From NCBI RefSeq assembly GCF_945956965.1, contig NZ_CAMFJS010000002.1:1-64000 (forward strand): DNA of 64,000 bases. Direction: 5' to 3'. A model generated the notes under the pieces. The model had not been told where the DNA came from and searched no databases. It saw only the letters and a list, made by a program, of their open reading frames with translations. The stretch's first letter is position 1; each line of letters opens with the position of its first letter. The position numbers and the translations under genes were made by a program. This document shows positions 1 through 64,000 of this stretch, piece by piece. Source of the DNA: an uncultured Roseateles sp. GTDB lineage: Bacteria > Pseudomonadota > Gammaproteobacteria > Burkholderiales > Burkholderiaceae_C.

Positions 1-374
1 TGCTGAGCCGCAACAAAACACCTGCGCAAGCAGCGCCAGCCACAGCCACAGCCACGGCGAGCACGCCGAACTACCGCAAGATCTTTGCCCAGGGCTTTCT
101 GACCAATGTCTTGAACCCAAAGGTGGCCTTGTTCTTCCTGGCCTTTGTGCCGCAATTCATCGCCCCGCAGGCCGAGAACAAGGCGCTGGCCTTCATCCTC
201 TTGGGCGCGATCTTCAATTTCAACAGCATGTTGTGGTGCAACGGCCTGGCCTTGTTCACCGACCAGGCCAGCCGCCGCCTGCGGGTGAACCCAGCGCTTG
301 GCCTGTGGCTAAACCGGGCGATTGGCGCCTTGTTCTTGTCCTTCGGCCTCAAGCTGGCCTTGGCAGAGCAATGA
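1..374 (+). CDS. LysE family translocator, C-terminal part (5' end outside window)
   Basis: The frame is open from the left edge (codons from base 3) to the TGA at 372-374. It encodes the last roughly 120 residues of a RhtB/LysE-type inner-membrane amino-acid exporter. The stretch after the loop, FLTNVLNPKVALFFLAFVPQF, carries the family's conserved N-P-K-x-x-x-F motif and starts a hydrophobic helix. At least two more hydrophobic helices follow. An in-frame TTG at 111 could look like a start but lies inside the conserved motif, so the true start is upstream of the window. The Ala/Thr-rich loop before it is probably cytoplasmic. The stop overlaps the next start (ATGA at 371-374), so the two genes are translationally coupled. 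The substrate cannot be told from the sequence. Confidence 0.85.
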   Translation, partial: LSRNKTPAQAAPATATATASTPNYRKIFAQGFLTNVLNPKVALFFLAFVPQFIAPQAENKALAFILLGAIFNFNSMLWCNGLALFTDQASRRLRVNPALGLWLNRAIGALFLSFGLKLALAEQ

Positions 375-916
375 TGCGCGCGCGCATTTTGTGGGGCACA
401 ACGCTGCTGAGCTTGAGCCTGCTGCTGGGCGCCAGCATCGCCAGCCCTTGGTGGCACGTGCATCAGATGCGCCAGGCGGCGCAGGCGCGCGATGCGGCGG
501 CCTTGAGCGAATACGTGGACTGGGAGCAATTGCGTGCCAACCTCAAGTTCGGCGTGCAGCACCGCCTAGCCCATCAGAGCGTGAACGCGCGCGGCGAACC
601 GAGCAAGGCGGCCAGCCTGGGCGCGGCCGTGGCAGCGGCGTTGCTCGGGCCCTTGGTGGACCAGCTGATCACCCCGCAAAGCCTGGCGCGCATCCTGCAA
701 GGCCAGCCGCCGGAGACAGCAGCTATTCCGGCGCTGGACCTGGGCAAAACCAGCCAGACGGCGGGTCAGCCCAATATCCGCATGGCCTATGTCGGCCTGA
801 ACCGCTTTGTCTGCAGCATCCAATCTGCGGGCCATGAGGAAGAGCCCGTCCATCTGGTGCTGCACCGCCAGGGCTTGCTGAGCTGGAAGCTGGCCGAGCT
901 GAGCTTGCCGGGTTAA
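371..916 (+). CDS. DUF2939 family membrane-anchored protein
   Basis: This 181-residue protein starts at the ATG overlapping the LysE stop. A second ATG follows directly at 374. Residues about 5-25 form one hydrophobic N-terminal segment (signal anchor or signal peptide). The rest looks periplasmic. The segment around residues 30-60, with paired Ala residues and a Val-Asp-Trp block, and the later middle part resemble DUF2939 proteins, which have no known function. The 3' end overlaps the end of convergent gshA by four bases. Assignment to DUF2939 is by recognition and no catalytic motif is visible. Confidence 0.7.
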   Translation: MMRARILWGTTLLSLSLLLGASIASPWWHVHQMRQAAQARDAAALSEYVDWEQLRANLKFGVQHRLAHQSVNARGEPSKAASLGAAVAAALLGPLVDQLITPQSLARILQGQPPETAAIPALDLGKTSQTAGQPNIRMAYVGLNRFVCSIQSAGHEEEPVHLVLHRQGLLSWKLAELSLPG

Positions 917-2454
917 ACCGCCATGCGCTCCGGCGCCAGGTATTGCTGGCGATAGGCTTCGAAGTCCAGCACATCGGCCGCCTCGATGCGGGCCTGCTCG
1001 GCCAGCGAGTCTGCCGCCTGCGCCTCGAAGCGGGCCGCCAATTCGGCGCTGTAAGGCATGGCCAGCAGGGTCTGGCGGGTCTGCTCGGACTGTTCGCGCA
1101 AAAAGGCCACGTAGGAGTTGTCAAACTCTTGCCGCATGCTGGCCAGCAGGCGCGCGGACGGGGTGGACTCGGGATTGGCCAGCGTGTGTTGCGCCGCAGC
1201 CAGGGCCTGGGCGTAAGCCTCGCCGCCATGCGCCGCGTCCAGCGCCTGCGCCATGGGCAAGCACTGGGCCAGCAACTCGGCGCCCCAGTCTTGCAAGGAA
1301 CACGTGCCGGCCGCGCCGCCCACCATTTGCAAGCGCAGCTGCGGGTCGCGGCCATGGCCGGCCACCAGATGCTGGTTGTGCGCCAGGGCGCGAATTTCCT
1401 CGGGCGTGTCGGGCGGGCTGGGCTGGGTCAGGCAGTGCAGCAAGAAGACGTCGAGGAAGCGCACCGTTTGCGCCGCGATGCCCACCGGCACAAAGGGGTC
1501 CAGGTCCATGCAGCGCACTTCCACATATTCCACGCCGCGTTCGCGCAGGGCATGCAGAGGCCGCTCGCCGGGCTGGATCACGCGCTTGGGGCGGATGGTG
1601 CCGTAGAACTCGTTTTCAATCTGCAGCAAGCTGGTGCTGAGCTGGTTGTAGTCGCCACCCGGGTTCTGCACGCCGATGGCCTCATAGGCCGGGTAAGGCC
1701 GGGTCAGCGCGTCTTGCAAGGAGGCGCCATAACTTTCCAGGCTGTTGTAGCTGACCGCCAGCGAGCTTTGCGCATCGCTCTGATAACCCAGGCGGCCCAT
1801 GCGCAAGCTGGTGCCGTAAGGCATATGCAGCGAGCCCGCGCCGATGGGCTGCAGCTCATGCTGGCGCCCGGCCACAAAGCTCGAACACAGGGCCGGCGAG
1901 GCGCCGAACAAATACAGCAGCAAGAAGGAGTGACGGCGGAAATTGCGGATCAGGCCGAAATACTGCTCGCTGCTCACGCCCGGCAGCGACCAGTTGTAGT
2001 GAATGCCCGAGATGGTCTGCATGCGGCGCCCATAGCGCTGGCCCAGGCCCATGCGGTAGACGCTCTTGCTGCGGCCGATATTGGATTTGCCGTAGCGGCC
2101 GAGCGGAATCGTCTCGTCGGTAGGCAGGCCGCAGGGCATGGAGCCGACCCACAGCCGCTCCGCCGTGGGCTCGCGGCCCAGGGTTTGGTAGACCGCCTGA
2201 TGCACTTCGGTCAGCTCTTGCAGGCAGCTTTCCACCCCGGCATGCACGCCGGTGATCAATTCCACCTGCGACTCGCTGAAGTCGGTGGTGATGTGAGGAT
2301 GCGTCAGTGCCGAGCCCAGGGGCAGGGGGTGCGGTGTCAGCGCCAGCATGCCGCTGGGCAGGACGCGCAGGCTTTCCTTCTCAATACCGCGGCGTATGCC
2401 CAGCAACTCAGTGCTCGTGATGGCGCTCAGGCGCTTGTTGTCGTTATCGCTCAT
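913..2454 (-). CDS. gshA: Glutamate--cysteine ligase, gshA type
   Basis: At 513 aa this matches the proteobacterial GshA class (about 515-520 aa). It makes gamma-glutamylcysteine from Glu, Cys and ATP, the first step of glutathione synthesis, in the cytoplasm. Diagnostic blocks are GIEKESLRV near residue 23, TTDFSESQVELIT near 56, the W-V-G-S-M-P block near 100, and GIHYNWSLP near 150. These form the ATP/Glu-binding core of the class I family. The ATG at 2454 starts MSDNDNKRLS, and no better start is seen downstream. Its 3' end converges on the DUF2939 gene. A glutathione synthetase gene is not in the window, so the second step must be encoded elsewhere. Confidence 0.95.
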   Translation of the reverse strand: MSDNDNKRLSAITSTELLGIRRGIEKESLRVLPSGMLALTPHPLPLGSALTHPHITTDFSESQVELITGVHAGVESCLQELTEVHQAVYQTLGREPTAERLWVGSMPCGLPTDETIPLGRYGKSNIGRSKSVYRMGLGQRYGRRMQTISGIHYNWSLPGVSSEQYFGLIRNFRRHSFLLLYLFGASPALCSSFVAGRQHELQPIGAGSLHMPYGTSLRMGRLGYQSDAQSSLAVSYNSLESYGASLQDALTRPYPAYEAIGVQNPGGDYNQLSTSLLQIENEFYGTIRPKRVIQPGERPLHALRERGVEYVEVRCMDLDPFVPVGIAAQTVRFLDVFLLHCLTQPSPPDTPEEIRALAHNQHLVAGHGRDPQLRLQMVGGAAGTCSLQDWGAELLAQCLPMAQALDAAHGGEAYAQALAAAQHTLANPESTPSARLLASMRQEFDNSYVAFLREQSEQTRQTLLAMPYSAELAARFEAQAADSLAEQARIEAADVLDFEAYRQQYLAPERMAV

Positions 2455-2619
2455 GCTCTCGAGCCTCCATTGCCAAATTCAGCGCGCACGGTAACAGAGC
2501 GCGGCAACACCGTCTTGACACAGGGCACTGCAAAACATGCTATGCCGCCTGGGTGACAGGCAGCGCAAAGATCTTGCGCCACACTGGGCTTCAGCGCAGC
2601 CAGCTCCCAAGGACACAGG

Positions 2620-3882
2620 ATGAACTTCGATTACAGCCCCAAGGTACAGGAGATGCAAGCGCGTCTGCTGGCCTTTTTCGACGCCCATATCTACCCGAAT
2701 GAACGGCGCTTCCTGGAGGAAGTGGAGGCCAACCGCCGCGCTGGCGATGCCTGGGTGCCGACCCGCTTGATCGAAGAATTAAAACCCCTGGCCCGCCAAG
2801 CCGGCTTGTGGAACCTCTTCCTGCCCAAATCGACGCGGGCGCCCGAAGGTTTGTCGAACCTGGAATACGCGCCATTGTGCGAGATCATGGGCCGCGTCAG
2901 CTGGGCCGCCGAGGTGTTCAACTGCTCGGCACCCGACACCGGCAATATGGAAACCATCGAGCGCTACGGCACCGAAGCCCACAAAACCCAGTGGCTGGAG
3001 CCGCTGTTGCGCGGCGAGATCCGCTCGGCCTTTTTGATGACCGAGCCGGCCGTGGCCTCCAGCGACGCCACCAATATCGAATGCCGCATCGAACGCGATG
3101 GCGATGACTACGTCATCAACGGCAGCAAATGGTGGTCCTCCGGCGCCGGCGACCCGCGCTGCGCCATCTATGTGGTGATGGGCAAGACCAACCCCGAGGC
3201 GGGGCGGCATGAGCAGCAATCCATGGTGCTGGTGCCCGCCAATACGCCCGGCATCACGGTCGTGAGGCCGCTCAGCGTTTACGGCTATGACGACGCGCCC
3301 CACGGCCATATGGAAGTGCAGCTGAAGAATGTGCGCGTGCCGGTCAGCAATATCTTGCTGGGTGAAGGGCGCGGCTTCGAGATCGCCCAAGGCCGGCTTG
3401 GCCCCGGGCGCATCCACCACTGCATGCGCTCCATCGGCGCGGCCGAACGGGCGCTGGAGCTGATGTGCCAGCGCGCCATCTCGCGCACCGCCTTCGGCAA
3501 GACGATTGCCCAGCAAACGGTGACGCAAGAGCGCATCGCCGAATCGCGCTGCATGATCGAACAAGCCCGCCTGCTGACCCTCAAGGCTGCCTACATGATG
3601 GACACGGTGGGCAATAAGGTCGCCAAGGCCGAGATCGCCATGATCAAGATCGTGGCGCCGAATATGGCCCTGCAGGTGATCGATTGGGCCGTGCAGGTGT
3701 TTGGCGCCATGGGCGTCAGCGGCGACACCCCGCTGGCCCTGATGTGGGCCCATCAACGCACACTGCGCCTGGCCGATGGCCCGGACGAGGTGCACCGCAA
3801 TTCACTGGCCAAGCTGGAACTCTCGCGCCATATGAAGCTGCCAAGCGGCGAGGTGCAGATGCCCATCACCCGCGGCAGCTGA
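2620..3882 (+). CDS. Acyl-CoA dehydrogenase family protein (ACAD10/11-like)
   Basis: This is a 420-aa flavoenzyme predicted to oxidise acyl-CoA to enoyl-CoA with FAD, passing electrons to ETF. The start ATG at 2620 follows AAGGA at a good distance. The N-terminal helical domain (about 1-125) is followed by the FAD/substrate segment [16 protein letters not shown] near 133-150 and the Trp-Trp-Ser-Ser-Gly motif near 170-175. The C-terminal helical domain holds Q-V-F-G-A-M-G-V-S and A-D-G-P-D-E-V-H. The last motif is typical of the ACAD11-like branch, which handles long or branched acyl chains. The substrate is not predictable. The gene appears monocistronic. Confidence 0.88.
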
Positions 3883-3921
3883 GCCCCGGGGCGCTGACGG
3901 GCGCAAAACAATTCACGCACA

Positions 3922-3938
3922 GCTGCCCTTAGGGCAGC
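3922..3938. other. Perfect 7-bp hairpin after the acyl-CoA dehydrogenase gene
   Basis: GCTGCCC-TTA-GGGCAGC lies 40 bases after the stop codon at 3882 and about 55 bases before the next gene. There is no T-run after it, so it is a weak terminator candidate or an RNA stabiliser. Confidence 0.35.
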
Positions 3939-3992
3939 GCCCCATTTTGGGGGAGATGATCGAACTAGGGGGAGGGTCTAGACTAGGCGGCA

Positions 3993-5486
3993 ATGAATCG
4001 CCCGCCTACTCCAACCCTTCAACTGCGCACCTGGCTTGGCTTGACCGCCCTGGCCGGCTTGGTTCTGCAGGGCGTGCTCCTGGTTTTGGTCTGGCCGGCG
4101 GGCCTCTTGCCCTCGGCCTTGATGGCGCTGGCCCTGCTGCTGAGTCTGCTCAGCATGGCCTTGGCGGTGCGAGAGATGCAGCGTCTGCGCAAGCGCGGCA
4201 AAGACCTGCGCCGCACCCTGGACGAGGCGCTGGAAGCCTTGCCCGCCAGCGTGGAGATCTTCGACCGCGATGACCGCTTGATGGCCTACAACCGCAAGCT
4301 GCACGAGATCTACCCCCATATGCAGGACGCCTTCCGGCGCGGCGCCAGCTTTGAAGCGCTGGTGCGTACCTCGCTGGCACAGGGGCGCATTCCGGCCGCC
4401 TTCGGCCGCGAACAAGAATGGCTGGCCGAGCGCCTGCAGGCCCGCAAGCTGCAACGCGAGCCGCTGCTGCAAAAAATTCACAACGACCGCTGGTTGCGCA
4501 TCTACGAGCGACATATGCCCTCGGGCGGCGTGGTCGGGGTGCGCATGGACGTGACCGATCTGATCCAGGAGCAGCAGCGCCTGGAAGCCAGCCAAGCCCA
4601 TTTGCAGGCCTTTGTGCGCGCCACCCCCAACGGTGTGCTGACCCTGGACACCGCCGGCCATGTGCTGGAGCTCAACCCCGCTTGCGAGCGCCTGTTCGGC
4701 TACTCGGCCGAGGAAATGCAGGGCAGCCACATCAATCTGCTTTTCGGCCGCGAGCTGCTGCGGCCCGGGCGCGCCTTGGCCGACACCTTGGGCGAGCCCA
4801 TGGAGGTCAATGCCCAGCACCGCCACGGGGAGGCCATGACCTTGCAGCTGAGCATGGCCGAGGTGCACACCGAAACCACCCACCGCTTTGTCTGCATCCT
4901 CACCGACCTGAGCGAGCGCAAGCGCCAGGAACTGGCTCTGCAAGAAGCGAACGCACAGCTGGCGCGGCAATCCACCACCGACGGCCTGACCGGCATCGGC
5001 AACCGGCGCCTGTTTGACCAGTCTCTGCAGCAGGAATGGCAGCGCAGCGCCCGGCATGGCCAAAGCCTGGCCTGCCTGATGGTGGACATCGACCACTTCA
5101 AGCAGTTCAACGACCACTACGGCCATGTGGCCGGTGACGACTGCCTGCGCCGCGTGGCCGAACTCTTGCGCGCCTGTGCCGGGCGCAGCGGTGAATCGGT
5201 CTGCCGCTACGGCGGCGAAGAATTCGTCATCCTGCTGGCCGGCTGTGATCTGGTCCAGGCTCAGTTGGTGGCACAACGCTGCCTGGACAGCCTGCGCCTG
5301 GCCGCCATCGAGCATGCCGCCTCGCCCCTGCGCCGCTCGCTCAGCCTGAGCATAGGCGTGGCCGCCTGCGTACCCGAGGCCGACCAAGCCGCACAAAGCC
5401 TGGTCGAACAGGCCGATGCCGCCCTTTACCGCGCCAAACAAGCCGGCCGTGCCCGCATGGCCGTACAAACCCAAGCCGCCGCCTGA
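3993..5486 (+). CDS. Membrane-anchored PAS-PAS-GGDEF diguanylate cyclase
   Basis: This 497-aa protein has two hydrophobic helices near residues 15-60, a coiled stretch of about 60-80, a PAS domain of roughly 78-195, a second PAS of about 205-305 (with the C-E-R-L-F-G-Y-S motif), and a GGDEF domain of about 330-490. The signature is Gly-Gly-Glu-Glu-Phe near residues 407-411. This is an accepted active variant, so it should make cyclic di-GMP from two GTP. The [12 protein letters not shown] block that binds metal is intact. An inhibitory RxxD site is not obvious. No EAL domain is present. It sits alone between acyl-CoA dehydrogenase and apt. The ligand sensed is unknown. Confidence 0.92.
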
Positions 5487-5508
5487 GCTTGCGCCGGATA
5501 ATCGGGGC

Positions 5509-6051
5509 ATGAGCAATGCCACCGACACCATCCGCCGCCACATCCGCACCGTGCCTGACTGGCCGGCCCCGGGCGTGCAGTTCCGCGACATCACGCCGCT
5601 GCTGTCCAACCCGCGCGTGTTCCGGGTCCTGATCGATGTCTTTGTGCATCGCTATTTCGACGTCAAGCCGACAGCCATCGCCGGGCTGGACGCGCGTGGC
5701 TTCATCATCGGTTCGGTGCTGGCCTACGAGCTCAACGTCGGCTTCATCCCGATCCGCAAAAAGGGCAAGCTGCCCTTCACCACGGTGGAAGAAAGCTACG
5801 AGCTCGAATATGGCAACGCCACGGTGGAGATCCACACCGACGCGGTGCATGCCGGCGACCGCATCGTGCTGATTGACGACCTGGTCGCCACCGGCGGCAC
5901 CATGCTGGCCGGCGCCCGCCTGCTGCAGCGTCTGGGCGCCGAAGTGGTGGAAGCCGCCGCCATCGTCGACCTGCCCGAGCTGGGCGGCTCCGCCAAGATC
6001 AAAGCGGCCGGGCTGCCGCTGTTCACCATGGTGGACTTCGAAGGCACTTAG
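5509..6051 (+). CDS. apt: Adenine phosphoribosyltransferase
   Basis: This 180-aa purine salvage enzyme converts adenine and PRPP to AMP and pyrophosphate. The PRPP-binding motif [13 protein letters not shown] lies near residues 120-132. The N-terminal [14 protein letters not shown] and [11 protein letters not shown] blocks are those of Apt. The ATG at 5509 gives the usual family length (E. coli 183 aa). The longer open frame upstream is not conserved and overlaps the diguanylate cyclase end. Only 22 bases separate it from the preceding stop, so co-transcription is possible. Confidence 0.95.
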
Positions 6052-6143
6052 GCTCTTGAGTCACGCGCCGCTGGTGTGAGCCCAGCGCACGAGTCAGCCC
6101 ACACCCCACTGACTTGCGCGGCGAGAACGGCGACAATAGCGCC

Positions 6144-6377
6144 ATGGCCAAACCAATTCCCCGCCTCACCGCCGACCAAGTCAAGCGCATCGTTGCCACC
6201 GCCTGGGAGGATGTGCCGCCCTATAACAAGGTGCTGATGGAGCACGGCTTGGGCCCGGGCGAGCTGGTGCAATTGATGAAACGCCAGCTGACCTCGAGCG
6301 CCTACAAGCTTTGGCAGGCCAATGGCAAGGGCGTGAAGGCGCCGACCAAAAAGCCGGTCTGGCCTTACGGCAAGTAA
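6144..6377 (+). CDS. TIGR03643 family small protein
   Basis: This 77-aa protein starts at ATG 6144 (MAKPIPRLT). It carries the family hallmarks: an early A-W-E-D-x-P-P-Y block, G-L-G-P-G-E-L-V, a K-R-x-L-x-x-x-A-Y-K-L-W core, and a basic tail. The family is widespread and small, with no established function. It looks like a helix-turn-helix-sized cytoplasmic protein. The open frame extends 10 codons further upstream, but those residues do not match the family start. Confidence 0.8.
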   Translation: MAKPIPRLTADQVKRIVATAWEDVPPYNKVLMEHGLGPGELVQLMKRQLTSSAYKLWQANGKGVKAPTKKPVWPYGK

Positions 6378-6416
6378 GCAAGGCCCGCAGAGCCAGCGCG
6401 GCGATGAACAGATGAG

Positions 6417-7523
6417 ATGAGCAAATCCATCAAGCATCTCCTGCTGGCGCTGGCCCTTTTGCTGGCGCTTTACGCCGGTGCCTCGGTGCTGGCCACCCTC
6501 TCACAGCTGGCCAATGCGGCCGACCGCGTCTACTCGGGCGCCGGCCAATATCTGTTCTGGGCCTTGACGGCGCTTTTCGCCGGCCTCGCCGCCACACCCT
6601 GCCTGCTGTACCTGCGCCTGCCCAAGCCGCTGATCCCACCAGCGGACCGCAGCGAGCCAGCTTTCGGCCACTATCAGGCCAGCTTGCTCACGGCGCTGCG
6701 CCGCAACCCGCTGCTGGCAGGCAGCCCGCTCAACACCCCAGACGATCTGCCTGCGGCCCTGAGCCTGCTCAATGCCAAGGCCGATGAAGAAGCGCTGCAA
6801 GCCGCCAGCGCCACCTTTGTCAGCACCGCGCTGATGCAAAACGGCCGGCTCGATGGCCTGCTGGTCTTGCTCAACCAATTGCGCCTGGTGTACCGGCTGA
6901 TGGCGGTCTATCACGTGCGGCCCTCGCCGCGCCAGGCGCTGTATGTCTACGGCAATGTCGGGGCGGCGATTCTGATCGCCACCAGCATCGAGGACATCGA
7001 TTTCTCCGAGATCGCCTCGCCCATGATCAGCGCCGCCGCGCCCGGCCTGGCGGCCAATCTGCCGGGTTTGGGCGGCATCTCGCGCTTGCTGACCAATAGC
7101 CTGGCCAACGGCGCAGCCAATGCCTTTTTGACCCTGCGCGTGGCCATGTTGACCAAGCAGTACTGCGCCGCCCTGGTTCAACCCGAGCTGGAGGCCACGC
7201 GCCGCAGCGCCTCGGTGGCCGCGCTGGCGCTGCTGGGCGTGGTGACGCGCGACTGCGGTGTGCGCGTGGCCAAAAGCGTTTTCAAAGCCACCGGTAATGT
7301 GTTCACCGACGCCGCGAGCGCAACCGGCCAAGGCGTCAAAGACGCCACGCAGAGCGTGCTGGGCGCCACGGCCCAGATGGGCAGCAAGGTCGGCCGGGTG
7401 CTGGCCTCATCGGCCGATAGCGCCAAGCAGCTGGGCCTGAAGGCGGTGCGCTTGGGGCGCAAGGCCGAGCCTGGGGGGCAGGTGGCGCTGGAGTTGGGGG
7501 ATGAGGGGAAGGACAACAGCTAG
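6417..7523 (+). CDS. YcjF/DUF697-type membrane protein
   Basis: This 368-aa protein has two N-terminal hydrophobic helices (about 7-30 and 42-65). A DUF697-like core follows at about 165-250, with a G-N-V-G-A-A block, a Glu-Asp-Ile-Asp motif, a Gly-rich hydrophobic segment and L-x-x-R-x-G. The C-terminal 100 residues are Ala/Ser/Lys-rich and may be a flexible cytosolic tail. DUF697 domains occur in membrane GTPases and YcjF proteins, but no G-domain is seen here, so it is not a GTPase itself. Its function is unknown. It starts at ATG 6417; the ATG at 6412 meets a stop after one codon. Confidence 0.72.
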   Translation: MSKSIKHLLLALALLLALYAGASVLATLSQLANAADRVYSGAGQYLFWALTALFAGLAATPCLLYLRLPKPLIPPADRSEPAFGHYQASLLTALRRNPLLAGSPLNTPDDLPAALSLLNAKADEEALQAASATFVSTALMQNGRLDGLLVLLNQLRLVYRLMAVYHVRPSPRQALYVYGNVGAAILIATSIEDIDFSEIASPMISAAAPGLAANLPGLGGISRLLTNSLANGAANAFLTLRVAMLTKQYCAALVQPELEATRRSASVAALALLGVVTRDCGVRVAKSVFKATGNVFTDAASATGQGVKDATQSVLGATAQMGSKVGRVLASSADSAKQLGLKAVRLGRKAEPGGQVALELGDEGKDNS

Positions 7524-7588
7524 AGGTTCTTCGCAACCCCAGCTAATCAGTGGGGTCGGAGCTGCTGCGCAGGTCCAACCCCATGTCG

Positions 7589-8980
7589 TTATTTGCCTAT
7601 ACAGAACTTGCTGAATATCTCCCCCAGCAAGTCATCCACCGAGAAGGCCCCGGTGATTTCGCCCAGGGCGTCGTGGGAGAGGCGCAACTCCTCGGCCAGC
7701 AAGTCCAGCGCCGGTGGCTGCTGGGTGGAGACGGCCACCGCCAGAGCCAGATGCTCGCGGGTGCGCTTGAGGGCCTGCACATGCCGCTCTCGGGCGATGA
7801 ACAGGCCTTCCGGGGTGGCGTGCCAGCCGGCATGCTGGAGCAGGCTTTGGCGCAGCTCGTCTAAGCCCACGCCGGTTTTGGCGGAAAGCTTTAAGGCGTC
7901 CGCAGGCAAGACCTGACCCTGCGGCGTGAGCACCGTGTCGGCCTTGTTGAACACTTGCAGGATGCGCGCAGGGTCCACGCCGCCCAAGCGGGCGCGGATC
8001 TCGGCATCTTCGGCTTCGTAGTCGGCCTCGCCAACGCGGCTGAGGTCATGCAGAAACAGCACCACATCGGCCTCGGCAATCGCGTCCCAGCTGCGCGCCA
8101 CGCCGATGCGTTCCACCTCGTCAGTGGCATCGCGCAGGCCGGCGGTATCGCTGATGTGCAGCGGCACGCCTTCGATCTGAATCGTCTGGCTCACCTTGTC
8201 ACGCGTGGTGCCGGGGATGGCGGTGACGATAGCCAACTCGGCCCCGGCCAAGGCGTTCAGCAGCGAGCTCTTGCCCACATTCGGCTGGCCGGCCAGCACC
8301 ACCTTGATGCCCTCGCGCAGCAGCGCCCCTTGGCGGGTGCGATCCAGCACCGCTTCCAGCTGGGCACGCAAGCGGTCCAGCCGACCCAGTGCATCGGCCT
8401 GCTGCAGAAAATCGATCTCTTCTTCCGGGAAGTCCAGCGTGGCCTCGACCAGCATGCGTAGCTTGATCAAGGCATCGCGCAACTCGCCCACCTCGCTGGA
8501 CAGCGCACCGGCCAAGGCGCGGCTGGCGCTGCGCGCAGCCGCTTCGGTGCTGGCGTCGATCAAGTCGCTGACGGCCTCGGCCTGCGCCAGATCCAGCTTG
8601 CCGTTCAGGAAGGCGCGCTGGGTGAACTCACCTGGCTCGGCCAGGCGCATGCGCAAATCCAGCGCTTGGCCGACTTCCATGCAACGCGCCAGCAGCAGCT
8701 GCAACACCACCGGGCCGCCGTGCGCTTGCAACTCCAGCACATGCTCGCCGGTGTAGGAGTGCGGGGCCGGGAAGTGCAGGGCCAGGCCCTGGTCGATGGC
8801 CTCGCCACTGGCAGCACGAAAAGGCAGATAGCTGGCCTCGCGTGCTTTCAAGTCCCGCCCGCACAAGGCTTGCACAAAGAGGGTCAGGTCTTGCGCGGAC
8901 GAAACGCGCACGATGCCAACGGCCCCCCGCCCGGGAGCGGTGGCAATGGCGACGATGGGGTCTTGGTGGCGGGAGAGCAT
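7589..8980 (-). CDS. mnmE: tRNA modification GTPase MnmE
   Basis: This 463-aa enzyme, with MnmG, installs carboxymethylaminomethyl at U34 of certain tRNAs. The N-terminal folate-binding domain begins [13 protein letters not shown]. The G domain has [10 protein letters not shown] near residue 220, the D-T-A-G-L-R switch, and N-K-A-D. The C-terminus is the conserved F-C-I-G-K, whose Cys is catalytic in the family. I chose the ATG at 8980 because it begins two residues before the conserved start and gives normal length. ATGs at 8998 and 9022 extend it by 6 and 14 residues, and no clear ribosome site decides. In many relatives mnmE sits close to yidC and rnpA. Here about 6.5 kb of other genes lies between them. 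Confidence 0.95.
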
Positions 8981-9466
8981 GGAGGGATTTTCCGCCATTG
9001 TGGAAAGCGGGCCCCAAAACAAAACTCGCTGAGCCTGCGGTGCGCAGAATCAGCGAGCGAGAAGATGGCGCGGGGGAGGCAGAGGCACAGCGCTCGCATG
9101 AGCCTGGGCCGCGTGCCGTTCGCAAACCTGCCCAACCTTGTCTGGTTCAGATCGGTCGCGATTATCTTCCCCGCATGGCTTGATTTAAGTCGAGTTCACC
9201 CAAACAAAAAAGCCCCCCAAGCGGGGGTGACGCATGCGCAAGCAGGGTCGGTGTGACTTAATTCCGAATCCGCTCAAATCGCACCAGAACCCCCATGGAT
9301 TGGGCCCAAGCGCCGTTCCGACTGCAGCGCCCAGGCGTTGCGCAAGCCTCCTCGCACAGGTGAATCTTGACGCCGTCTCGCGTTGCGCATGCGCGTCAGC
9401 GCATGAGCTCGGCCGTGAAGAGGCCCGCCCTGCGCGGCATGATGAGGGCCGCAAAAGAACTCGCGC
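8981..9466. other. Gene-poor stretch between mnmE and the ECF sigma gene
   Basis: It holds the putative promoters of two divergent units. On the minus strand a short open frame ends in TAA at 9258-9260 and reads ...VLVRFERIRN just before a terminator. No ATG or GTG start with a ribosome site is seen for it, so it may be a gene remnant or chance. No tRNA or other RNA gene was recognised. Confidence 0.4.
9206..9228 (-). terminator. Rho-independent terminator, minus-strand orientation
   Basis: Read on the minus strand this is a C5/G5 stem (9227-9223 with 9218-9214) with a 4-base loop, followed at once by six T. It points leftward, yet no clear minus-strand gene feeds it. It could protect the mnmE promoter area or serve an unannotated transcript. 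Confidence 0.6.
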
Positions 9467-10000
9467 TTGATAGGACTCGTTTTGACTCAAGAAGAAGAGC
9501 TGACCAGCCCCTCGCTGGAGGAGGAGCTTTACCGGGATCTCAAAGCCATGGCCCGCCAGCGACTGCGACGCAGCGGCCCCATGACCTTGCTGGACACCAC
9601 AGCCTTGGTGCATGAGAGCTGGTTCCGGCTCTCGCGCCGGGCCGACTGGGCCGCCATGGGGCGGGAGCATTTCATGGCCTATGCGGCCACGGCCATGCGC
9701 TCGCTCGTGGTGGACTACGCGCGCGCTCGGCAGGCCGCCATGCGCGGTGGCCAGGCCACGCATCTGCCGTTTGACGAACTGCCCACCTTGGCGCACCGGG
9801 ACGAGGAATACCTGGCCTTGCACGAGGCGCTGACCGATCTGGGGCGCAGCGACCCTGGCCTCGCGCGCTTGGTGGAGCTGCGCTTTTTCGTTGGGCTGGA
9901 AGAAACCGAATGCGCCGAGTTGCTGGGTGTGGCCCGCCGCACCGTGCAACGCGATTGGCAAAAGGCGCGCGCCGTACTCTGGACCCTGTTGACCCCATGA
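9467..10000 (+). CDS. ECF-family RNA polymerase sigma factor (TIGR02999-like)
   Basis: This protein is 177 aa if it starts at TTG 9467. A TTG at 9482 is an alternative, and no ATG precedes region 2. Sigma region 2 covers about 25-95 (ALVHESWFRL, then AMRSLVVDYARAR). Region 4 covers about 120-175 and ends in the helix-turn-helix AELLGVARRTVQRDWQKAR. This ECF branch is typically coded next to a Ser/Thr kinase instead of an anti-sigma factor. That is the case here: the stop overlaps the kinase start (ATGA 9997-10000). It probably directs RNA polymerase to a small regulon including this operon. Control by kinase phosphorylation is an inference from context. Confidence 0.88.
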   Translation: MIGLVLTQEEELTSPSLEEELYRDLKAMARQRLRRSGPMTLLDTTALVHESWFRLSRRADWAAMGREHFMAYAATAMRSLVVDYARARQAAMRGGQATHLPFDELPTLAHRDEEYLALHEALTDLGRSDPGLARLVELRFFVGLEETECAELLGVARRTVQRDWQKARAVLWTLLTP

Positions 10001-12684
10001 ACGCACCGATGCTGCAACACTGGGCCGAGATCGAGCCCTTGCTGAATGACCTGTTGGCCCTGCCCGAGGCGGAGCGCCCCCTATTTCTGGATCAGCTGCC
10101 GGCCGAGCAGCAAGTCTGGCGCGACACGCTGGAGGAACTCATGCGCGCCGACGCCGCCGCCGATGCGGCCGGCTTTCTGGCGCAAGCCGCCAGCCTGCCG
10201 CTGGGAAGCACCACACCCGCGCAAAACCCTGAGGCTTGGCGGCCCGGTCAGGTGCTGGGCCCCTGGCAATTGATCCGTGAGTTGGGGCGCGGCGGAATGG
10301 CCAGCGTCTGGCTGGCGCGGCCGGCCCAAGGCGAGTTCCAGCGCGAAGTGGCGCTCAAATTGCCGCACAGCCCCACACCCCATCTGGCCGAACGCTTCCG
10401 CCGCGAGCGCGATGTGCTGGCGCGACTGAATCACCCCGGCATTGCGCGCTTGTTCGATGCCGGCGTCACGCCCGAAGGTCTGCCCTGGCTGGCGATGGAG
10501 CATGTGCAAGGCCAGGAGCTGCTGGGCTGGTGCCAGGCGCAGCAATCCACGGTCAGGCAAGACCTGACCCTGCTGCTGCAGATCTGCGATGCACTTCAAT
10601 ACGCCCATGGTCAATTGGTGGTGCACCGCGACATCAAACCTGCCAACGTCTTGGTGCAAGCCGATGGCCAGGCCAAGCTGCTGGACTTCGGCATTGCACG
10701 CTTGCTGGAAGATGCCGACGAGCCCGAGCAGAGCACCTTGACCCAGCTGGGCCAGCGCCCGATGACGCCGGAGTACGCCTCGCCCGAGCAGGTGCGCGGC
10801 GAAGCGCCGGGCGTGGCCTCTGACGTTTACGCGCTGGGCGTGCTGGCTTACCGCCTGCTCAGTGGCCAAAGCCCTTATGCCGGGGCCGTCGCCCAGCATC
10901 GCCATGCGCTGGAGCAGGCGATTCTGGAACTCCGCCCACCGGCGCCCTCACAACAGGCGCAAGACCCGGCACGCCGCAAGGCCCTGCGCGGTGACCTGGA
11001 CACGATTGTGCTGAAGGCCCTGGCCAAAGAGGCCGACCAACGCTATGCCACGGTGGAAGCCCTGGCCGCCGATCTGCGCCGCCATCTGGACGGCAAGCCG
11101 GTGCTGGCCCGAGCGCCGTCCTGGCGCTATGTGGCAGGGCGCTTTGTGCGGCGGCATCGGATCGGCGTGTCGGCCAGTGCGCTGGCCGTGCTGGCCTTGC
11201 TGGGGTCCACGGCCTGGGCCTTGCGGTCCGCCAGCCTCGCGAGGCAGGAGGCCGCACGCTCGGATGCCATGTACGGCTTTGTGGTGGGCCTCTTCAATCC
11301 CAACCATTCGCCGCAACCCGATATTCGCGAACGCGAAATGCCCGTGCGCCAGCTGATCGAGCGCGGCGCCCAGCGCGTGCTCGACACGCTGCAGGACCAG
11401 CCCCAAGCCCGCGCCCGTTTGCTGGCGGATTTGTCCACCCTGACCCAGCAGCTCGGGCTCAATGCGCTTTCAACGCAGCTCGCCACCGAACGCGTGCGCA
11501 TGGCGCTGCAGACCAGTGGCCCGCAAAGCGTGGCGTATGCAGATGCACTGCTGGGGCAGCGCGATGGCTGGGAGGCGCAGGGGCAATACAAGGAAGGCTT
11601 TGACGCCGCGCAGCAGGCGCTGGCCATCTATCAAGCACATAAGGAGCGTGACCCGATCAAGCTGGCCCGGGCGCACATGACGCTGGGAGGCTTCGGCGCG
11701 CGTTTGCACGCTGCGGGTGATGAAGACATTGCGCACCTGCGTCAAGCCGCGGCCTTGTTGGAACCCATCAGTGGGCCCAGCGCCCTGGGCACCGTATATG
11801 AGCAATTGATGATCTCCCACCTCAGCCTGGGTCGAACCGAAGAGGCTTTTCAAGACGCCATGGCCGGCGCCAATGCCAACCGGCGCTTATGGGGGGAAGA
11901 GGACTGGAAAACCGGCGCCTCCGAGGATCAGGCCGGTGCACTCGCCGCGTTGACCATGCGCCCCGAATTGGCCCAAACCCTGCTGCAGCACGGCATTGAC
12001 ATCATTCGCCGGGGCATGGGCGCTGATGCATTGCTGTTGGCACGCGGGGAAGTCAATCTGGCCCAACTGCTGTTTGCAGGGGAGAACCGCGCCGAGGCCC
12101 TGCGCCACTTGCAAGAAGCGCAACGCATTGCGCAGTTGCCCGCGCACACAGGGCAAAAAGCCTTCTCGCTGACCATCGCTGCCACCACGCTGGAATTGGC
12201 CCAACGCGCCGAAGACTGGCCGCAGCTGCGCCAGGCGTGCAAGCCCTGGGGCCAGGACGTGCAAGCGCCTCAGCCGACGATGCGCTTGCGCATCATCCAA
12301 GCCTGCAGCGCCAGCGCCATCCACGAACAAGATCTGGAACGGGCCAAGGCCTTGCTGGCACAGGGACGACAGGTGCTAAGCCAAAGCTTCGCCAAAGTCC
12401 CCGCCAGAGGCGCCGTGCTTGCGCTGCGTGCCGGAGAGCTGGCCTGGGCCCAAGGCGATCGCTCAGCGGCCATTGCCGCCTGGCAAGACGGCCTGAAGCA
12501 AGCCGATGACACAGGTCTGGCCTGGCAGGCGCAGACCTGGCGCCGCCTGATTCAAGCCCAGGCCATGAACCCCGAGCTGAATGCACAGCTGAACACCTTC
12601 CGGCAGCGTTTGCAAAAAGCCGGTGGCACGCGCTACTACGCGGAGTTTCTCGCTCTGCTCGATGGCCCAGCCTCGCCGGCCTGA
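9997..12684 (+). CDS. Transmembrane Ser/Thr protein kinase with C-terminal helical-repeat sensor region
   Basis: This is an 895-aa kinase. The Gly loop GRGGMASVW is near residue 96, the ATP lysine is in VALK near 120, the catalytic loop HRDIKPAN is at about 210-217, and DFG is at about 230. P-E-Y-A-S-P-E-Q follows, so all catalytic residues are present. A single transmembrane helix is at about 388-410. The 480-residue C-terminal part is predicted extracytoplasmic, Ala/Leu-rich and helical, like degenerate TPR units. A short N-terminal region (1-90) precedes the kinase domain. Start ATG 9997 overlaps the sigma stop; the longer upstream frame is the sigma gene in another frame. It likely senses an envelope signal and phosphorylates the coupled sigma factor (inference). 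Confidence 0.93.
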   Translation: MNAPMLQHWAEIEPLLNDLLALPEAERPLFLDQLPAEQQVWRDTLEELMRADAAADAAGFLAQAASLPLGSTTPAQNPEAWRPGQVLGPWQLIRELGRGGMASVWLARPAQGEFQREVALKLPHSPTPHLAERFRRERDVLARLNHPGIARLFDAGVTPEGLPWLAMEHVQGQELLGWCQAQQSTVRQDLTLLLQICDALQYAHGQLVVHRDIKPANVLVQADGQAKLLDFGIARLLEDADEPEQSTLTQLGQRPMTPEYASPEQVRGEAPGVASDVYALGVLAYRLLSGQSPYAGAVAQHRHALEQAILELRPPAPSQQAQDPARRKALRGDLDTIVLKALAKEADQRYATVEALAADLRRHLDGKPVLARAPSWRYVAGRFVRRHRIGVSASALAVLALLGSTAWALRSASLARQEAARSDAMYGFVVGLFNPNHSPQPDIREREMPVRQLIERGAQRVLDTLQDQPQARARLLADLSTLTQQLGLNALSTQLATERVRMALQTSGPQSVAYADALLGQRDGWEAQGQYKEGFDAAQQALAIYQAHKERDPIKLARAHMTLGGFGARLHAAGDEDIAHLRQAAALLEPISGPSALGTVYEQLMISHLSLGRTEEAFQDAMAGANANRRLWGEEDWKTGASEDQAGALAALTMRPELAQTLLQHGIDIIRRGMGADALLLARGEVNLAQLLFAGENRAEALRHLQEAQRIAQLPAHTGQKAFSLTIAATTLELAQRAEDWPQLRQACKPWGQDVQAPQPTMRLRIIQACSASAIHEQDLERAKALLAQGRQVLSQSFAKVPARGAVLALRAGELAWAQGDRSAAIAAWQDGLKQADDTGLAWQAQTWRRLIQAQAMNPELNAQLNTFRQRLQKAGGTRYYAEFLALLDGPASPA

Positions 12685-12816
12685 AGCGACCGTGAGGCGC
12701 TGCCTCTGAAAAATTTGCCATGAACTTCCGAGGGCCTGGCGCTTGGCCGCCCGTCTTCCCGTTAAGCAGTCTGAAGCAGGCTCATTCCCGAGCCCGCCAC
12801 CTTGTAAGGACTTGCG

Positions 12817-13668
12817 ATGAACAACGGAAAACGAATCGGAACAGCCGCACTGACCGCGGTGGCCATGGCGGCCTTGCTGAGCGCCTGCGGTGGGGGCGGC
12901 AGCAGCAACTCAGACAGCAGCAGCCTTGCGCCTGCGCCTGCTCCTGCTCCTGCTCCTGCTCCCGCCCCGGCTCCGGCACCTGCGCCAAACATCAGCCCAG
13001 CCAACAGCAGCGGCCTCAATGCCTTGTTCCTAGGCAAGCAGTTCGACGTTTATGCCCCCGGCGCCTCCGCGCCGACGGCCAACGCGGGTGCGATCGATCG
13101 CAGCAATACCCAGGGCTTGGGCTGGCAGCTGGGCGGCTCGGTCAGCACGGTGCTCACGGTCCTGGGCGCGGACTTTGGCATCAGCGCAAGCGGCTTCACA
13201 TCGGTGAACCGCGCCAAGGGCAGCGTGATCATGTTGTGCGGCAGCAATCCGCTCAAAAGTGCTTATGTCGGCGTGGTCACCCAAGCCAGCACGGGCGGCA
13301 CACAGGCCAGCAAGCTGAGCCGCGCGGCCGACTTGGCCGGCCAGACCTTCTATCTCATGGAAGACTGCAGCTACACCGACAACAACGGCAACAGCAGCAA
13401 TCAAAGCACGGCGCCCACGGCCAACACCGTGAAATTCAGCTTCGATGCGAGTGGCAACTTCAGCAGCAGCAATGGCAGCAGCGCCACGGCGGCTGAGATC
13501 AACGGCTTGCTCAGCGGCGGCAGCCTCCCGATCGAGGGGGGCGCCGGCAAGCTCTACCTCACGGCCTACACCTTCCAGGTCAATGGTGTGTCTCGTTATG
13601 TGCTGGTGTCCCGCGGTGTGCCCAACTCTGGCAACGGCGGCTTTGTGGCACTGTGGTTGCAGAACTGA
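12817..13668 (+). CDS. Secreted lipoprotein with Ala-Pro linker
   Basis: This 283-aa protein has a signal peptide ending in the lipobox L-S-A-C at about residues 21-24, followed by Gly4, so it should be lipid-anchored. After a Ser-rich spacer come ten Ala-Pro pairs forming a stiff linker. A globular domain of about 225 residues follows, with predicted beta structure and two Cys pairs in range for disulphides. I recognise no family. Start ATG 12817 lies about 130 bases after the kinase stop, and the next lipoprotein gene follows within 10 bases. This suggests the sigma/kinase unit controls the pair. A close analogue of 13678-15603 only in the N-terminal region. Confidence 0.78.
   Translation: MNNGKRIGTAALTAVAMAALLSACGGGGSSNSDSSSLAPAPAPAPAPAPAPAPAPAPNISPANSSGLNALFLGKQFDVYAPGASAPTANAGAIDRSNTQGLGWQLGGSVSTVLTVLGADFGISASGFTSVNRAKGSVIMLCGSNPLKSAYVGVVTQASTGGTQASKLSRAADLAGQTFYLMEDCSYTDNNGNSSNQSTAPTANTVKFSFDASGNFSSSNGSSATAAEINGLLSGGSLPIEGGAGKLYLTAYTFQVNGVSRYVLVSRGVPNSGNGGFVALWLQN
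12928..12987 (+). repeat. Hexanucleotide microsatellite coding for (Ala-Pro)10
   Basis: Ten units of GCNCCN run in tandem. Three are identical GCTCCT copies and two are GCGCCT. The unit length is a multiple of three, so slippage would change linker length without a frameshift. Confidence 0.85.
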
Positions 13669-13677
13669 GTGAGCGCC

Positions 13678-15603
13678 ATGAGCCCATGCACTGAAGGGCG
13701 CACGAGGCGGCGCCTCTCCCTGTGCGCGGCCCTGCTCTTGCTGAGCGTGGCGCTGCAAGGTTGCGGCGGTGGCGGTGGAGGCGGCAGCAATGAATCGCCG
13801 CCACTGCCTTCGCCCAGCCCGGCGCCCGCACCCGCGTCGGCGCCAAGCGCTTCGCCGCTGCAGACGCAAGCCGTGTACCAGCCCGGCGTGAAGACCCTGG
13901 CCGACTCGCTGTTGCCGCAGCTGGATGTGGCCGGGCCGGGCAGCCTGAGCTTGACGCAGCCCAGTGGCGTGAAGGTCGGCGATGTGTTCTTGAGCCAGGG
14001 CCGGGCCTATGTGGCCACCGCCGTCAGCGCGGACGGGCGCACGCTGCAGACGCGTGCACCGGCCATGGACGAGGTATTCCAAACCCTGCGCATCAGCGGC
14101 ACGCTGGACAGCAGCCTGTTGAAACCCGCGCAGACCGACAGGCGCCAGGCCTTGGCTGCGAGCCCAAATCTGGGCGCCTTGAGCTTGGTGACCGGGACGA
14201 TAGGTTTTGCGCAAGACCTGCCGGCCTATGGCCCGGTGCAGGTGAAGCTCAACGGTCAGTTGCAGCTGAGTGTGACGCTGGATCTGGACTACAGCGCGGC
14301 CAGCGGCCTGAACAAGCTGGACTTCAAGGTCAGCGGTAATCTGGAAGAGGGCATCAAGCTCAACCTCGACCCCGCCGGCGGCGCGCAAGGCCAATCGGGC
14401 GACATCACCCTCACCAAGCTCAGCTGGCCGGTGCCGCAGGCGTGGGGGGCTTTGCGCATTGATGTGCCCCTGGTCTTGAGCATGAAAGCCCAGGTCGGCA
14501 ACAAGCTCAGCGCCGACTTCTTGAGCGGCGGCACCAGCTTCGAGTTCAGCTCGCACTGGGACCCCGCGAGCAAGACCTTCAGCCATCAGTCCAGCAGCAA
14601 TAGCGCCGCCACTGCCAGTGCGCCGGTGCTCAGTGGCGCGACCCAGGCGGCCACCAGTTCGGTGACCGTGGCGCTGGGGCCGGAGCTGAGGCTGGTTTTG
14701 CTGGACAGCGTCACGCCGCTGACGGCCAGCGCGCGCATGGCGGGCACTTTGGCCGCTCAGACCCAAACCGTGGTGGCCAGCGGCTTGAGCTGCTTGAGCT
14801 GGAGCGCTGATCTAGCGGCCCAACTCACGGCCGAATTCAAGCTGAGCAATGGCATCAAGATGGAGGGGCAGTACACGCCCTACACCAAGCGGCTGGCCGC
14901 GGGCGGAGATTTGAGCCCCTGCATGGCGGCGACACCTGCACCGCCCCCCGCGCCGCAGCCGCCCTCGCCACCAGCCAGCAGCCCAGATGGCGCAACAAGC
15001 CCTTCAGCCTCGGAGTTGGCGGCGCTACTGCCCATCCCCGCCAATGCGCTGCCCTTGAGTGGCTATGTGCTCAGCGCCCACATCGACAGCAATCCGCAGG
15101 GCTATTTGAACTATCAGCCCTGCAGCTCCGGAAGGCTGGTCGACGGCAGTAGCTACAGCTACTGCTTGCGCTATCTCATGATCAATTTGTCAGAGACAGG
15201 CAGCAGTTCGGTGCTCAGCTCAGCGGCGGCGACGCGCCTTTACGATCAATTTGAAATGGCCGACAAGGGCTATTCAGACCTGTCAACCGCGGAGTCGATT
15301 TGCCGAGTCAAGGCGCCGGAGCTGCCTGGCGTGCAGGCGCAGTTTCATCAAGGCGATATCTTGCTGATGAATATTGCCGGACTGGGTCCACAAGAAATCC
15401 CTGGGCTGGCTTTCGGGCAAGGCACGAGCAATCTCGGCAGCACCGGGCCGCTGAGCCTGGTCTGCAACCATGTGCTCGTCGATCGCTTGAGTGCGCAGCG
15501 CTACTACCTGCGACTGGAGTACCTGCATCCCACACCGGTACTCAGGCTGACGAACCCCGCGAACAGCATTTTCAATACCTACTGGTTCAATCTGAAAAAC
15601 TGA
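13678..15603 (+). CDS. Large beta-rich lipoprotein of unknown family
   Basis: This protein is 641 aa from ATG 13678. A GTG at 13669 would add three residues. The signal peptide ends in a lipobox L-Q-G-C followed by a run of eight Gly. A Pro/Ala/Ser linker of about 30 residues follows. The mature part has alternating beta-like segments up to about 410, a second Pro-rich hinge near residues 420-445, and a C-terminal domain of about 190 residues with four Cys. It has the look of a two-domain surface protein, but I recognise no domain. It is the last gene of the sigma-kinase-lipoprotein cluster and ends 74 bases before a strong terminator. Confidence 0.75.
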   Translation: MSPCTEGRTRRRLSLCAALLLLSVALQGCGGGGGGGSNESPPLPSPSPAPAPASAPSASPLQTQAVYQPGVKTLADSLLPQLDVAGPGSLSLTQPSGVKVGDVFLSQGRAYVATAVSADGRTLQTRAPAMDEVFQTLRISGTLDSSLLKPAQTDRRQALAASPNLGALSLVTGTIGFAQDLPAYGPVQVKLNGQLQLSVTLDLDYSAASGLNKLDFKVSGNLEEGIKLNLDPAGGAQGQSGDITLTKLSWPVPQAWGALRIDVPLVLSMKAQVGNKLSADFLSGGTSFEFSSHWDPASKTFSHQSSSNSAATASAPVLSGATQAATSSVTVALGPELRLVLLDSVTPLTASARMAGTLAAQTQTVVASGLSCLSWSADLAAQLTAEFKLSNGIKMEGQYTPYTKRLAAGGDLSPCMAATPAPPPAPQPPSPPASSPDGATSPSASELAALLPIPANALPLSGYVLSAHIDSNPQGYLNYQPCSSGRLVDGSSYSYCLRYLMINLSETGSSSVLSSAAATRLYDQFEMADKGYSDLSTAESICRVKAPELPGVQAQFHQGDILLMNIAGLGPQEIPGLAFGQGTSNLGSTGPLSLVCNHVLVDRLSAQRYYLRLEYLHPTPVLRLTNPANSIFNTYWFNLKN

Positions 15604-15676
15604 AGGCGCTGTGGCCTGTCTTGGGCCGCTGACTTGCGCCTTGGCTCAGGCGCATCGCGCGCGACAGGCCAGCAAC

Positions 15677-15711
15677 AAAAAAGCCCCCGCACTCACATGC
15701 GGGGGCCTTTT
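15677..15711. terminator. Bidirectional rho-independent terminator
   Basis: A 9-bp perfect stem GCCCCCGCA / TGCGGGGGC with a 6-base loop (15683-15706) has A6 on the left and C-T4 on the right. It therefore can stop transcripts both from the lipoprotein operon and from the leftward yidC operon. Confidence 0.9.
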
Positions 15712-15732
15712 CCATCTTGGTGGGCGCGGGCT

Positions 15733-17457
15733 TTAGTTCTTCACGCCCAGCTGCTTGTTGATCATCCATTGCTGGGCGATCGACAAGATGTTGTTGGTCA
15801 ACCAGTACAGCACCAGGCCGGACGGGAAGACGAAGAACATGAAGCTGAAGGCCAGCGGCATGAACCACATCATCTTGGCTTGCATCGGGTCGGGCGACTT
15901 GGGGCCCAGGGCCACTTGCAGCAAGCTCGACAAGGTCATCAAGATCGGCAAGATGAAGTAAGGGTCCTTGGTGGACAGGTCGGTGATCCAACCCAGCCAA
16001 GGCGCGCCGCGCATTTCAACGCTGGACAGCAGCACCCAGTACAAGCCCATGAAGAAAGGCATCTGCAGCAGGATGGGCAGGCAGCCACCGACCGGGTTGA
16101 CCTTCTCTTCCTTGTAGATGCGCATCATTTCCTGCTGCATCTCTTGGGGCTTGTCCTTCAGGCGCTCACGCATGGCCTGGATCTTGGGGCCCACGGCCTT
16201 CATCTTGGCCATGCTGCGGTAGGCGCTGGCATTGAGCCAGTAGAACGCGGCCTTCAGCAAGACGACCAGGGCGATGATGGCCCAACCCCAGTTGCCCAGC
16301 ATGCTGTGCAGCTTTTCCAGCAGCCAGAACAGCGGCTTGGCCAGGATGGCGAAGATGCCGTAGTCCTTGGCCAGTTCCAGGCCAGGGGCCAGGGCAGCCA
16401 GCTTCTTCTCTTCCAGCGGGCCAACAAAAAGTTGGTCGTCACGGCTCTGGCTGGCACCCGGTGCCAGGCTAGGCATGGTGAAGACCATACCGACGGCGTA
16501 CTGCGTCGGCACGGCGCCCTTGACCTGGTTAACGAAGAACTCACGCTGACCGGTTTCGTTATGCAACCAGGCGCTGGCGAAATAGTGCTGCACCATCGAG
16601 ACCCAGCCGTTATCGGCATGCTTCTCGATTTCGACCTTGCCCTTGTCGATGTCCTTGAACTCGACCTTGTGGAACTTGGTGGAGTCGTTGTAAACGGCCG
16701 GGCCGGTGAAAGTGGAAGTGAAGCTGCTGCCTTGCGGGCCGGCCACGCCGTCACGCACCAGTTGCACGTAGACCTGCGGGGTCACGGCTGCGGCGCCGGC
16801 ATTGACCACCTCGTGGCGGACGCCCACCACATAGTCGCCACGCTTGAAGGTGAAGGTCTTGACCAGCTTGACGCCACCCACCACGGGCGACTCCATGCGC
16901 ACGGTCAGCTCATTCATGCCGTCTTTGAGTGTGCGCTCACCGGGCACAACGCTCATCAAAGTGTTGTGCGTCGGCAATTGCTCGCCCTGGCTGCCGACCA
17001 AGCCGGTCTGCGCCTTGTAGCTGCGGGTGGCGGCGTCCAGCAAGACGATGGGCTTGCGCTCCACCACATGCTTTTGCTTGATGCCCACCATTTCCAGAAT
17101 CGGGTCGAACAGACCCGGCTCCGGTGCGTCCAGATAGCTCAGCAGCTCCACACGGCTGACATCGCCACCCAAGGTGTCGAGCGTGACGCTCAAGACATCG
17201 GTCTTGACCAGCACTTTTTCGCTCACCTGCGCCACAGGCGCGGGCGCCTGAGCGCCAGCCACGGCGGCGGCGCCAGGCTGGGCGGCGGGCGATGGCACGC
17301 CAGTCGCGCCGGGTGCCGAAGGCGCGGTCGCTACGGCCTTGGGCGCTGCCGGGCTGAACATCGACGGTTGCCCATTGTGTTTTTGCCAGCCGTCCCACAG
17401 CAGGACGAGGGACATGGTGAACACCACCCACAGCACGGTGCGGCGTATATCAGTCAT
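15733..17457 (-). CDS. yidC: Membrane protein insertase YidC (Oxa1 family)
   Basis: This 574-aa inner-membrane insertase works alone or with SecYEG. The N-terminal helix (about 5-22) is followed by a Pro/Ala linker, then a large periplasmic beta-sandwich domain (about 85-340). The conserved five-helix core follows at about 360-560, with a positively charged cytoplasmic loop M-R-E-R-L-K-D-K-P-Q-E-M and N-P-V-G-G-C-L-P-I-L-L-Q-M-P-F. Length is normal (E. coli 548). Its ATG overlaps the yidD stop by four bases. It is the last gene of the rpmH-rnpA-yidD-yidC operon and ends just before a terminator. Confidence 0.97.
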   Translation of the reverse strand: MTDIRRTVLWVVFTMSLVLLWDGWQKHNGQPSMFSPAAPKAVATAPSAPGATGVPSPAAQPGAAAVAGAQAPAPVAQVSEKVLVKTDVLSVTLDTLGGDVSRVELLSYLDAPEPGLFDPILEMVGIKQKHVVERKPIVLLDAATRSYKAQTGLVGSQGEQLPTHNTLMSVVPGERTLKDGMNELTVRMESPVVGGVKLVKTFTFKRGDYVVGVRHEVVNAGAAAVTPQVYVQLVRDGVAGPQGSSFTSTFTGPAVYNDSTKFHKVEFKDIDKGKVEIEKHADNGWVSMVQHYFASAWLHNETGQREFFVNQVKGAVPTQYAVGMVFTMPSLAPGASQSRDDQLFVGPLEEKKLAALAPGLELAKDYGIFAILAKPLFWLLEKLHSMLGNWGWAIIALVVLLKAAFYWLNASAYRSMAKMKAVGPKIQAMRERLKDKPQEMQQEMMRIYKEEKVNPVGGCLPILLQMPFFMGLYWVLLSSVEMRGAPWLGWITDLSTKDPYFILPILMTLSSLLQVALGPKSPDPMQAKMMWFMPLAFSFMFFVFPSGLVLYWLTNNILSIAQQWMINKQLGVKN

Positions 17458-17786
17458 GGGGAAGCTTCTGGAGTAGGAGGACGAGGGGACACCGGCTTGT
17501 TCAGACCCAAATGGGCGAACAGGCGCGGCGCATGCTCGGGCACGCCATCATGGCCGCCCGCACAAAAAGGATTGCAACGCAGGATACGGTATGCCGCCAA
17601 GTAAGTGCCCGCTGCGGCGCCGTGGCGCTGCAGGGCTTCAATGGCGTAGACCGAACAGGTCGGGCTAAAGCGGCAGGACGCGCCCAACCAGGGGCTCAGC
17701 ATGAGACGGTAGCCACGCACCAAGCCCACGGCCAAGCGTTCGGCCAGGGAGGCGCGCGTCGGGCTGGAGGCGGTGCTGCTGCTCAT
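17454..17786 (-). CDS. yidD: Membrane protein insertion efficiency factor YidD
   Basis: This 110-aa protein helps YidC-dependent insertion at the inner face of the membrane. The conserved core is C-R-F-S-P-T-C-S-x-Y, then H-G, then R-I-L-R-C-N-P-F-C-x-G-G-x-D-x-V-P. All conserved Cys are present. It overlaps yidC by four bases and follows rnpA by 18 bases. The first 20 residues are variable, so the exact start (ATG 17786) could be later. Confidence 0.93.
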   Translation of the reverse strand: MSSSTASSPTRASLAERLAVGLVRGYRLMLSPWLGASCRFSPTCSVYAIEALQRHGAAAGTYLAAYRILRCNPFCAGGHDGVPEHAPRLFAHLGLNKPVSPRPPTPEASP

Positions 17787-17804
17787 TGTCTGGCGCGACC
17801 AGGA

Positions 17805-18278
17805 TCAAGCCTTGCGTGAACCGTTCAGCACGCGGCCGAGCAGTTGCTGCAATTCGGCCCGCGCAGCAGCGCGCAGCGCCTCGGACGAGGCGCTGGGAAA
17901 AAGTTTGCGATCAAAGGGCGAACGCAAGCGCACCACCCACAAACCGGGTGGCAGCAAGGGCTGTTGCTCGAAAGCGGCACGAATCTGCCGCTTCAGCAGT
18001 GAGCGCGTGACCGAGCGTTTGGCATGCCGTTTCGGCACCACCACACCCAGCCAAGCGCCCTCGGGCGGCAACTCTTCCACAGGGCTGTGGGCGACTTGTG
18101 CATCGCCTGTTGATAACTCGCCTTGCGCTGTGGACAAAGCCTGCGCCAAACGGGCAGGCTTAGGCAGCTTCGACGGCATCGCAGCCAGGTGATGCACAGC
18201 AAAGTGATTGCTACGCGCACGGCTGGGCTTGCCCAGCACGCGTTCAAAATCGGCCGATCGCACGATGCGGCCAATCAC
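17805..18278 (-). CDS. rnpA: Ribonuclease P protein component
   Basis: This 157-aa basic protein pairs with the M1 RNA to mature tRNA 5' ends. It is longer than E. coli RnpA (119 aa) because of an insert of about 25-30 residues near residues 45-75. The RNA-binding helix R-S-V-T-R-S-L-L-K-R-Q-I-R is the betaproteobacterial form of the RNR motif. The early block D-F-x-R-V-L matches the family. It lies 17 bases after rpmH. The DNA of the insert carries several DnaA-box-like 9-mers (see 18073-18137). Confidence 0.93.
   Translation of the reverse strand: MIGRIVRSADFERVLGKPSRARSNHFAVHHLAAMPSKLPKPARLAQALSTAQGELSTGDAQVAHSPVEELPPEGAWLGVVVPKRHAKRSVTRSLLKRQIRAAFEQQPLLPPGLWVVRLRSPFDRKLFPSASSEALRAAARAELQQLLGRVLNGSRKA
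18073..18137. other. Cluster of DnaA-box-like 9-mers inside rnpA
   Basis: Three sites resemble TTATCCACA: TGTTGATAA at 18108-18116 and TGTGGACAA at 18129-18137 (each one mismatch, reverse orientation), and TCTTCCACA at 18073-18081 (two mismatches). They sit within the insert-coding part of rnpA. They may extend the origin, or may be chance. Confidence 0.35.
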
Positions 18279-18295
18279 AAGACCGGGGTCTTGGC

Positions 18296-18430
18296 TCAGA
18301 CAGCCAGACGCTTACGGCCCTTGGCGCGGCGCGCAGCGATGACAGCGCGGCCGCCGCGTGTCTTCATGCGGACGAGGAAACCGTGAGTGCGGGCGCGACG
18401 GGTCTTGGATGCTTGGTAAGTGCGTTTCAT
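18296..18430 (-). CDS. rpmH: 50S ribosomal protein L34
   Basis: The 44-aa protein begins M-K-R-T-Y-Q-A-S-K and ends G-R-K-R-L-A-V, standard for L34 in Burkholderiales. A good ribosome site (GAGG) precedes the ATG at 18430. The longer open frame upstream is not part of it. It heads the leftward rpmH-rnpA-yidD-yidC operon, divergent from dnaA across the origin. Confidence 0.97.
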
Positions 18431-18775
18431 GATGGAGGCCTCTTGAGAAGGTCTAAGGACGTCGGGTGACGCTTTAGCTGTTGTTGGCGAAAAATCGCCG
18501 GATGCAAATAGATTTGCGCTCTGCGGTGCAGTCCTCAGGCCGCTTCCCACAAGGGGCGGCGGCCTGCGGGATACCCCGCGCCAGAGCGCTTTCAATGCCT
18601 TTGGCTCCTGCCAAGCTTGTGCCTTGCTTGAGGTCAAGCTCGGCCAAGGGCTACGCAAGGTTGACTAGCAACCCGCTCACTCCAACATCATCCAGCGTCC
18701 GGAAAACCCGCGATTACAACAAAATTCTGCCACTAGGTCAATCCCTGAGCACAAAGCCATCGGGTTTACCTGACA

Positions 18776-18804
18776 TTGACGGGCTCGAAAAAACTGTGGA
18801 TAAC
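18776..18804 (+). promoter_or_regulatory. Candidate dnaA promoter overlapped by a DnaA box
   Basis: TTGACG at 18776-18781 and GATAAC at 18799-18804 are spaced 17 bases, fitting a sigma-70 promoter (5/6 and 4/6 matches). The -10 hexamer overlaps the DnaA box, which would let DnaA repress its own gene. Promoter activity is inferred only. Confidence 0.5.
18795..18803 (-). promoter_or_regulatory. Consensus DnaA box
   Basis: TGTGGATAA, the exact complement of TTATCCACA, lies 60 bases before the dnaA start. Confidence 0.8.
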
Positions 18805-18854
18805 CTTGGTTTGGCCGGCCCTAAACCCGTACAATTCGGCCGCTCTAGAACAAG

Positions 18855-18863
18855 TTTTCCACA
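18855..18863 (+). promoter_or_regulatory. Near-consensus DnaA box at the dnaA start codon
   Basis: TTTTCCACA has one mismatch to TTATCCACA and abuts the ATG at 18864. It takes the place where a ribosome site would be, and no Shine-Dalgarno sequence is seen there. Confidence 0.55.
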
Positions 18864-20414
18864 ATGAGCGTAGATATGCAAAGCGTAGGGATGCAAGGCG
18901 AGAATTCGCAGGGCGCAGACACGCTGGGAGCGGACCTTTGGCAGCGCGGATGTGAGCGTTTGGCCACCGAGTTGCCCGAACAACAATTCAACACCTGGAT
19001 TCGCCCCTTGCCACCGGCCATGGTGGCCGAAGGCGCGAGCGCCGATGGTCTGGTGTTTTCGCTGCGGGTGCCCAACCGCTTCAAGCTGGACTGGATCCGC
19101 AACCAGTACGCCGGCCGCATCGAATCCATTTTGACCGAGTTGGCCGGCAAACCGGCCCGCCTGGAACTGGCCCTGGCCGCCCGCGAACCGATGGCGCGCG
19201 CCGTGGCCGCCCCGGCCAATACCGTTGCCGCCAATCAGCCCATGGCCGTCGGCCAGGTGCTGCACAACGGCCTGCGGCCGGTGTCCGCCGGACCCAGCCC
19301 GGCCCCAGTCGCAGCACCGGCCAATGGCCCGCTGACCCACGGCCAGCCCGTGGCGCAAGCGCCTGCGCCGCAGAACCTGCCGCCGAGCGCCAGCCGCCAC
19401 CGCATCAATAGTGCGCTGACTTTTGACAACCTCGTCCCCGGCCGCGCCAACCAGATGGCACGCACCGCCGCCCTGCATGTGGCCGGCGCTCCGGGCGCGA
19501 TGTACAACCCGCTGTTCATCTACGGCGGCGTGGGCCTGGGCAAGACCCATTTGATCCACGCCGTGGGTAACGCCCTGCTGAAGGACAAGCCCGATGCGCG
19601 GGTGCTTTACCTGCACGCCGAGCAGTTCATCTCCGACGTGGTGAAGAACTACCAGCGCAAGACTTTTGATGAGCTGAAGGCCAAGTACCACTCGCTCGAT
19701 CTGCTGCTGATCGACGATGTGCAGTTCTTCGCCGGCAAAGAGCGCACGCAGGAAGAGTTCTTCAACGCCTTCGAAGCCCTGCTGGCCAAGCGCGCCCACA
19801 TCATCATGACCAGCGACACCTACCCCAAGGGTCTGGCTGATATCGATGAGCGCCTCACCAGCCGTTTCGACGCCGGCCTGACGGTGGCCATCGAGCCGCC
19901 CGAGCTGGAAATGCGAGTGGCGATTCTGATCAAGAAGGCCGAAGCCGAGCAGACGCCCATGCCCGAAGACGTGGCCTTCTTCATCGCCAAGAATGTGCGC
20001 GCCAACGTGCGTGAGCTGGAAGGCGCCTTGCGCAAGGTGCTGGCCTACAGCCGCTTCAGCCACAAGGAAATCAATATCCAGCTGGCCCGCGAAGCGCTGA
20101 AAGACCTGCTCTCGATCCAGAACCGCCAAGTGTCTGTGGAAAACATCCAAAAGACCGTGGCCGACTTCTACAAGATCAAGATCGCCGATATGTACAGCAA
20201 GAAGCGCCCGGCCAGCATTGCCCGGCCGCGCCAGATTGCCATGTACCTGGCCAAGGAAATGACGCAAAAGAGCCTGCCCGAGATCGGCGAGCTGTTCGGC
20301 GGCCGCGACCACACCACCGTGCTGCATGCGGTGCGCAAAATCGGCGGCGAGCGGCAGAAGAACACCGAGCTCAACCAGCAATTGCACGTGCTGGAACAGA
20401 CGCTCAAAGGCTGA
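18864..20414 (+). CDS. dnaA: Chromosomal replication initiator protein DnaA
   Basis: This 516-aa AAA+ protein binds DnaA boxes and opens the origin. Domain I is at about 10-100, with a long Ala/Pro linker (domain II) of about 110-175. Domain III has Walker [10 protein letters not shown] near 220-228 and Walker B L-L-L-I-D-D-V-Q. Domain IV carries the DNA-binding signature [14 protein letters not shown] near 479-492. The linker is longer than in E. coli (total 467 aa), as is common in betaproteobacteria. It starts at ATG 18864, with no upstream in-frame start before a stop. dnaN follows after 124 bases. Confidence 0.98.
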
Positions 20415-20538
20415 TCGATCGCCCGGCCAAACACTTGGCCGCAAAGACATGGTTTCCATGCGGCAGAAACAGCCCATAACTAAGTCAAAATGCGCGGTGT
20501 TTCGCGCGCGCGCTCCAGACAAATGAAAAGAGGTTGAC

Positions 20539-21660
20539 ATGATTGTGTTGAAAGCCACCCAGGACAAGGTACTGACCGCCTTGCAGGCCGTCGCCGGCAT
20601 CGTCGAGCGGCGTCACACCTTGCCCATCCTGGCCAATGTGCTGATACGCAAAACCGGCGGCTCGCTGGAGCTGACCACCAGCGACCTGGAAATCCAGGTG
20701 CGCACCACCGCCGAGCTGGGCGGTGATGCGGGCGACTTCACCACCACCGTGGGTGCACGCAAGCTGATCGACATCCTGCGCTCCATGCCTTCGGACCAGA
20801 CCGTCTCGCTGACGGCCAACGCCTCCAAGCTGACGCTGCAGGGCGGCAAGAGCCGTTTCACTCTGCAGACCCTGCCCTCGGACGACTTCCCCCTGGTGCA
20901 AGAGGCGGCTGACTTCGGCCCCGCCTTCAGCGTGCCCCAGAAGACGCTCAAGAGCCTGATCAACCAGGTGCACTTCTCGATGGCGGTGCATGACATCCGC
21001 TACTACCTGAACGGCATCTTGTTCGTCGCCGAAGGCAAGAATCTCACGCTGGTCGCCACCGACGGTCACCGCCTGGCCCTGGCCCAGGCCGAACTGGAAA
21101 CCGAAATCCCCAAGCAAGAAGTCATCTTGCCGCGCAAGACCGTGCTGGAACTGATGCGCTTGCTCAAAGACGGCAAGGGTGAAGACGACAACCAGCCCAT
21201 CGAGATGCGCTTCGCCGGCAATCAGGCCAAGTTCAGCTTCTCGGGCATGGAGTTCGTGACCAAGCTGGTGGAAGGCAAGTTCCCGGACTACAACCGCGTC
21301 ATCCCCAAGAACCACAAGTTCAATGTGACCCTGGGCCGCACGACGCTGCTGTCCTCGCTGCAGCGCGCCGCGATTCTGACCAGCGAAAAGTTCAAGGCCG
21401 TGCGCCTGAGCTTCGAGCCGGGCCTGCTGAGCATCGCCTCCAGCAATGCCGAGCAAGAAGAGGCCAAGGAAGAAATCGAAATCGATTACGGCGGCGACCT
21501 GATCGAAACCGGCTTCAACGTGACCTATCTGATGGACGTGCTGCAGAACATGAGCCAAGACATGGTCAGCATCGATTTGAACGACAGCTCGGCCAGCGCC
21601 CTGATCACCATCCCTGAGCAGAGCGGCTTCAAATACGTCGTCATGCCAATGCGCATCTAA
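20539..21660 (+). CDS. dnaN: DNA polymerase III sliding clamp (beta subunit)
   Basis: The 373-aa clamp forms a dimeric ring that holds Pol III on DNA. It has the usual three-domain length (E. coli 366) and the C-terminus Y-V-V-M-P-M-R-I, typical of DnaN. A ribosome site AAGAGG lies before ATG 20539. A CATGG-TTT-CCATG palindrome (20448-20460) sits in the dnaA-dnaN spacer, with unknown role. Confidence 0.98.
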   Translation: MIVLKATQDKVLTALQAVAGIVERRHTLPILANVLIRKTGGSLELTTSDLEIQVRTTAELGGDAGDFTTTVGARKLIDILRSMPSDQTVSLTANASKLTLQGGKSRFTLQTLPSDDFPLVQEAADFGPAFSVPQKTLKSLINQVHFSMAVHDIRYYLNGILFVAEGKNLTLVATDGHRLALAQAELETEIPKQEVILPRKTVLELMRLLKDGKGEDDNQPIEMRFAGNQAKFSFSGMEFVTKLVEGKFPDYNRVIPKNHKFNVTLGRTTLLSSLQRAAILTSEKFKAVRLSFEPGLLSIASSNAEQEEAKEEIEIDYGGDLIETGFNVTYLMDVLQNMSQDMVSIDLNDSSASALITIPEQSGFKYVVMPMRI

Positions 21661-21680
21661 CGACAGCTAACGAATCAATC

Positions 21681-21714
21681 AAGCGGGCTTGTGGTTTTCT
21701 AACCCGGCCCGCTT
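21681..21714. other. Hairpin between dnaN and gyrB
   Basis: AAGCGGGC and GCCCGCTT form an 8-bp stem with an 18-base loop 20 bases after dnaN. The downstream T-run (CTTTT) is short, so it may attenuate and not fully stop read-through into gyrB. Confidence 0.4.
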
Positions 21715-21726
21715 CAGTGCTTTTAA

Positions 21727-24351
<2,625 letters not shown>

Positions 24352-24430
24352 GTCGTCTACTGATTGTGGAACCTCAGTCGTCAGCATCTACTCCCGCATT
24401 GGTGTTCGACAGTCCTTCGCGAACACAGAG

Positions 24431-24640
24431 ATGAAGGCATTTCTAGTCGCTCCGCAGAGCACAGCAGCACTGATTGAGTTGAACTTGACCCCTTTGAACT
24501 ATCTTGAAGGGCGCTCTCACTTTCTCGCCAAACTGAAAACTAACTTCTTTTGCTTCTTGGCCAACGCGGCGAAGGAGGGAAAGCAATGCCTTTTGGTACG
24601 GTTGGCGAAAAGTTTATGGGCTGACAGGGAAAGAGCATGA
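24431..24640 (+). CDS. 69-aa protein, first gene of the KGGVGR-ATPase cassette
   Basis: The frame runs from ATG 24431 (MKAFLVAPQST) to TGA 24638-24640 and overlaps the next start (ATGA), which supports it being translated. It has a Leu-rich N-terminal part, a hydrophobic patch N-F-F-C-F-L-A-N and a basic tail. No family is recognised. No membrane helix is convincing. The ribosome site is weak. An in-frame start inside the gyrB end at 24302 would add 43 residues but is unlikely. Base composition is low for this genome (28 G+C of 60 at 24481-24540). Confidence 0.5.
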   Translation: MKAFLVAPQSTAALIELNLTPLNYLEGRSHFLAKLKTNFFCFLANAAKEGKQCLLVRLAKSLWADRERA

Positions 24641-25053
24641 GCGCGATCCCTTTTACCAATCGTGAATTGACGCGTGCGATGCGAGAGTTGGAGGCCGTGG
24701 CTACGCCTCCAACTGAATCAGCGCGGAAAAACCCACATCGCTTGTTGCTGTTCTATGCGGTGGAGTGCGGATTGAAAGCCGTTTGGCTCAGACGCCAACG
24801 GCGAGACGTGTTTGATAGCGTCGATATCACCAAAACTGGCCACAACCTACGGCAAGTTCTGAAGGAGCTAAACGTGGGAGCGCATCTGGCGCTGCCGGAG
24901 TCCTTTCAACTGGAAAGGCCAGTGCGACGTGCGCAGTTTGGCGACATTCATCAAGCCTGGCGGTATGGGGGAAAGTGTTTCTCCCCAACGGACGAAGACT
25001 GCGAGAAGCAATTGCTAAAAGTGTTGAGTTGGATTCAAGGAGAGCTCAAATGA
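24637..25053 (+). CDS. HEPN-like small helical protein, second gene of the cassette
   Basis: This 138-aa, all-helical protein starts at ATG 24637. The block L-L-F-Y-A-V-E-C-G-L-K-A-V-W near residues 35-49 and G-H-N-L-R-Q-V-L-K-E-L near 68-78 resemble the first and third helices of HEPN-type proteins, which are often toxins or RNases in defence loci. A canonical catalytic Arg-x(4-6)-His motif is not evident, so it may be a non-catalytic HEPN or a different helical fold. It overlaps both neighbours by four bases, so stoichiometric production with the ATPase is likely. The family match is an inference. Confidence 0.6.
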   Translation: MSAIPFTNRELTRAMRELEAVATPPTESARKNPHRLLLFYAVECGLKAVWLRRQRRDVFDSVDITKTGHNLRQVLKELNVGAHLALPESFQLERPVRRAQFGDIHQAWRYGGKCFSPTDEDCEKQLLKVLSWIQGELK

Positions 25054-27821
25054 ACGCAAACAACACAATAGCTGAACGTTTGCTGACTTGGCTTGATGTG
25101 GAGCGCCTACTCAAGCAGCGTACGGTGCTTTGGTCAAAATTGCCCCCTGGTGTACTCGGCCTAGACTGCTTTGCCAGCGGTATGGAAGTCCGTTACGGAG
25201 CGGCATCAGAACAGTGCATCGACACATGGTTAGCGCAGATCTTTGGCAGTGCTTTTCTTCCTGTACCAAGAGCAGTCCAACTGCGCATCGGCAACGCAAT
25301 TTATCCCATCGAATTGCTTGAAGAGCCAGGAACGACCTTACCCGCTATCGGAAAAAGCTACCCGCTGTGGCGCGATGTAACCTACCTGTCAACTGATCAA
25401 GAAGAATCCACTAGTGAGGATGACCAAGAGGCAACGGTCCAGTCCTCCTACAACGTTCCCGGTCGAGAGCCCACTCGATTCGTTGAGGGACCAGATTTGG
25501 TTTCCTTCCATTCGTTCAAGGGCGGCGTAGGGCGCACCACCGCGCTAATGACCTACGTGACGGCTTGCTTGCGTGACGCCACCCCGGGGACCAAGAAGAT
25601 TTTGGTAGTCGATGCCGACCTGGAAGCCCCCGGTGTCAGCTTCTGGCTTGATGATGCCAACCGCCCAAGCGTCTCCTTCGTGCAATTGCTAGAGGCGCTG
25701 CATTACCCTCCTGCTGGGCTGGATGCCAGCTTGGACTTCTTTGCAGAGGAGTTGCGCAAAACATCCATGAGTTTTGGTGGATTGCAACGCGAACTGTTTG
25801 TGCTGCCGGCGGCATTGGATCTTGCCGAAATTCAAGACATGCCCGTGAGCCCTGAGCACCTGGCACGCGATCCACTCAACCCCTGGAAGCTTAGCGATCA
25901 TTTGCATGCATTGGGCAAGCGTCTGGGCGCAGATGTGGTGTTCGTGGATCTCCGTGCGGGACTTAGTGAACTAGCAAGTCCAATTTTGTTCGACCCACGC
26001 GTTGATCACTTTTTTGTCAGCACGGTGGCACCCCAGTCAGTGCTAGGGATGAAGGAAGTGTTACGACGGCTGTATGCCAACAATCGCCTTTTACCCAGTA
26101 GCTGGCAGGAAGAGGTCCGGCCCACAGTAGTGCTGAGCCTACTGACCAAGGAACTGCGCGATGCTGGGCTCTACGAAAGTGCATTAAAGACATTGGGGGC
26201 AGCCTACCCCGCGGACGACCCGCTGACTCCAGCCGTGCAATGGCTGGAAGCAGAGTTTTTGAGCACCTTAATGTCAATTGGCTCACTGCGTGAAGCGCTA
26301 GACAACTTGCCGCAATCCCAACGCTTGTATGCAAGTGCCTCGGATTGGGCGAAAGCCCTGTATTTCCAAGCATCGCCTGAATCAGCAGTTGCTGCGTTAA
26401 CAGGGTCGACCGATGTTTCTATCGCCCGGAAGTCGGCTGAGCGACTGTTCGAAGTCTGTACGTCTGCTGAGTTTGCTGAGGGTAGCCAAGCAAGCTCAAT
26501 CCTCGCCACTGAACCCTTGCTAAACCTTGGAAAACACTTCGCTCACGATCTGCCCAACGTTCTGATGATTGGAGCCAAGGGGGCAGGTAAGACTTTCACT
26601 TTCCGGCAAGCAGTTCTGGCTGGCGGATGGACGGCCTTCTTGAGCAAGCTTGGCTTCGATCCGGCGAACACCAGCGACGCGCACACATTCCCTGTGCTGT
26701 GGTCTGACAACATAGCTGACAAGCCCGATGGTGAAATCAAGACTGCGCAAATTCGAACGATTGAATCCATCGGCGGCGACAAAGTAAATCTACTCAGCGG
26801 GAACGAGGTGCGAAAGCGGATTGATGCCGCGCTCAAGAATCCACCCGGACATTGGGAGAACTTCTGGGATGAACTAGTCGCCGCTCAGTTCGGAATCAAG
26901 AACGGGGGGTTGAAAGAAGTCAACGACCTTTTGATCATCAAGTCGGCGCGAACGATTCTGATGTTTGACGGCATCGAAGACGCCTTTGGCGATGCAGAAG
27001 TAGCCCCGGCAGGGGATGCCATTCAGGCTTTGCTGCGCTTGCCAAATCGAATTAGCGAGCTAGGCAATCCACACCTTGGTGCGTTGGTATTTGTACGAAT
27101 CGATTACGTGCAATCAACTATTCGGCAGAACACCGGCCAATGGCTCCAGAGGTTTCAGCCGTTCCGTCTGCATTGGAACGCAGAGAGCTTTCTTCGATTA
27201 GCTTTTATGTTGAGCAGTCAGGCAGGCGTGCATTCATCGCAAAGCCCAGCCGAATCTCTACATCTCGAAGAGTTGAAACAAGAGCTAGAGCGGTTGTGGG
27301 GCAAAAAGCTAGGTAGCGAGAAATCAAAGGAAGCACATTCTGCACGTTGGGTGTATGCAGCACTGTGCGACCTTAAAGGCAATGTTCAGGCACGTGACTT
27401 GGTTCGGTTCTTAAAGTTCGCGGCGGATGAGGAGGCCAAACGCACAGGGCCAACATGGTCACATCGCTTGTTGGCACCGGAGTCGATGCGCAAGGCTGTC
27501 CCACGCTGCAGTGAAGAAAAGGTCACCGAGGCAAAAGCAGAAATCGCATCGCTTAGGAAATGGTCGGAACTGATGACTGAAAAGCACATCCGAAACTTGA
27601 AGGTGCCATTCAGTGCTGCGCAAGCTGGGCTCGATGCAAGCACACTCAGCACGCTGCAAGAGATCGGGGTTATTTACGAGGATTTGGATGGCAAGCTGGG
27701 CGAGGAGCGTCTGTTTTTGCCGGAAATCTACCGATCCGGCTTAGGCTTTGAAACGTCAGCAGCTGGGCGTCCACGTATGCAAGCACTGTTGAAAAAGAAC
27801 ATTGGTGTAATTCCTTTGTGA
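25050..27821 (+). CDS. KGGVGR-motif variant ParA/MinD-like ATPase fused to a second P-loop NTPase
   Basis: This 923-aa protein starts at ATG 25050, overlapping the HEPN-like stop. Residues 1-145 are a variable N-terminal domain ending in an acidic linker. The first ATPase (about 148-380) has a deviant Walker A, KGGVGRTT at 157-164, in place of the ParA KGGVGKTT. V-V-D-A-D-L-E-A-P-G follows at 187-195, then D-V-V-F-V-D-L near 295. The second NTPase (about 500-720) has G-A-K-G-A-G-K-T at 508-515 and Walker B I-L-M-F-D-G-I-E-D at 636-644. The C-terminus (about 780-923) looks helical, perhaps winged-helix. NCBI names similar proteins KGGVGR-motif variant AAA ATPase. No target is known. The cassette context suggests a phage-defence sensor or effector. 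Confidence 0.85.
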   Translation: MNANNTIAERLLTWLDVERLLKQRTVLWSKLPPGVLGLDCFASGMEVRYGAASEQCIDTWLAQIFGSAFLPVPRAVQLRIGNAIYPIELLEEPGTTLPAIGKSYPLWRDVTYLSTDQEESTSEDDQEATVQSSYNVPGREPTRFVEGPDLVSFHSFKGGVGRTTALMTYVTACLRDATPGTKKILVVDADLEAPGVSFWLDDANRPSVSFVQLLEALHYPPAGLDASLDFFAEELRKTSMSFGGLQRELFVLPAALDLAEIQDMPVSPEHLARDPLNPWKLSDHLHALGKRLGADVVFVDLRAGLSELASPILFDPRVDHFFVSTVAPQSVLGMKEVLRRLYANNRLLPSSWQEEVRPTVVLSLLTKELRDAGLYESALKTLGAAYPADDPLTPAVQWLEAEFLSTLMSIGSLREALDNLPQSQRLYASASDWAKALYFQASPESAVAALTGSTDVSIARKSAERLFEVCTSAEFAEGSQASSILATEPLLNLGKHFAHDLPNVLMIGAKGAGKTFTFRQAVLAGGWTAFLSKLGFDPANTSDAHTFPVLWSDNIADKPDGEIKTAQIRTIESIGGDKVNLLSGNEVRKRIDAALKNPPGHWENFWDELVAAQFGIKNGGLKEVNDLLIIKSARTILMFDGIEDAFGDAEVAPAGDAIQALLRLPNRISELGNPHLGALVFVRIDYVQSTIRQNTGQWLQRFQPFRLHWNAESFLRLAFMLSSQAGVHSSQSPAESLHLEELKQELERLWGKKLGSEKSKEAHSARWVYAALCDLKGNVQARDLVRFLKFAADEEAKRTGPTWSHRLLAPESMRKAVPRCSEEKVTEAKAEIASLRKWSELMTEKHIRNLKVPFSAAQAGLDASTLSTLQEIGVIYEDLDGKLGEERLFLPEIYRSGLGFETSAAGRPRMQALLKKNIGVIPL

Positions 27822-28230
27822 TTCACCAACGTTTGCCAGTTGGCGGGCCAGAATCAGCCATCTCCAACTGGTTGGCGACTTAGCTGGTGCAGAGGGCTAT
27901 TACGCGGCAATCCGGAAGAGTCGAGAGAGTCCTTTTCCGATAGGGACTTGCTATCACAGCGCAGCACGCCACCTATGAAATCATCCTCGTTGTGCAGACT
28001 TATCAGCTAGCCAGCTGATCGTAGATACACAGCCCGGCCGGAAACGTCGGGCAGAGAAGCGCTCCCAACGACATTCACGCTTTACATTCACCCGCCCAAA
28101 CAGCGCGATGCAGTTCGTCATGCCCAGTAACCTAGCCATGACGCTGCCTGCCCCTGCGCCCACGCGAGCCGACCACGACGCCCCGACGAATGCGGCTCCT
28201 AAAATGTCAGTTTTCCCAAATTGAGTAGGC
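27822..28230. other. Spacer on the right flank of the cassette
   Basis: It has an inverted repeat CCAGTTGG / CCAACTGG (27836-27843 and 27864-27871) right after the ATPase stop, too loose for a clear terminator. On the minus strand a frame ends near 27981. It has protein-like composition but no credible start, and could be the remains of a gene or of a mobile element boundary. No tRNA or attachment site was recognised. Confidence 0.4.
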
Positions 28231-29328
28231 GTGAGTGTCGTGAAGTCCTTGATTCGTTCGCAGTGGGTGCCCGGGCGTCGGCGCTTTGTGGGTTTGGCCG
28301 GTGCTGCTGTGGCCCTGGGTGGAGGCTTGGGCTCCTTGGGCGCTATGGCGCAGGCAGAGTTGCGCGGGGCGGGCGCCACGTTTCCGGCCAAGCTGTATCA
28401 GCGCTGGGGGCGGCAATATGCGCAGTCTGGCGGCCAGGTGGTGAACTACAAGCCGACGGGCTCGGGGGATGGCCTTCGCCAGGCGGTGGCTCGCAGTGTC
28501 GACTTTGCTTGCGTTGACACGCCGGTGTCGGCGCAAGAGTTGACTAAGCGCCGTTTGGTGCAAATTCCGACTTGCGTGGGCGGCTTGGTGCCGGTGGTGC
28601 AGGGCTTTGAGAACCAGAAGCTGAAGCTGACCGGCGAGTTGCTGGCCGACATCATGCTGGGCGACATTGAACGCTGGAACGATCCGCGCATTGCGGCGGT
28701 CAACAAGAATCTGCCCCTGCCCAATCGCCGCATCGTGCGGGTGGTGCGCAGCGACAAGTCCGGCAGCACCGAGAGCGTGACCCGCTACCTGGCCCAGCAG
28801 TCGTCCCGCTTCGCCACGGACGTGGGCAGCAGCGCGCTGCCCAAGTGGCCGGGCGAGGTGGTGGCGGCAGAAGGCACGGATGGCATCGCCCAGGCGGTGA
28901 AGGCAACGCCGGGCGCGATTGGCTTCGTCAGCTCAGACCGGGTGGACGCCGATGCCTTGGCCGGCGTGCAGCTGCGCAATCGCGATGGCCAGTTCGTCTC
29001 GGCTTCGGAGGCGGGTTTTCGCGCCGCCATTCTGAACAGCGAGCTGGCCCGCAGCGGACAAGACACAGCCAGCTTGCTGGACATGCCGGGCGCCGACGCC
29101 TGGCCGCTGACACAGACCACTTTTGTGCTGCTGGATGCCCTGCCGGCCACCGCCGCCAGCGTGGAGCCGGCGCTGAAGTTCTGGTACTGGTGTTTCAGCC
29201 GCGGCGATAACCTGACCAAGGGCACCGGCTTTGCCCCGCTGCCCACTTCGATGCAGACCAAGCTGGCCGGGCGCTTTGCCCAGGTGCGGCCGCAAAGCGG
29301 CGATCTGCCGCGTTATCAGATGCTCTGA
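28231..29328 (+). CDS. pstS: Phosphate-binding periplasmic protein, PstS-like (orphan)
   Basis: The protein is 365 aa from GTG 28231 (another GTG at 28240). The N-terminus has Arg-Arg-Arg-Phe-Val-Gly-Leu before a hydrophobic stretch and A-M-A-Q-A, so export may use the Tat route. The mature start G-A-G-A-T-F-P-A-x-L-Y-x-x-W and the later phosphate-contact block S-G-S-T-E-S are PstS signatures. It belongs to the PBP-like superfamily. There are no pstC, pstA, pstB or phoU genes nearby, so it is a stand-alone copy. It may serve a transporter coded elsewhere or another role in phosphate binding. Confidence 0.85.
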   Translation: MSVVKSLIRSQWVPGRRRFVGLAGAAVALGGGLGSLGAMAQAELRGAGATFPAKLYQRWGRQYAQSGGQVVNYKPTGSGDGLRQAVARSVDFACVDTPVSAQELTKRRLVQIPTCVGGLVPVVQGFENQKLKLTGELLADIMLGDIERWNDPRIAAVNKNLPLPNRRIVRVVRSDKSGSTESVTRYLAQQSSRFATDVGSSALPKWPGEVVAAEGTDGIAQAVKATPGAIGFVSSDRVDADALAGVQLRNRDGQFVSASEAGFRAAILNSELARSGQDTASLLDMPGADAWPLTQTTFVLLDALPATAASVEPALKFWYWCFSRGDNLTKGTGFAPLPTSMQTKLAGRFAQVRPQSGDLPRYQML

Positions 29329-29363
29329 ACCTAGGCGCTGTGGGCTTGGCCGGCTGAGCCAGC

Positions 29364-29380
29364 GGCGCTGGCCCAGCGCC
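29364..29380. repeat. 17-base palindrome after pstS
   Basis: GGCGCTGG-C-CCAGCGCC is a perfect inverted repeat 36 bases after the stop. It has no T-run. It may be an extragenic palindrome or weak RNA hairpin. Confidence 0.4.
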
Positions 29381-29428
29381 GATGCGGCATGATGCAAGCT
29401 GCCGCTTTGCTTTGATCAGGTTCCGCCC

Positions 29429-29665
29429 TTGAAGCCCTCACCCCTACGCCAGTTGCTGGCCCGGCGCACCGCAGGCCCTGACGCTGCCACGCCCCCGGAG
29501 CAGGCCCAAGCCCGTGCCCTGATCGCCGCCATTGATGCCGGCGGCATTCCCCTGCATCCCGCCAAGGTGAATCAGATTGCGCGGGACCTGGGCCTGGAGG
29601 TCTCGCGGGAGGCGCCGGTGGAGGCCACCATTGCGCGCATCCGCGAGCTGCTGCTGCGGGCCTGA
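29429..29665 (+). CDS. Small conserved-looking hypothetical protein
   Basis: This 78-aa protein is read from TTG 29429. It is helical, with a basic N-terminus, a P-P-E-Q-A-Q-A-R-A-L-I-A-A-I-D-A-G-G-I-P-L-H-P-A-K-V-N-Q-I segment and a final helix with I-R-E-L-L-L-R. The I-A-R-D-L-G-L-E-V block has the look of a small DNA-binding helix pair. No ATG is available, and the ribosome site is unclear. The function is unknown. Confidence 0.6.
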   Translation: MKPSPLRQLLARRTAGPDAATPPEQAQARALIAAIDAGGIPLHPAKVNQIARDLGLEVSREAPVEATIARIRELLLRA

Positions 29666-29720
29666 CCACAGGCCGCAGCTGGTGGCTAGGCCTTCGTGCA
29701 GAGCCAGCTCGCTCTTGCGC

Positions 29721-30287
29721 TTACTTGGCGGCCTTGGGCCGACCGTATTTCGCCGTGAAGCTGGCCTTGGCCAGCGCGTTGGCGTTGATCATGTAGCCGG
29801 CCAGGGCGGCGGTGGCGTCGGCGGGGATGTCGAGCTTGTCGGTCTTCAGCGCGTGCACGGTGAAGATGTAGCGATGCGGCTTGTCGCCTTGCGGCGGGCA
29901 TAGGCCGCCCCAGCCGGCCACGCCGTAGTCGATGCGCACATGGCTGGCACCCTTGGGCAAGTTGGCGCCGCCCACGGCACCGGCATCGGGCGCGAGTGCG
30001 CTCACATCGGCCGGCAGGTTGATGACGGACCAATGCCACCAACCGGAGCCGGTTGGCGCATCGGGGTCATACACCGTCACGGCGAAGGACTTGGTGCCAG
30101 CCGGCGCGCCGCGCCATTGCAGGGCGGGGGATTTGTTCTCGCCATTGCAGCCGAAGCCATTGAACTCGAGCTTGGCATCCATCCGGCTGCCCGGCTTGAT
30201 GTCAGGGCTGCTGAGTTGGAAGCCAGCGGCGTGAACGAGCGAAGCGGCGCCAAGCAGGGCGCTGGCAATCAAGACTTGTTGTTTCAT
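29721..30287 (-). CDS. YbhB/YbcL-type PEBP (Raf kinase inhibitor-like) secreted protein
   Basis: This 188-aa protein has a signal peptide ending A-S-L-V-H-A-A. The PEBP fold is shown by F-G-C-N-G-E-N-K-S-P-A-L-Q-W, then Y-D-P-D-A-P-T-G-S-G-W-W-H-W, then Y-G-x-x-G-W-G-G-L-C-P-P and the H-R-Y-I-F-T-V-H-A-L block. These line the ligand pocket of the family. Its bacterial role is not known. I chose ATG 30287 because it opens the signal peptide; the frame extends to 30338. A gap of 170 bases separates it from the AraC gene to its right, with the same direction of transcription. Confidence 0.88.
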   Translation of the reverse strand: MKQQVLIASALLGAASLVHAAGFQLSSPDIKPGSRMDAKLEFNGFGCNGENKSPALQWRGAPAGTKSFAVTVYDPDAPTGSGWWHWSVINLPADVSALAPDAGAVGGANLPKGASHVRIDYGVAGWGGLCPPQGDKPHRYIFTVHALKTDKLDIPADATAALAGYMINANALAKASFTAKYGRPKAAK

Positions 30288-30457
30288 GGCAGATGGATGG
30301 TGGAGTAGCTGAAGTGGATTAACTGAGCCCGGACACAAGGACCATTAACGATACAAGCCAATGGCCTGCGCCGCTATGGTCGCCGCCCCAGACCCAACCC
30401 GCTAGCCCGCAGACTTCATTTGCTGTGCGTCACACCGCGAGCAGCAGCAAGCAGGGC

Positions 30458-31249
30458 TCATGGCCGCAAATGCGAGGGCGCGAAGCCAAAGCGTTCGCGG
30501 AAAGCCGCCGAGAAGCGGCTATGGGAGTCATAGCCGCAGCGCGCCGCCACCTCGGACACCTGCAACTCGGGGTCTTGCAGCAAGGCCATGGCGGTCTCCA
30601 GCCGCACTTCGCGCATGCACTGACTGAAGGAGGCCGACTCCTCCGCCAAGCGGCGCTGCAAGCTGCTCGCGCTCAGATGAAATGCCTGGGCCACCTCCGC
30701 CAAGGTCCAGGGTGCTTGCGGCCTTTGGGCCACCAGGCGGCGCACGCGCTCGGCCCAGCTCAACTCGCCGCCGGGCGCGAAGACCAGGCCGCGCTCTGCC
30801 AGCAACAGCAAGACTTCAAAGGCACGGTGCTCGCGGACTGCTGCTGAAGCCGACGACGCGGCATCGGCCTGCAAGGCTTTGAAAGCATGGCCGAAGGTGG
30901 CGGCGAAGTCTTCATCGGCCTCGGCGCTGGCGCAACCTTGCAGCGCCGGCGTGGCTGCAAACTGGCCGAAGCGCTGATGAAAGCGCGCCACCAGGGCGGG
31001 AGCGAAATTGATGATGCGCGCTTCGTAACGGCCGCCTGCGGGTGGCTCGTTGAGCATGTCCCACTGCGTCAGGCGGGGGATCAGAAAGACCTGGCCTGCA
31101 GGGAACTGGATCTCGCCCGCCGGCGCCACCAAGCGCTTGCGGCCCGCCATCACCCAGCCCACCATGTCGTCACGCACCGTGGCCGTGCGCACCTGATGGC
31201 GCACGGCGCTGGAGATGGTTTGGGCGGTGGCTTCGCTGAAAACTGGCAT
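30458..31249 (-). CDS. AraC-family transcriptional regulator
   Basis: The protein is 263 aa if it starts at ATG 31249. A cupin-like N-terminal domain (about 10-110) is followed by a C-terminal double helix-turn-helix (about 160-263) with T-L-A-E-V-A-Q-A-F-H-L-S-x-S-S-L-Q-R-R-L and the V-A-x-x-C-G-Y-D-S-H-S-R-F-S-x-A-F signature. An in-frame ATG at 31423 would add 58 residues. The junction between the two starts contains a run of ten C (31253-31262), where slippage would disrupt only the longer form. It is divergent from the TetR gene across a palindromic operator. Targets may include the efflux operon or the gene itself. Confidence 0.85.
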   Translation of the reverse strand: MPVFSEATAQTISSAVRHQVRTATVRDDMVGWVMAGRKRLVAPAGEIQFPAGQVFLIPRLTQWDMLNEPPAGGRYEARIINFAPALVARFHQRFGQFAATPALQGCASAEADEDFAATFGHAFKALQADAASSASAAVREHRAFEVLLLLAERGLVFAPGGELSWAERVRRLVAQRPQAPWTLAEVAQAFHLSASSLQRRLAEESASFSQCMREVRLETAMALLQDPELQVSEVAARCGYDSHSRFSAAFRERFGFAPSHLRP

Positions 31250-31252
31250 GGC

Positions 31253-31262
31253 GGGGGGGGGG
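31253..31262. repeat. Homopolymer run of ten G (C on the coding strand)
   Basis: Ten G in a row lie four bases upstream of the AraC ATG at 31249 (read as ten C in the minus direction). Such runs are prone to slipped-strand change. Confidence 0.85.
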
Positions 31263-31427
31263 CTGGTGCGTCGGGCGATGACGCGCGGGGACGGGGAGTC
31301 TGACAAGGCGGGGCACAGGCAGACCGCATTGTCACTCGCCACTTCGCGCAGCACTGGGCCAAGAGCTTCAGCCGACCAGCGCGCTTGGGCAGCACCGCGC
31401 CGCAAGGCGCTGAAATCTCTCATCGCC

Positions 31428-31462
31428 AGTTGATTTGAATCAACTTATACAGTTGACTAACT
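31428..31462. promoter_or_regulatory. Palindromic operator between araC-type and tetR-type genes
   Basis: AGTTGATT-TG-AATCAACT (31428-31445) is a perfect 18-base palindrome. A smaller one, AGTT-GACT-AACT (31451-31462), follows and shares the AGTTGA half-site. Such pairs typify TetR-type autoregulation. The site lies in the shared promoter area. Which regulator binds is inferred. Confidence 0.6.
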
Positions 31463-31516
31463 TTCTACTTCGCCGCGATGATGATGCATCGCAGCAAATT
31501 GAGAGTCGTGCGCGCC

Positions 31517-32227
31517 ATGCTTACTCACAACCAACTTGCCCCTGCCACTGCTGAAACCTCGTCGCGTGGCGATGTAGCGCGCGACAAGATGCTGCGCGCC
31601 GCGCTGGATGTGTTCGGTGATCACGGCTTTGCGGCTGCCACCACGCGCATGGTGGCACAGGCGGCCAATATGAATCTGGGGGCCATCCCCTATTACTTCG
31701 GCTCCAAGGAAGAGCTGTACACGCAGGCGGCGAAGTTTCTGGCCGCGCATATCGAGCAACACCAAGCCGAGCCCTTGCTGGCCTTGCGCCAGGGCACAGC
31801 GGCGCCGCAATGCAGCCGCAGCGACTTGATCGAGCACGTCGTGCAATTCATGTTGAGCCAGGCGCGCATGCTGCTGTCGGGCCAGGTCAAAGCCAGCTGG
31901 GTGCAGTTCTTCTTGCGTGCCCAGGCAGAAAATAACGCGGCATTTGAGCGCATCTTCGCCCACACCATCGAGCCGGTGCAAGCCACCTTGACCGAAGTGG
32001 TAGGCCGCATCACCGGCTGCACGCCGGACTCGGTCGAAACGCGCACCCTGACCTTTTTGATTTTTCACCAAGTGATGAGCTTGCGCCTGGCGGACACGGT
32101 CTTGCTGCGCCGGCTGAACTGGCAAGCCATCAACCCAGAGCGGCTGGAAACGCTGCTGAACATCATGGGCCAGGCGCTGCGCGCGCAGCTCAGCGCCTAT
32201 TCACCTTGCAGCGACGCCACACCATGA
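31517..32227 (+). CDS. TetR-family regulator, CecR (YbiH)-like
   Basis: This 236-aa repressor has a helix-turn-helix of about residues 20-65 (A-A-L-D-V-F-G-D-H-G-F-A-A-A-T-T-R-M-V-A-Q-A-A-N). Its core motif G-A-I-P-Y-Y-F-G-S-K-E-E-L-Y is characteristic. The C-terminal domain resembles the DUF1956 ligand domain of CecR, a regulator of an ABC exporter in E. coli. The start is uncertain: ATGs at 31478-31484 would add 11-13 residues. Its stop overlaps the HlyD start by four bases, so it is the first gene of the efflux operon and likely controls it. Confidence 0.85.
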   Translation: MLTHNQLAPATAETSSRGDVARDKMLRAALDVFGDHGFAAATTRMVAQAANMNLGAIPYYFGSKEELYTQAAKFLAAHIEQHQAEPLLALRQGTAAPQCSRSDLIEHVVQFMLSQARMLLSGQVKASWVQFFLRAQAENNAAFERIFAHTIEPVQATLTEVVGRITGCTPDSVETRTLTFLIFHQVMSLRLADTVLLRRLNWQAINPERLETLLNIMGQALRAQLSAYSPCSDATP

Positions 32228-33210
32228 ACACCAAACGTATCAGCTGGGCCCTCGGCGCCCTGGCCTTGGCCGCTGCGGCGGGCTGGGCCACTTGGCTCAA
32301 TATGCATCGCGACCGCACGCCCGAGGGCCTGATGCGCGCCAATGGCCGCCTGGAAGTGGAGCGCATCGAAATCGCCGCCAAATACCCCGGCCGGGTGATT
32401 GAATTGCCGGTCAAGGAAGGCGACCGTGTCGAAGCCGGCGCCTTGATCGCGCAGCAAGACAGCAGCGAGCTGCTGGCGCAGTTGGATGCCATCAACGCCG
32501 CCCGCCAACGCGCCACGCAAGCCATGGCCCGCGCCAGCGCCGAGACGGATGTGCGTAAAGCCCAGGCACGCATCGCGCAGATGGAGCTGGGCCATACCCA
32601 GACCCTGCGCCAAGATGCCCTGGTGTCCAGCGCCGAGGTGGAACGCCGCGAAGCCCAGCGCGATGGTGAGCGCGCCGGTGTGCAAGTGGCCACCGCAGCC
32701 ATCGGCGAAGCCACCGCCGCCCGTGCCGAGGCTGACGCGCAAATCAAGCGCATCAAGGTGGCGATCGAGGACATGAGCTTGCGCGCACCGGTGGCCGGCC
32801 GCATTGAGTACCGCGTGGTGGAGCCCGGTTCGGTGATCCCCTCGGGCGGCCGCGTGGCCACGCTGCTCAACACCAGCGATGTCTATATGACTGTGTTCCT
32901 GCCCACCGCCATTGCCGGCAAGCTGCAAGTGGGCGATGAGGCTCGCATCGTGCTGGACGCGGCGCCGCAGTTCGTGGTGCCAGCGCAGGTCTCCTTCGTG
33001 GCCGCCGAAGCGCAGTTCACACCCAAATATGTCGAAACCGCCAGCGAGCGCGAGAAGCTGATGTACCGCGTCAAGCTCAAGGTGCCGGTCGAGGTGGCCA
33101 CACGCTACGCCAGCTACGTCAAGGCCGGCCTGACCGGCAATGGCTTTGTGCGCGCCGACGCCAAGGCCGCCTGGCCGGCCGAGCTGACGGTCAAGCTGCC
33201 GCAGCCTTGA
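32224..33210 (+). CDS. HlyD/YhiI-type membrane fusion protein
   Basis: This 328-aa periplasmic adaptor links the ABC exporter to an outer-membrane channel. One N-terminal helix (about 7-25) is followed by the first half lipoyl motif (G-R-V-I-E-L-P-V-K-E-G-D-R-V), a long alpha-hairpin of about 85-180 rich in Ala/Glu/Arg, and the second half lipoyl motif with A-P-V-A-G-R-I-E-Y-R-V-V-E-P-G. A beta-barrel domain ends it. It overlaps the TetR stop (ATGA 32224-32227) and precedes the RbbA-like gene by 7 bases. This gene order equals that of E. coli yhiI-rbbA-yhhJ. Confidence 0.9.
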   Translation: MNTKRISWALGALALAAAAGWATWLNMHRDRTPEGLMRANGRLEVERIEIAAKYPGRVIELPVKEGDRVEAGALIAQQDSSELLAQLDAINAARQRATQAMARASAETDVRKAQARIAQMELGHTQTLRQDALVSSAEVERREAQRDGERAGVQVATAAIGEATAARAEADAQIKRIKVAIEDMSLRAPVAGRIEYRVVEPGSVIPSGGRVATLLNTSDVYMTVFLPTAIAGKLQVGDEARIVLDAAPQFVVPAQVSFVAAEAQFTPKYVETASEREKLMYRVKLKVPVEVATRYASYVKAGLTGNGFVRADAKAAWPAELTVKLPQP

Positions 33211-33217
33211 TGCGCTG

Positions 33218-36052
33218 ATGCCCTTGCACCCAGCGCCACGCCAAGCCGCCATGAATGCCGTCGAAATCACCGGCCTGTCGCACCGCTATGGCGGCAGCGC
33301 CGCTGGCGCGCGCGCTTTGCAAGCGGTCAGCCTGAGCCTGCCCGCCGGCCGCACGATAGGGCTGGTGGGGCCGGACGGCGTGGGCAAATCCACCTTGCTG
33401 AGCCTGATCGCAGGCGTGAAGACGATTCAGCAAGGACGCGTACAAGTGCTGGGCGGCGATGTGGCCGATGCGGCCTTTCGCCAGCAGCTGGCACCGCGCG
33501 TGGCCTTCATGCCGCAGGGCTTGGGGCGCAATCTCTACCCCACGCTGTCGGTGGCGGAAAACATCGACTTCTTTGCCCGCCTCTTCGGCCAAGGTCCGGC
33601 CGAGCGCGAGGCGCGCAGCCAGCGCCTACTGCAAGCCACCGGCCTGGCGCCATTCAGCGACCGGCCGGCCGGCAAGCTCTCGGGCGGCATGAAGCAAAAG
33701 CTTGGCCTTTGTTGTTCGCTGGTGCATGACCCCGATTTACTGATCCTGGACGAACCCACCACCGGCGTGGACCCGCTCTCGCGCCGGCAGTTCTGGAGCT
33801 TGGTCGAAGCGCTGCGCCAGGAGCGGCCGGGCATGACCGTCATCGTCGCCACCGCGTACATGGAAGAGGCCGAGCGCTTCGACCATCTGGTGGCCATGGA
33901 CGATGGCCGCGTGCTGGTGTGCGAGCCCACCGAAGCCGTGCTGCGCAAGGCGGGCGTGAGCTCGCTTGAAGCCGCCTACATCGCGCTGCTGCCGCCGGAG
34001 AAGCGGGCAACAAGCGAGCCGCTGCTGATTCCGCCGCGGCAGCACAGCGAAGGGCCGCCCGCTATCGAGGCCGAGCAACTCACGCGCCGCTTCGGCGACT
34101 TCATCGCCGTCAAGGAAGTGAGCTTTCGCATCGAGCGTGGCGAGATCTTTGGTTTTCTGGGCAGCAATGGCTGCGGCAAGACCACGACGATGAAGATGTT
34201 GACCGGCTTGCTGGACATCTCCTCCGGCCGCGCCCAGCTGCTGGGCCAACCCATCAATGCCGGCGATATGCGTACCCGCATGCGGGTGGGCTATATGTCG
34301 CAAGCCTTCTCGCTGTATGAAGAACTCAGCGTGCGGCAAAACCTGGCGCTGCATGCCAAGCTCTATCAGCTGGAAGGCGCGGCCGCCCAACAAGCCATCA
34401 CCGAAAGCCTGCAGCGCTTCGACCTGAACGAGCATGCCGACGCCCGGCCCGCGCAGCTCTCGCTGGGCATACGCCAGCGCCTGCAGCTGGCAGCGGCCTG
34501 CTTGCACAAGCCCGAAGTGCTGATCCTGGACGAGCCCACCTCGGGCGTGGACCCCGCCGCGCGCGATCTGTTCTGGCGCCAGCTGGTGCAGCTCTCGCGG
34601 GTGGACCAAGTCACCATCTTTGTCTCCACCCATTTCATGAACGAAGCGCAGCGCTGCGACCGCATCTCGCTGATGCACCGCGGCACCGTGCTGGCCGTGG
34701 GCACGCCGCAAGCGCTGTGCGAGAGCAAGTCCGCCGACACGCTGGAGAACGCCTTCATCGCTTACCTGGAAGCGGCCGATGACACGGTGCAGGCGGCGCG
34801 CACGGCGGCCAGCCAGCAAGCCAGCCAACAAGGTGATGGCGCAGAGGCGCCTGCAGTCGCAGCGCCCGCCGCTGCTGCCACACCACGCGCCGCCCTCGGC
34901 CTGTGGGCGCTGTTCCTGCGCTGGTTCGCCGGCACCTGGGCCTTTGCCCGGCGCGAAAGCATGGAACTGCGGCGCGACCGCATCCGACTGACCTTCGCCC
35001 TGCTGGGCCCCATCATCTTGCTGGTGACGGCGGCGCTGGCGATTTCGTTCGACATCGAGCATGTGGCCTTCGCGGTGCTGGACCACGACCAGAGCTATGA
35101 CAGCCGGCGCTTCATCGAGCATTTCGAGGGCTCGCGCTACTTTGAACAACATGCGCCGCTGCGCGACGAGGCTGAGATCAACCAGCGCCTCAAGACCAAG
35201 GACGTGACGCTGGTGATCGAGATCCCGCCCGGCTTCGGGCGCGATTTGATCGGCGGCCGCCAGCCCGAGCTGGGCTTTTTCGTCGACGGCGCCCAACCCT
35301 TCACCGCCGAGAACGTGCGCGGCTATGCGCGCGGCATCGTGCTTGAACATGCGCTGCAATATGTGCAGGGCAAGCCCGGCGTCAGCGCCAGCAGCGTGCC
35401 CCGGGTGCCCGCCAGCTTGCAGCCGCGCTTCACCTACAACCAGGAATTCCGCAGCATCTACGCCTTCACGCCGGGGCTGATCATGCTGGCCCTGATCATC
35501 ATCCCGACCATGCTCACCGCCCTGGGCGTGGTGCGTGAAAAAGAGATGGGCTCCATCATCAACCTCTACGCCTCGCCCGCCAGCGTGGGGCAGTTCCTGG
35601 TCGGCAAGCAGCTGCCTTATGTGGGCCTGGCCATGCTGAGCTATCTAACCCTGGTGTTCCTCAGCGTGACCCTGCTGGGCGTGCCGCTGAAGGGCAGCTT
35701 TGTGGCGCTGAGCCTGGGCGCGCTGTGCTTTGTGTTCGCGGCCACGGCGCTGGGCTTGCTGGTCTCGGCCTTCTTCAAATCGCAGGTGGGGGCCACTTTT
35801 GCCACGGCCATCATCTGCTTGATTCCATCCATCAATTTCTCCGGCCTGCTCTACCCGGTGTCCACCCTCACCGGCACGGCGCTGTGGGTGGGCCTGGGTT
35901 TCCCTTCATCGTGGTTTCAGCTGATCAGCCTGGGGGCCTTCACCAAGGGCTTGGGCCTCAGCAGCTTCGGGCCCATGTATGCGGCGCTGATCGGCTTTGG
36001 CCTGCTGTACTTGCTGACGGCGCGTGCGGCCGTGCGCAAGCAAGAAGCCTGA
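33218..36052 (+). CDS. rbbA: RbbA-like ABC protein: two ATPase domains fused to an ABC-2 permease
   Basis: This 944-aa protein starts at ATG 33218; an in-frame ATG at 33251 is possible. The first nucleotide-binding domain (about 12-260) has G-P-D-G-V-G-K-S-T, L-S-G-G-M-K-Q-K and L-D-E-P-T-T-G-V-D. The second (about 285-520) has G-S-N-G-C-G-K-T-T, L-S-L-G-I-R-Q-R (a diverged signature lacking one Gly) and L-D-E-P-T-S-G-V-D. A linker rich in Ala/Gln precedes a six-helix ABC-2 membrane domain (about 570-944) with a large periplasmic loop. E. coli RbbA has the same layout; ribosome association was proposed there, but export is the simpler role. Confidence 0.9.
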   Translation: MPLHPAPRQAAMNAVEITGLSHRYGGSAAGARALQAVSLSLPAGRTIGLVGPDGVGKSTLLSLIAGVKTIQQGRVQVLGGDVADAAFRQQLAPRVAFMPQGLGRNLYPTLSVAENIDFFARLFGQGPAEREARSQRLLQATGLAPFSDRPAGKLSGGMKQKLGLCCSLVHDPDLLILDEPTTGVDPLSRRQFWSLVEALRQERPGMTVIVATAYMEEAERFDHLVAMDDGRVLVCEPTEAVLRKAGVSSLEAAYIALLPPEKRATSEPLLIPPRQHSEGPPAIEAEQLTRRFGDFIAVKEVSFRIERGEIFGFLGSNGCGKTTTMKMLTGLLDISSGRAQLLGQPINAGDMRTRMRVGYMSQAFSLYEELSVRQNLALHAKLYQLEGAAAQQAITESLQRFDLNEHADARPAQLSLGIRQRLQLAAACLHKPEVLILDEPTSGVDPAARDLFWRQLVQLSRVDQVTIFVSTHFMNEAQRCDRISLMHRGTVLAVGTPQALCESKSADTLENAFIAYLEAADDTVQAARTAASQQASQQGDGAEAPAVAAPAAAATPRAALGLWALFLRWFAGTWAFARRESMELRRDRIRLTFALLGPIILLVTAALAISFDIEHVAFAVLDHDQSYDSRRFIEHFEGSRYFEQHAPLRDEAEINQRLKTKDVTLVIEIPPGFGRDLIGGRQPELGFFVDGAQPFTAENVRGYARGIVLEHALQYVQGKPGVSASSVPRVPASLQPRFTYNQEFRSIYAFTPGLIMLALIIIPTMLTALGVVREKEMGSIINLYASPASVGQFLVGKQLPYVGLAMLSYLTLVFLSVTLLGVPLKGSFVALSLGALCFVFAATALGLLVSAFFKSQVGATFATAIICLIPSINFSGLLYPVSTLTGTALWVGLGFPSSWFQLISLGAFTKGLGLSSFGPMYAALIGFGLLYLLTARAAVRKQEA

Positions 36053-36067
36053 AGGCTGGAGTCCAAT

Positions 36068-37207
36068 ATGAAGCAATGGCTCCTCAACGTCGCCCGCCTG
36101 TCGGTGAAGGAACTGCGCAGCCTGTTCGGCGATGTGCCGCTGATGGCCTTGATCATCTTCGCCTTCTCGGTCGCCATCTACAGCACGGCCAAGGGGGTGA
36201 AGGCCGAGGTGGCGAATGCCTCGGTGGCGGTGATCGACGGTGACCATTCGGCTCTGTCGCGGCGCCTGCGCGATGCGATTCAGCCGCCTTTCTTCAAGCC
36301 ACCGGTGGACATTGACCGCAACGAGGTGGACCGGGCGCTGGACCGGGGCGACTTCATCTTCATCCTCGACATCCCGCCGCACTTCGAGGCCGATGTGCTG
36401 GCCGGCCGCGCGCCCGCCATGGCCTTGCAGGTGGATGCCACCGCGATGACGCAAGCCGGCCTCGGCGTTGTCTATCTCAACGAAATCGTGCTGCGCGAGT
36501 TGCTGGACTTTTTGCATGCGCGCGGCCTGGAAGCGCAGCTGCCAACCCGCTCGGTCACCCGCGTGCTGTTCAACCCGAATAACCAGGGCCATTGGTTCAC
36601 CGGCGTGATGCAGATCGTCACCAACGTCACGGTGCTGGCCATCATTCTGGTGGGCGCGGCGGTGATCCGCGAGCGCGAGCACGGCACCATCGAGCATTTG
36701 CTGGTGATGCCGGTGCGGCCGAGCGAAATCGCCATGGCCAAGATCGTCGCCAACGGCGGCGTGATCTTGCTGGCGGTGATGCTGTCGCTGTGGTTCGTGG
36801 TGCATCTGGTGCTGGCGGTGCCGCTGGCCGAGCCATTGTTGCAGTCGCTAGGCTTGTTCTTGCTGGGCACGGGCCTCTACCTCTTTGCCGTCACGGCGCT
36901 GGGCATCTTGCTGGCCACGCTGGCTTCATCCATGCCGCAGTTCGGCTTGCTGGCGGCGCCGGTGTATGTGGTGCTCTACCTGCTGTCGGGCGCGGCCACG
37001 CCGGTGGAAAGCATGCCGCAGCAAATCCAGAGCCTGGTGCAGTTTTCGCCCACCACCCAGTTCGTGAAATACACACAAGCCGTCATCTACCGCGGCGCCG
37101 GGCTGGAGATTGTGTGGCCGCAGCTGCTGGCCATCGCAGCCGCCGGCGCCTTGTTCTTGTTCATTGCCTTGACGCGTTTTCGATCCATGCTGGCCAAGCA
37201 GGGCTAA
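36068..37207 (+). CDS. ABC-2 type permease, YhhJ-like
   Basis: This 379-aa protein has one N-terminal helix (about 22-43), a periplasmic domain of about 45-180, and five more helices between 185 and 375. The A-V-I-R-E-R-E-H-G-T-I-E-H-L-L-V-M-P motif marks the coupling segment of ABC-2 permeases. It starts 15 bases after the RbbA-like gene with a GGAG ribosome site. It probably pairs with the permease part of the previous protein, forming a heterodimeric channel with two ATPase domains. Confidence 0.9.
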   Translation: MKQWLLNVARLSVKELRSLFGDVPLMALIIFAFSVAIYSTAKGVKAEVANASVAVIDGDHSALSRRLRDAIQPPFFKPPVDIDRNEVDRALDRGDFIFILDIPPHFEADVLAGRAPAMALQVDATAMTQAGLGVVYLNEIVLRELLDFLHARGLEAQLPTRSVTRVLFNPNNQGHWFTGVMQIVTNVTVLAIILVGAAVIREREHGTIEHLLVMPVRPSEIAMAKIVANGGVILLAVMLSLWFVVHLVLAVPLAEPLLQSLGLFLLGTGLYLFAVTALGILLATLASSMPQFGLLAAPVYVVLYLLSGAATPVESMPQQIQSLVQFSPTTQFVKYTQAVIYRGAGLEIVWPQLLAIAAAGALFLFIALTRFRSMLAKQG

Positions 37208-37247
37208 GCCGCTTTCATCCGCGTTCATTTCACACCCAGGTTTCGCC

Positions 37248-38753
37248 ATGGCTAACACCAAGCTCACACTCACGCCCCCAGCTGCCCGGCAGCTGATCGC
37301 TATGGCCGTGCTCGCTGCACTTGCCGGCCTCACGGCCTGCACCAGCGTGACGGTGGCGCCGCCCGCCGGCGTGGCGGTGCCGGCGGCTTTCGATGCCGTC
37401 CCGGCACCAGCCGCTTCTGCCTCTGGGGCTGCTGGAGCTGAGGCCACAGCCGCCACCGATCTGGCCCGCTGGTGGCTGGCACTGAACGACCCCACGCTGA
37501 ACCAGCTGATGGCCACCGGCCTGCAAGCCAATGCCGACATCCGCATCGCCGTGGACCGGGTCAAAGAAGCGCGCGCGCTGCTGACCCAGGCCGAATCGGC
37601 CCTCTACCCCACCGTGGTGGCCGGCGCCGGGGTAGGCCGGTCCAACCCCAATCAAAGCCTGCCCAAGCTGGCCTTGCCGGGCGGCATCCCGCTACCGCTG
37701 CCCAGTGCCATGCCCATGACTTCGCTGAGCACCGCCGGCTTTGCTGCGGCCTGGGAGGTCGACATCTTCGGCGCGCGGCGCAGCGACGCCGAGGCCGCCG
37801 CCCAAGCCGCGCTGGGCTATCAAGAACGCCAGCATGGCGCGCAGATGCTGCTGGTGTCCGACATTGCCAGCAATTACTTCGAGGCCCGCAGCGTGGAGCG
37901 CCGCAGTGCCGTGCTGGCCCGCAGCATCGCCACCGCGCAGCGCTTGCAACGCTATGCCCAAGGCCGCTTCGATGCCGGCCAAGCCACCCGCGCCGACATC
38001 GACCGCGCCCGCAGCCTGGTTGAAGAGCTGGAGTCGCAGCGCCAGCCCCTGGACATGTTGCTGGGCGTGCGCCTGCGCCGGCTGGCCGTGTTGACGGGCC
38101 AGGCCCCACAAGCGCTGAGCGCCTTGCCACCGCAAGCCCAAGTGCTGCGCATGCCGGCCGAGCTGCCGCCGGTGCTGCCCTCAGAAGTTTTGGAGCGCCG
38201 CCCCGATGTGCGCGGCAGCGCCAATCTCGTGCGCGCACAAGCCGCCAAGCTGGGCAGCGCCAAGGCCGAGCTCTTCCCCAAGTTCACCATCGGCTTTCTG
38301 GCGCAAAGCGGGCATATCGACATCTCCGGCCTGCCCAAGTCCAGCGGCAGCGGCAGCGCCTGGGGCCTGGGCGTGACCCTGCCTGTTTTTGAAGCCGGCC
38401 GTATCCGCGCCAATATCGCCGCGCAAGACGCCCGGCTGGACGCCGCCGCCGCGCAGTACGAGCAAGCGGTGTTGAGCGCGCTGGAAGACGTGGAGAACGC
38501 CTACAACGCCGTCCGCGCGCTGGACTCACGCGCCACGCTGCTGGCCCAGTCCACCCGCAGCGCCCAAGACGGCGCCGCCCACGCCGGCAGCCTCTTCGAA
38601 GCCGGCCGCGGCGTGCTGCAAACCGTGCTCGAAGCCCAGCTCAAAGCCCTGCAAAGCGAAGACGCGCTGATCCAAACCCAAACCGCCCAAGCCGTCACCA
38701 CGGTGCAGCTCTACAAAGCCATCGGCGGGGGCTGGACGCCGGGGCAGCCCTGA
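37248..38753 (+). CDS. NodT-family outer-membrane efflux lipoprotein (TolC-like)
   Basis: This 501-aa protein has a signal peptide with lipobox L-T-A-C at about residues 26-29. Two outer-membrane efflux repeats follow, at about 65-265 and 285-485, with A-N-A-D-I-R-I-A-V-D-R-V-K-E-A-R-A-L-L and V-F-E-A-G-R-I-R-A-N-I-A-A-Q-D-A as typical blocks. It supplies the exit duct for the ABC exporter coded upstream. The operon is thus complete from regulator to outer membrane, unlike the E. coli yhiI-rbbA-yhhJ set. Substrates are not predictable. Confidence 0.92.
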   Translation: MANTKLTLTPPAARQLIAMAVLAALAGLTACTSVTVAPPAGVAVPAAFDAVPAPAASASGAAGAEATAATDLARWWLALNDPTLNQLMATGLQANADIRIAVDRVKEARALLTQAESALYPTVVAGAGVGRSNPNQSLPKLALPGGIPLPLPSAMPMTSLSTAGFAAAWEVDIFGARRSDAEAAAQAALGYQERQHGAQMLLVSDIASNYFEARSVERRSAVLARSIATAQRLQRYAQGRFDAGQATRADIDRARSLVEELESQRQPLDMLLGVRLRRLAVLTGQAPQALSALPPQAQVLRMPAELPPVLPSEVLERRPDVRGSANLVRAQAAKLGSAKAELFPKFTIGFLAQSGHIDISGLPKSSGSGSAWGLGVTLPVFEAGRIRANIAAQDARLDAAAAQYEQAVLSALEDVENAYNAVRALDSRATLLAQSTRSAQDGAAHAGSLFEAGRGVLQTVLEAQLKALQSEDALIQTQTAQAVTTVQLYKAIGGGWTPGQP

Positions 38754-38821
38754 GGGGGCCGCAGCGGGCAAGGCGGCGGCGCTAGCAGCGCGCAAGGCCT
38801 TGCCCCATAGCCACAAGCACC

Positions 38822-41743
38822 TTATCGGGTGAACACCCAGAAGCGCTTGCCCGCTGCGTCCAGATCATTCCCGCCGGTCTGAACAACGCCCACATGACGG
38901 TCGGCCGTGCTGTGGAACAGCGCTAAGCCATAGGCTTGTTGACCGTTGATGAGCGGCAAGTTCAAGGTGCTTCGAACAAGCAGCAAGGCAGGGTCCACCA
39001 GCGCGTAGTCGCTGGACAAAATGCTGCTCCCCCATTGCCAGCCGGGGCCTTTCATTGCGAGCAGTTCGGTGTCATCGCTCGAAGCAGAAACGCTGAGCAG
39101 CGTTCCGCCCAGATCGATGCGGCCAGCAAATCGCAGATCTGAGGTTCTCGCGGCCACGCCGCTGCTATCGAACACCAGGGTCTGGCTCGCATTCAGCCCA
39201 ATCGGGGCGGTGGCGTAGTAGTCACCGTGATAAGGCCAGTCGCCTGATGCCAATACCGTGGACGCATTGGCCGGGTCCAACTTGAGATAGGTGATCTTGG
39301 ACGGCGAGAGACCTCCCGATACGGTGAACGCCGTGTTGAGCTTGTCGGCGAACAAGCCGTATTGCTGCTGACCCCAGAAAGTACCGGCAGCGTAGTTGAC
39401 CGAGAAAGGCAGGATCGCGCCGGTGCGGGCGTTGATCAAGCCGGGTACGCCGCTCCATTGGTCGCCACCAAAGACCAAGGCTTCGCCCGAGTTCAGCAAC
39501 AGCGCCTCGCTGCGGATGCTGAGGATATTGGTCGAGCGAATGCGATTGCCGCTGGCCACATCAAACAGGTCCACCACCGTCCCGTAAAGCACCAAGGCCA
39601 ATTTGCCGTCCGGGCTGAGGCTCAAATTCGTGGGCGCAGCCAACAGCGGAGCCGAGCGAATCAGACCGGTGAACGGATTGACGAAACTCAGCACATTGGG
39701 CGCCGCGCTGATCATCACCAGCTGATCCAAGCCCTTGCTGTAGCGCACCTTCACCGGCTTGAAGCCCAGCTCGGTGGTGTTGGCCGCAGTCGCGAGCACA
39801 CGCAAATTGAAGCTGGCCGTGCTCCTCAAAACGCCGTCACTGACCACCACCGAAGCGATGTAGTTGCCGGGCTGATCAGGCGTGAATGAGAGTTGAGCCG
39901 CGCTGGCGTTGGGAATAGTGGCGCTAGAGCCGGCCGGGCGCGAGTCCAAGGTCCAGAGGTAAGTCAGGGCCTTGTTCTGCGGGCTGTAGCTGAAGCCGGC
40001 ATTGGCCGTTGCGACGCCGCCCAGAAGGGTGGTCCAGCTATTGTGGTCATACACGATCACCGGTGGCGCGTCGCCAACCTTGATCGTGATCTGCCGGTCC
40101 GAGTAAGCGCCTTGAGGATCGGTCACTCGCAGGGCGATGGTGTAGTCGCCATCAACATCGAAAGTGATGGCGGTGTCGACCGCTGAGCTTGCACTCAACC
40201 TGGCCGTGCTGCTGGCGGGGGCGTTAGTGAGCGCCCAGCTATAGCTCAGGGTGTCGCCGTCGGCGTCAAAACTGGCGCCGCCGCGCAAGGTCATCGAGGC
40301 ACCGCTTTGAACCCTGGCGCTGCCGTAAGAGATGGCCGCAAGCGGCGCGGTGTTGACGCTGGCATTGGCCTCGGGTGGGCGATTCAAGACATTCAAGGTG
40401 TAGATGGACTCACCCCAGCCCCCACGGACGTCTTGCACACGAACCTTGAGCCGATAGCTGCCGAGCACGTCCGGCGTGATTTGATAACGCGCGCCTGTGC
40501 CACTGAGTTGCGCACGGCTGCCGCTGGGCTGCTCCAGAATCTGCCAAGCCGTGGTGACGGGAGTGCCATCGCTGACACGCACGGTCGAGGTGTCGAGCGT
40601 GAACACCGAGCCCAGCGAGGCGCTGACGGGCGCTTGGCTCACGGTGCTGCCGGTGAAGCTGCTGTTGACCAAGATATTGGCTGTCGCAGGCGGGGAGTAG
40701 CGCACATTGATGGGCACTACCGAATCGGAATAGGCACCGCGCTGGTCTTCCACATGCGCCAGCAACTTGTACACACCCAGTTGGTCGGGCCTGAACTGAA
40801 CGCGAGGCTCCGTGCCCGTCAGCGTTGCGACGCTGCCATCAGGATGCTGCAGCACGCTCCAGGTGGTGCGAACAGCCCCACCATCACTGGCACGCAAAGA
40901 CGAGGTATCAAGAACGAAATTGGTGCCCAGGGTCGTGTCGATCACCGCTTGCTCAACCGAGGCGGCGCTGAAGTTGGGCGCCACGATCATGGTCGAGGTA
41001 GCGGGCGGTGCGTAGATCACCCGCAAGGTGTACAGGGCATCAAATGTGCTGCCTGACGCATTCTTCACCCGCGCGCGCAGGATGTACTGGCCCATCAAAT
41101 CAGGCGTGAACTGGAACTGCGCACCGCTGGCCTGCACCTTGGCCAAGCTGCCCACCGGTTGCTGCTCCAGGGACCAAACGCTTGTCACGGCGCTGCCATC
41201 GCTGGCTTTGACTTGGGAGCTGTCCAAGGTGAAAACGCTGCCCAGGGTGGCATCGATGGGGGCCATTTGCGCTGGAACCGTGGAACCGGTGTAAACCGCC
41301 GAGACCACAATATTCGCCACCGGCGGCGCCTCGGTGATCAGCAGATCCACCGCCTTGTTGACGCTCAGCCCGCCGGCGCTGGTGACCGTCAGCGTCACCT
41401 GATACTTGCCCGGTACATCAGGCGTGAACATGGCCATCTTCGCGCTGCTGCTGTTCAGAGATGCTTTGCTGCCACTGGGCACTTGGTTGAGCACCCAGCT
41501 GAAGCTCTGAACGCTCGACGATGCGGTGCTGGTGGACGCATCCAAAGTCACCTGGCTATTGACCGCACCGCGCATCGAGCCATCGCTATCGGCATTAACG
41601 CCGGACGCGCTGATGCGTGCAACCGGCGCATCAAGCGGGGTGACATTTGTATTTGCCGCGCCACCGCCACCGCCGCCGCAAGCGGCCAAAGAAAAAACAA
41701 GCGCGAGCGACGCCCAGCGGCGCCCGTTCAGCCAATGCAACAT
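38822..41743 (-). CDS. PKD-repeat lipoprotein with C-terminal propeller-like domain
   Basis: This is a 973-aa protein. The lipobox L-A-A-C is at about residues 19-22, followed by Gly6. Six related units of roughly 100 residues run from about 40 to 640. Each unit begins P-P-x-A/V and contains D-T/S-S-x-V-x-A-S-D-G, W-x-L-x-Q-x-P-x-G-S and F-x-P-D-x-x-G-x-Y. These are PKD/Ig-like beta-sandwich units. The C-terminal 330 residues have repeated beta-strand patterns like a propeller. The start ATG has a good AGGGA site. It may act as an adhesin or surface protein. No enzyme motif is seen. Confidence 0.88.
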   Translation of the reverse strand: MLHWLNGRRWASLALVFSLAACGGGGGGAANTNVTPLDAPVARISASGVNADSDGSMRGAVNSQVTLDASTSTASSSVQSFSWVLNQVPSGSKASLNSSSAKMAMFTPDVPGKYQVTLTVTSAGGLSVNKAVDLLITEAPPVANIVVSAVYTGSTVPAQMAPIDATLGSVFTLDSSQVKASDGSAVTSVWSLEQQPVGSLAKVQASGAQFQFTPDLMGQYILRARVKNASGSTFDALYTLRVIYAPPATSTMIVAPNFSAASVEQAVIDTTLGTNFVLDTSSLRASDGGAVRTTWSVLQHPDGSVATLTGTEPRVQFRPDQLGVYKLLAHVEDQRGAYSDSVVPINVRYSPPATANILVNSSFTGSTVSQAPVSASLGSVFTLDTSTVRVSDGTPVTTAWQILEQPSGSRAQLSGTGARYQITPDVLGSYRLKVRVQDVRGGWGESIYTLNVLNRPPEANASVNTAPLAAISYGSARVQSGASMTLRGGASFDADGDTLSYSWALTNAPASSTARLSASSAVDTAITFDVDGDYTIALRVTDPQGAYSDRQITIKVGDAPPVIVYDHNSWTTLLGGVATANAGFSYSPQNKALTYLWTLDSRPAGSSATIPNASAAQLSFTPDQPGNYIASVVVSDGVLRSTASFNLRVLATAANTTELGFKPVKVRYSKGLDQLVMISAAPNVLSFVNPFTGLIRSAPLLAAPTNLSLSPDGKLALVLYGTVVDLFDVASGNRIRSTNILSIRSEALLLNSGEALVFGGDQWSGVPGLINARTGAILPFSVNYAAGTFWGQQQYGLFADKLNTAFTVSGGLSPSKITYLKLDPANASTVLASGDWPYHGDYYATAPIGLNASQTLVFDSSGVAARTSDLRFAGRIDLGGTLLSVSASSDDTELLAMKGPGWQWGSSILSSDYALVDPALLLVRSTLNLPLINGQQAYGLALFHSTADRHVGVVQTGGNDLDAAGKRFWVFTR

Positions 41744-42161
41744 ATGAGTTCCCTGAAAGTTCTCTGAACAGAGGGCTTGTTTGAGTCGCGCATTGCGCGC
41801 GCCTATCGCCCCGCCTTTGCCTGCAAATCAAGCGCTAAAGCAAGGAGAAGCCGCCTTGTTCCAATTTTTTCTGCGCGGACTGTAGCAACAATTTCGGACC
41901 CCAAACCTGCGGGTTTCTGTTGAAAGTCAGCCCTCAAATTAGGGGGCGCTAGGGGCCAGTCGTGAAGGGCCTGCCGGTGGGCAGAGCAGCCTGAGGCCAA
42001 CGGCGACTCACGCCAAATAAGGACGCAGGCCTGCCAGGCTCTACGATAGCGCCCTGCACGCTTGCCAATGCCACGGCCGCCAAGGGCTCGATGAGCACTG
42101 AGCGCCGTGCCTCCTGTACCGATTTCTGCGCCCCAAGCGCTGCCGCCCGAGCCCGCTTCTC
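41744..42161. other. Divergent intergenic region without a recognised gene
   Basis: The 418 bases separate two divergent large genes, so it should hold two promoters. I see no confident promoter hexamers, RNA gene or repeat. Short frames on the minus strand lack ribosome sites. Confidence 0.5.
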
Positions 42162-45100
42162 TTGACTGCTTTGTTGACTTCCGAGCTGCCGATTCTTCGC
42201 GGCGCTGCCCGCCCCGATTTACTCCGCACCGAGGTGCTGGCCGATCTGTTTGAGGCCACCGCCCGGCAGCTGCCTGAGCAAATCGCGCTGCGCCAGGGCC
42301 AGCGCCAGCTCAGCTATGCCGAGTTGGATGCAGCGGCCGATGGCGCGGCCTCGCGCTTGATTGAAGCCGGGGTTCGGCCGGGCCAGATCGTCGGCCTGTG
42401 GATGCCACGCGGCATTGAGTTGCTGGTGATGCAGCTGGCCATTGCCAAGACCGGCGCGGCCTGGCTGCCCAGTGATGCGGAAACGCCGGCCGAGCGGGTG
42501 GCGGTCTGCCTGGCTGATGCCCAGGCCGTGGGCCTGCTGACTTGCTCGGAATGGGCCGATCGCGGCGCGGCCCCCGGCCTGCCGGTGTGGCGTGCGGAAG
42601 ACTTGCTGCTGCCCAGCGAGGCCGGACTGCGCCGCCGCGAGGGCGCTTTGCCTGAACACACGGCCTATGTGATCTACACCTCGGGCTCCACCGGCAAGCC
42701 CAAGGGCATTGCGATCACGCAGGCCAGCATCTGCCACTTCCTGCGCAGCGAAAACGCGGTGCTGGGTGTGCGCGCCAGCGACACGGTGTACCAGGGCTTC
42801 TCCGTCGCCTTCGATATGTCTTTCGAAGAGATCTGGATCAGCTATCTGGTGGGCGCCACGCTGTGGCTGGCGCCGCGCGAAATCGCCGCCGACCCGGATG
42901 CCTTGCCGCAAGCGCTGATCGATCAGGGCGTGAGCGTGCTGCACGCGGTGCCCACCTTGTTGGCCTTGTTCAGCCAGGATGTGCCGGGCCTGCGCCTGAT
43001 CAATCTGGGCGGTGAGATGTGCCCAGAGGCGCTGGTGGCGCGCTGGGCCAAGCCTGGCCGCCAGGTCTTCAACACCTACGGGCCCACCGAGGCCACGGTC
43101 TCGGCCAGCTTGGCGGAGTTGCAGGCGGGCGCGCCCGTCACCATCGGCCGGCCGCTGCCTAACTACCAATTGATGGTGATTGCCGCGGATGTGGAAAACG
43201 GCCTGCGCCTGCAGCCGCCAGGTGAAACCGGCGAGTTGTGCATCAGCGGCCCCGGCGTGGCAGCGGGCTATTTGGGCCGCCCTGAGCTGACGGCGGAGAA
43301 GTTCCTCGCCAATCCCTGGGCGGGCGCCGATCAGCAAGACGCGCGCCTTTACCGCACAGGTGATCTGGCCCGCATTGATGACCAAGGCCAGGTGCACTGC
43401 CTGGGCCGTGTGGACGATCAGGTGAAGATCCGCGGCTTCCGCGTCGAGCTGGGCGAGATTGAAGCCGTGCTGGCCCAGCAAGCCGGCGTGGGCACGGTGG
43501 CGGTGCTGCTGCGTCGAGATAATGAGTTAGAGCAGCTGGTGGCCTATCTGGTGGCAGACACGGCCACGCCACCCACCGCCGCCACCTTGCGGCAGGCCCT
43601 GGGCCAGACCCTACCGCCCTATATGGTGCCCAGCCGCTTTGAATGGCTGACCGCCATGCCACGGCTGACCTCGGGCAAGATTGACCGCAACACGCTCAAG
43701 GCCAGGCCTTTGGCCGCACTGGCGCCTGAGAGTGATAGCGCGGACTCGGACACGCCCGCGAACGCGGCGGAGGCCGCGCTGTTCGAGGCCCTGCGCCGCC
43801 TCTTCCCTGGCCAGGCGCTGCGGCGCGAGGCTGATTTCTTCAGCGATCTGGGCGGGCACTCGCTGCTGGCGGCGCGCCTGGCTTCGGCCTTGCGCGCCAC
43901 ACCACGCTTTGCCGGCCTGACCGTGCGGGACATCTACCAAAGTCGCCGCCTCGGCGCCATCGCCGCAGTGCTGGAGGCCATGAGCGAGCCCAGCACTTCT
44001 AGCCCCACCACCGCGCCAAGCTGGCAGCCGCCCGCTGCCTGGCGGCGCTGGCGTTGCGGCGCGGCGCAAGCGCTGGCGGTGCCGCCACTGGTGGCCCTGC
44101 GCATGGCCAGCTGGCTGGCGCCGTTTTTTACTTTCCACTTCTTCACCGGCGACCCGAATGATTCGGTGCTCACCGCCGTGCTGATGTCGGTGGCGGTGTT
44201 CCTCGCCGCCACGGTGATGGAGTTCGCGGTGGCGCTGGCCGGCAAATGGCTGATTGCCGGGCGGCTCAAGCCCGGTCGCTACCCGCTATGGGGCCTGACC
44301 TATTTCCGCTGGTGGCTGGCGGACCGGCTGCTGGAGAACGCGCCGGTGTACTTCCTCGGCGGCTCATCGCTCTACGTGGGTTGGCTGCGCCTGCTGGGCG
44401 CGCGCATCGGCAAAGACGTGATGATCGGCTCCATCACCCTGCGGGCGCCTGAGCTACTGAGCGTGGGCGATGGCGCCAGCATCGGCAATGCGGTGAACCT
44501 GGAAAACGCACGCGTGCTGCGTGGCGAGTTGCTGCTGGGCCGCATCGACATTGCCGCCAATGCCTATGTGGGCTCTTACTCGGTGCTGGAGGGCAATACC
44601 GAGCTGGGAGCATGGGCGCATCTGCAAGGCCAGTCCGCCCTGGCCGATGGCGGCCGGGTGCCGGCGCAGCGCATCTGGGGTGGCTCACCGGCGCGCGATG
44701 TGGGCGCTTTTGAACCGAGCAGCTTGCGCCCGCGCCCGGCGGTGAGCGGGCTGCGACGCGCGGCGGAAGCGCTGTTCTTCCTCGGCGGCGCCTTGCTGAT
44801 TGCCACGCTGTTCTTCCTGCCGGTGTTCCCCACCTTCATGCTGATCGACAGCCTGGACGACTTGCCCTGGATGAGCTGGCTGCAGGGCGATCTGCTGTGG
44901 CTGCAACTGCTGCGTTACTTCATCCTCGCACTGCCGGCCAGCGCGGTGCTGATTCTGTTCACGGCGCTGCTATCGGCTGCAATTCGATGGGGCGTGTTGC
45001 CGAAGATGCGGGCGGGCAGCTGGCCGGTGCACAGCTGGGTGTATTGCGGCAAATGGCTGGTCAATCAGATTCAGGAATCCAGCCTGCACAGCCTGCACGG

Positions 45101-46187
45101 CGTTTACGCCACCGTGTTCGCGCCATGGTGGTACCGCCTGTTGGGCGCCAAGGTGGGGCGCGACGCCGAGATCTCCACCGCCCTGGGCGTGGTGCCTGAC
45201 ATGCTGACCCTGGGCGATGAAACCTTCATCGCCGACGCGGTGCTGCTGGGGGATGAAGAGATCGACGGCGGCTGGATGAGCGTGCAGCCCACCGTGGTCT
45301 CGCGCCGCAGCTTTGTGGGCAATGGCGCTTATGTGCCCGACGGCACCACCATCCCCGAGAACGTGCTGATCGGCGTGCTCTCGCGTGCGCCAGACGGCGC
45401 GCTGATGCGCAGCGGTGACACCTGGCTAGGCACGCCGCCCATCAATTTGCCGGCGCGTGAGACGGTGCAGGGCTGCTACCCCGAGGCGCTGACCTTCCGG
45501 CCCTCGCCGCTGCGGCGCCTGGGGCGCGGGCTGATCGAAACCTTCCGCATCGTGGCGCCGCATGCCATCGTCATCGCCACCGGCTACACCATCGTGCTGG
45601 ACGTGATGCCCGATGCCAGCGAGGGTCGCTGGGCCCTGGTGGCCTGGGAGTTGGCGCAGGCGGGGCTGATGTTCGGCCTGGGCTGCTTCCTGTTTGTGGC
45701 CCTGTTCAAGTGGCTGCTGCTGGGGCGCTACCGGCCGCGCGCGGTGCCGATGTGGACACCGTTTGTGTGGATCTCCGAGGCCGCCACCAATCTCTACGAG
45801 GGCATTGCCGTGCCCAACTTCATGCGCTTTTTGCGCGGCACGCCTTGGCTGCCTACAGCCCTGCGCCTGCTGGGCGCCAAGATCGGGCGCGGCGTTTACC
45901 TCGACACCACCGACATCACCGAGTTCGACTGCGTGCACATCGGCGCCTACAGCGAACTCAATGCCCTGACTTGCCCGCAAACGCATTTGTTTGAGGACCG
46001 GGTGATGAAGATTGACCATGTGCACATCGGCGAGCGCGTCAATATCGGCCCACGCAGCACGGTGCTGTACGGCGCCAGCGTGGGCGATGACGCACAGCTG
46101 GGCGCCATGACCCTGGTGATGAAGGGCGAGAGCATTCCGGCCGGCTCGGCCTGGTGCGGCTGCCCAGCCGGGCCGCAACGGGCCTGA
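42162..46187 (+). CDS. Pls/PosA-type NRPS with three tandem C-terminal domains (poly-amino-acid synthetase-like)
   Basis: This 1341-aa protein has an adenylation domain of about 20-515, with T-S-G-S-T-G-K-P-K-G near 172, N-T-Y-G-P-T-E near 304, Y-R-T-G-D near 397 and G-K-I-D-R-N-T-L near 505. A carrier domain of about 540-610 has D-L-G-G-H-S-L-L with its Ser near 567. Three hexapeptide-rich domains follow (about 735-850, 985-1110, 1230-1341), separated by pairs of transmembrane helices. This is the layout of epsilon-poly-L-lysine synthetase, which polymerises one amino acid without a thioesterase. The start is a TTG at 42162, and a nearby TTG or GTG could serve instead. The product is unknown. 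A PPTase follows. Confidence 0.93.
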   Translation: MTALLTSELPILRGAARPDLLRTEVLADLFEATARQLPEQIALRQGQRQLSYAELDAAADGAASRLIEAGVRPGQIVGLWMPRGIELLVMQLAIAKTGAAWLPSDAETPAERVAVCLADAQAVGLLTCSEWADRGAAPGLPVWRAEDLLLPSEAGLRRREGALPEHTAYVIYTSGSTGKPKGIAITQASICHFLRSENAVLGVRASDTVYQGFSVAFDMSFEEIWISYLVGATLWLAPREIAADPDALPQALIDQGVSVLHAVPTLLALFSQDVPGLRLINLGGEMCPEALVARWAKPGRQVFNTYGPTEATVSASLAELQAGAPVTIGRPLPNYQLMVIAADVENGLRLQPPGETGELCISGPGVAAGYLGRPELTAEKFLANPWAGADQQDARLYRTGDLARIDDQGQVHCLGRVDDQVKIRGFRVELGEIEAVLAQQAGVGTVAVLLRRDNELEQLVAYLVADTATPPTAATLRQALGQTLPPYMVPSRFEWLTAMPRLTSGKIDRNTLKARPLAALAPESDSADSDTPANAAEAALFEALRRLFPGQALRREADFFSDLGGHSLLAARLASALRATPRFAGLTVRDIYQSRRLGAIAAVLEAMSEPSTSSPTTAPSWQPPAAWRRWRCGAAQALAVPPLVALRMASWLAPFFTFHFFTGDPNDSVLTAVLMSVAVFLAATVMEFAVALAGKWLIAGRLKPGRYPLWGLTYFRWWLADRLLENAPVYFLGGSSLYVGWLRLLGARIGKDVMIGSITLRAPELLSVGDGASIGNAVNLENARVLRGELLLGRIDIAANAYVGSYSVLEGNTELGAWAHLQGQSALADGGRVPAQRIWGGSPARDVGAFEPSSLRPRPAVSGLRRAAEALFFLGGALLIATLFFLPVFPTFMLIDSLDDLPWMSWLQGDLLWLQLLRYFILALPASAVLILFTALLSAAIRWGVLPKMRAGSWPVHSWVYCGKWLVNQIQESSLHSLHGVYATVFAPWWYRLLGAKVGRDAEISTALGVVPDMLTLGDETFIADAVLLGDEEIDGGWMSVQPTVVSRRSFVGNGAYVPDGTTIPENVLIGVLSRAPDGALMRSGDTWLGTPPINLPARETVQGCYPEALTFRPSPLRRLGRGLIETFRIVAPHAIVIATGYTIVLDVMPDASEGRWALVAWELAQAGLMFGLGCFLFVALFKWLLLGRYRPRAVPMWTPFVWISEAATNLYEGIAVPNFMRFLRGTPWLPTALRLLGAKIGRGVYLDTTDITEFDCVHIGAYSELNALTCPQTHLFEDRVMKIDHVHIGERVNIGPRSTVLYGASVGDDAQLGAMTLVMKGESIPAGSAWCGCPAGPQRA

Positions 46188-46197
46188 GGTCTGGCGG

Positions 46198-46806
46198 ATG
46201 AACAACGCGCCTGCCTTGATGCCGGTCTTGTTCTGGCCCGCCGAGGTGGTGGCACCGAGTGCCAGCGTTTTTGTGCTGGCGCTCCGATTGGACCCGGCGC
46301 TGCCACGCCCGCAAGCAAGAGCCCAGCTACGCGCCGCGCTGCGCGAGGCCTTGGCGGCGCACTTGGGCCTACCGGCCGAGGGCATCACGCTGAATGCCGC
46401 GCCGGGCCAGGCGCCGCGCCTTGAAGGCCTTGGCATCAGCGCCGCCATCGGCCTGTCCTTCAGCCACGAGGCCGGGCTCTCGCTGGCGGCGGTGAATCTG
46501 CTGGGGCCGGTGGGCCTGGATGTTGCGCGCGATGAAACACCGCCCGATTGGCAGGCCGTGGCACGCGACTACCTCGGGCCGCAGGTGGCCGCAAACCTGC
46601 AAGCCCAAGATTTCCCTGCCGCATGGGCCGCACACGAAGCCCGGCTCAAATTCCACGGCCAGGCCTTGAGTGAATGGCGGCCGGAGATGGCCCAGCCGCC
46701 CTGGCTGGCCGCCTGCCACTGCCAGGCCCTGCGCTTGCCGCCGGGCTGGGTGGGCAGCCTGGCCCTGCCGGCGGGGCAAGAATGTCCCGGCACGGCCGGC
46801 GCTTAA
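46198..46806 (+). CDS. 4'-phosphopantetheinyl transferase (Sfp/EntD superfamily)
   Basis: This 202-aa protein adds the phosphopantetheine arm to the carrier domain of the upstream synthetase. The Mg-binding segment G-L-D-V-A (near 105-109) and the W-A-A-H-E-A-R-L-K block (W143, E147, K151) are the family's catalytic motifs. The expected S-x-S-H motif appears as L-S-F-S-H near 89-93. It is shorter and more diverged than Sfp (224 aa). It starts 10 bases after the synthetase stop, so co-expression is certain to be close. Its 3' end overlaps the convergent dehydrogenase gene by four bases. Confidence 0.85.
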   Translation: MNNAPALMPVLFWPAEVVAPSASVFVLALRLDPALPRPQARAQLRAALREALAAHLGLPAEGITLNAAPGQAPRLEGLGISAAIGLSFSHEAGLSLAAVNLLGPVGLDVARDETPPDWQAVARDYLGPQVAANLQAQDFPAAWAAHEARLKFHGQALSEWRPEMAQPPWLAACHCQALRLPPGWVGSLALPAGQECPGTAGA

Positions 46807-47828
46807 AAGCCTTCCAGCACGATCTTGCCGCGGGCCTTGCCGCTTTCCAGCAAGGCGTGTGCGCGGCGCAGATTGGCGGCATTGATGCGGCCAAAATGCT
46901 CCCCTTGAGTGCTGCGCAACTGGCCGGCGTCAACCAGGCGCGCCACCTCAGCCAGCAATCGGTGCTGTTCGATTTGATCGGGGGTGTCGAACAGCGAGCG
47001 GGTGAACATCAGCTCCCAGTGCAAAGAAACGCTTTTGCGCTTGAGCTTGCTGATGTCGACGCTGCCAGGTGCGGGGTCATCGATCAGGCCGAAGCGGCCT
47101 TGCGGCGCGATCAGCTCGGCGATTTGCTCGAAGTGTTGGCCGGTCTGCGTCAGGCTGACCACATATTGCGGCGCTGGCAGGCCGGCGTCTTTGAATTCCT
47201 GCGCCAGTGGCTTGCTGTGGTCCAGCACATGGTGGGCGCCCAAATCCCGCACCCACTGCGCCGTCTCTTGCCGCGAGGCGGTGGCGATGACTTGCAAACC
47301 TGTCAGCTGGCGTGCCAGCTGGGTCATGATGGAACCCACCCCGCCGGCCGCACCGATGATGAGCAAGCTCTGACCCCGCGCGGCCGCCTCCTCGCCTTGC
47401 GGCACGCCCAGGCGCTGGAACAGCAACTCCCAGGCGGTGATGGCGGTCAAGGGCAGGGCAGCGGCCTGCGCATCGGGCAGGGACTGCGGCGCCAAGGCGG
47501 CGATGCGCTCATCCACCACATGCAGCTCGGCGTTGGCCCCGGCGCGGTGAATGGCGCCGGCATACCAAACCCGGTCGCCCGGCTTGAACAAGCTGACCTG
47601 CGCGCCCACGCTGCGCACGATGCCCACCGCGTCCCAGCCCAAGACCTTCCACTGGCCGGGCTCGGGGCTGACGCCGGCGCGGACCTTGGTGTCCACGGGG
47701 TTGACGGCAATCGCTTTCACCTCCACCAGCAGATCGCGCGGACCGGGCTCGGGCGCGGGCAGGGTCACGTCTTGCAGCGCCAGCGGATCGTTGATGGGCA
47801 GGGCTTGTTGGTAGGCAATGGCTTTCAT
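46803..47828 (-). CDS. Zinc-binding alcohol dehydrogenase family (quinone oxidoreductase-like)
   Basis: This 341-aa MDR-family NADPH oxidoreductase begins M-K-A-I-A-Y. The substrate domain has N-P-V-D-T-K-V and G-W-D-A-V-G. The Rossmann motif G-A-A-G-G-V-G-S-I is near 158-166, which suits NADPH. The structural and catalytic zinc ligands of true ADH are largely absent, so it fits the zinc-independent quinone/enone reductases. It lies 61 bases after the OYE gene in the same direction, giving a likely two-gene operon for electrophile detoxification, with a LysR regulator beyond. Confidence 0.9.
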   Translation of the reverse strand: MKAIAYQQALPINDPLALQDVTLPAPEPGPRDLLVEVKAIAVNPVDTKVRAGVSPEPGQWKVLGWDAVGIVRSVGAQVSLFKPGDRVWYAGAIHRAGANAELHVVDERIAALAPQSLPDAQAAALPLTAITAWELLFQRLGVPQGEEAAARGQSLLIIGAAGGVGSIMTQLARQLTGLQVIATASRQETAQWVRDLGAHHVLDHSKPLAQEFKDAGLPAPQYVVSLTQTGQHFEQIAELIAPQGRFGLIDDPAPGSVDISKLKRKSVSLHWELMFTRSLFDTPDQIEQHRLLAEVARLVDAGQLRSTQGEHFGRINAANLRRAHALLESGKARGKIVLEGF

Positions 47829-47889
47829 GGCGGGGTTTCCTTTGGGCTTAATTCGTTGAAATTTTTATAGGTGGCTTGGCGCTGCTGGC

Positions 47890-48999
47890 TCAGGCCGGCA
47901 CGCTCTCGCGCCAGGCCGGGTAGTCGCTATAGCCCTCGGCCGTGCCACCAAAGAGCTGAGTAGCATTGAAGCCGGCCAGCGGCAGGCCCTGGCGATAGCG
48001 CTCGGGTAGATCCGGGTTGGCGATGAAGGGACGGCCAAAGGCGACGGCATCGGCCAGACCGCTGGCCACGATGGCTTCGGCGCGGGCGGCGTCATAGCCC
48101 CCGGCCACGAGGATGCGGCCCGCGAAGGCGGCGCGCAGTTCGCGCCGGAAGCTCTCGGGCACTTGCGGCGCATTGTCCCAATCGGCTTCGGCCAAATGCA
48201 GATAGGCCAGGTCCATGGCCGACAGTGCCTTGGCACCTTGCACGATGGTGGGGATGATGTCCGGGCACGCCATATTGCGCGCGGTGATGAAGGGTGCCAG
48301 GCGCACGCCCACGCGCGCCGCCCCGACTTCCTCGGCCACCGCTTGCGCCACCTCCAGCAAGAAGCGCAAGCGCTTGTCGCGGCTGCCGCCGTAGGCATCG
48401 TCGCGCTGGTTGGAGGTGGTACGCAGGAACTGGTCGATCAAATAGCCATTGGCGCCGTGGATCTCCACGCCGTCAAAGCCGGCGCGCATGGCATTGGCGG
48501 CGGCGCGGCGGAAGTCCTGCACGATGGCGGCAATCTCATCCGTGCCCAGCGCACGCGGCAGCGGGCAGTCCAGCATGCGGCCCACGCCGTCTTCGCCCAC
48601 CACCCAGACCTTGGCATCCGCCGCCAAGGCCGAGGGCGCCACCGGCGCCTGCCCGCCGTGAAAGCTCTCATGCGACATGCGGCCCACATGCCAGAGTTGC
48701 AAGAACATGCGCCCGCCACGCGCATGCACCGCCTCGGTCACCAGGCGCCAGCCCTGCACCTGGGTCTCGCTGAAAATGCCGGGGGTGAAGCTATAACCCT
48801 GGCCTTGGGGCGAGATCTGCGAGGCCTCGCTGATGATGAGGCCGGCGCCGGCGCGCTGCGCGTAGTAGGCGGCCATCAAAGCATTGGGCACATCGCCGGG
48901 CTGATCGCTGCGAGCGCGCGTCATCGGCGCCATCAGCACCCGATGGGGCAAATCCAAAGACCCCAGGGAGAGCGGCGAGAACAGCGTGGGTGATGACAT
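47890..48999 (-). CDS. Old yellow enzyme family alkene reductase (NemA-like)
   Basis: This 369-aa FMN-dependent TIM barrel reduces activated C=C bonds with NAD(P)H. FMN and catalytic blocks include A-P-M-T-R-A-R near 21-27, L-Q-L-W-H-V-G-R near 98-105, and F-D-G-V-E-I-H-G-A-N-G-Y-L-I-D-Q-F-L, where His and Asn bind the substrate. The C-terminal S-G-L-A-D-A-V-A-F-G-R-P binds FMN phosphate. The ATG at 48999 (MSSPTLF) is chosen because the frame from 49032 does not match the family. It is divergent from the LysR gene. Confidence 0.93.
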   Translation of the reverse strand: MSSPTLFSPLSLGSLDLPHRVLMAPMTRARSDQPGDVPNALMAAYYAQRAGAGLIISEASQISPQGQGYSFTPGIFSETQVQGWRLVTEAVHARGGRMFLQLWHVGRMSHESFHGGQAPVAPSALAADAKVWVVGEDGVGRMLDCPLPRALGTDEIAAIVQDFRRAAANAMRAGFDGVEIHGANGYLIDQFLRTTSNQRDDAYGGSRDKRLRFLLEVAQAVAEEVGAARVGVRLAPFITARNMACPDIIPTIVQGAKALSAMDLAYLHLAEADWDNAPQVPESFRRELRAAFAGRILVAGGYDAARAEAIVASGLADAVAFGRPFIANPDLPERYRQGLPLAGFNATQLFGGTAEGYSDYPAWRESVPA

Positions 49000-49087
49000 G
49001 TGTGAGTCCTTTCGTGGATGGCCCGAAGGCATGCCGCCAGTGTGCGCAAACGACCCGCCAAGACCCAGGTGGCGAGGGCGGATTCAC

Positions 49088-49098
49088 TTTCAATGAAA
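49088..49098. promoter_or_regulatory. Palindromic LysR-type site between oye and lysR genes
   Basis: TTTCAATGAAA is an 11-base perfect odd palindrome 8 bases before the LysR start. The wider TTCA-N7-TGAA dyad (49083-49097) overlaps it. It suits binding by the divergent LysR regulator. Confidence 0.45.
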
Positions 49099-49106
49099 AT
49101 CGAACG

Positions 49107-50021
49107 ATGAGCCGTATTGCTGATCTGGAATTGCTGATGCGCACCGCCGATTTGGGCAGCCTCACGGCTGCAGCCAAGGCCCTGGATATGTCGCCGGCCG
49201 GGGCCAGCGCCGCCATCAAGCGGCTGGAGGCGCAATGGGGCGTGGCCCTGTTTGTGCGCAGCACCCGCAGCCTGCGCCTTTCGGCCGAGGGCGAGCGGCT
49301 GATGCCGCATCTGCGCCAGGCCCTGGAAGCCTTGGCGCAGGCACGGGCGGTGGCCACGGGCGCGCGGCGCAGCACGGTCTTGCAGGGCGAGTTGCAGCTG
49401 GCCCTGCCCTCGGACCTGGGGCGCAATCTGCTGCAGCCGCATCTGGAAGCGTTTCAACAGCGCCACCCCAAGCTTGCCCTGCGGCTGCTGCTGTCCGACC
49501 GCAACACCGACCTGATGCGCGCGCCGGTGGACATCGCCCTGCGCTACGGCGCACCCAGCGACTCGGCCCAGGTGGCGCTGCCGCTGGTGCCGGGTAACCG
49601 GCGCGTGTTGGTGGCCTCGCCGGCCTATATCGCGCGCCAGGGCATCCCAACCTCGCCCGCTGAGCTGGGCCAGCACGAAGCCCTGCGCTTCATGCTGGGC
49701 GATGAGTTGCCCAAGACTTGGCGCTTGCAGATCGGCGGCGAATGGCAAGACCTGCCCGTCGCGGGCCGCCACTCGGCCAATGATGGCGAGATGGTCAAGC
49801 GCTGGGCCTTGGCCGGCATCGGCATTGCCTACAAGTCCAGGCTCGACGTCAGCGCCGAGCTGCGCAGCGGCCAGCTGGTGCATCTGCACCCCGACTGGCT
49901 GGGCGAGCCTTCGCCGCTCTACTTGGTGGTGCCCGGCCGCCGCCAGCTGACGCCCGCCGCACGCGCCTTGCGCGACTGGCTCTTGCCGCGCCTGAATGGG
50001 CAGGCGCCTGGCCAGACCTGA
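49107..50021 (+). CDS. LysR-family transcriptional regulator
   Basis: This 304-aa protein has a winged helix-turn-helix in residues 1-60 (L-E-L-L-M-R-T-A-D-L-G-S-L-T-A-A-A-K-A-L-D-M-S-P). A substrate-binding domain of about 90-295 follows, with the D-I-A-L-R-Y-G block. ATG 49107 matches the family start. It is divergent from the OYE/dehydrogenase operon, which it probably controls, sensing an electrophile or quinone (inference). A strong terminator follows. Confidence 0.93.
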   Translation: MSRIADLELLMRTADLGSLTAAAKALDMSPAGASAAIKRLEAQWGVALFVRSTRSLRLSAEGERLMPHLRQALEALAQARAVATGARRSTVLQGELQLALPSDLGRNLLQPHLEAFQQRHPKLALRLLLSDRNTDLMRAPVDIALRYGAPSDSAQVALPLVPGNRRVLVASPAYIARQGIPTSPAELGQHEALRFMLGDELPKTWRLQIGGEWQDLPVAGRHSANDGEMVKRWALAGIGIAYKSRLDVSAELRSGQLVHLHPDWLGEPSPLYLVVPGRRQLTPAARALRDWLLPRLNGQAPGQT

Positions 50022-50096
50022 ACATTTTTTGGCTACTTGGGCGGATCGCTCGCCACATCGACGTGAACGGCCCGAGCCTTGCAACATCGAGTGCCG

Positions 50097-50127
50097 AAAA
50101 AAAAGGGCGCCCAGTGGGCGCCCTTTT
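50097..50127. terminator. Bidirectional rho-independent terminator
   Basis: A perfect 8-bp stem GGGCGCCC-AGT-GGGCGCCC (50105-50123) has A8 on the left and T4 on the right. It stops the LysR transcript and the leftward protease transcript. Confidence 0.9.
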
Positions 50128-50156
50128 GATCCATGTCGCTTGACGCCGACGGGGAC

Positions 50157-53006
50157 TCAGGTCGGTGGCAGCGCGCAGCTGTAAACCGAGACATCGTCCA
50201 GGTACCAGCCCAAGGCGCCGCCGGCGCAGTCATTGCCCAGCTCGAAGCGGATCTTGACCTTGTCGCCAGGCACGGCATAGGGTGCCAGGTTGATGATGGA
50301 CCGGCCCCAGGAACCGCCCACCTTGCCATCGTCTCCACCCGTGAAGGCGGCTTGACCGGCCATGGGGTTGTCGCTGCCTTGGCCTGCCGAGAACAGGGTG
50401 GAGTTGTAGGGGTTGTAGATGAAGTCAGCCCCGTTCACCAACACCCAGGCGCCGCCATTGACGCTGATCTTGACGTTGCCGCCATCCCAGCCGGCTTCGG
50501 TCGAGACCCAGTGGTCAAAGCTCATCCGCAAGGTGCTGGCGTTGGCCGGAATGGTGATCTCCGGGCTATCCAGTCGTTGCACACCCGCTTGGCTACCGGC
50601 TGCCGTGGTGCCGCAGACGCCAGGATTGATGTCCGCCGCGTAGATGCCGTAGCCGGTGCGGCCGGGCATGCCAGTCACCACACCGAAATTGCGCGGGGTG
50701 AAGGAACCACCGGTGATGCCGGCATTGCTCAGCACCCACTTGAGGCCACCGCGCCGGCCACCGTCGAAGTTATCGGCAGCGATCACGGTCGGGTTGCCAG
50801 CCGGGCACAGTGGCGGAGGCGTCTGCGCGAGCAGGGTCTTGAAGCCACACTGGCTGGGTGGTGTACGCAACTCGACCGCCTTGGCCGCGCTGGCCACTTG
50901 CTGGCAGTCAAAGGCCGTGATGGCTTCGCCCGAGGGCTGGCCCGTCTTCAGGCTCGCCAGATTAATGCCGGTCAGATCAGCGCAAGACTGCTCGATCGCA
51001 TCGGCATGCTCTGGGTAGCCGCTGGCGGGACCCTGGTAGACGGTTTGCGCACGGTAGTAGATGTGCGCCGCCTTGGTCAGGCCGATGGCTGTGATGGACT
51101 GGCCGTTGTAGTTGCCACCATCCACCAGCAGGGCATAAGCATGGTTGGCCACGCCGGAGTTGGTGTGCACACCGCCGTTATCACCGGCCGAGGTGTTGGG
51201 GCCGCAGGAGTACTGCGAATCCGACACCTTGCCCGGGTTGCCATAGCAGGTCGGGTTGTACATATCGCGGATAGCACCGTTGAAGGCGCTGGAGTCCTCA
51301 CCCACCAGCCAGCGCACCGAGTTGTCGCTGCCAGGGCCGCGGGTCAGCTTGGCGCGAACGCCCGCCTGGGCCTTCAGCAGCGTGCCTTCGGCCTTGGCGA
51401 TCGACAGCGTGGGGATGGTGATCGCAGCGTCGAAGGCGGCGTTGCCGCTGCCGGCCATATTGGCCACACCGGCGGCGTTGTTGCCGATGATGACGCCAAT
51501 GGCACCGTAGGACTGGGCGTTGGTGGCCTTGACCGCAAAGCCGCAGACGCCGCGGTCAATGTAGGCGATCTTGCCGGCCAGGGCCGCGCCGTTGACGAAG
51601 GGCGTGGTGCAGCCGTCGGTGACCGAGCCGCCGGAGCCGACGGTGCTGCCGTCGTTGACCACGACCACGTCGGCCTCGGCCAGATTGAAGGATTGCGGAC
51701 CAAAGGCGGCGGTACCGGCACTGCGGGCACCCGCCACGGCAGCCGGGGCCCCAACGACAACCTGGGCCGCATTGGTGAAGGCCGTGCAAGAACCCGCCGT
51801 ACGAGATGCGTCCGGTGTATCAGTGCCACGGTTGTTGAGTCGGTCGACCGTCTCGCCCCAGATGTCCGAGTAAGCCTCGTTCAGGGCACCCGGTTGCCAA
51901 GCGTAGATCAGGCCGTGGGTGTACTGGGTGTAGGCGTGGCCCCATTCGTGCGCCGTGACGTCGTCGGTCGTCGTGCCCGGGCAGAAGGAGATGTAAGTGC
52001 CGTTCCAGGACGCATTCGGGCAACCGTTGCCACGGTTGAAGATGGAGTCCATGGTCGCGCCCTTGCCGTCGAAGGAGTCGCGACCGAAGGCGTTCTTGAA
52101 CAGGTCGTAGATTTCGCCGGAGGCGGCGATCATATTGTCGGCTTCGGTGTTGCCCGTGGGGAAACCTTGGCCCTCGACCCAGAACGGCGTGGCCGGATAG
52201 TTCGGGCCGGGCTGGGTCACATTGCCAGCGTCATAGGCACGGCGGTTCTTGGCGTCGTGGATACCGGCAATGCGGTCGACGAACTTGCCCGAGTGCGCGT
52301 CAATGAACACAAACTCGCGCACATCGACACCATTGCCCACTTCAACCTGCCACACCAGCCGGTTGGCGCCCTCAACGCCCTTGGCCAGGCCTTCGCGATA
52401 AACCAGAAGCGTTGGCGCGGCGGTGCGCACTTTGGCGGCGGCGCTGCGGCTCAGCTGCGCGGTGACGATCTTCTTCGCAGAAGCAGCAGCATCTTCGGCG
52501 CTGCGAGTGGGTTGCACCTCCAGCTCAATGCCAGGCACAAAGGTCCCGTTGACCACGGTCAGATTGCCCGCCTTGTCGAAGTGCGACTTCAGCTCAGCGC
52601 CGAACACCGGCACGCCTTGGTAGACCTGCTTGTGCGTGATGTGCGCGCCGCCATGCTTGTCTTTGGCCATCTGGCCAGCACTGAGTTCGCCCGCCGCATT
52701 GCGGATGCCGAACATGCTGCCGTAATCGTTCAGGAACTGGGCCGCGCCGCGGTGCTTGTCCTCGTCGCTGACGGGGCGTGCAGAACGCGCCAAACTCAGC
52801 GCATTGCCGCCATGATCAATGCGCACAAAGCGCGCCGCGCCGGTGGCGCTGTGGAAACTCACCTGCGGCGCATGGCCGGTGCTGGTGCTCAGCCGTGAGA
52901 TGGCATCGCTTTGGCCGGCCAGGGCCGCGCCCGTGCCAGCTTGCGCTGCCATCGCCATGCCCATGGCCAGCGCCAAGGCAGACAACTTCAAATGCGTGTG
53001 AACCAT
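50157..53006 (-). CDS. Secreted M4-family (thermolysin-like) metalloprotease with PA-domain insertion
   Basis: The protein is 949 aa from ATG 53006, five bases after GGGAG. The signal peptide ends A-A-Q-A. An FTP/PepSY propeptide (about 30-235) is followed by the catalytic domain. Zinc ligands are H-E-W-G-H (353-357) and E377 in N-E-A-Y-S-D; the spacing of 20 is exactly as in thermolysin. The H-T-N-S-G-V-A-N block with the catalytic His is near 614. A PA domain (about 440-560, with V-C-G-F-A-V-K-A and G-A-I-G-V-I-I) is inserted between them. The C-terminal 200 residues form a beta-jelly-roll (MAM/CBM-like). It is probably a secreted digestive protease. Confidence 0.93.
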   Translation of the reverse strand: MVHTHLKLSALALAMGMAMAAQAGTGAALAGQSDAISRLSTSTGHAPQVSFHSATGAARFVRIDHGGNALSLARSARPVSDEDKHRGAAQFLNDYGSMFGIRNAAGELSAGQMAKDKHGGAHITHKQVYQGVPVFGAELKSHFDKAGNLTVVNGTFVPGIELEVQPTRSAEDAAASAKKIVTAQLSRSAAAKVRTAAPTLLVYREGLAKGVEGANRLVWQVEVGNGVDVREFVFIDAHSGKFVDRIAGIHDAKNRRAYDAGNVTQPGPNYPATPFWVEGQGFPTGNTEADNMIAASGEIYDLFKNAFGRDSFDGKGATMDSIFNRGNGCPNASWNGTYISFCPGTTTDDVTAHEWGHAYTQYTHGLIYAWQPGALNEAYSDIWGETVDRLNNRGTDTPDASRTAGSCTAFTNAAQVVVGAPAAVAGARSAGTAAFGPQSFNLAEADVVVVNDGSTVGSGGSVTDGCTTPFVNGAALAGKIAYIDRGVCGFAVKATNAQSYGAIGVIIGNNAAGVANMAGSGNAAFDAAITIPTLSIAKAEGTLLKAQAGVRAKLTRGPGSDNSVRWLVGEDSSAFNGAIRDMYNPTCYGNPGKVSDSQYSCGPNTSAGDNGGVHTNSGVANHAYALLVDGGNYNGQSITAIGLTKAAHIYYRAQTVYQGPASGYPEHADAIEQSCADLTGINLASLKTGQPSGEAITAFDCQQVASAAKAVELRTPPSQCGFKTLLAQTPPPLCPAGNPTVIAADNFDGGRRGGLKWVLSNAGITGGSFTPRNFGVVTGMPGRTGYGIYAADINPGVCGTTAAGSQAGVQRLDSPEITIPANASTLRMSFDHWVSTEAGWDGGNVKISVNGGAWVLVNGADFIYNPYNSTLFSAGQGSDNPMAGQAAFTGGDDGKVGGSWGRSIINLAPYAVPGDKVKIRFELGNDCAGGALGWYLDDVSVYSCALPPT

Positions 53007-53083
53007 GAAAACTCCCATCGGGGCGCAGGCGCCACTGTTGCAGTCTTGGGAAAAAGGCCGGGCTCACCGGCCCGGCAGGGCGA

Positions 53084-53680
53084 TCAGCGTGCGCGGCGGC
53101 GCGTCGCGAACATGGCGAGGCCAGCCAAACCCACCAGCGCCAGGCTGGCCGGCTCGGGCACGGCATTGCCTACAGTCAGGTTGTCCAGTGCTGCGTAGAG
53201 CGAGCTGCCCGGGCCACTGATGGTGACCGACTTGATCTCAACGTCCGAAGTGAAGCCGCGATAGGCATCGGCCCAGGAGGTCGGCTGAAAGCTCAAGGAG
53301 CTGCCATCGTCGAGAGTCAGGGTGAGCAGTACCGAATACGGATCGCTGTTCAAATCCACTGCAAAAAAGTGAGCGCCAAAGGCATTGACGCCTGGACCGA
53401 AGCTCACCGTCAGCGCGTCATTGATCTGGCTGGTGCTGAGATAGTTGCCATCCAGGTAGATCTCTTGGGGCGCAGATGCCTTGAAGGCAAATGGGCCTGT
53501 ACCAAAGGTCTGCGGGCCCGCTGGTCCGTTGCTCAATCCGTCGAAATTCTCGGTGTAGCTGCCAGCGTAGACATGCGACAGGAAGTCAGCCTGCGAGGTG
53601 TAGACCGAGGGCGAAGCGAAGGACGACGCGGCCATCGCGAACAACGCGACAGCTGGCACCAATTTGCGAATGGCGTGCAT
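53084..53680 (-). CDS. PEP-CTERM sorted exported protein
   Basis: This 198-aa protein has a signal peptide (about 1-23) and a C-terminal PEP-CTERM tag: V-P-E-P-A-S-L, a hydrophobic helix (L-V-G-L-A-G-L-A-M-F-A) and a basic tail T-R-R-R-A-R. This directs processing by an exosortase (EpsH) that must be coded elsewhere. The middle is beta-rich, like the calcium-linked F-D-x-L filament-type domains. ATG 53680 follows AAGG. The reading frame continues to 53734 but lacks a better start. Its function may be in the matrix or cell surface. Confidence 0.88.
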   Translation of the reverse strand: MHAIRKLVPAVALFAMAASSFASPSVYTSQADFLSHVYAGSYTENFDGLSNGPAGPQTFGTGPFAFKASAPQEIYLDGNYLSTSQINDALTVSFGPGVNAFGAHFFAVDLNSDPYSVLLTLTLDDGSSLSFQPTSWADAYRGFTSDVEIKSVTISGPGSSLYAALDNLTVGNAVPEPASLALVGLAGLAMFATRRRAR

Positions 53681-53842
53681 ACAGGACCTTGTTTGAGCAG
53701 TTGAAGATGACAAACCTTGGCAGGTTTTGTGCATTAATTCTGCATTTCAGGCCCCAAGTTTGGTCCCCCTATACAAGGGACGGGCAAACCAGCACGGGAT
53801 ATCCCGATTACCGCATCGCCCAATTGGTGGCAGCACGGACCC

Positions 53843-54298
53843 CTAGCGATCTGGCGCGCCGCTCGCCCCAAGTGGCTCCCCAGCCTTGACTTCCAGCGTC
53901 GCCAGATAGTCGGCTGGCGCGATCACCTTGCCGCTGACTGCCTCAGGCTCCAGCCGCAAAAGTCGAATCTGGTGACCCAGGGCCTGAGACGCCGACCCGC
54001 CATTCGCCATCAGGCGCAAGTTCAGCGACTGGCGAGGGCCGGAGGCTTGCTGCAACCACACCCGTACCGTGGCATCGCCCGCCCAGACACATTGTTCGCC
54101 CTTGGGGCAGCGGGAATCATTGAGCACCGCATCGACGCCGACCCGCAAGCTGCCGCCCTCCATCTGAGCGGACCCACCGACCGGCAGCGTGAAGGCGCTG
54201 CCCAGCGCCACGCGCTGCGGGGCCTCGGGTTTGGCCATGCTGCAGGCCGTCCACAGCAAAGACGAGAACACTGTCGCGGCGGCGATTTTCATCTTCAT
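53843..54298 (-). CDS. Small lipoprotein with a conserved C-P-x-G-x-x-C-x-W motif
   Basis: This 151-aa protein has a lipobox L-W-T-A-C at about residues 15-19. The segment S-R-C-P-K-G-E-Q-C-V-W-A-G-D-A-T-V-R-V has two Cys, probably disulphide-bonded, and recurs in small periplasmic proteins of unknown function. The rest is beta-rich. The start could be ATG 54298 or the in-frame ATG 54292. Confidence 0.75.
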   Translation of the reverse strand: MKMKIAAATVFSSLLWTACSMAKPEAPQRVALGSAFTLPVGGSAQMEGGSLRVGVDAVLNDSRCPKGEQCVWAGDATVRVWLQQASGPRQSLNLRLMANGGSASQALGHQIRLLRLEPEAVSGKVIAPADYLATLEVKAGEPLGASGAPDR

Positions 54299-54723
54299 CA
54301 CGTTCTCCCAGAACGCTTGCATCCTACGCGGGAACGGCGGCGCCCTCAGTCATCCCTTGGCCAGCCCAGCGCACAGCAGCCCAACCCTGGCAAGCAACTG
54401 AGCAGGAGGCCATGCCCAGAGCACTTGACGTCTGGCTATTCAGTTATGTGCATGGCGGATCGAGCGTCCAAGCTTGCATTGCCTGAGCATCCATCCCTTT
54501 GGAACTTGGCGGCTGTGCTCGCCACATTGGCAAGAGCATATCGGCAGCAAGATTCATCCAATGGCTCCGCAGCTCCCGGCCCCAGCGGTGTCGCTATGTG
54601 GGCCATCGCACGGTTTAGCAAATTGGGCAGGCATATGGTGATGTGGCACCTTGATCTGGCGAAAGCCGAGTCAGTGCAGCTTGTGTCTTAGCAAGTCCAT
54701 CTCCTCAACCAAGGAAACTCACC
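54299..54723. other. Gene-poor stretch
   Basis: Short frames on both strands lack ribosome sites and match nothing I recognise. No RNA gene or clear repeat is visible. The last 20 bases hold the AAGGA ribosome site of the next gene. Confidence 0.45.
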
Positions 54724-54927
54724 ATGCAACGCCCCAACGACGCCAGTGCACTTCACAAAAAGGCAGCCAGCGATCATGCCGCGGCCGCCAAGCACCACAT
54801 CAAGGCCGCCGAAAGCCATGATCACAACAAGTCGAATGATGCGAAATCCAGCGGCAAGAGTGCGATGGACTGCAGCAACACGGCCCATAAAACCAGCAAA
54901 GCCGCCTGCAACAGCTCAGACATGTGA
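54724..54927 (+). CDS. Small Lys/His/Ala-rich protein
   Basis: This 67-aa hydrophilic protein starts at ATG 54724, with a strong AAGGAAACTCACC ribosome site, which supports expression. It has 14 Ala, 9 Lys, 7 His and two Cys, and no hydrophobic core, so it is probably disordered. Histidine pairs suggest metal or nucleic-acid binding, but I know no family. The AAAAKHHIKAAESHDHN region resembles histone-H1-like repeats in some betaproteobacteria. Confidence 0.65.
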   Translation: MQRPNDASALHKKAASDHAAAAKHHIKAAESHDHNKSNDAKSSGKSAMDCSNTAHKTSKAACNSSDM

Positions 54928-55094
54928 ACCGTGTGTCGCTCGTCCTGGACAACGCTCATGACGATGCGATCTGCAGTTAGCTCGGGTCCGAGCAAGCAGC
55001 TAGGCCTGCGAGGCCTCCTGGTGAAGCAAAGCGAACCAGGGGGTCTATGCGGAGACGGCATGCATTACCGCGACCTGAGTCACAAGACAGCCGC

Positions 55095-56780
55095 TCAGGC
55101 TTCAAGTGGCCGGTTCGGCTCATAGATTTGAATATTATTTCTGCCCGCCCGCTTGGCCTTGTACATCGCGATATCTGCGAAATTAACAATATCTTCCGGA
55201 CGAGATTCATTCTTAAAAAACATGGCAATGCCAATGCTGACCGTGCACCAATGGGTGACGGTAGATGCAAGCTCGTCCTTGTGTTGAACCTTCAATTGAT
55301 AAGGCTCTGCCAAGGCCAAGCGGATTTTCTCTGCCACATTTCTGGCTTGCACGGTGGATTCAGCCTTGTCGGCGACAAGCTCATTGATCAGCACCGCAAA
55401 TTCATCGCCGCCAAAGCGTGCGACTGTATCCACCGCGCGGACACAGTTTTTTATTCGGTTCGCGACCTCAATCAGCAACAAATCACCGACCTCATGACCG
55501 TCGGAATCATTTAACTGCTTCAGATTATCTAAATCAAGAAACATCAGCGCACCGTAATGATTGCTCCGGTGGCTGGCGGCAATAGCCTGCGTCAGACGGT
55601 CGTTGAAAAGCCGCCGATTAGGCAATTGCGTGAGCGGGTCATGATGCGCCAAATGGTTGATGACTTCATCGGCATGTTTGCGTTCGGTCACGTCGATACC
55701 AAGCTCCAAGACCAAGCTCTCACCATCGTCGTCAGTAAAAGGATAATCGTAGATTTGATAAACCCGGCCATCGCGCTGGCTTTTTGCTTCCCAATGCTCC
55801 GGCTTTTGGGTCTTGAAAACATTGAAGGTCGGGCAAGTGTCGCAAGGTCGGTCGCGCTGCCACATCAGCTGATAGCAAGGTTTACCGTGCGGATTGCCAA
55901 AGCGATCGCGGAAGAAACGATTGGCGAAGCGGATGGAGTAATCTGCCGCCTGCAAATAAACGTAGACCGGCAGCTCTTCAAGGATGGCATAGAGTTGGCG
56001 ACGCTCTCTGACTACCTTCTGTTCGGCCTCTTTACGTTCGTGAATATCAAGGCAATGGCCGACATATCCGACAAAAGCACCACTGCTGTCATAACGCGGT
56101 TTGCCCTCATCAATAATCCAGCGATAGGCGCCGTCGTGGCGGCGCAGGCGATATTCCATGGTAAACGCTTCACGGCGTTCGAATGCCGCCAGATAAGTAT
56201 TTAGGCAGCTTTGAATATCATCGGGGTATACACCCTCAGTCCAGCCATTACCAAGTTCTTGCGCCTCGGTTCGCCCGGTAAAGCTCAGCCAAGGCTGGTT
56301 GAAATAGAAACATGCCTTGTCCACGCCGGCCATCCAGATCAGGGCTTGACCGTTATCGGCCACGGCCCGGTAAACCTCCTTCTGCCGCATCAGCGCATCT
56401 TCAGCCATTTTCCGATCGCTGATGTCGGTGACATAGACCAAGCGCCGTTTTTGACCGTCACGCCCCACTACGCAGGCAGAATTCGTCAGTACCTGCCGAA
56501 AAGTCCCGTCCTTGCGTATGACTTTCCATTCGCCGCCCAAAACACCACCTTCCGACAAAAATTTTTGGTGCAGGCTTAAAACCTTTTGCTGTTGATCAGC
56601 GGGGAAAATCATCGTGACGCTATTCCCAAGCAACTCCTCTTCAGAGTAGCCGTAAATCGCGCAATAGCTGGGATTAACGACTTCGAACCGGCCGCTAAAG
56701 TCAAAGATCGCGATGCCAATGGGCGCATCGAGCAAAATTTGATCGGGTTGAATAGCGTAGGCCGCACTCAATGGGAGCAT
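55095..56780 (-). CDS. PAS-PAS-PAS-GGDEF diguanylate cyclase
   Basis: This 561-aa cytoplasmic protein starts at ATG 56780, eight bases after AAGGA. There are three PAS domains (about 12-125, 130-255, 265-375), the third with a C-Y-Q-L-M-W-Q-R-D-R-P-C-D-T-C motif. A GGDEF domain (about 385-555) has L-D-L-D-N-L-K and an intact F-G-G-D-E-F, so it should make cyclic di-GMP. No transmembrane helix is present. The gene is unusually AT-rich in part (22 G+C of 60 at 55501-55560), which suggests horizontal transfer. Confidence 0.9.
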   Translation of the reverse strand: MLPLSAAYAIQPDQILLDAPIGIAIFDFSGRFEVVNPSYCAIYGYSEEELLGNSVTMIFPADQQQKVLSLHQKFLSEGGVLGGEWKVIRKDGTFRQVLTNSACVVGRDGQKRRLVYVTDISDRKMAEDALMRQKEVYRAVADNGQALIWMAGVDKACFYFNQPWLSFTGRTEAQELGNGWTEGVYPDDIQSCLNTYLAAFERREAFTMEYRLRRHDGAYRWIIDEGKPRYDSSGAFVGYVGHCLDIHERKEAEQKVVRERRQLYAILEELPVYVYLQAADYSIRFANRFFRDRFGNPHGKPCYQLMWQRDRPCDTCPTFNVFKTQKPEHWEAKSQRDGRVYQIYDYPFTDDDGESLVLELGIDVTERKHADEVINHLAHHDPLTQLPNRRLFNDRLTQAIAASHRSNHYGALMFLDLDNLKQLNDSDGHEVGDLLLIEVANRIKNCVRAVDTVARFGGDEFAVLINELVADKAESTVQARNVAEKIRLALAEPYQLKVQHKDELASTVTHWCTVSIGIAMFFKNESRPEDIVNFADIAMYKAKRAGRNNIQIYEPNRPLEA

Positions 56781-57151
56781 TTAGCAATTCCTTTGCTTCT
56801 CCACCGCGCATCGCAATTGCACGATTACCGCTTGGTGGCCTACGCCTTGAAATCAAATTCCACTGACCCAGGCCGTCTTTGCATTCAATCAATCGAGAAC
56901 ACTGAAAGATTTATCCGCCGCGCGCCGCCCTAACTGCAAGTCCCCGCAGGCAGGCGGATGCCACTACAAGAGTACTCCAAACCCGCCTGCTTCGGACTGC
57001 AAAAAGCACAAATGAGGGGCCTGTTGCCTGTCGCATCGAGCAGCTGAGATCAGCGGGCGCGGCGCCGCCGCATCAAGCGAGACGCCTCTGTGCTGGTAAG
57101 CCTGCATGTCCATGAGTACAGAATCGCAGCATCGCTGAGTATCATGTTTCG
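56781..57151. other. Intergenic stretch without a recognised gene
   Basis: 371 bases lie between divergent units. Only minor frames without ribosome sites are present. No RNA gene was recognised. Confidence 0.45.
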
Positions 57152-57961
57152 ATGCTGCCGTGCCGTTCATTTCTGCTGTTACTGTGCCTGAGCGCCGCCA
57201 GCGCTTGGGCGCAGCACAACGGCGCTACGGGGCCGACGCTGCGCGCCTGCGGCCATCCGGCCGCGCCACCAATGAGTTGGGATCAGGACGGCCAACTCAC
57301 CGGCGTTTGTGTGGCCGCAGCGCGGCGGGCCTTCGCTGCGGTGGGGCTGAGGCTGCAGGTGGAAGGGCCCACGCCATGGGCGCGCTGCCTGCGAATGGTC
57401 GAATCCGGTGAAGTCGACGTCAATCTGTGCGGATTTGTGAACGACAAGCGACTTGAGCACGCGGTGATGGTGGAGCCTCCGGTCGGCCACAACGAAGCGG
57501 TGCTCATCGTGCGCCGTGACAGCGCGCTGGTCTACAAATCCTGGGCTGACCTGAACGGGCTGCGCATCGGCATGGGGCGCGGGGTCAGTTTCGGGGAAGA
57601 GTTCGACAGCTATCTGGCTCAAAATACTCAGTTCGATACTGCACTCAGCGAAGCACACAATCTGCAAAAGCTGTTGTTGGGTCGGCTCGATGCCGTGGTC
57701 ACCGCGCGACATGCGGGCCAGCAGCAGATTCGCGCTACAGGCTGCGAAACACAACTGCGCATATTGCCGGGCAAGGTGGTGGATGGCCCGCTGTTCATGC
57801 AGATGTCCAAGCGCTCCAAGCACCTGAGCGTGATACCGCAATTGACCGCCTTCCTGAAACAGCCGGCCCAAATCGAGTGGGCGCAGGGCCAGCAAGCTCG
57901 CTTTGAAACGATGTATGCCCAGCTGCATCCGCCGGCGCAGCCCAAACTCTGCGAACGCTGA
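57152..57961 (+). CDS. Periplasmic solute-binding protein, family 3-like
   Basis: This 269-aa protein has a signal peptide ending A-S-A-W-A-Q. The SBP_bac_3 fold is suggested by the M-S-W-D-Q-D-G-Q-L-T-G-V-C-V-A-A-A-R-R-A-F block, then G-E-V-D-V-N, then G-L-R-I-G-M-G-R-G, with four Cys that may form disulphides. It is likely an amino-acid or similar binding protein. No transporter genes adjoin it, so it is an orphan or a sensor input. Confidence 0.8.
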   Translation: MLPCRSFLLLLCLSAASAWAQHNGATGPTLRACGHPAAPPMSWDQDGQLTGVCVAAARRAFAAVGLRLQVEGPTPWARCLRMVESGEVDVNLCGFVNDKRLEHAVMVEPPVGHNEAVLIVRRDSALVYKSWADLNGLRIGMGRGVSFGEEFDSYLAQNTQFDTALSEAHNLQKLLLGRLDAVVTARHAGQQQIRATGCETQLRILPGKVVDGPLFMQMSKRSKHLSVIPQLTAFLKQPAQIEWAQGQQARFETMYAQLHPPAQPKLCER

Positions 57962-58404
57962 GGCCCTGGTGGCTGCAGCCAGCACCAGGCTGAAGCAGGC
58001 GCGCACTGCGCTGGCATTCTCATTTGACTTTGTCAGTCCGGCTTCAAGGGCCGTTCAGCGCCCGGTATGGGCACGATGGCAGTGGCGGGCGGCGGCAAGG
58101 TGCCCGGAGCGGAAATTCACGCTTGGAGATTAGTGGCTTCTGTCGCCAAGGTTGACATCGTCAATGCTATTGGCCGCCAAATTACTGCCTCATGACTCGC
58201 TGAAGCCTTCAGATCAAGGCCTGGCCTCCAAGGCTGAATTTGCCGGCACTCAACTGGCATCTATGCGTTCGTAGCCGAGCCATGTGGCTGAAACTCCGAC
58301 TCAAACGGCCTCGTTGGACAGTTTTCTCCCTTGTCGCCCCCCCTTGCTGCCCACGCTCTGGCTTACTGCGTATGTTGGGTGGACCTCCCGGACTGCGGAA
58401 GTCT
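57962..58404. other. Intergenic stretch without a recognised gene
   Basis: 443 bases between convergent genes. A frame on the plus strand lacks a credible start. A run of seven C with neighbours (58337-58343) is the only simple repeat noticed. Confidence 0.45.
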
Positions 58405-59694
58405 CTATTTCTTGATCCAGTTCGCAGTCAGGTCAAACAACTTTGCCGAATAGGCCATCGCCGGGCCGTTGTCAGCCTGGATGGGCTCGATCAACCCATG
58501 GTCTGCGTTCGGAAACACCTCCACCGCAATATCCTTTCGCCGTTGCTGTATCTGCCGAAGAATGGCCTGCGTGCCCGCGTTCGGTGCTTGGCGGTCCTTG
58601 CCGCCCAGCAACCAAAGCTGGCGCGGCTTGATGGCTTCAATCACCGGGCGCGGTTCAAAGTCGAAGCTCAGGCCTTGTGCAAGCGCTGGGCCGTGGGTCT
58701 TGATTTCCTCGGTGCCGAACTTCAGAAAGATGCCTGTGTACGAGCGCGGCTGGAGAGCGCCGAGCCACGGAGCGCCGGCGTGTTTGACCTTGAAGGCCTC
58801 CAACTCCGTGAAACCCTCGCGCATGTTCGAGCGCACGATTCGTTCGGTGATCGCGGTCAATTCCCTGGCGTCGGCCAGCACGCCCCCATCGAACCCCGCC
58901 TCACGAAGATACTGCTCCACCAGGGCCTGGTCCTGGGCGATCGGACTCTCGGCCAAGGCAAAGGCCGCAATCACGAAGTCCAAGCGGCTATGAGTCGCCG
59001 TCAGTGGCGCCACCCATCCGCCCTGGCTCGCGCCCAACACGCCCACCCGACGGATGGAGGGTGCAAGTTGCCGGGCCGCCTGCACAGCCGCCGCAGTGTC
59101 GCGCGCACGCACGTGGAAATCTGAACTGGGAGCCCCTGCAGAAGCTCCTGTGCCGCGCTTGTCGTAAACAAAGACTGCAACGCCCCGGCGGGCCAACTCA
59201 TATTGCCAAATGGTGTCGTCGGTGGACGGGTCATTGTTGGAACCTTCGATCCATACCGCCAAGGACTGGGCGCGGCCGCCAGGCGGCAACACCAGCTTGC
59301 CATGCAGCTTGAGGCCGTCGCTCGTGAAGCTGCTTTCCTTCTCGATAAGGCGCAGGCGCACACCCTGCTCGGCCACCGGGCCCTGCGTCATCCGCAACGT
59401 GCCGGCGCTGCAAGACTCGAATCTGAGCGCCAAGGTCCCGCCAATGTAGGAACCGTCTGCGCCCTCCGACAGGTTCCCGAATTGGCCATTCGAGAGCGTG
59501 TACTGCAAGCCGCGAGGCTGCCCGCCAACGCCCGTGATCGTCACGGACCGACCGGCGGGCAAGGCATAGACGCCCAGTAGACAGCGCAACTCGGGGTCCA
59601 GGCGGGTTTGTGGCATGGCATCCAGAGGTGGGGCAGCAGCTGAAGCGGAGAATGTTGCGGCGGCGACTAGCGCTGCGGTGATGAAGGTCAGCAT
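58405..59694 (-). CDS. Secreted alpha/beta hydrolase
   Basis: The protein is 429 aa from ATG 59694. The signal peptide ends S-A-S-A-A-A. The N-terminal 130 residues form a beta-rich domain. The hydrolase domain (about 145-429) has an oxyanion-area W-I-E-G-S-N-N-D, V-F-V-Y-D-K-R-G-T-G near 187, and the nucleophile elbow G-A-S-Q-G-G near 235-240 (Ser). A late Asp and N-A-D-H-G near 405 supply the catalytic acid and His. It resembles the dienelactone-hydrolase/S9-like esterases. An in-frame ATG at 59739 would add 15 residues. Confidence 0.85.
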   Translation of the reverse strand: MLTFITAALVAAATFSASAAAPPLDAMPQTRLDPELRCLLGVYALPAGRSVTITGVGGQPRGLQYTLSNGQFGNLSEGADGSYIGGTLALRFESCSAGTLRMTQGPVAEQGVRLRLIEKESSFTSDGLKLHGKLVLPPGGRAQSLAVWIEGSNNDPSTDDTIWQYELARRGVAVFVYDKRGTGASAGAPSSDFHVRARDTAAAVQAARQLAPSIRRVGVLGASQGGWVAPLTATHSRLDFVIAAFALAESPIAQDQALVEQYLREAGFDGGVLADARELTAITERIVRSNMREGFTELEAFKVKHAGAPWLGALQPRSYTGIFLKFGTEEIKTHGPALAQGLSFDFEPRPVIEAIKPRQLWLLGGKDRQAPNAGTQAILRQIQQRRKDIAVEVFPNADHGLIEPIQADNGPAMAYSAKLFDLTANWIKK

Positions 59695-60193
59695 GATCAG
59701 CCTCAGGGGTCTTGATGTGAGAGATGAGCACCCAGCCATAAGGGATGTGTGGATGCCAAGTCTCTGATCCTGACCGTCAAGCTCGCCAGGCGCCAGCAAC
59801 AGGCGACAGGCTGCGTATTGGCTGGGATCGTTGGCTAGGGTGGAACTTGCCCTGTGGCGCCGGGCGGCTCCAGGGGGCGGCCTGCGGGTCAGGCTCCTGC
59901 CCCCAATCAAGCCAGGTGCCCCGGCACCGCAAGCGAAGCTTCGACCGCCGCACTGTCGAAAGTCGCAACTTCCGAGCATCGCCCGCTTCGGCTGACTCCT
60001 GAGGTTCCAAAAAAACCAGTTTGTGGAACTCGCAGACCGATGGCGCAGCCGGCATCTCGATGCAGGCTTCCAGATGACCCTTAGCGATCCCGGCGGCAAC
60101 GAGAGGCAGCTCAGGGCACATCAGAGACCTCCATGCAGACCCCAAGATAGGCCTAGCAATCCCGAGGCAAGCGATCAGCCTCCGACTGACGAC
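59695..60193. other. Intergenic stretch without a recognised gene
   Basis: 499 bases lie between two genes on the minus strand. The open minus-strand frame that extends the hydrolase gene upstream lacks protein-like homology. A GGTGCC-CC-GGCACC palindrome is at 59915-59928. No RNA gene seen. Confidence 0.45.
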
Positions 60194-60664
60194 CTACACG
60201 CTACCCACCGGCAGGGCCGTGCGGCTCAAGACATGTTGCAGCACAAAGCTGGAATGCACGCCGGTCACGCCCTGAATGCGCGTCAGCTTACCGAGCAACA
60301 GGCTTTGGAAATGATCCATATCGCGCACCACGACCTTGAGCTGATAGTCGGCCGCCTGGCCGGTGATCAACAAGCACTCCAGCACCTCGGGCAGCACCTG
60401 CACCGAGGCCTCGAAGTTGGCGAAACGCTCGGGCGTGTGCACATCCATCGAAATGTGCACCAGCGCCATCAAGCTCAGACCCAACTTCTTGGCGTCCAGC
60501 AGGGCGCGGTAGCCTTGAATCAGGCCGCTCTCCTCCAGCGCGCGCACACGCCGCAGGCAGGGTGAGGGCGAGAGGCCGACACGGTCGGCCAGATCCTGGT
60601 TGTTGATGCGGCCTTCTTGTTGCAGAACATCGAGAATCTGCCGGTCGATACGATCCAATTCCAT
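60194..60664 (-). CDS. Lrp/AsnC-family transcriptional regulator
   Basis: The protein is 156 aa from ATG 60664, with AGAGGTG at the right distance. The helix-turn-helix (about 5-60) has D-R-I-D-R-Q-I-L-D-V-L-Q-Q-E-G-R and S-P-C-L-R-R-V-R. The RAM domain (about 75-150) has the G-x-x-D-Y motif as G-Q-A-A-D-Y-Q-L. It binds amino acids and acts as an octamer or dimer. Just upstream are two direct repeats 40 bases apart that are good candidates for its operator. Confidence 0.93.
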   Translation of the reverse strand: MELDRIDRQILDVLQQEGRINNQDLADRVGLSPSPCLRRVRALEESGLIQGYRALLDAKKLGLSLMALVHISMDVHTPERFANFEASVQVLPEVLECLLITGQAADYQLKVVVRDMDHFQSLLLGKLTRIQGVTGVHSSFVLQHVLSRTALPVGSV

Positions 60665-60691
60665 TGCCAACACCTCTGTCATCGCCAATTG

Positions 60692-60745
60692 CGCAATTTT
60701 CTGCCAAATTTAGTTAAAGCACTGCCATCTTCGCAATTTTCTGCC
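60692..60745. promoter_or_regulatory. Direct repeat pair upstream of the Lrp gene
   Basis: CGCAATTTTCTGCC occurs at 60692-60705 and exactly again at 60732-60745, 40 bases apart (about four helical turns). The spacing fits Lrp octamer wrapping. The site also covers the start area of a possible rightward transcript. Confidence 0.55.
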
Positions 60746-60874
60746 CGGCCTCGACTCCTACACTGAATTCATCGCAGCAAACAAAGACCCGCTGCAAGAA
60801 ACAGCAGCCGCAGCGGCCACCACCGCGCGGAAGGGAGTGGTCACCATCTCACCGGCCAAGCCCCATCTGCCAAC

Positions 60875-60911
60875 CCGCAAGCCCAAGCGCCACAAGCACT
60901 TGGGCTTGCGG
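60875..60911 (+). terminator. Strong hairpin with no gene before it
   Basis: CCGCAAGCCCAAG and CTTGGGCTTGCGG form a perfect 13-bp stem with an 11-base loop, followed by CTTTTGGG. No gene lies to its left on the plus strand, so it may end a small RNA starting near 60750. Confidence 0.45.
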
Positions 60912-61181
60912 CTTTTGGGCGCACCATTTATTGCCGCGCGGCCATGCTGAGGTGAAGCCTGAGAGCGGCGACGAGGTGATTCCTGGCGCCAGCAGCACCG
61001 ACATCCGGCCTGGATCAGGCCCAAGTTAGGTCGGAAATACATCACGTTTTTCCTGACCTTCAGTTTGTCTATTTCAGTTTTTACAGATGTTTCTCTCAGC
61101 TTTCGCCTGGGAGCAAATCGAGCCTTGCGCCCATAAGCTGCGCAGGCGTCGATCCTGACGCATTTGCTAAAGAGAAATACT

Positions 61182-61949
61182 GTGTTCAAGAAGTTGCTTG
61201 CGGCTGTGGGTGTGGGTGGTGCGGCCGTCAATACGGTGCTGGACAAGCCCAGCCTGCGCCCCGGCGAAACGCTCACCGGCAAGGTCTTGATCAAGGGCGG
61301 CCAAGTGCCGCAGGCGATCGAGTTTGTCGACCTGGTGCTGATGACCGAGGTGGAGAAAAAGATCAACGGCGAGGAATACCGCGCCTCTCACGCGCTGCAG
61401 CGTTACCGCGTGCACGGCCCACTTCAATTGGCGGGTGGGCAAGACCTGGCCCTGCCATTTGCCATGCCGCTGCCGCTGGAAACACCGGTCAACAATGCGC
61501 AAGCCCTGGCCAGCCCCGGCTTCCAGAGTTATCTGCCGCGCGTACGCGCCGCCGTGTGGGTGCATACCGACTTGGCCATTGCCTCGGCCCGCGATGCCGA
61601 AGACCGCGATGGCCTGGACATCCACCCGCTGCCACAGATGCAGGCCCTGATCGGTGCGATGGCGCAGCTGGGCCTGGCCCATGTCAGCAGCGATGTGGAA
61701 GCCGGCGTGGCCCGCTTCAACCAGATTCAGAGCAGCCTGGGCTGCTACCAGGAGTTTGAGTTCAAGCCCACACGCGGCGGCTACGGCATCAAGGAGGTGG
61801 AGATCACCTGCATCCCGCGCCCCGAAGGCATCCATGTGCTGCTGGAAGTGGACCGCCGCTACCGCGGTGACAGCTACCGCAGCCTCTTGATGGGCGCCGA
61901 CTGGCAACACGTCAACTGGCAAGAGCAGCTGCGCAGAGCTTTAGGCTGA
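61182..61949 (+). CDS. Spo0M-like (arrestin-fold) protein
   Basis: The protein is 255 aa from GTG 61182 (an upstream TTG at 61164 is not favoured). V-F-K-K-L-L-A-A-V-G-V-G-G-A-A-V-N-T-V-L-D matches the Spo0M start, and the arrestin-like N-half has P-G-E-T-L-T-G-K-V. The C-half has G-Y-G-I-K-E-V-E-I-T and ends with a D-R-R-Y-R-G-D motif. Spo0M affects sporulation control in Bacillus, but its role in betaproteobacteria is unknown. An AAGAGA sequence precedes the start. Confidence 0.85.
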   Translation: MFKKLLAAVGVGGAAVNTVLDKPSLRPGETLTGKVLIKGGQVPQAIEFVDLVLMTEVEKKINGEEYRASHALQRYRVHGPLQLAGGQDLALPFAMPLPLETPVNNAQALASPGFQSYLPRVRAAVWVHTDLAIASARDAEDRDGLDIHPLPQMQALIGAMAQLGLAHVSSDVEAGVARFNQIQSSLGCYQEFEFKPTRGGYGIKEVEITCIPRPEGIHVLLEVDRRYRGDSYRSLLMGADWQHVNWQEQLRRALG

Positions 61950-62130
61950 GGCGGGACGGAGCAAGCAAAGCTTGCGACGCCCGACTAAGGACCGGGCGCA
62001 ACCAGCGCCCGGGCTGGGGGGAGCTGTGCAGGCCCGCATCGTCTGGGTCACAGGGTCGGCGCTTGAAATCGCCCCTCCCCAGCCCCAAGTGACCAGCCAC
62101 ACGCCCCGCGCATGAAACCAGGACCCTGCC

Positions 62131-62544
62131 ATGCTGATCACCTGCCCACATTGCCTGACCAAGAACCGCGTTCCGGACGAGCGCGCGACGCAAGACCCGG
62201 TTTGCGGCCAATGCGGCCAAGCCCTGCTCAGCGGCGCTGTGCTGGCCTTGAACGAGGCCAACTTCGACCGCGTGGTGGCGGGCAGCGAGTTGCCGGTGTT
62301 GGTGGACTTCTGGGCCCCTTGGTGCGGCCCTTGCCGCAGCATGGCGCCACAGTTTGAGCAGGCCGCGCGCCAGCTCAAGGGTCAGGCCTTGTTCGTCAAG
62401 GTCAATAGCGACGAGGCGCAGCGGCTTTCGCAGCGCTACGCCATCCGCAGCATTCCAACCCTGATCCAGCTGCGCAGCGGGCAAGAGGTGCAGCGCATCT
62501 CAGGCGCCCTGCAGGCCGCGCAAATCATTCAGTGGCTGCGCTGA
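62131..62544 (+). CDS. trxC: Thioredoxin TrxC (thioredoxin 2)
   Basis: This 137-aa disulphide reductase has an N-terminal zinc finger of two Cys pairs (C5-x2-C8 and C25-x2-C28) and a thioredoxin domain with W-C-G-P-C (C65, C68). The cis-Pro is in R-S-I-P-T. This is the layout of E. coli TrxC, an oxidative-stress thioredoxin. It stands alone, with back-to-back hairpins downstream. Confidence 0.95.
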   Translation: MLITCPHCLTKNRVPDERATQDPVCGQCGQALLSGAVLALNEANFDRVVAGSELPVLVDFWAPWCGPCRSMAPQFEQAARQLKGQALFVKVNSDEAQRLSQRYAIRSIPTLIQLRSGQEVQRISGALQAAQIIQWLR

Positions 62545-62587
62545 GCTAACTCGTTAGCGATTAGTGCTGAGGCGAGCGATCGCCTCA
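62545..62587. terminator. Two hairpins between convergent trxC and YbdD-family genes
   Basis: GCTAAC-TC-GTTAGC (62545-62558) follows the trxC stop directly. TGAGGCGA-GCGA-TCGCCTCA (62568-62587) has an 8-bp stem with a GNRA loop and overlaps the YbdD stop. No T-run follows either. Confidence 0.45.
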
Positions 62588-62815
62588 ACAGCACATCTTG
62601 CCGCGCCCGCCGCCGTAGCGGGCTTGCTGGCGTTCGCGGAAGAACTCCTCGAAGCTCATCACCGGGCCGTCCGGGTGAGTGGCCTGCATATGCTTGAGGT
62701 AGCCGCCGTAGTCCGGCAGGCCCACCATCAAGCGCAGGCTTTGCGCCAGGCCGCGGCCGGCCTGGCCGATTTCGGCGCCCAGCTCGGCCCCCAGCTGAAC
62801 CAGCTTCTTAGCCAA
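62585..62815 (-). CDS. YbdD/YjiX family protein (DUF466)
   Basis: This protein of about 76 aa begins at TTG 62815, overlapping the cstA end by eight bases. No ATG is present in frame; a GTG at 62881 is possible but would add a Pro-rich tail. The core is L-M-V-G-L-P-D-Y-G-G-Y-L-K-H-M, then H-P-D-G-P-V-M-S-F-E-E-F-F-R-E-R-Q and the C-terminal A-R-Y-G-G-G-R-G-K-M-C-C, as in E. coli YbdD. It is always found beside CstA-type transporters, which it may modulate. Confidence 0.8.
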   Translation of the reverse strand: MAKKLVQLGAELGAEIGQAGRGLAQSLRLMVGLPDYGGYLKHMQATHPDGPVMSFEEFFRERQQARYGGGRGKMCC

Positions 62816-64000
62816 GGCTGGCAGCCCCGGCCGGCAGGGGCTGGAAGGGTACTTCCTGCGCGGTGGGCTTGTCGGCCGCACGCGCCTTCAGCACGGCCTT
62901 GACGGCGTACACCAGCACGCTCAGAACCACGAAGATGAACAGCAGGCACAGGGCCGCGTCCAGGCGGTCGTTGAAGACGATGCGACCCATCGAGTCCAGC
63001 GACTTGGCGGGAGCCAGCAGCTTGCCTTCGGCCAGCGCGCCGGCGTACTTGTCGGCATGGGCCAGGAAGCCCACCTTGGGGTCGGTGGAGAAGATCTTCA
63101 AGTAGCCCGCGGTCAGCGTGCACGCCAGCAACCAAGCGGCCGGCACCACGGTGGTCCAGGCGTAGCGGCCCTTCTTCATCTTGAACAGCACCACGGTGCC
63201 CAGCATCAGCGCCACGGCAGCCAGCATCTGGTTGGCGATGCCAAACAGCGGCCACAAGGTGTTGATGCCGCCCAGCGGATCCACCACGCCTTGGTACAGG
63301 AAGTAGCCCCAAGCGGCCACGCACAGGGCGGTGGCGATCAGGTTGGCGGGCAGGGAGTCTGTCTTCTTCAAGGCCGGCACAAAAGTACCCAGCAGGTCTT
63401 GCAGCATGAAGCGGCCAGCGCGGGTGCCGGCATCGACGGCGGTCAGGATGAACAGCGCTTCAAACAGAATCGCGAAGTGGTACCAGAAGGCCATCATGGC
63501 CTTGCCACCCACCACCTGGTGCAGGATGTGGGCCATGCCCACGGCCAGGGTCGGCGCGCCGCCGGTGCGGGCCAGGATGGTGCTTTCGCCCACGTCTTTG
63601 GCGGTTTGCGTCAGCATCTCGGGCGTGATGACAAAGCCCCAGGTCGACAGGGTCTGCGCCACCGCATTGACATCGCTGCCCACCAGGGCGGCGGGGCTGT
63701 TCATGGCGAAGTAGATGCCCGGCTCGATGCAGGAGGCCGCCACCAGCGCCATCACCGCCACAAAGGATTCGGCCAGCATGCCGCCGTAGCCGATGAAGCG
63801 GGCATGGGTTTCGTTCTCCAGCATCTTGGGCGTGGTGCCCGAAGAGATCAGTGCGTGGAAGCCCGACACCGCGCCGCAGGCGATGGTGATGAACAAGAAG
63901 GGGAACATATTGCCCGACCACACCGGGCCGCCGCCAGCTGCGAACTGGGTCAGGGCAGGCATCTTCAACTCGGGGCCGACTATGACGATGCCGATGGCCA
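62808..64000 (-). CDS. cstA: Pyruvate/peptide transporter CstA, C-terminal part (5' end outside window)
   Basis: The frame is open to the right edge, giving about 396 residues of the C-terminal half of the carbon starvation protein. It has many hydrophobic helices and the conserved blocks S-G-F-H-A-L-I-S-S-G-T-T-P-K-M and G-P-V-W. An ATG at 63968 lies inside the coding frame, so it is not the start. CstA is linked to uptake of peptides or pyruvate and to starvation responses. A small YbdD gene follows and overlaps it. Confidence 0.92.
   Translation of the reverse strand, partial: AIGIVIVGPELKMPALTQFAAGGGPVWSGNMFPFLFITIACGAVSGFHALISSGTTPKMLENETHARFIGYGGMLAESFVAVMALVAASCIEPGIYFAMNSPAALVGSDVNAVAQTLSTWGFVITPEMLTQTAKDVGESTILARTGGAPTLAVGMAHILHQVVGGKAMMAFWYHFAILFEALFILTAVDAGTRAGRFMLQDLLGTFVPALKKTDSLPANLIATALCVAAWGYFLYQGVVDPLGGINTLWPLFGIANQMLAAVALMLGTVVLFKMKKGRYAWTTVVPAAWLLACTLTAGYLKIFSTDPKVGFLAHADKYAGALAEGKLLAPAKSLDSMGRIVFNDRLDAALCLLFIFVVLSVLVYAVKAVLKARAADKPTAQEVPFQPLPAGAASLG

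Follow-up and report, generated by a model that had tools for sequence, protein, structure and literature searches.

A horizontally acquired HEPN-like/double-NTPase gene pair behind gyrB as a probable fused variant of the candidate defence system PDC-M28

The window (a stretch of 64,000 nucleotides from an uncultured Roseateles sp.) carries behind gyrB a horizontally acquired module of two genes, A and a fused B-C (Table 1), which profile matches and gene order largely establish as a fused variant of the PADLOC candidate defence system PDC-M28. The best overall explanation, to which a probability of roughly 45% is assigned, is that this variant arms a HEPN RNase effector, A, under the control of B-C. 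The NTPase domains would detect invasion and then permit RNA cleavage by the HEPN protein.

The original prediction described a cassette of three overlapping genes with a G+C content below that of its surroundings. All three ORFs are present, both 4-base overlaps read ATGA, and the hand counts of G+C were exact (28/60 at 24481-24540, 33/60 at 26281-26340, 39/60 at 28981-29040, and 47/60 at 19261-19320). Over the entire cassette (24431-27821), the G+C fraction is 0.533, compared with 0.636 for the window, and GC3 is 0.57-0.59 for genes 2 and 3 and 0.86-0.87 for gyrB and dnaN. Both P-loops of gene 3 were also placed correctly (KGGVGRTT, residues 157-164; GAKGAGKT, residues 508-515). Compared with the homologs in Lampropedia, substitutions at the first, second, and third codon positions number 38/23/71 in gene 2 (138 codons) and 199/127/538 in gene 3 (919 codons); because of this pattern, both are considered real genes, which judging from the codons are still under purifying selection. 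The reading of the cassette as acquired accessory DNA in a variable slot behind gyrB stands, but that as a three-gene unit does not, because conservation does not extend to the 69-aa ORF. At least 5 of 16 relatives carry restriction, Hachiman, or Orf5/HEC-06 genes in the same slot (counting slot cargo only). No convincing repeats marking mobile-element ends flank the cassette, the window contains no tRNA, and promoters and terminators showed no excess over shuffled sequences.

Table 1. Features of the cassette, in window coordinates.
Feature	Position	Strand	Basis
First ORF, 69 aa	24431-24640	+	Open reading frame
Gene A (gene 2, P0002), 138 aa, HEPN-like, AbiV / HEPN-T type	24637-25053	+	
Gene B-C (gene 3, P0003), 923 aa, fused PDC-M28B + PDC-M28C	25050-27821	+	PADLOC models
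N-terminal domain of P0003, residues 1-143, varies between clades	25050-25478	+	hhalign
KGGVGR domain of P0003, residues 148-341, MinD/ParA-like fold, Arg162 replaces the P-loop Lys	25491-26072	+	NF047398, Foldseek
Sll1717/nSTAND-like NTPase domain and C-terminal helices of P0003, residues 481-923	26490-27818	+	NF047389, motifs

For the 69-aa ORF, no relative was found in 149 other genomes of the family or in the loci numbered L050 upwards, and there was no match at E 0.01 in 72,556 plasmids; the three-gene reading was dropped on account of this lack of conservation. An ORF of at least 69 aa, given the stop codon at the overlap, arose in 3.4% of 20,000 samples from a first-order Markov model of the same stretch, and an origin by chance is unlikely. 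The ORF probably lies outside the system, perhaps as a leader ORF or a remnant. An MTase remnant was considered as its origin and rejected, as searches with neither gene 1 nor the MTase tail linked the two.

The assignment to PDC-M28 relies on the models of PADLOC-DB 2.0.0. Two PDC-M28B models match P0003 (2.6e-15 and 4.1e-5), as does, partially, PDC-M28C (1.8e-7; best stretch residues 738-856), so that both NTPase halves match models of candidate defence proteins, which backs in part the defence role originally proposed. P0002 is matched by no PDC-M28A model. In the split relative L058, the PDC-M28A, B, and C models match three adjoining genes (A, 8.3e-14), and P0002 is related to the A protein of this locus (tblastn, 1.1e-4). 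Because the B and C models match one protein here and the PDC-M28A model matches the small gene of the split relative, the module is taken to be of the PDC-M28 type with B and C fused. It shares the gene order A-B-C with PDC-M28, but its gene A escapes the PDC-M28A models, and B and C form one ORF instead of two of three separate adjoining genes; it is on the latter ground that it is classed as a variant rather than a plain member. To our knowledge, the family is known only through the HMM names PDC-M28, KGGVGR, and Sll1717; a literature search retrieved no paper with any of these names and no description of the system.

B and C occur together in 42 loci, 22 of them fused and 20 split, and A is conserved 5′ of B(-C) across the relatives: its motif precedes B in 39 of the 42 (in this set, A was not found at L119, was recognized only by eye at L142, and is represented only by its C-terminal half at L147), so genes 2 and 3 do co-occur. 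When the search was seeded with C alone, B was adjoining or fused at 31 of the 37 places read (41 match rows at 39 places; the two left out, contigs 140 and 51 of G531, are fragments). These counts omit L056, which is the same as L054, and do not treat L168 and L178, on the same contig as L053, as separate loci. L054, whose gene is truncated where its contig stops, was kept out of the tree. On this tree, the fused state requires two changes, and L127 falls within the split clade; this speaks for B and C acting as a single complex. In 12 of the 20 split loci, the B and C genes share exactly 4 nt (longest-ORF starts). The KGGVGR domain is also found in proteins with no C nearby (L059-L061). Near relatives of the module occur in Dyella and Thiobaca, and its presence is patchy: of 18 genomes of the genus, only that of the window carries it. 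No carrier was confirmed in the viral_contigs set; in phages, only a distant Sll1717-like stretch was seen, in Microcystis phage Mic1.

Of the domains of P0003, the N-terminal one is common to one other fused clade (hhalign E 9.4e-10) and was not detectable by hhalign in split B proteins or in the third fused clade. The KGGVGR domain scores 159 bits against NF047398 (KGGVGR-motif variant AAA ATPase; a domain name only), above the cut-off of 90. Its predicted structure resembles FlhG (3.4e-5) and ParA2 (8.7e-5) in Foldseek, and the modeled fold is that of FlhG, ParA, and NifH in the PDB, from which it differs by the P-loop residue and by the second NTPase domain fused to it. ParA/MinD partition ATPases have a deviant Walker A motif with a catalytic Lys (KGGxGK[ST]), whereas P0003 has Arg, as do all 45 B domains found at E below 1e-20 (one weak match, L115 at 4e-11, is not counted). 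Together with the presence in a single genome of the genus, this speaks against a ubiquitous partition or housekeeping family. The second NTPase domain has, besides its Walker A motif, a Walker B-like ILMFDGIED and aligns with NF047389 (P-loop ATPase, Sll1717 family; E 7.2e-17) at 61.6 bits, below the curated cut-off of 75; here, it sits behind a KGGVGR domain in a fusion. A match to nSTAND_NTPase5 (E 0.018) is also below its cut-off. GK[ST] is kept in 47 of 49 C ORFs. Searching the PDB by sequence with P0003 returned nothing below 0.27.

In P0002, the residues of interest are E43xxxK47, H69, and R109-Y110. Across 39 aligned A sequences (L136, with a truncated A, and L146 were omitted), ExxxK is present in all, RY in 38, and a His no more than 3 residues from the His69 column in all, 21 of them in the exact column. 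Pfam HEPN_AbiV matches 7 of 37 A proteins (best 5.3e-5) and Pfam HEPN 6 of 37 (best 9.1e-8; E up to 0.1 in both cases). P0002 itself matches neither, which is why its assignment to HEPN, like that to PDC-M28A, runs through its relatives. The predicted structure of A, of low confidence (pLDDT 60.7), is mostly helical; its PDB matches, at E 0.46-2, are HEPN proteins on ranks 1-3 and chains of HEPN-MNT complexes on ranks 4-5, and the A profile found nothing in the PDB by sequence up to E 1. In its treatment of AbiV and AF0298, PMC3710099 presents a conserved R, ExxxK, and an upstream His as a possible alternative RNase site. The A proteins show this pattern, that is, R without the canonical H, an alternative His between helices 2 and 3, and ExxxK, although their similarity to AbiV is weak (5.3e-5 being the best Pfam E value) and the AbiV row in Table 1 of PMC3710099 names no operon partner. 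Another family in that table, MAE_18760, is listed in an operon with a ParA/Soj SIMIBI ATPase and thus, by description, likewise pairs a HEPN gene with an adjoining MinD/ParA-type ATPase; according to its entry, however, it keeps Rx4-6H and has other fusions.

Of the 39 A sequences, 37 lack the canonical Rx4-6H motif, P0002 among them, and A may for this reason be a catalytically dead HEPN adaptor. In such a module, still of the PDC-M28 defence type, the NTPase pair would serve as sensor and oligomerizing switch, and killing would fall to C or to another partner, such as the HNH and MTase proteins beside some copies. In L137-L140, the C gene bears a metallophosphoesterase and NACHT, so the family includes effectors besides A, and an HNH gene lies downstream in L050 and L053. 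However, the near-complete retention of the ExxxK Glu and Lys, of RY, and of the nearby His goes beyond the apparent needs of an adaptor, two A proteins of the split type (L129 and L130) keep the canonical motif, and reading through the window cassette by eye revealed no nuclease gene. A dead adaptor is regarded as possible but rather unlikely.

Some neighborhoods suggest instead an accessory regulator of a modification-based system (R-M, BREX-, or Hma-like), orphaned here and perhaps inactive without it. In Lampropedia (L050), the row reads helicase-helicase-Eco57I MTase-A-BC-HNH, with MTase and A overlapping by 4 nt; L053 retains of the MTase only the C-terminal 108 residues (75% identity), together with HNH (65%), and HmaA and HmaB adjoin the module of L058. 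Yet the window's clade comprises eight loci, of which only L050 and L053 showed MTase or HNH pieces, although several flanks are short, and genes 2 and 3 are still under purifying selection; this explanation is considered improbable. The comparison of neighbors with controls for enrichment in defence islands gave no clear difference: at E 1e-20, mad3 matched 4 of 100 neighboring ORFs and 2 of 100 controls. Matches to 86 families among neighbors versus 13 among controls reflect, in the 25 listed, largely redundant models, all of which except mad3 match one protein each; behind these listed families are few proteins, namely the Hma genes (from the single locus L058) and PtuA-like and GajB/UvrD-like proteins. 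From 151 neighboring ORFs, a draw of 113 was reduced to 100 by taking out 12 leaked A genes and one antisense ORF by hand; the controls (126 ORFs, 120 drawn, 100 used) were taken from 20 of the genomes, in each case from the first contig, and match the neighbors only roughly.

HEPN toxins serve as effectors in toxin-antitoxin systems, and a small HEPN-like gene that comes first and is coupled to its partner would also befit a stabilization module, without phage-triggered role, in which B-C is the antitoxin. This is held to be still less probable, as the partner is a double NTPase of 923 aa, far bigger than any HEPN antitoxin known to us, and PADLOC classes the family as a defence candidate. 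A ParA/MinD-type partition or positioning device, or a maintenance gene of a mobile element, to which the MinD/ParA/FlhG-like fold and weak matches to VirC1 and AAA_31 (both below their cut-offs) might point, is very improbable in view of the invariant P-loop Arg, the chromosomal slot after gyrB, the conserved HEPN-like partner, and the fact that no ParB-like gene was noticed by eye among the adjoining ORFs.

The module entered the cargo slot after gyrB horizontally, and A is translationally coupled to B-C. In the preferred reading, that of an RNase controlled by B-C, A would act as effector by cleaving RNA without metal, as an AbiV/AF0298-type RNase with Arg109, Glu43, and His69 (the His between helices 2 and 3) as its putative active site, and B-C would be its regulator. 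The C domain, with its intact Walker A motif, may sense an invasion cue and switch by binding or hydrolyzing NTP; the B domain would bind nucleotide with little or no hydrolysis and may act as a dimerization or docking clamp for A. Upon infection, B-C would release or activate A, RNA would be cut, and growth would stop before phage is released. In the few relatives where the module lies inside modification-based operons, it may be a fallback for when restriction fails. A bolder version is tentative and rather doubtful. It posits a distinct immune device: two NTPases, encoded separately in the split relatives but contained in one protein here, would gate an AbiV-type HEPN RNase, one as a nucleotide-locked clamp of MinD fold (P-loop Lys always Arg) and the other as an nSTAND-type switch. 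The variable N-terminal domain would confer specificity, and the device would be exchanged between chromosomal slots and serve in some relatives as the suicide fallback of a modification system.

The fusion unites B and C in one protein, so that the system can be tested with two genes, and the AbiV-like site in A and the MinD-type P-loop with its invariant Arg provide clear residues for mutation. If A is indeed an RNase under a locked MinD fold, this would be a new way of arming an RNase and would hint at what other KGGVGR proteins do.

Gene 3 of the window (B-C, 923 aa) was matched by both PDC-M28B and PDC-M28C, the PADLOC models for two separate proteins of one candidate defence system. Its residues 148–341 correspond to a KGGVGR-motif variant ATPase (NCBIfam, 159 bits; cut-off 90), and its second half resembles an Sll1717-type ATPase (NCBIfam, 61.6 bits, under the cut-off of 75). 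In L058, a split relative with separate B and C genes, the PDC-M28A, B, and C models match three consecutive genes adjoining HmaA and HmaB (PADLOC). The HEPN-like gene A of the window (P0002, 138 aa) weakly matches the A gene of L058 (tblastn, 1.1e-4), and shares its position and motifs. The two model matches on gene 3, the A-B-C triplet of L058, and the likeness of P0002 to its A gene strongly suggest (probability about 0.9) that the window locus is a PDC-M28-type module in which B and C are fused. Because this fusion departs from the three-gene form of PDC-M28, and because gene A was not matched by the PDC-M28A model (PADLOC), the locus is referred to as a variant.

The original prediction had described three ORFs joined by two ATGA overlaps, two P-loops in the third product, and a locally reduced G+C content; upon recomputation, the ORFs and overlaps were as stated, and the two P-loop positions and the four hand counts of G+C proved exact. 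The low-GC stretch extends from the end of gyrB to about 28 kb (window GC profile). GC3 is 0.57–0.59 in genes 2 and 3 compared with 0.86–0.87 in gyrB and dnaN, which fits acquisition of genes 2 and 3 from elsewhere. A second low-GC patch is present in the window (see the table). For gene 1, no relatives were found in 149 other genomes of the family, in plasmids, or among the loci from L050 upwards, and the genes preceding A elsewhere differ widely (ileS, miaA, a sensor kinase, or an MTase; all names except the MTase read by eye). It is treated here as a leader ORF, a remnant, or a chance ORF; its frame stays open from 24302, within the end of gyrB, up to the point where it overlaps gene A at ATGA (region 24355–24640).

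Genes 1–3 were absent downstream of gyrB in all 16 relatives read there, and the cargo at this site was mostly unlike between them, with one set common to L074–L076. When nine of the cargo proteins, chosen by eye from seven loci, were scanned for defence functions, strong matches came from five of these loci. The differing cargo and these matches support the accessory hotspot that had been suspected after gyrB: in these relatives, the end of dnaA-dnaN-gyrB is a recurrent insertion slot with R-M, Hachiman, or Orf5/HEC-06 genes. Enrichment in defence islands was not clearly seen when 100 neighbour ORFs were compared with 100 roughly matched control ORFs.

Features of the window and defence-related cargo after gyrB in relatives
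Feature	Position	Strand	Remark
Gene 1	24431-24640	+	69-aa ORF
Gene 2 (A, P0002)	24637-25053	+	HEPN-like
Gene 3 (B-C, P0003)	25050-27821	+	B and C fused
Second low-GC patch	54500-57000		GC 0.52-0.55
PAS/GGDEF-like ORF	55095-56780	minus	within the second low-GC patch; read by eye
Slot cargo, G004 (L064)	downstream of gyrB		type I MTase
Slot cargo, G010 (L065)	downstream of gyrB		type I MTase
Slot cargo, G009 (L068)	downstream of gyrB		type III MTase
Slot cargo, G024 (L070)	downstream of gyrB		Orf5/HEC-06
Slot cargo, G003 (L073)	downstream of gyrB		Hachiman HamB

The module is a conserved unit under purifying selection, with recognizable domain types and motifs. The PDC-M28C search gave matches at 39 places in 26 of 398 genomes of the phylum, and B was adjacent to or fused with C in 31 of the 37 places read. 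Among 42 B+C loci (22 fused, 20 split), the A motif was located just 5′ of B in 39; in the remaining loci, A is recognizable by eye at L142, represented only by its C-terminal half at L147, and missing at L119. In 12 of the 20 split loci, the B and C reading frames share exactly 4 nt (longest-ORF starts), and two changes are needed to account for the fused label on a 41-locus tree, with fused L127 nested inside the split clade. The clade of the window comprises Lampropedia, a Burkholderiaceae MAG (L053, the same contig as G842), Dyella, Thiobaca, a Thiobacillus MAG, G283, and G081; it is spread over several families from different orders. Yet among 18 genomes of its own genus, gene 3 was found only in that of the window. 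Some match was obtained in 17 of 299 genomes of the family (full length only in the window's own and G842) and in 17 of 399 of the order (three full length, one cut by the contig end). This distribution fits horizontal transfer of the module.

In all 45 B domains (E below 1e-20), the P-loop lysine is replaced by arginine, and the predicted B fold is like those of FlhG, ParA2, and NifH (structure comparison). Of 49 C-type ORFs, 47 carry GK[ST], and 21 of the 22 fused proteins have a Walker B-like DG[IL][ED] motif; the B-C model is poor overall (pLDDT 53.8), its best part being about residues 530–690. The N-terminal domain is common to one other fused clade and not detectable in split B proteins, and may therefore be a specificity part. 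A Microcystis phage Mic1 protein annotated as ParA family (L078:6031-6651) also resembles the Sll1717-type domain (HMM, 5e-26); no GK[ST] Walker A was found in its annotated ORF.

In the mechanism we propose, C would be an NTP-driven switch, B a non- or slowly hydrolysing clamp, and A an RNase effector, with growth arrest as the outcome on infection. Judged from sequence, this full account, including the fused PDC-M28-type module, has slightly less than an even chance of being correct. The chief alternative has A as a catalytically dead adaptor. The canonical Rx4-6H motif is absent from A of the window and 36 others; only 2 of 39 A sequences, those of the split systems L129 and L130, have one (RYAHQSH and RYANQSH); these two would lend themselves best to an RNase assay. 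ExxxK is present in 39/39 A proteins and RY in 38/39 (the exception being the shortened L136), and a histidine lies within three residues of the His69 column in all 39, in the exact column in only 21. According to PMC3710099, AbiV and AF0298 both retain R and have lost H; an H placed further upstream, between helices 2 and 3, may form an alternative RNase site. A fits this description, and in a low-confidence model, R109 ends helix 101–109, with His69 in the stretch that follows the long helix 33–53. The model is weak (pLDDT 60.7); its PDB matches 1–3 are HEPN proteins and 4–5 chains of HEPN-MNT complexes, at E of only 0.46–2. With Pfam (E up to 0.1), HEPN_AbiV matched 7 and HEPN 6 of 37 A proteins.

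Elsewhere, the module has other company. In Lampropedia (L050, 139-13583), a DruE-like helicase, a DpdE/DrmD-like helicase, an Eco57I-type MTase (DrmMI-like), A, B-C, and an HNH-like gene are consecutive; the models matching this run are drawn from several PADLOC systems. L053 has eroded remains of the run, namely, the last 108 residues of the MTase (75% identity) and HNH (65%). The C gene of L137–L140 is a fusion that also encodes a calcineurin-like phosphoesterase and a NACHT domain (Pfam), possibly an effector-carrying version of the system; L141 has a similarly long C gene, judged by length alone. Across these contexts, the module can thus occur on its own, next to modification systems, or with other effector-like domains attached.
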